Shown in pieces: positions 1 through 12,069 of a DNA stretch of 12,069 nucleotides. A program made the position numbers and the translations under genes. The notes beneath the pieces are model-generated. The model saw only the letters and a list, made by a program, of their open reading frames with translations. It ran no database searches and was not told the DNA's origin. How positions within the stretch are numbered: position 1 is the first letter of the stretch; each line of letters opens with the position of its first letter. The DNA comes from Candidatus Omnitrophota bacterium (lineage in GTDB: Bacteria > Omnitrophota > Koll11 > Zapsychrales > Fredricksoniimonadaceae). The stretch is from NCBI GenBank assembly GCA_023247595.1, contig JAHFGF010000031.1, positions 1-12,069 on the forward strand, in the 5' to 3' direction.

Positions 1-179
1 TTACTGTAAGCATCCAACTCATGGACATGACCGGCGATATGTGACGCATAAAGCGACGCGTCAAACCGTTCAATCTTTTCAACCGCCGAACGGCCGTGCA
101 CGACGTTGGACCAAAACTGACGCTTATCAATTCCCGACGGGGAAATGATACCTAAACCTGTAATCGCGATTTTATCCAT
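1..179 (-). CDS. Beta-ketoacyl synthase, N-terminal fragment (second KS of a pair)
   Basis: This is the first 59 codons of a ketosynthase; the rest lies beyond the window. It starts at the ATG at 179-177, behind an AAGGAG ribosome binding site six bases upstream. The protein opens MDKIAITGLGIISPSG, the usual first strand and glycine loop of condensing enzymes, and continues with a conserved ERFDASLYASHIAG stretch that aligns with FDVSLFNTKIAAQV in the ketosynthase just upstream. It is therefore a thiolase-fold condensing enzyme that would join acyl and malonyl units on a carrier protein. The Cys-His-His active site is outside the window. I cannot say whether it is an active KS or a chain-length-factor (KS-beta) partner. 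A tandem KS pair is typical of type II polyketide synthases, but duplicated FabF genes in fatty-acid-like clusters would look the same. Confidence 0.9.
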   Translation of the reverse strand, partial: MDKIAITGLGIISPSGIDKRQFWSNVVHGRSAVEKIERFDASLYASHIAGHVHELDAYS

Positions 180-185
180 TTAAAA

Positions 186-191
186 CTCCTT
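186..191 (-). promoter_or_regulatory. Shine-Dalgarno site of the second ketosynthase
   Basis: AAGGAG on the minus strand, six bases before the ATG at 179. It fixes the start of the truncated ketosynthase and separates it from the heptamer fold-back element just upstream. Confidence 0.75.
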
Positions 192-199
192 AACGATGT

Positions 200-268
200 G
201 GATAGTTGATGGGTGACAGTTGATAGTAACCTTTAATTTTACTATCTCCAATCAACCATCCCCCATCT
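200..268. repeat. Heptamer fold-back element 1 (TGATAGT type)
   Basis: On the plus strand the left arm reads as consecutive 7-mers GGATAGT, TGATGGG, TGACAGT and TGATAGT (200-227). After an AT-rich loop the right arm holds ACTATCT, CCAATCA, ACCATCC and CCCATCT (241-268). The reverse complement of the right arm matches the left arm at about 21 of 29 positions without gaps, so the transcript could fold into an imperfect hairpin. It lies in the 102-bp gap between the two ketosynthase genes. There is no T-run typical of a strong terminator. It shares its design, but not its sequence, with four other elements here. Confidence 0.7.
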
Positions 269-281
269 CCTCTCAATCTTC

Positions 282-1547
282 TTACCCCTTAAATCTCTCC
301 AAAACCATCGCGGAATGAATCCCGGAAAAACCGCTGCTGGTTTTTAAAATACTGTCGACTTTTTTGGCGCGGGCTTGATTAGGAATATAATCCAAATCAC
401 AGGCCGGATCTTTTACTTCCTGATTAATCGTCGGTGGTAAAATGCCGCGTTCAAATATCATCGAACTTAACGCAAGCTCAATGCCGTTTGCGCCGGCCAA
501 AGGATGACCAATCATGGATTTAACAGAACTAATCGGAATTTTGTAGGCCATATCACCCAAAGCCATCTTGTACGCGCTTGTCTCAAACACATCGTTCTGA
601 CGCGTCGAGGATCCATGCGCGTTAACATAACTTAATTCAGATGGCTTAATCCCCGCTTCCTGCATCGCAAGGATAATTGAATCCGCCATCGCGTCACCTT
701 CCGGCGGAAGATCAGTCATATGAAAAGCATTGCAGGTCGTTCCGAATCCTTTGATCTCGCAATAAATGCGTGCCCCGCGTTTGAGCGCGTGCTCAAGCTC
801 TTCAACAATTAAAAGCCCAGCGCCTTCGGAAATGACAAACCCGTTGCGTTTCAGGTCGAAAGGGCGCGACGCCTTTTGAGGAAATTCATTATGAACTGAC
901 AAAACGTTCACCGTATCAAAAGCGCCAAACGTGATCGGCGTAATCGGCGCTTCGCTGGCGCCGGAGATCATGATATCCACGTCCCCATTTTGGATGGATT
1001 CAAACGAAAACCCGACGGAATCGGTTCCTGCGGTGCATCCGGTTGAGATTGTATTGCAAACACCCATTAAGCCATACTTAGCAGATATTTCACTCGAAGG
1101 AGTGTTAAACATGGCCGCGTCATATAAATCAGGACGAACCAAAGCCGGATTGATTGGTTTTGTTCCGCTATCAGTCACGAGCGCGAATTCTTCTTCCATG
1201 TATTTGGTTCCGCAAATGGCATTCGCCAACGAAACACCTATGCGTTCTTTGTCTATTTTATTTAAATTCAATTTTGAATCTTCCAGCGCCATACGCGCGG
1301 CCACGAGCGCAAACTGCACGTAACGGTCCATGCGCATCGATTCTTCCCAAGTGAGACCTAACTGAACCGGGTCAAAATCAGTGACCTGGGCGGCGATCTT
1401 GGTGTTAAACAGAGACACATCAAATTCCGTGACACGGCGGATTGCGGAAACGCCGCTAATCATGGCTTTATAACACGCTTCATTTCCAATGCCGTTCGGA
1501 GAAACGATCCCGACGCCAGTTATTACGACTCTACGCTTTTTATTCAT
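282..1547 (-). CDS. Beta-ketoacyl synthase, FabF / type II PKS KS-alpha-like
   Basis: A full-length 421-residue condensing enzyme of the KAS II / type II polyketide synthase class, which performs decarboxylative Claisen condensation on carrier-protein-bound chains. The nucleophile is Cys171 in STGCTAGTDSVG. The two histidines are His311 in NAHGSSTRQND and His348 in SMIGHPLAGANG, and Lys343 is also kept, so the catalytic set is complete. The wording around these sites (STGCTAG rather than TACATG; HGSSTRQNDVFETSAYK; RPFDLKRNGFVISEG) recalls KS-alpha subunits of aromatic type II PKSs more than housekeeping FabF. This is recognition by eye, not a phylogeny. The start at 1547 has a good GAGGAGA site at 1550-1556. 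The next gene is a second ketosynthase, which fits a KS-alpha/KS-beta arrangement. No acyl carrier protein is visible in the window. Confidence 0.93.
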   Translation of the reverse strand: MNKKRRVVITGVGIVSPNGIGNEACYKAMISGVSAIRRVTEFDVSLFNTKIAAQVTDFDPVQLGLTWEESMRMDRYVQFALVAARMALEDSKLNLNKIDKERIGVSLANAICGTKYMEEEFALVTDSGTKPINPALVRPDLYDAAMFNTPSSEISAKYGLMGVCNTISTGCTAGTDSVGFSFESIQNGDVDIMISGASEAPITPITFGAFDTVNVLSVHNEFPQKASRPFDLKRNGFVISEGAGLLIVEELEHALKRGARIYCEIKGFGTTCNAFHMTDLPPEGDAMADSIILAMQEAGIKPSELSYVNAHGSSTRQNDVFETSAYKMALGDMAYKIPISSVKSMIGHPLAGANGIELALSSMIFERGILPPTINQEVKDPACDLDYIPNQARAKKVDSILKTSSGFSGIHSAMVLERFKG

Positions 1548-1549
1548 AC

Positions 1550-1556
1550 TCTCCTC
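1550..1556 (-). promoter_or_regulatory. Shine-Dalgarno site of the KS-alpha-like gene
   Basis: GAGGAGA on the minus strand, two to three bases before the ATG at 1547; the core GGAG is about four bases away. It supports the chosen start and lies just downstream of heptamer element 2. Confidence 0.65.
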
Positions 1557-1563
1557 AAAATAA

Positions 1564-1640
1564 GTAAGGAGTAGGTAGTAAGCAGTATGTAGAAAGCGTT
1601 AACGTCTTCTACTTACTGCCTACTGTTTACTGCCTACTTA
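1564..1640. repeat. Heptamer fold-back element 2 (GTAGGCA type)
   Basis: Strict 7-bp phase on the plus strand: GTAAGGA, GTAGGTA, GTAAGCA, GTATGTA, GAAAGCG from 1564, a TTAACGT turn at 1599-1605, then CTTCTAC, TTACTGC, CTACTGT, TTACTGC, CTACTTA to 1640. The last five are near reverse complements of the first group, so the element folds on itself, with the right arm one unit longer. It fills most of the 90-bp gap between the NTF2-like gene and the ketosynthase. Its last three bases form the stop codon of the NTF2-like gene, so an insertion may have supplied that stop. Confidence 0.8.
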
Positions 1641-2111
1641 ATGTTTTAATGTCTCTTCCATTAAATTATTATGCGATCCAATGACCACCCAACGCTCCGG
1701 CTGTTTCTGCCAGGTCATAGTATACCGACGGATGACACGTTTGCCGCCTTCGGCGTTGACTTCAACGGTGAAAATCAAATATTGCACAATGGCAATGTCG
1801 CCATGCAGCTTCATATTGATCGGTCTAAGTTCCGCGATCGCAATATTCGTGCTCTGCGTCCAAAAACCTACCCATTTCTCAAGCCAGGGACGGTCAACTG
1901 GAATTGGACTTTCATGACCATATCCAATCATCTGCGGATGAATATATTTAATGAATTCATCGACTTTTTTGGTAATCAAAAGGTCCCAATGTTCGTCGAT
2001 GCATTTCCACACATCAAGCTGAGCTTGATTCCAAAATTCAGGAACCCACGACGTTCTTTTAAATCCCAACTCCTGAGCCGATTTGCCAGAGATTTCATAA
2101 GTTACTTTCAT
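1638..2111 (-). CDS. NTF2-like / SnoaL-type cone-fold protein
   Basis: A 157-residue protein of the nuclear transport factor 2 superfamily (SnoaL-like / DUF4440 type). Visible signs are an N-terminal helix with WKCIDEHWDLLITKKVDEFIKYIHPQ (about 35-60), then alternating strands ending in RRYTMTWQKQPERWVVIGSHNN (about 128-149), the typical last two strands of this cone-shaped fold. These proteins act as polyketide cyclases, ketosteroid-isomerase-like enzymes, or small-molecule binders; catalytic residues vary too much to assign one here. It lies directly upstream of the KS-alpha-like gene, so a role in folding or isomerising the ketosynthase product is possible but inferred. A GGAG site lies about five bases before the ATG. 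Its stop codon falls inside heptamer element 2, so the last residues may have been altered by that element. Confidence 0.75.
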   Translation of the reverse strand: MKVTYEISGKSAQELGFKRTSWVPEFWNQAQLDVWKCIDEHWDLLITKKVDEFIKYIHPQMIGYGHESPIPVDRPWLEKWVGFWTQSTNIAIAELRPINMKLHGDIAIVQYLIFTVEVNAEGGKRVIRRYTMTWQKQPERWVVIGSHNNLMEETLKH

Positions 2112-2127
2112 ATCAACTCCAGTTAAA

Positions 2128-2514
2128 TTATTTAATAAACCTAAGCGTTAGCGGATATCGAAACGACTTGCCTTCATTGGTCTGAATGCTGGCCATAATT
2201 ACCCATACAAGTTCTAAAATAGCCAGCAACCCTAACAAAACAAATCCAATTAAAAGCAAAACCAGAACCCAAGAAATAATGATCCAAATTCCCATAGATA
2301 TTTGAAAATTGACACTTTCTTTCCCCTGTTCATCGACGAACAAGGACACGTCTTTTTTCATCTGCCAGACGATTAGCGGGGCAATGATGGAACCAAACGG
2401 AATGATAAATCCAATCAAACTGGATAAATGACAAAACATCCCCCACTTACGGCTTTCGGAATCAACCACGAGTTTGGCATCAACCACTTTTGGATTTTGA
2501 AACTCTTCGGACAT
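2128..2514 (-). CDS. DUF4870 family membrane protein
   Basis: A 128-residue integral membrane protein. The family hallmark is clear: CHLSSLIGFIIPFGSIIAPLIVW (about 28-50), followed by a polar segment with FVDEQGKESVNFQIS (about 59-73), then a long hydrophobic stretch (about 74-108) that can hold two helices. This is the DUF4870 / Tic20-like pattern; no biochemical role is established for most members. It starts at the ATG at 2514 with a GGGGAG site four bases upstream. It sits between the ketopantoate-reductase-like gene and the NTF2-like gene in the same direction, with only 16 bases to the latter. Whether it takes part in the neighbouring biosynthesis or is a general membrane protein cannot be told. 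Confidence 0.85.
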   Translation of the reverse strand: MSEEFQNPKVVDAKLVVDSESRKWGMFCHLSSLIGFIIPFGSIIAPLIVWQMKKDVSLFVDEQGKESVNFQISMGIWIIISWVLVLLLIGFVLLGLLAILELVWVIMASIQTNEGKSFRYPLTLRFIK

Positions 2515-2562
2515 TTAACTCCCCAAAATAATTTAACTCTTTAAGACAGCAATACTCAAAAG

Positions 2563-3570
2563 CTATAAAACTGTTTTCGACAAAAATCTTCTCTTGATTT
2601 CTTCGGGATCAAAAAATCTTCCAGTCCGTTCAACTTCATGGACCATCTCAACGACACTTTCATTAAGCGGCACCGATGTCCTGAAGTGGCTCGCCAATTG
2701 AACAACTTCACCATTGATAAAATCAATCTCGCTTGTTTTTCCTCGAAGGATACTTTGCAAAATGGAACCGTACAGCGGCTCTTTGCTCAAATTTGTTAAC
2801 ACCTTTTGTATGACGCCAGCGCCCTGATCAAGCGGCATGGCTGACAAACCCAAAGTTCGTTCTTTCGGAAAATCAGGAAGCGACACCAATTCAATGTTGG
2901 CCGACTGAATAATGGCAATGCCTTCTTTCAACAGCATCAAACTCAAACGGCATAAATCCAAATCCGCAAACGTCTCCTGCATCGACTTCCCTGTTAACGC
3001 GGGAATGCAGTTATTGAAATTGATAAACAGCTTAAGCCATTTCATCCCCATGATGTCATTGACGACCGTAACCGAAAAGGCCTTAGAAAGGATATCTGCA
3101 ACGTCGTGAACCGACGGGTCATTGGGCACATATGGTTTACCAATAATCCACGGGCCTTCAAAATTAAATGTCACTTCACCTGGACGGACATAGGTTGAAC
3201 CAAACATGACAATACTGCTGATGATTTTATCCCGGTCGAAATGACCGCTTAAAATATTATCAGCCTGAACACCGTTTTGAGAGGTCACAACCAAACCCTC
3301 TTCTAAAAATTCGGCATTCTCTTGATAGGCCTCTTCCATGTCCTGCGTTTTTACGGTAAAGATAACAAGATCATACGGCCTATCCATTTTTGTTAACGCG
3401 CGAACCTTGAGGCATTCCTCGCCGCGTATGCCTTTGGTTTTAAGTCCGCCGCGATTAATAGCCTCGACCTGATCTTTGCGTCCAATCAAGGTCACGTCTT
3501 CGCCGGACTTAGCCAAATATCCCGCGACAACAGATCCAATCGCGCCAGCGCCGATAACTGCAATCTTCAT
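2563..3570 (-). CDS. Ketopantoate reductase family (PanE/ApbA) oxidoreductase
   Basis: A 335-residue NADP(H)-dependent 2-oxoacid reductase of the PanE/ApbA family. The N-terminal Rossmann domain opens IGAGAIGSVVAGYLA (6-20). Asn99 in TSQNGV matches the conserved active-site Asn. The C-terminal helical domain begins around KWLKLFIN, where Lys180 and Asn184 match the catalytic Lys and substrate-binding Asn of PanE. SEIDFINGEVV (280-290) is the family's C-terminal signature. All key residues appear present, so it should be active. In E. coli the enzyme makes pantoate for coenzyme A, but the family is broad, and no other pantothenate gene is near. In this neighbourhood it could reduce another keto group; that is inference. 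It starts 18 bases after the PCP_red gene stops, with a weak GGTGG site. Confidence 0.88.
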   Translation of the reverse strand: MKIAVIGAGAIGSVVAGYLAKSGEDVTLIGRKDQVEAINRGGLKTKGIRGEECLKVRALTKMDRPYDLVIFTVKTQDMEEAYQENAEFLEEGLVVTSQNGVQADNILSGHFDRDKIISSIVMFGSTYVRPGEVTFNFEGPWIIGKPYVPNDPSVHDVADILSKAFSVTVVNDIMGMKWLKLFINFNNCIPALTGKSMQETFADLDLCRLSLMLLKEGIAIIQSANIELVSLPDFPKERTLGLSAMPLDQGAGVIQKVLTNLSKEPLYGSILQSILRGKTSEIDFINGEVVQLASHFRTSVPLNESVVEMVHEVERTGRFFDPEEIKRRFLSKTVL

Positions 3571-3588
3571 AAAACCACCAAAAAATTC

Positions 3589-3861
3589 CTACGACTCATA
3601 GCTTTTGTATTCCAACTTGACTTCATCCATGATGGACACCATTAAACTATAAAAAGCCTTGGGCACTTCAGAAAGAAAAGCCTGGGATAAATCACGTTCT
3701 TCAATTTGCGAAGCCCCACGGGACTTGGCATTTAATTCCGCTTTTTTGCAAACAACTTGACGCGCGATTTCCCGATGAAAAATGGGAATCCGCGTTAACA
3801 TTTTATTGTATTTCTCAAGAGCCACCGGCTCCCATTTAATTTCGGTTTGTGTGTGAGGCAT
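3589..3861 (-). CDS. Stand-alone PCP_red domain protein
   Basis: A 90-residue protein consisting almost entirely of the small helical domain found at the C-terminus of the light-independent protochlorophyllide reductase B subunit (PCP_red). Recognised from the opening W-P-A-L pattern followed by RIPIFHREIARQ (24-35) and a later acidic helix start IEERDLSQAF (53-62); family members typically show a similar arginine/proline/aromatic core. It has no cysteine cluster or catalytic motif of its own. In the reductase this domain contributes to the substrate site; free-standing copies have no firm function. It lies directly downstream of a BchE-type B12/radical SAM gene. No bchN, bchL or other chlorophyll gene is present, so chlorophyll synthesis is not implied. 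It may be a small partner of the radical SAM enzyme. AAAGGAAG at 3867-3874 is a strong ribosome binding site five bases before the ATG. Confidence 0.75.
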   Translation of the reverse strand: MPHTQTEIKWEPVALEKYNKMLTRIPIFHREIARQVVCKKAELNAKSRGASQIEERDLSQAFLSEVPKAFYSLMVSIMDEVKLEYKSYES

Positions 3862-3866
3862 ATGCG

Positions 3867-3874
3867 CTTCCTTT
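3867..3874 (-). promoter_or_regulatory. Shine-Dalgarno site of the PCP_red gene
   Basis: AAAGGAAG on the minus strand, five bases before the ATG at 3861. It confirms the start of this short gene and lies just downstream of heptamer element 3. Confidence 0.7.
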
Positions 3875-3886
3875 AACTTAGGGTTG

Positions 3887-3935
3887 TACGTGGTACGTGT
3901 TACGTGTTACGTACCACATATCACGTACCACGTTA
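3887..3935. repeat. Heptamer fold-back element 3 (TACGTGT type)
   Basis: Seven consecutive 7-mers in unbroken phase: TACGTGG, TACGTGT, TACGTGT, TACGTAC, CACATAT, CACGTAC, CACGTTA. The first half is the inverse of the second. The best arm is a perfect 12-bp inverted repeat, ACGTGGTACGTG (3888-3899) against CACGTACCACGT (3922-3933), with a 22-bp loop that can itself pair partly. It fills most of the 76-bp gap between the radical SAM gene, which stops 3 bp away at 3938, and the PCP_red gene. It has no T-run after it in the direction of transcription. Confidence 0.88.
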
Positions 3936-3937
3936 AA

Positions 3938-5410
3938 TTATTTCACCATCGCAGGAACCCGTGAATTGGCTTCCCATTTGGAAATGTTGCTCATAAAATC
4001 CTTCACGCACAATTTGACGCGGATATCGTAATCGCTGTCCATGATGCGGTGGATGCGTTCCGGTTTGGAATAATACTCGCGCATGCACCACGAACCCAAA
4101 CGCCCGACATCTTCGACCGATAGAAAATCCGTCGGAATAACCGGATGCTGAAAATCCCAATCCTTCAAATTAATTTTATCAGGATCGATCCAGCCTTCTT
4201 TGATGGCATAACGCCAATCCGGTGAATTCGGGACGGGCGTTAAATAATCCAATGCAAAAACGTCAGGGTCGATCTGATCAGCGACGCGCAGGCGTTCCTT
4301 GATTTTCTCTTCGGTATCTTCACGCAGGCCGATAAGAACCGTACCAACGGTACCAATATTCTGCGCGCGCAGGATTTCGATGGTCCTTTTGATCTGATCC
4401 ATGGTGACACCTTTACCGCTTTTGACCAATTGCGCGTCGGATTCAACCTCGACGCCGGTCAAGGCCATGAATAAACCGGCCTTGCGCATCAAAGGCAGAA
4501 TATCCTGCTGCGATATCCATTGATCGGCCCGGCCTAAACAGACCCAGCCAATATTATTTCCGCGCTTAAGCTTTTCTTCGCAAAATTCAATCATGGCCTT
4601 GGTATCGCTGTTAAAGGCGTCATCCTGCATAACAACGGTTACAACACCGTATTGTTTTTCCAAAATATCTAATTCATCAACGATGCGCTTACCGCTTAAC
4701 CCGCGCCACGACGTAAAATCTTGAGCAGCGGTACGACTGTCATAAAGCGCCCACTCATAACAAAAATGGCATTTGCCCGGGCAGCCGCGGGATGTCATCA
4801 ATTCCGCGAACGGCTTCCAATAAGTATGTCCGACATATTTTTCCATGGGAAAAAGATCGTACGCAGGCATGGGAAGGACGTTAAGATCAGGAATCAAACT
4901 GCGATGAGGCCCAACAATAATAGTTGACGTATCCCGACGGGAAACAAGCCCATGGATATCGCGCATGTCTTTCTTTTTGTCTTTGAGATTATTCAAAAGT
5001 TCTTCAAGCGTAATTTCTGCTTCCCCTATTAAAATATAATCGATAGACGGGTTAAGCCTCATCTGGCGTTCATAATCCGCTGAATACCAAAGACCGCTGG
5101 CAACGGTAATGACCTGCGGCATTTTTGCTTTGATCAGACGCAAAGCCTCATTGAAATACCAAATGACCGCGGCTCCGCAGGTTGAAAAAAGTTGGTCGCC
5201 GACAAAAACCATATCAGGCTTGCTGGCCGCAACAGCGTCCATCATTTTGTCCCAGTCATAATCCAGCGCGCGGCAGTCTAATGCCTCAACTGTCGCGATA
5301 CCTTTGGTACGAACATACGCAGCTGCCTGCGCATGCATTTGATTCGCAGCCTTATGAAGCCCATGCGAATCCCAAGCCTTAATCGGTGGTGTTAGAAATA
5401 AGATTTTCAT
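3938..5410 (-). CDS. B12-binding radical SAM enzyme, BchE-like
   Basis: A 490-residue enzyme with an N-terminal cobalamin-binding-type Rossmann domain (about 1-140, starting MKILFLTPPIKAW) and a radical SAM core. The [4Fe-4S] motif is C210-PGK-C214-HF-C217, preceded by TSRG, the classic CxxxCxxC. The domain order and the LTPP opening match the BchE / HpnJ / oxidative-cyclase-like group, which acts on ring or lipid carbons via a 5'-deoxyadenosyl radical or methyl transfer. The classical DxHxxG cobalamin motif is not seen; this group often lacks it. The C-terminal part (about 420-490) is helical with no extra cysteine cluster. Its start overlaps the stop of the upstream membrane-protein gene by four bases (ATGA), and AGGAGA lies seven bases before it, so the two are probably co-translated. 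The substrate is unknown; downstream PCP_red and ketosynthase genes hint at a lipid, polyketide or tetrapyrrole-like product. Confidence 0.92.
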   Translation of the reverse strand: MKILFLTPPIKAWDSHGLHKAANQMHAQAAAYVRTKGIATVEALDCRALDYDWDKMMDAVAASKPDMVFVGDQLFSTCGAAVIWYFNEALRLIKAKMPQVITVASGLWYSADYERQMRLNPSIDYILIGEAEITLEELLNNLKDKKKDMRDIHGLVSRRDTSTIIVGPHRSLIPDLNVLPMPAYDLFPMEKYVGHTYWKPFAELMTSRGCPGKCHFCYEWALYDSRTAAQDFTSWRGLSGKRIVDELDILEKQYGVVTVVMQDDAFNSDTKAMIEFCEEKLKRGNNIGWVCLGRADQWISQQDILPLMRKAGLFMALTGVEVESDAQLVKSGKGVTMDQIKRTIEILRAQNIGTVGTVLIGLREDTEEKIKERLRVADQIDPDVFALDYLTPVPNSPDWRYAIKEGWIDPDKINLKDWDFQHPVIPTDFLSVEDVGRLGSWCMREYYSKPERIHRIMDSDYDIRVKLCVKDFMSNISKWEANSRVPAMVK

Positions 5411-5784
5411 AATTTTGTCTCCTGTTTCCTAGTATTTTCTGATTTAAACTGGTATATCAACGGTAAGACCATACAAATAATACAAAACACAACCCAAATT
5501 CCATCCACAATATTAGGATTACGATTTAGCATTATAAAAAATCCAAGTATCAATATAAGCATTGAAACAATTGGAGTCGCAAAAATTGCCCAATTTTTAT
5601 TCATAAAAAGGCCTATCGATAAACTTAACGATCCAATTGGTATAATCAAAAATAAAAGCATAAAATACGCATTCGGTCCTTTTGATAAAATAGGGATAAT
5701 CATCATGAGTGATCCCACTAATCCAAGTAGACCCATTATGAATTGGAGAATTCCAGGAATTATGAGTAGCGCTTTATTTTTCAT
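5407..5784 (-). CDS. Small four-helix membrane protein of unknown function
   Basis: A 125-residue hydrophobic protein I do not recognise. Four likely membrane helices are visible at about 4-32, 39-60, 65-86 and 95-113, with a basic N-terminus (MKNK) and a charged C-terminal tail (KSENTRKQETKL). There are no conserved catalytic motifs. The gene is clearly richer in A and T than its neighbours, and it has no clear ribosome binding site before the ATG at 5784, where the upstream sequence is nearly all A and T. Its stop overlaps the start of the radical SAM gene by four bases, suggesting translational coupling, but this may simply reflect local compaction. It could be a recent arrival in the operon. 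Confidence 0.7.
   Translation of the reverse strand: MKNKALLIIPGILQFIMGLLGLVGSLMMIIPILSKGPNAYFMLLFLIIPIGSLSLSIGLFMNKNWAIFATPIVSMLILILGFFIMLNRNPNIVDGIWVVFCIICMVLPLIYQFKSENTRKQETKL
5418..5423 (-). promoter_or_regulatory. Shine-Dalgarno site of the radical SAM gene
   Basis: AGGAGA on the minus strand, seven bases before the ATG at 5410. It lies inside the end of the upstream membrane-protein gene, which supports the ATGA overlap and fixes the radical SAM start. Confidence 0.75.
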
Positions 5785-5828
5785 TCAAATTTTTTTAAAT
5801 AAAAGTTTAGTTTTTGTGATCAAATACG

Positions 5829-5844
5829 TCAGTAAATATACTGA
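5829..5844. other. Short perfect hairpin in an AT-rich gap
   Basis: TCAGTA-AATA-TACTGA, a six-pair stem with a four-base loop, in the 81-bp AT-rich gap after the aldehyde dehydrogenase stop at 5866. It could be a weak transcription or processing signal. The following bases on the minus strand do not form an immediate U-run, so a classical terminator is not supported. The gap could also hold a promoter for the downstream genes, but no good -35/-10 pair is seen. Confidence 0.3.
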
Positions 5845-5865
5845 TAATACATTAAGTCGATTTAG

Positions 5866-7371
5866 TCAGTACCACGCCGAAACAAGCGGTTTTCCGCCGG
5901 GCGTCTGATCAATGCACACATGCTTGGAATTCGTAAATTCTAACAGGCCTTCTTTTCCCAACTCGCGTCCGAACCCGCTTTGCTTATATCCGCCAAATGG
6001 TGTTTCATTGGCGAAATTGCCGTACGTATTAATCCACACCGTTCCGCAACGCAACCGACGCGCGATGCGATTGGCTTTATCCATATCCTTGCTCCAGACC
6101 ATCGCCGCCAAACCGTATTTGGAATCATTGGCGATCGCAACCGCCTGCTCTTCTGTTTTGAACCGGATCACAGACAGAATGGGTCCAAAGGCCTCTTCCT
6201 GGGCGATCGTCATGGCATTGTCCACGTCAGTAAAAACAGTCGGTTCAATGTAAAATCCTTGGGCGATTGAGTCATCATCCAAATCTGGGACTTTTCCTCC
6301 GCATAAAAGCGTGGCCCCTTCTTTTTCACCGCGTTCGATAAAAGCCAAAAGTTGATCGCGATGCTGACGGCTGATCACAGGACCGAATTCCGTCTGAAAA
6401 TCGATCGCGTTACCAATGTGTAACGTTTTTGCGCGTTCAACCAATTTGCTGACAAAAGAATCATAGATTGGGTCTTCAACTAATAATCGTGATCCTGCGG
6501 CGCACATCTGCCCCTGATTCATAAAGATCGCGCTTAACGCGCCTCCCAAGGCCGCATCCATGTCGCAGTCAGCACAAACAATATTTGCGGACTTTCCACC
6601 CAACTCCAAAACAAGTTTCTTGGTTGTTGAGGAAGCCAGACGCATCACTTCTTTTCCGGTTTCGGTTCCGCCGGAGAAACTCACCATATCGACATCGGCA
6701 TGGGCAACTAATTCCACACCTGCCTGAGCGCGGCTACTGGTCAGAATACTAAGCGCCCCGTCGAATAATCCAGCCTGGGCGATCAACTGCCCCAAACGAA
6801 TAATCGATAAACTGGCGAGCGGTGAAGGCTTCAAGATAACATTGTTTCCGCATAACAATGCAGGTGCGATCTTCCACGCCGCCATGATGAGTGGATAATT
6901 CCACGGAATAATGGCCGCGACAACACCCACCGGTTCACGTTCAATCATCGACAAGGACGGCGAAGTCACCGCAATAAGCTCGTTATTTAAAAAATCAATG
7001 ACGTTACTAAAATGTTCAAACGTATCGGCAGCCGTCGGGATATCGATAAACGTGGTTTGCTTGATCGTCTTTCCGCAATCGAGCGATTCCAACTCAGCTA
7101 ATTCCTTGGCGTGTTCACGGATTAATTGCGCAACCGCCCTTAAATCACGTGTGCGCTTCTGAAAATCGATTTTGCCTTGACTCCACTGCACATCAAAATT
7201 CGTACGCGCTGCTGCGACAGCCTGATAAACATCTTCTGTTGAGGCATCCGAAATCCGCGCGATGACTTCCCCGGTTGAAGGGTTGATGGCATCGAAACAT
7301 TCGCCACCTCGAGCCGGAGTATTTTTACCGCCAATGAGCAAATCGAATGTTTGAATGGTTTGATTATTCAT
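5866..7371 (-). CDS. NAD(P)-dependent aldehyde dehydrogenase, betaine-aldehyde-DH type
   Basis: A 501-residue enzyme of the ALDH superfamily that oxidises an aldehyde to the acid. Numbered from the chosen ATG, it has the oxyanion Asn in PWNYP (Asn158), Lys181 in LKPSP, the general base Glu256 in LELGGK, the nucleophile Cys290 in NQGQMCAAGSR, and EEAFGP near 392-397. All catalytic residues are present. Where NAD-preferring relatives often have Glu after the cofactor lysine, this one has Pro (KPSP), so NADP use is possible. I chose the ATG at 7371, five bases after the upstream stop; a TTG at 7380 overlapping that stop would add three residues. It follows the aldolase-SCP2 gene, separated only by a small secreted-protein gene, so the aldehyde released by the aldolase is a natural substrate candidate (inference). 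Confidence 0.94.
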   Translation of the reverse strand: MNNQTIQTFDLLIGGKNTPARGGECFDAINPSTGEVIARISDASTEDVYQAVAAARTNFDVQWSQGKIDFQKRTRDLRAVAQLIREHAKELAELESLDCGKTIKQTTFIDIPTAADTFEHFSNVIDFLNNELIAVTSPSLSMIEREPVGVVAAIIPWNYPLIMAAWKIAPALLCGNNVILKPSPLASLSIIRLGQLIAQAGLFDGALSILTSSRAQAGVELVAHADVDMVSFSGGTETGKEVMRLASSTTKKLVLELGGKSANIVCADCDMDAALGGALSAIFMNQGQMCAAGSRLLVEDPIYDSFVSKLVERAKTLHIGNAIDFQTEFGPVISRQHRDQLLAFIERGEKEGATLLCGGKVPDLDDDSIAQGFYIEPTVFTDVDNAMTIAQEEAFGPILSVIRFKTEEQAVAIANDSKYGLAAMVWSKDMDKANRIARRLRCGTVWINTYGNFANETPFGGYKQSGFGRELGKEGLLEFTNSKHVCIDQTPGGKPLVSAWY

Positions 7372-7376
7372 AAACC

Positions 7377-7838
7377 TCAAGGATTCTGCGGTGGTATCTT
7401 ATGACTTTTTAAACTTTTGGAACAATCTTTGCCCGATGGACACAAATAAACCCGATAAACCCAATCATTCTTTCCACCACATCCAGCGTTCACAGTAAAT
7501 CTAAAATCATTGTCTCGAAAAAATTTATAATCAGGATGTTCAACACGTAAATCCAATGTGCCGCTCTCGCCTAATAACGAAAAATAAACTTTTTGTTCAT
7601 TGTTGAAAACAATTGGTATCGCTGGTAAATTCTTACGGCCCAAATAAACACTTGCCGTTTTAATGGATTCATTACTAATCGCATCACGGACGTCAACAGC
7701 TAAAGTCGGCGAATAAAATCCCATGCATGTGTAAATTTCCTCACATAGGACTTCACCTTGATAAAAAGTAACAACCAGCAGTAAAATGAGCGCGCTCGAA
7801 ATTGAGTTAACGTAATTTCTGAATTTCTTAATTTTCAA
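7377..7838 (-). CDS. Small secreted cysteine-containing protein, carboxypeptidase-regulatory-like
   Basis: A 153-residue protein with a basic N-terminus (KIKKFRNY), a hydrophobic stretch (about 13-27, including ALILLLVV), and a likely cleavage site near residues 28-33, so it is probably exported. There is a Cys at 32, but the preceding EVL is not a good lipobox. The mature part has five cysteines (32, 38, 120, 133, 139), suggesting disulfides in the periplasm or outside. DVRDAISNESIKTASVYLG (about 49-67) and LDLRVEHPDYKFF (about 95-107) recall the beta-sandwich of carboxypeptidase-regulatory-like domains; this is a weak match. The start is a TTG at 7838 with no clear ribosome binding site, and no in-frame ATG exists before the signal sequence. 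It is AT-rich and sits between aldolase and aldehyde dehydrogenase genes, where a secreted protein has no obvious job. Confidence 0.65.
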   Translation of the reverse strand: MKIKKFRNYVNSISSALILLLVVTFYQGEVLCEEIYTCMGFYSPTLAVDVRDAISNESIKTASVYLGRKNLPAIPIVFNNEQKVYFSLLGESGTLDLRVEHPDYKFFRDNDFRFTVNAGCGGKNDWVYRVYLCPSGKDCSKSLKSHKIPPQNP

Positions 7839-7859
7839 AATTTCAATCTGCCTGTTGAT

Positions 7860-8906
7860 TTATTCCACCGGCACTTCGGCCCACAGCTGAAAGATGCGAC
7901 TGCACGGCGCGTACCATTTGGAGATACGTGCAAAATCGCCGCGCAAATTCATTTTCTTTTGCGTTGTGGCCACAAACGGGTCGATTTCCCTATTAAAGAC
8001 AGCTTTCCAAACTTTTTCAGGGGCGGAAATAAGAAATTCCGCGTCCCCGTCATTGCCGACATCAATGATCTGTCCGTTTTGAAATCGAAAACTATATACT
8101 TTTCCAGTTTCATTGAGCATGACTGCCAAGTCCATATTCATTTGTGTCTTGGCCCCAAGTTCTTTTAAGGCCATGTCGTTATTTACAAGACGCACAATTT
8201 CATTGATCTGATCTTGAGCAAACAGCTTATATTTCCGCACGGGTATCCCAGCGTCCCTGTTCCCCTGCGTCCCAGTTTCTGGGGACTGGGGACTGGAAAC
8301 TGGGGAACCTGTGAACAATTTACTAATCGCCTCAATCTTCACCTGCTCCTCAAGCGTTTGAATAAAAAGGAAACAATCGAAAAGCGTTTGCCCCATGGCG
8401 ACCACGCCATGGTTTCGAAGAACCGCAATACTGTTGGATTTAAACGCCTCAATGAGCGGCGCGGCATCGGTGACGGATGGCGTTGTCTGAAGCAGGCCTC
8501 TGACTTCTCCGAGTGTAAACTTGGCTTCAAACGTGGACGGAACAAATTTTTCCTGACTTAAATAATACGCGTTGATATAGGTCGTATGGGTATGAATAAC
8601 TGCCTTAGCCTCAGGAAAATTCTTGTAAATTTCCGTATGCATGAGTTTTTCGGTGGATACTTTCCCACCCTCGAGGATTTCTCCATCCAGGCGCATCAAC
8701 ACCAGGTCGGATTCCTGCAGCATTCCAAGACATGTCCCGTGGGCTGTCAGCAAAATGACATCGTCTTGCGCGCGCGCGCTCAGATTACCATTAAGCGCGC
8801 TGGCTAAATCTTTTTCCCATAACAGCCGGCCGGTTGAAATCAACTGCTCTTTGAGCTGTTTAATTTTTTGCCGGTCTAATTTAATATTTTTTTGTGATGT
8901 ATTCAT
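7860..8906 (-). CDS. Class II aldolase/adducin domain fused to an SCP2-like domain
   Basis: A 348-residue two-domain protein. Residues 1-200 are a class II (zinc) aldolase of the FucA/AraD/adducin family: GNLSAR (40-45), the catalytic Glu86 in STEK, and metal-binding His105, His107 (IHTHT) and His166 (RNHGVV) are all present. Such enzymes cleave ketose-1-phosphates, such as fuculose-, 5-deoxyribulose- or methylthioribulose-1-phosphate, to dihydroxyacetone phosphate and an aldehyde. Residues about 230-345 resemble an SCP2 sterol/lipid-carrier domain (VNNDMALKEL, MLNETGKVYSFRF, FLISAPEKVWKAVF, MNLRGDF). Between them is a Ser/Pro-rich linker (about 200-222) encoded by a heptamer fold-back repeat. 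It overlaps the upstream isomerase-like gene by 26 bases. The fusion is unusual: SCP2 domains bind hydrophobic ligands, so it may bind a lipid-linked or apolar substrate, or serve as an oligomerisation module. The start at 8906 has only a weak ribosome binding site. Confidence 0.88.
   Translation of the reverse strand: MNTSQKNIKLDRQKIKQLKEQLISTGRLLWEKDLASALNGNLSARAQDDVILLTAHGTCLGMLQESDLVLMRLDGEILEGGKVSTEKLMHTEIYKNFPEAKAVIHTHTTYINAYYLSQEKFVPSTFEAKFTLGEVRGLLQTTPSVTDAAPLIEAFKSNSIAVLRNHGVVAMGQTLFDCFLFIQTLEEQVKIEAISKLFTGSPVSSPQSPETGTQGNRDAGIPVRKYKLFAQDQINEIVRLVNNDMALKELGAKTQMNMDLAVMLNETGKVYSFRFQNGQIIDVGNDGDAEFLISAPEKVWKAVFNREIDPFVATTQKKMNLRGDFARISKWYAPCSRIFQLWAEVPVE
8251..8308. repeat. Heptamer fold-back element 4 (GGGGACT type) inside a gene
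   Basis: On the plus strand GGGGACT, GGGGACT, GGAAACT, GGGGAAC run in strict 7-bp phase (8281-8308). The left arm carries inverse units, with GCGTCCC at 8251 and 8267 and AGTTTCT at 8274. A perfect 9-bp inverted repeat, CCCAGTTTC (8271-8279) and GAAACTGGG (8296-8304), closes a 16-bp loop. It lies within the coding region and is read in frame as a Ser/Pro/Gly-rich linker (SPVSSPQSPETG...) between the aldolase and SCP2 domains. Its base composition differs from the flanking coding sequence. Confidence 0.8.
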
Positions 8907-9366
8907 TTGCCAACCATTCGACCAAAGGACCGTAAACGCGCGTATCCTTCGCGGCTACGGCCTTACCATTAAATTTCAAAACATCTTCCTCCGGCGCCAA
9001 GAAACGTCGTCGCAAAGGCCCTTTGTAAAGATAAACCGGAACTCCATGCGTTTTCGCTAACACTCCCAAAATTAAAGACCCAATATCACATAACGCGCCG
9101 GAATCATCGTCATATTGATACGAAAGACGAACCTCTTTGACCAAATCCTTATAAAACAAAAATCCCGCCATATTATCGGCAATGATGGTGGGAATAATTT
9201 TACTTTTGGACAAAGTCTTGATCGTAGTCTGAGAAGAAAGCAAATCCGGACGCCCTTCCATCACAAAATAAGGTTCGCTTTTTTTAAAGGATTTTAAAAC
9301 ACCCTCATCAAAAATCCCGTGAACTAACCGGATGGACCGTTTTTTAAATGTCTGTGATTTTGTCAT
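8881..9366 (-). CDS. Half-length eIF2B/MtnA-family protein lacking the catalytic N-terminal half
   Basis: A roughly 161-residue protein matching only the C-terminal Rossmann-like half of the eIF2B-alpha / MtnA / ribose-1,5-bisphosphate isomerase family. The order MEGRPDLLSSQTTI, then IIPTIIADNMAGF, then ALCDIGSLILGVLAKTHGVPVYLY mirrors ETRPYFQGAKLT, QVTLVSDNAVAS and VANKIGSYQIAVCAKEFGVPVCVL in the gene just upstream. The catalytic GSDRSCANGD motif is replaced by YQYDDDSGALCD, and the domain bearing the catalytic Cys is missing, so independent isomerase activity is unlikely. It may be a regulatory or structural partner of the full-length isomerase, or a relic. I use the ATG at 9366, which follows the upstream stop by 16 bases. 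A TTG at 9381 preceded by GGGGG is an alternative, and longer starts would run into the upstream gene. It overlaps the aldolase start by 26 bases. Confidence 0.72.
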   Translation of the reverse strand: MTKSQTFKKRSIRLVHGIFDEGVLKSFKKSEPYFVMEGRPDLLSSQTTIKTLSKSKIIPTIIADNMAGFLFYKDLVKEVRLSYQYDDDSGALCDIGSLILGVLAKTHGVPVYLYKGPLRRRFLAPEEDVLKFNGKAVAAKDTRVYGPLVEWLANEYITKKY

Positions 9367-9382
9367 GCCGGCTTTTGACAAT

Positions 9383-10354
9383 TTACGCCCCCGCCTGAAT
9401 GGAAATTGTTTGGCTGATAAGTTCATGCGGCACCACATCAAATCCGGGATAAAAACCATTTACGGTTCCGGCGTGGATTTTCTTGCCTTCATAATTTAAT
9501 AATTCTTTGGCATCGCGCAATTCAATGGGAATATCGCTTCCTTTTTTAATGGTATTGGACGGCTGCGTCAGCACACAAACGGGTACTCCGAATTCTTTAG
9601 CGCAAACAGCAATTTGATAACTGCCAATTTTATTAGCCACATCACCGTTGGCACAGGAACGATCCGACCCGATGATGACACGGTTAACAAGCCCTTCCTT
9701 CATTAATGAGGCAACGGCATTATCCGAAACCAAGGTCACTTGAGCTCCCACCGCGTTTAATTCCCATGCTGTTAATTTCGCGCCTTGAAAATACGGCCTG
9801 GTTTCGGTGGCAAAAAATTTTATATTTTTATTTTCCTGTTTGCACAGTGCCGCGGCCATAGCCAACTCACCGCTGACGTTGCAATGCGTCAAAATGCTAT
9901 CACCATCCTGAATCATGGCAGCGATTTTTGAAACCCTTTCCAGACGTCGAAAACGAATCCCTTTAATAAAACCTGAGATATGCTTTTCAAGATAGCCGCG
10001 GATGTCGATATTTTCCTTAGCTGCCTTATGCGCCCAGCCGACTACAATGGAGGTCACATCAGAAAACGGAAACGTCGGACGGCTGGCATTAAGCGCTTTG
10101 GCGGTGTTTTCAACCATTTGCACCAATTGCTTATCAGCAGTATTTCGTTCCAACTCAATCAAAAACGTATTTAATACGACGAGAAATTGCCCAAAGGCGC
10201 GGGTTTTCATGTCACGAATGACCTTGACCGCTTCTGCCGTATTTTTAACAGGAATATATTTGACCTTGGCAGGAATTAAAGTCTCATCCAAGACAAATAA
10301 AACTTTATCCTTAATATACGCCGGCCAAAATAATGGTGATTCGGATGTTTTCAT
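9383..10354 (-). CDS. MtnA/eIF2B-family sugar-1-phosphate isomerase
   Basis: A 323-residue aldose-ketose isomerase of the family holding methylthioribose-1-phosphate isomerase (MtnA), ribose-1,5-bisphosphate isomerase and eIF2B-alpha. The catalytic Cys158 (LTHCNVSGELA) and Asp231 (GSDRSCANGDVANKIGSY) are both present, as are SRPT (Arg92) and ETRPYFQGAKLTAWEL with Gln190, positions known in MtnA to contact substrate, and the C-terminal FDVVPHELIS, like FDVTPPELI of MtnA. The MtnA phosphate-site motif RGAPAIG near residue 52 is changed to TRAFGQF, so substrate handling may differ. It should convert an aldose 1-phosphate to the ketose 1-phosphate, for example 5-methylthioribose-, 5-deoxyribose- or ribose-1-phosphate. 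The phosphorylase gene upstream would make such a substrate and the aldolase downstream would cleave the product. There is no clear ribosome binding site; a heptamer repeat ends just upstream. Confidence 0.86.
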   Translation of the reverse strand: MKTSESPLFWPAYIKDKVLFVLDETLIPAKVKYIPVKNTAEAVKVIRDMKTRAFGQFLVVLNTFLIELERNTADKQLVQMVENTAKALNASRPTFPFSDVTSIVVGWAHKAAKENIDIRGYLEKHISGFIKGIRFRRLERVSKIAAMIQDGDSILTHCNVSGELAMAAALCKQENKNIKFFATETRPYFQGAKLTAWELNAVGAQVTLVSDNAVASLMKEGLVNRVIIGSDRSCANGDVANKIGSYQIAVCAKEFGVPVCVLTQPSNTIKKGSDIPIELRDAKELLNYEGKKIHAGTVNGFYPGFDVVPHELISQTISIQAGA

Positions 10355-10363
10355 AATTAGATG

Positions 10364-10414
10364 TGACTGAAGACTAAAGACCTAAGACCATAGACTATTT
10401 GTCTTCGGTCTTTT
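10364..10414. repeat. Heptamer fold-back element 5 (AGACNNN type)
   Basis: Five 7-mers in unbroken phase on the plus strand: TGACTGA, AGACTAA, AGACCTA, AGACCAT, AGACTAT (10364-10398). After a short turn come two inverse units, GTCTTCG and GTCTTTT (10401-10414). AAAGACC (10376-10382) pairs with GGTCTTT (10407-10413). The element fills nearly all of the 62-bp gap between the phosphorylase and isomerase genes. A hairpin followed by a T-run would form only on the plus strand, where no gene reads, so a terminator role for this operon is doubtful. Confidence 0.8.
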
Positions 10415-10416
10415 TC

Positions 10417-11193
10417 TTATTTGCTTTCAAGTTTCTTAATTAATTCCAACGCAATCGTAATAAGCGCGCCTTCCGACATGTAATAATCCGGATTCATAAA
10501 ACCCATTTCACCGGTCATGATATTGTCGCTAACCGCAAGAATGGACACCGCCGGGATTTTATAAAGTTGGGCGATTGTTAAAAAGGCTGATGAAACCATG
10601 TCCACGCCAATGGCTCCTTGAGAAATGGCCTTATTCACATGCTCCTTGGTTTCCCGTAAAATCGCATCAGTTGTCCAGACTTTTCCTTCATGAACTTTAT
10701 TGCCCATCGGAGCAACTGCTTGTTGAGCAATTTTTGTGATGGTTTGTGTAAGGGCCGCATCCGGTTTAGTTTCGAAATCCTGTCCGACATAATAAGGCGT
10801 TACGCCGTCTCCTCTGACGCATCCTGTGGCAACAATCAAATCTCCAATTTTAACATCACTGCTTAACGCGCCGCAGCTGCCAATCCGAATTAAACATTTA
10901 ACCTGGGCATTACAGAGAATTTCCGTCGTAATGGACGTATCCGCCGCGAAGCGCCCGCCGTTAATGCCGGTGACTTTAACCCCCGCATAAGTGCCCGTAT
11001 ACATGGTGTATTCCATAAAGGAAAAATTCTTAACGGGACTTTCAATTTTTTTCATAAGTCCATCCAAACGTTCTTTAGGCCCGGGCACAATGGCGTATTT
11101 CCCGACGTCCTGAGGACGAAGCTGAACCATTCCCATCAAATCTTTTCCTGTCATATGAATATCGCGTTGCATAATTTCTGTTTGTGTCGGCAT
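10417..11193 (-). CDS. Nucleoside phosphorylase family I (PNP/MTAP/UP-like)
   Basis: A 258-residue enzyme of the PNP_UDP_1 (NP-I) family, which splits a nucleoside with phosphate into a free base and a pentose 1-phosphate. Visible family marks are the phosphate loop region PGPKERL (37-43), IRIGSCGAL with the phosphate-binding Arg103, RGDGVTPYY (127-135), TTDAILRE (174-181) and VSDN with Asp223, the general acid typical of purine-specific members. The ribose-binding motif, EMExA in purine nucleoside phosphorylases, reads DMVSS (198-202); the Glu that usually holds the ribose 2' and 3' hydroxyls is Val200, so sugar recognition may be altered. It starts at the ATG at 11193, with AAAGGG five bases upstream, 13 bases after the ligase gene. 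It precedes the isomerase gene, consistent with feeding pentose 1-phosphate into it. Confidence 0.9.
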   Translation of the reverse strand: MPTQTEIMQRDIHMTGKDLMGMVQLRPQDVGKYAIVPGPKERLDGLMKKIESPVKNFSFMEYTMYTGTYAGVKVTGINGGRFAADTSITTEILCNAQVKCLIRIGSCGALSSDVKIGDLIVATGCVRGDGVTPYYVGQDFETKPDAALTQTITKIAQQAVAPMGNKVHEGKVWTTDAILRETKEHVNKAISQGAIGVDMVSSAFLTIAQLYKIPAVSILAVSDNIMTGEMGFMNPDYYMSEGALITIALELIKKLESK

Positions 11194-11198
11194 AAAAA

Positions 11199-11204
11199 CC
11201 CTTT
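11199..11204 (-). promoter_or_regulatory. Shine-Dalgarno site of the nucleoside phosphorylase gene
   Basis: AAAGGG on the minus strand, five bases before the ATG at 11193, within the 13-bp gap after the acyl ligase gene. It indicates co-transcription with the ligase and fixes the start. Confidence 0.6.
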
Positions 11205-11206
11205 CG

Positions 11207-12069
11207 TTAACTGACCGTTAATGTTTGTTTTAATAATTCTTTATCAATTTTGCCGGTGCGATTCTTTGGCAAGGCATCTCGCAATTCAACAACTTGCGGG
11301 ACCTTAAAATTTGCCAAATGGTCCTTTGCAAAATACCGCAGTTCCTCCGCGGTCATTGTCGATTCCGGTTTTAATACAATAAACGCCTTAACGACTTCAC
11401 CGCGCATGGCATCTGTCACCCCAATGACAGCCGCCTCTAAAACTTCCTCATGTTTATAAAAAGCCGCTTCAACTTCAGGGGCATAGACGATTTGTCCGGC
11501 AACTTTAATCATTTCTTTCTTCCGTCCGACGATGTACAAATAACCTTCATTGTCAAATTTTCCCAAATCGCCGGTGTGAAACCAGCCGTTGGTCATTAAT
11601 GCCTTGGTTGTTTCGGGATCTTTATAATAACCATCCATCACTATCCAGCCACGGATCACAATTTCACCGACCTGGCCATTGGGCAGGTCATGATCTGTTT
11701 CATCAAATATTTTCATTTCACAAAGCGGTGAAACTTTTCCGACGCTTTCAATTTTTGTACTGCCTAAAGGAGTGACCGTATTAGGCGGACAGGTCTCGGT
11801 CATTCCCCAACCGTTTAACAGTTTAGCGTTCGGACAATACTGATGGAACCGTTCCAAAATTTCCGACGAACTGGGCGCTCCAAAAACAACAGCCCAGCGC
11901 AATGAGGACAAATCAAATTTCTCTAAATTTTTCAATGAAAGAATCGCGGTATACATGGCAGGCACAATGTGAAAACACGTAATTTTGTATTGCTGAATGT
12001 TGCGCAGGAATTCAACCGGATTAAAACGGTCCATCAAAACTAAAGTAATACCGAAAATGATGCAATTTT
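11207..12069 (-). CDS. AMP-forming acyl-CoA synthetase / ligase, C-terminal part
   Basis: The last 287 or so codons of an ANL-superfamily adenylating enzyme; the reading frame stays open to the window edge (...IIFGITLVLMDRFNP), so the true start lies outside. Visible core motifs are GWGMTET near 11800 (ATP/adenylate site), GWFHTGDLG, GYLYIVGRKKEMIKVAGQ with the hinge region, VYAPEVE, and the C-terminal PKNRTGKIDK whose Lys (codon near 11251) catalyses adenylation. The P-loop-like Ser/Thr-rich motif is not in the window. Such enzymes activate a carboxylic acid as acyl-AMP and pass it to CoA or a carrier protein. The motif order is most like medium- or long-chain acyl-CoA synthetases; the substrate cannot be read here. 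It could supply acyl units to the ketosynthases downstream, or activate the acid made by the aldehyde dehydrogenase. Confidence 0.9.
   Translation of the reverse strand, partial: NCIIFGITLVLMDRFNPVEFLRNIQQYKITCFHIVPAMYTAILSLKNLEKFDLSSLRWAVVFGAPSSSEILERFHQYCPNAKLLNGWGMTETCPPNTVTPLGSTKIESVGKVSPLCEMKIFDETDHDLPNGQVGEIVIRGWIVMDGYYKDPETTKALMTNGWFHTGDLGKFDNEGYLYIVGRKKEMIKVAGQIVYAPEVEAAFYKHEEVLEAAVIGVTDAMRGEVVKAFIVLKPESTMTAEELRYFAKDHLANFKVPQVVELRDALPKNRTGKIDKELLKQTLTVS

Follow-up and report, generated by a model that had tools for sequence, protein, structure and literature searches.

Period-7 fold-backs of an Omnitrophota contig as probable gene-less members of a mobile-element family carrying an IVP (PF05635) gene

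The 12,069-nucleotide stretch of Omnitrophota DNA analysed here (the window) was reported in a preliminary description to carry five fold-backs, in each of which tandem heptamers turn into their own approximate reverse complements, the heptamer itself differing from one fold-back to the next. The question that this locus raises is what kind of element keeps one architecture with a changing sequence, and which gene, if any, is its partner. A sequence-blind scan (four units per arm followed by the arm's own reverse complement, or three per arm where the period exceeds 8, scored as the share of agreeing cells among 8 x period) returned exactly five period-7 fold-backs, all at the places first described (Table 1). 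The same scan gave none in 20 dinucleotide shuffles of the window, and its score in the window never exceeded 0.72 for periods 5, 6, 8, 9, 10 and 11. Portions of four of the five were picked up by TRF and two were recovered by a conventional inverted-repeat search, whilst Rfam, run on the window and on sequences L012, L038 and L050, gave three tRNAs only, nothing at the fold-backs and no rRNA in the window. The ORF that contains fold-back 4 stays open through it, so the window fold-backs are not all intergenic, and fold-back 5 is lopsided by eye, with about five units on the left versus two or three on the right.

Table 1. Position, arms and scores of the five period-7 fold-backs of the window
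Feature	Extent	Arms and units	Strand	Scan match	Score	RNA-fold z-score	Position	Remark
Fold-back 1	201..267	201-228 (GATAGTT-type), 240-267 (AACTATC-type)	.	201-276	0.79	-2.94	left of fabF-like gene 282-1547(-)	arms by eye
Fold-back 2	1563..1639	~1563-1595 (AGTAAGG/AGTAGGT units), 1605-1639	.	1570-1639	0.84	-5.86	between fabF-like 282-1547(-) and ORF 1638-2111(-)	
Fold-back 3	3886..3934	3886-3910 (GTACGTG/TTACGTG units), 3911-3934	.	3883-3938	0.84	-3.28	3' of B12-binding radical SAM gene 3938-5410(-)	also ordinary inverted pair
Fold-back 4	8247..8306	~8247-8277 (CCCAGTT-type), 8279-8306 (CTGGGGA)	.	8245-8306	0.75	-2.04	in frame within class II aldolase-like gene 7860-8906(-), behind aldolase-like part	TRF
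Fold-back 5	10365..10417	units 10365-10397 (GACTGAA/GACTAAA), short reverse arm 10400-10417	.	10370-10428	0.75	-2.77	between ORFs 9383-10354(-) and 10417-11193(-)	TRF

Related Omnitrophota genomes carry many such fold-backs, in heptamer families particular to each genome. In 494 kb of these relatives, scores of at least 0.80 were reached 37 times for period 7 versus 1, 0, 3 and 1 times for periods 5, 6, 8 and 9, and an excess over shuffled sequence, the lack of which would have refuted the proposed element family, is present, although the stretches sampled from several relatives held none. One heptamer pattern had 169 (overlapping) matches in genome G001, 20 in G003 and 0-4 apiece in the eight remaining genomes, whilst its reversed control had 2 in G001 but 35 in G005; the 400 kb of G001 are contigs chosen for known heptamer matches and L137-L139 are IVP-bearing contigs, both of which bias the sampling. 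Polarity was constant within clusters (24/24, 9/9, 8/8, 7/7, 6/6, 6/6 and 4/4) with one mixed exception (6:3), and arms measured 28-33 nt in 91/129 fold-backs on either side, the scanner itself setting a floor near 28. The statement that the copies cannot be aligned with one another held for the window's five and across heptamer families, yet failed within a single genome, where one 3.2-kb stretch of L012 matched its own genome 66 times (the stretch itself among them, with the two strands of a place counted separately), the other matches being 41-111 bp long at 70-93% identity.

At gene junctions common to the relatives the fold-backs turn over. The gap of fold-back 2 held no heptamer fold-back in L033, L032 and L013, and in L008 contained one built from another heptamer; that of fold-back 3 held fold-backs with other heptamers in L003, L009, L012, L016 and L023; and at the place of fold-back 4 there were other heptamer arrays in L018 and L019 (by scan) and in L020, L016 and L003 (by eye). 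Orthologous gaps were thus either empty or occupied by a different heptamer, hairpins conserved at the same site were not seen in them, and the proposed element family of one architecture, changing heptamer and patchy distribution is supported by these scans.

A candidate partner gene emerged from G001, in which three high-scoring arm pairs, 416-445 bp apart, each enclose one gene matching PF05635, the family of the 23S rRNA intervening-sequence protein (IVP or S23p, a 'four helix bundle protein'). The full element spans approximately 410-510 bp and consists of one PF05635 gene between two inverted arms, each of about four tandem units of mostly 7 bp (8 or 9 bp in some elements), whilst the gene-less form consists of two arms and a loop, mostly of <40 nt. 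Inverted tandem arms at a score of at least 0.77 flanked 23 of 30 Omnitrophota IVP loci (18 of period 7, four of period 8 and one of period 9) versus 0/60 random windows, and at 0.768 the count was 25/30 (20 of period 7). These loci were selected from 72 PF05635 matches, 71 of which exceed the curated cut-off, the remaining one being a 114-bp fragment at the edge of its contig. Such arms were also found at 25 of 27 fresh IVP loci selected from matches in 68 genomes (24 of period 7, one of period 8), with one further locus at 0.768, and at all 15 IVP loci of cyanobacterial plasmids (13 of period 7, two of period 8), for which the maximum in random windows was 0.768, reached by 1/58. The plasmid set used 15 of 17 records, H8 and H13 being omitted as near-duplicates, and among its loci at least two pairs (L140/L141 and L146/L147) represent one insertion each. 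The plasmid elements sit between protein genes, with the IVP gene on the strand of both annotated neighbours in 13/15 loci; in the two Omnitrophota sets it shared the strand of its upstream neighbour in 28/29 and 25/27 loci. IVP genes are often multi-copy in Omnitrophota. All 23 aligned IVP proteins matched PF05635 at E <= 0.001, whilst phage records gave no IVP match and viral contigs, with one protein as query, gave none. The IVP profile matched the solved structures 2gsc (XCC0516; E 1.6e-37) and 2rld (E 1.8e-18), of five chains each, and the S23p protein of X. campestris is described as a homopentamer in PMC4990558.

The sequence of the arms also varies with the protein. A fold-back of the same genome matched the IVP arm unit at a cosine of at least 0.94 in 10/15 cases, versus 5/120 in other genomes (10/15 versus 22/120 at a cosine of at least 0.80), with no close unit match among the sampled own-genome fold-backs for the other 5/15 arm sets. 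IVP protein identity was correlated with arm-unit similarity (Mantel r 0.41, 0/2000 permutations), also when restricted to protein pairs of <60% identity (r 0.22, 0/2000 permutations), a covariation which may reflect co-inheritance instead of recognition. Unit length, by comparison, does not follow protein clade cleanly, the 8-bp arms occurring at several places of a weakly supported tree within groups of 7-bp arms (the tree leaving out L082 and L147, the latter a near-copy of L146).

Fold-backs and PF05635 do not coincide in every genome. At a threshold of 43/56 cells (0.768), used for the per-genome counts of G007, G008, G010, G011, G016, G017 and G092, five fold-backs occur in 101 kb of G007, a genome with no PF05635 match even by a wider profile. 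Conversely, IVP is accompanied by few fold-backs in G017 (one in 161 kb), by six in 400 kb of G092 (versus four and three for periods 6 and 8), and by none in the 14-20 kb sampled from G010, G011 and G016. These observations count against reading the fold-backs as gene-less IVP elements.

Evidence for insertion comes from a plasmid site (site B) in a search of 14 related plasmids. Relatives there include two empty copies, two with gene and arms, one fold-back with the same heptamer but no gene, and one remnant; the gene-carrying elements, of 414 and 428 bp and thus 14 bp or two units apart, have CAGGAGT arms and GTAAT at both ends. This was the only clean plasmid site, sites A, C, D, E and F being blurred, and for the Omnitrophota fold-backs two tests (on 141 and 129 fold-backs) gave no signal of target-site duplication, 4-mers in the first giving 97/141 against a shuffled mean of 88.6, with 16/200 shuffles as high.

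Could the fold-backs instead have arisen where they stand, through hairpin self-priming and slippage of the polymerase in steps of 7 nt, the IVP genes landing in the loops later? Slippage does seem to act on the arms, since the two elements at site B differ by whole heptamers and the two arms of one fold-back (L019 7143) were homogenised separately, as CACCAGT versus CCCCAGT. As the origin of the elements, however, we consider it quite improbable: the empty copies of site B have no heptamer seed, family copies have polarity and loop sequence in common (the latter by eye, in the TTAAACA family), the arms are narrow in length, with the above caveat of the scanner's floor, and the unit covaries with the IVP protein. 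A reading of the fold-backs as regulatory hairpins, terminators or mRNA stabilisers selected at each site would fit with how well those of the window fold and with their placement in G001 tandem gaps, between the stop and the next start at median distances of 13 and 20 bp (from crude gene calls), yet it is very hard to reconcile with orthologous gaps that are empty or hold unrelated heptamers, with the 20/97 G001 fold-backs lying mostly inside called ORFs, and with convergent gaps that are not enriched in G001 (5/72, 7%, the same as background), and we give it hardly any weight.

It is also conceivable, although in our view unlikely, that another transposase of the host or a co-resident element recognises the hairpin and moves the elements, IVP being a passenger or accessory. 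The IVP protein is a small bundle of helices without a known catalytic site, PF05635 proteins are not known to have nuclease activity, and MITE-like copies are usually moved by a transposase in trans. Against this, the gene found between the arms is IVP, and both candidates checked fail to track the fold-backs. A REP-type (Y1) transposase, suggested in the preliminary description, is ruled out as a general partner: PF01797 was matched in 14/17 genomes, hence it is not generally absent, but it was unmatched in G005, G009 and G015, of which G005 and G015 have fold-backs, whilst G008 has four PF01797 matches yet no fold-back in 77 kb. The reverse transcriptase suggested alongside it fares no better, PF00078 being matched in only 3/17 genomes and unmatched in the other 14, G001 among them. 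The gene actually associated, PF05635, had not been proposed. By these tests, the cutting and joining of the DNA would not have to depend on either a Y1 transposase or an RVT_1 reverse transcriptase.

We conclude that the window fold-backs are probably gene-less, MITE-like members of a tiny mobile-element family whose full form carries an IVP gene, the evidence for a gene-carrying partner with the same ends coming from the genomes of relatives (the 10/15 arm sets above) and not from the window's own genome. The best reading of the gene-carrying elements is that they are IVS-like in build but lie outside rRNA. Because the arm unit covaries with the protein, IVP would bind the arm units; because its gene is nearly always in sense, the element would insert between co-directional genes and be read through from the host operon. 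Its RNA would form a hairpin open to cleavage by RNase III, by analogy with the IVSs of 23S rRNA, and an IVP of matching heptamer type would mobilise the gene-less copies in trans. There is precedent for a protein ring reading short units in TRAP, which reads RNA triplets. Much more tentatively, and again by analogy, IVP elements might form a class of transposase-less mobile element in which IVP forms a pentameric ring with each subunit reading one arm unit, the protein thereby setting the unit length (7, 8 or 9) and the narrow number of units whilst the letters drift with it. The orphan heptamer repeats of various phyla (STRRs, TAACTGA and the heptamers of IVSs) would then all be footprints of this single protein family.

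Tying IVP to heptamer repeats suggests a role for both, gene and arms constituting the element and the repeats its gene-less copies. According to PMC4990558 the function of IVP/S23 proteins is unknown, and since the arms around a given IVP gene reveal which heptamer its protein should bind, that function becomes testable; if IVP and host factors alone move DNA, few mobile elements would be smaller. No link between PF05635/S23 and heptamer fold-backs or STRRs appeared among the titles and abstract starts of the matches listed, which mostly leave out subscription journals, nor in passages of PMC5041132, PMC8161180, PMC5524665 and PMC10910872.

Several known systems resemble these elements in part. 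The bAvd model of diversity-generating retroelements (PF22296) matches 17/23 IVP proteins at E <= 0.001, with a best score of 39.6 bits, just below the cut-off of 40, but these retroelements differ in that 14/17 of the genomes studied for fold-backs have no RVT_1 match. REPINs rely on a partner gene which is the RAYT transposase. They too (PMC3116915) are non-autonomous, high-copy hairpin elements dependent on a single-gene partner, whereas the fold-backs here lack a link to a Y1 transposase, have arms of tandem heptamers and vary in sequence between families. PMC10053308 already remarks on the resemblance between PF05635 and Avd.

The likeness to cyanobacterial STRRs, pointed out at the start, is supported in that both have 7-bp tandem units, many per genome, the dispersed heptamers being seen here in Omnitrophota, and that the cyanobacterial IVP loci (plasmids only) have 7-bp arms in 13/15 and 8-bp arms in 2/15. 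STRRs are described as direct tandem heptamer repeats and are not known to have a linked gene, and in this they differ from the inverted, IVP-tied arms found here. The TAACTGA repeats of Beggiatoaceae, Cyanobacteria and Bacteroidetes, as portrayed in PMC4679880, are mostly intergenic heptamers, patchy across phyla and of no known mechanism, in which indels between two strains are mostly 7-nt steps; they comprise one direct heptamer versus the many heptamers of the fold-backs, and the main text of that paper contains neither 'S23' nor 'four helix'. Its introduction cites a 2007 survey that found heptanucleotide repeats to be the commonest class in the majority of genomes and suggested polymerase slippage as the cause. 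An origin from IVP elements could explain some of the heptamer repeats of blue-green algae and other bacteria.

Another close counterpart is the 23S rRNA IVS with an S23p/IVP ORF, for example in Coxiella and Leptospira, in which, according to PMC4990558, a PF05635-type ORF likewise lies between inverted ends. The Coxiella IVS totals 428-444 nt; its ends form a 28-bp stem, and ahead of the ORF come two or three heptamers in tandem and one degenerate copy. IVSs are transcribed with their host gene, are sporadically distributed and have long been suspected of mobility (PMC4990558). Inverted ends enclosing an S23p ORF are shared by most of the gene-carrying elements described here, though not by the gene-less ones of the window. 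The tie between IVP and heptamer repeats also suggests that the IVSs in rRNA represent one habitat of a broader mobile family. Unlike IVSs, the present elements are found between protein genes or within them and not in rRNA helices 9/25/45, have about four tandem units of 7, 8 or 9 bp in both arms, exist in many gene-less copies and offer one paired empty and filled site.

A sequence-blind scan of the window at periods of 5 to 11 returned exactly five fold-backs (tandem units followed by their own approximate reverse complement) at period 7, with scores (the share of agreeing cells) of 0.75–0.84, and a best score of 0.72 for the other periods. All five 7-bp-period fold-backs claimed in the preliminary description were thereby recovered in place, and none was found in 20 dinucleotide shuffles of the window. 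On RNA folding all five beat the shuffle mean (z −2.0 to −5.9). Fold-back 4 lies in frame inside a 348-aa ORF, the first part of which matches class II aldolases, and is hence not intergenic. The finding is real. An excess over the other periods was also seen in relatives, with 37 period-7 fold-backs at ≥0.80 in 494 kb (periods 5, 6, 8 and 9: 1, 0, 3 and 1) and 76 in 400 kb of the related genome G001, against none for periods 6 and 8.

Within G001, 78 elements (≥0.79) group into 12 heptamer clusters with units degenerate at ~2/7 positions, and the unit strand coming first is constant in every cluster of at least four elements, bar one. Counting overlapping matches, a single heptamer pattern matched 169 times in G001, 20 times in G003 and 0–4 times in each of eight other genomes. 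Arms measured 28–33 nt on either side in 91/129 elements, a distribution free on its upper side only because the scanner needs ~28 nt. For one family or more, the loops of different copies look related by eye, a DNA search within G001 recovers further copies, and 77/97 of its fold-backs are intergenic, compared with 15% of the sequence (crude gene calls). The two arms of one L019 fold-back (see table) have homogenised to differing heptamers, which points to slippage within each arm.

Positions of individual features in the window and in related loci
Feature	Locus	Position	Detail
Radical SAM protein	window	3938-5410	
C-run and G-run able to pair, upstream of IVP gene	L012	~12490-12545	CCCC...AAAAAG...GGGG, by eye
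C-run and G-run able to pair, upstream of IVP gene	L038	~9535-9575	CCCC...AAAAAG...GGGG, by eye
Fold-back with homogenised arms	L019	7143-7203	CACCAGT vs CCCCAGT, by eye
Non-heptamer palindromic insert	L020	~4520	42 bp
Non-heptamer palindromic insert	L020	~12482	63 bp
Non-heptamer palindromic insert	L019	~5935	90 bp
Non-heptamer palindromic insert	L020	~6832	90 bp

The radical SAM protein as query retrieved 33 loci (75–86% identical; 30 labelled Omnitrophota or Omnitrophica), and gene order around the window is so widely shared that gaps can be compared between relatives. In the fold-back 3 gap, 3' of the radical SAM gene, a fold-back built of another heptamer occurs in loci such as L003, L009, L012, L016 and L023; loci without one include L001, L033, L010 and L015. 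The fold-back 2 gap is without a heptamer fold-back in L033, L032 and L013 and carries a different heptamer in L008. Three loci ~82% identical in DNA show, in one gap, two different heptamers and one absence, and the fold-back 4 place in the aldolase-like gene has differing heptamer arrays in several species (some by eye only). At orthologous gaps fold-backs are therefore patchy or of different heptamer, and conservation at the same sites, which had been named as the refuting case, gives way to turnover at the places of fold-backs 2, 3 and 4. The non-heptamer palindromic inserts in L019 and L020 have lengths that are multiples of 3, and apparently lie in coding sequence; of three related loci, one or two lack them.

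When inverted arms were paired up to 3 kb apart in G001, three high-scoring pairs lay 416–445 bp apart, each enclosing a small gene matching PF05635 (23S rRNA intervening-sequence protein, S23p or four helix bundle protein; here IVP). In the reverse test, arms at ≥0.77 were present in 23/30 PF05635 loci from 13 genomes (18 with 7-bp, four with 8-bp and one with 9-bp units; two further loci at 0.768), compared with 0/60 random windows in the same genomes. A fresh draw from other genomes of the phylum gave arms in 25/27 loci (24 with 7-bp and one with 8-bp units; one more at 0.768). PF05635 was present in 68/117 genomes of the phylum (three already used before) and in 0/14 control genomes. At L097, in genome G017, longer, irregularly spaced GACCACC-core repeats rather than 7–9-bp units stand either side of the IVP gene (by eye) and may be another arm type. 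If the C-run and the G-run ahead of two IVP genes pair, the ribosome-binding site might be masked, a possible self-control of IVP.

One IVP as query against a plasmid collection returned 17 records, all cyanobacterial. All 15 scored for arms were armed (13 with 7-bp and two with 8-bp units), representing at most 13 independent cases since L140 and L141 share one insertion, as do L146 and L147; 1/58 random plasmid windows reached 0.768, and none scored higher. These arms look similar to STRR heptamers. IVP genes also lie within operons, e.g. between cas6 and cas4 (L142, L143) and between cas10/cmr2 and cmr3 (L148), where the arms mark them as inserted elements, so that co-occurrence with CRISPR-cas need not mean CRISPR function.

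Among related plasmids, L159 and L160 read ...AAAAAGTAATTAACAAAT... at insertion site B, and two plasmids ~98% identical around the site carry 428 and 414 bp in the same place, with GTAAT at both ends of each insert and a length difference of two heptamers. At this site L162 (Brasilonema, ~82% identical) has a gene-less fold-back with the heptamer of the site-B elements, and L158 has one arm and an apparent truncated IVP remnant. Sites A, C, D, E and F correspond approximately in position, in gaps between adjacent genes, but their borders are blurred. The duplication at site B thus stands as one case; two tests of Omnitrophota fold-backs, on 141 and on 129 of them, gave no duplication signal.

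The 7-bp IVP arm sets number 20, counting two at 0.768; 15 of them come from genomes with sampled fold-backs, and the arm unit matched an own-genome fold-back at ≥0.94 in 10/15, versus 5/120 other-genome comparisons (at ≥0.80, 10/15 versus 22/120), three of the 15 being in G001, whose 94 sampled fold-backs ease matching. Polarity agreed in 10/10. Protein identity tracks unit similarity (Mantel r 0.41, 31 elements; r 0.22 for IVP pairs under 60% identity; 0/2000 permutations each), a covariation consistent with IVP recognising the units and also expected from shared descent of gene and arms. Twelve genomes with at least three IVP matches had 136 fold-backs in ~1,065 kb (97 in G001), and four with no IVP or one weak IVP had none in ~330 kb. 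One scan of all 17 genomes gave 141 period-7, 13 period-6 and 12 period-8 fold-backs, six of the last in G012, whose IVP arms are 8-bp (L081) or 9-bp (L094). G007 (locus L016) has five clear heptamer fold-backs in 101 kb and no PF05635 match, wider profile included, for which incomplete assembly, IVP loss or another partner are the options. Fold-backs are few despite an IVP in G017 (one in 161 kb) and G092 (six of period 7 in 400 kb, versus four of period 6 and three of period 8), and three of the 12 genomes had none in the 14–20 kb scanned, so IVP alone is insufficient for many copies.

The fold-backs are more than they first seemed, a visible trace of a probably mobile family. On the best reading, IVP would bind the arm units, whether as RNA or as DNA, and would drive the dissemination both of the element that encodes it and of gene-less copies whose units match. 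Of the associated enzymes proposed earlier, RVT_1 (reverse transcriptase) had no match in 14/17 genomes and the Y1 (REP-type) transposase none in three. The IVP gene is on the same strand as its upstream neighbour in 28/29 and 25/27 loci, and as both annotated neighbours in 13/15 plasmid loci, where random insertion would give half and ordinary adjacent genes of these genomes share a strand in 83–87% of cases. Either sense copies alone are retained, expressed through read-through, or insertion proceeds by way of a transcript. Solved relatives (2gsc, 2rld) have five chains each, and the Xanthomonas protein is described in excerpts of PMC4990558 as a homopentamer of toroidal build. We conjecture that a ring reading tandem units would explain their fixed length and number; as some 8-bp arms have close relatives with 7-bp arms, unit length is at least not rigid.

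According to the same excerpts, IVSs (intervening sequences) interrupt rRNA genes and in some cases contain an S23p ORF, and mobility was proposed in 1993; the Coxiella IVS is 428–444 nt long, its terminal stem spans 28 bp, and its ORF is preceded by two or three heptamers in tandem and a further degenerate copy, heptamers described there without explanation. S23 or four-helix proteins are absent from the main text of a TAACTGA repeat study (PMC4679880), and none of the papers listed in our literature searches joins IVP/S23 proteins with heptamer repeats, which is no proof of absence. The present elements are built like IVSs but occupy a different site and, as they lie outside the defining rRNA site, are set apart from the 23S IVS and filed as IVS-like elements, a family that ties together two orphan subjects, heptamer repeats and IVP/S23 proteins.
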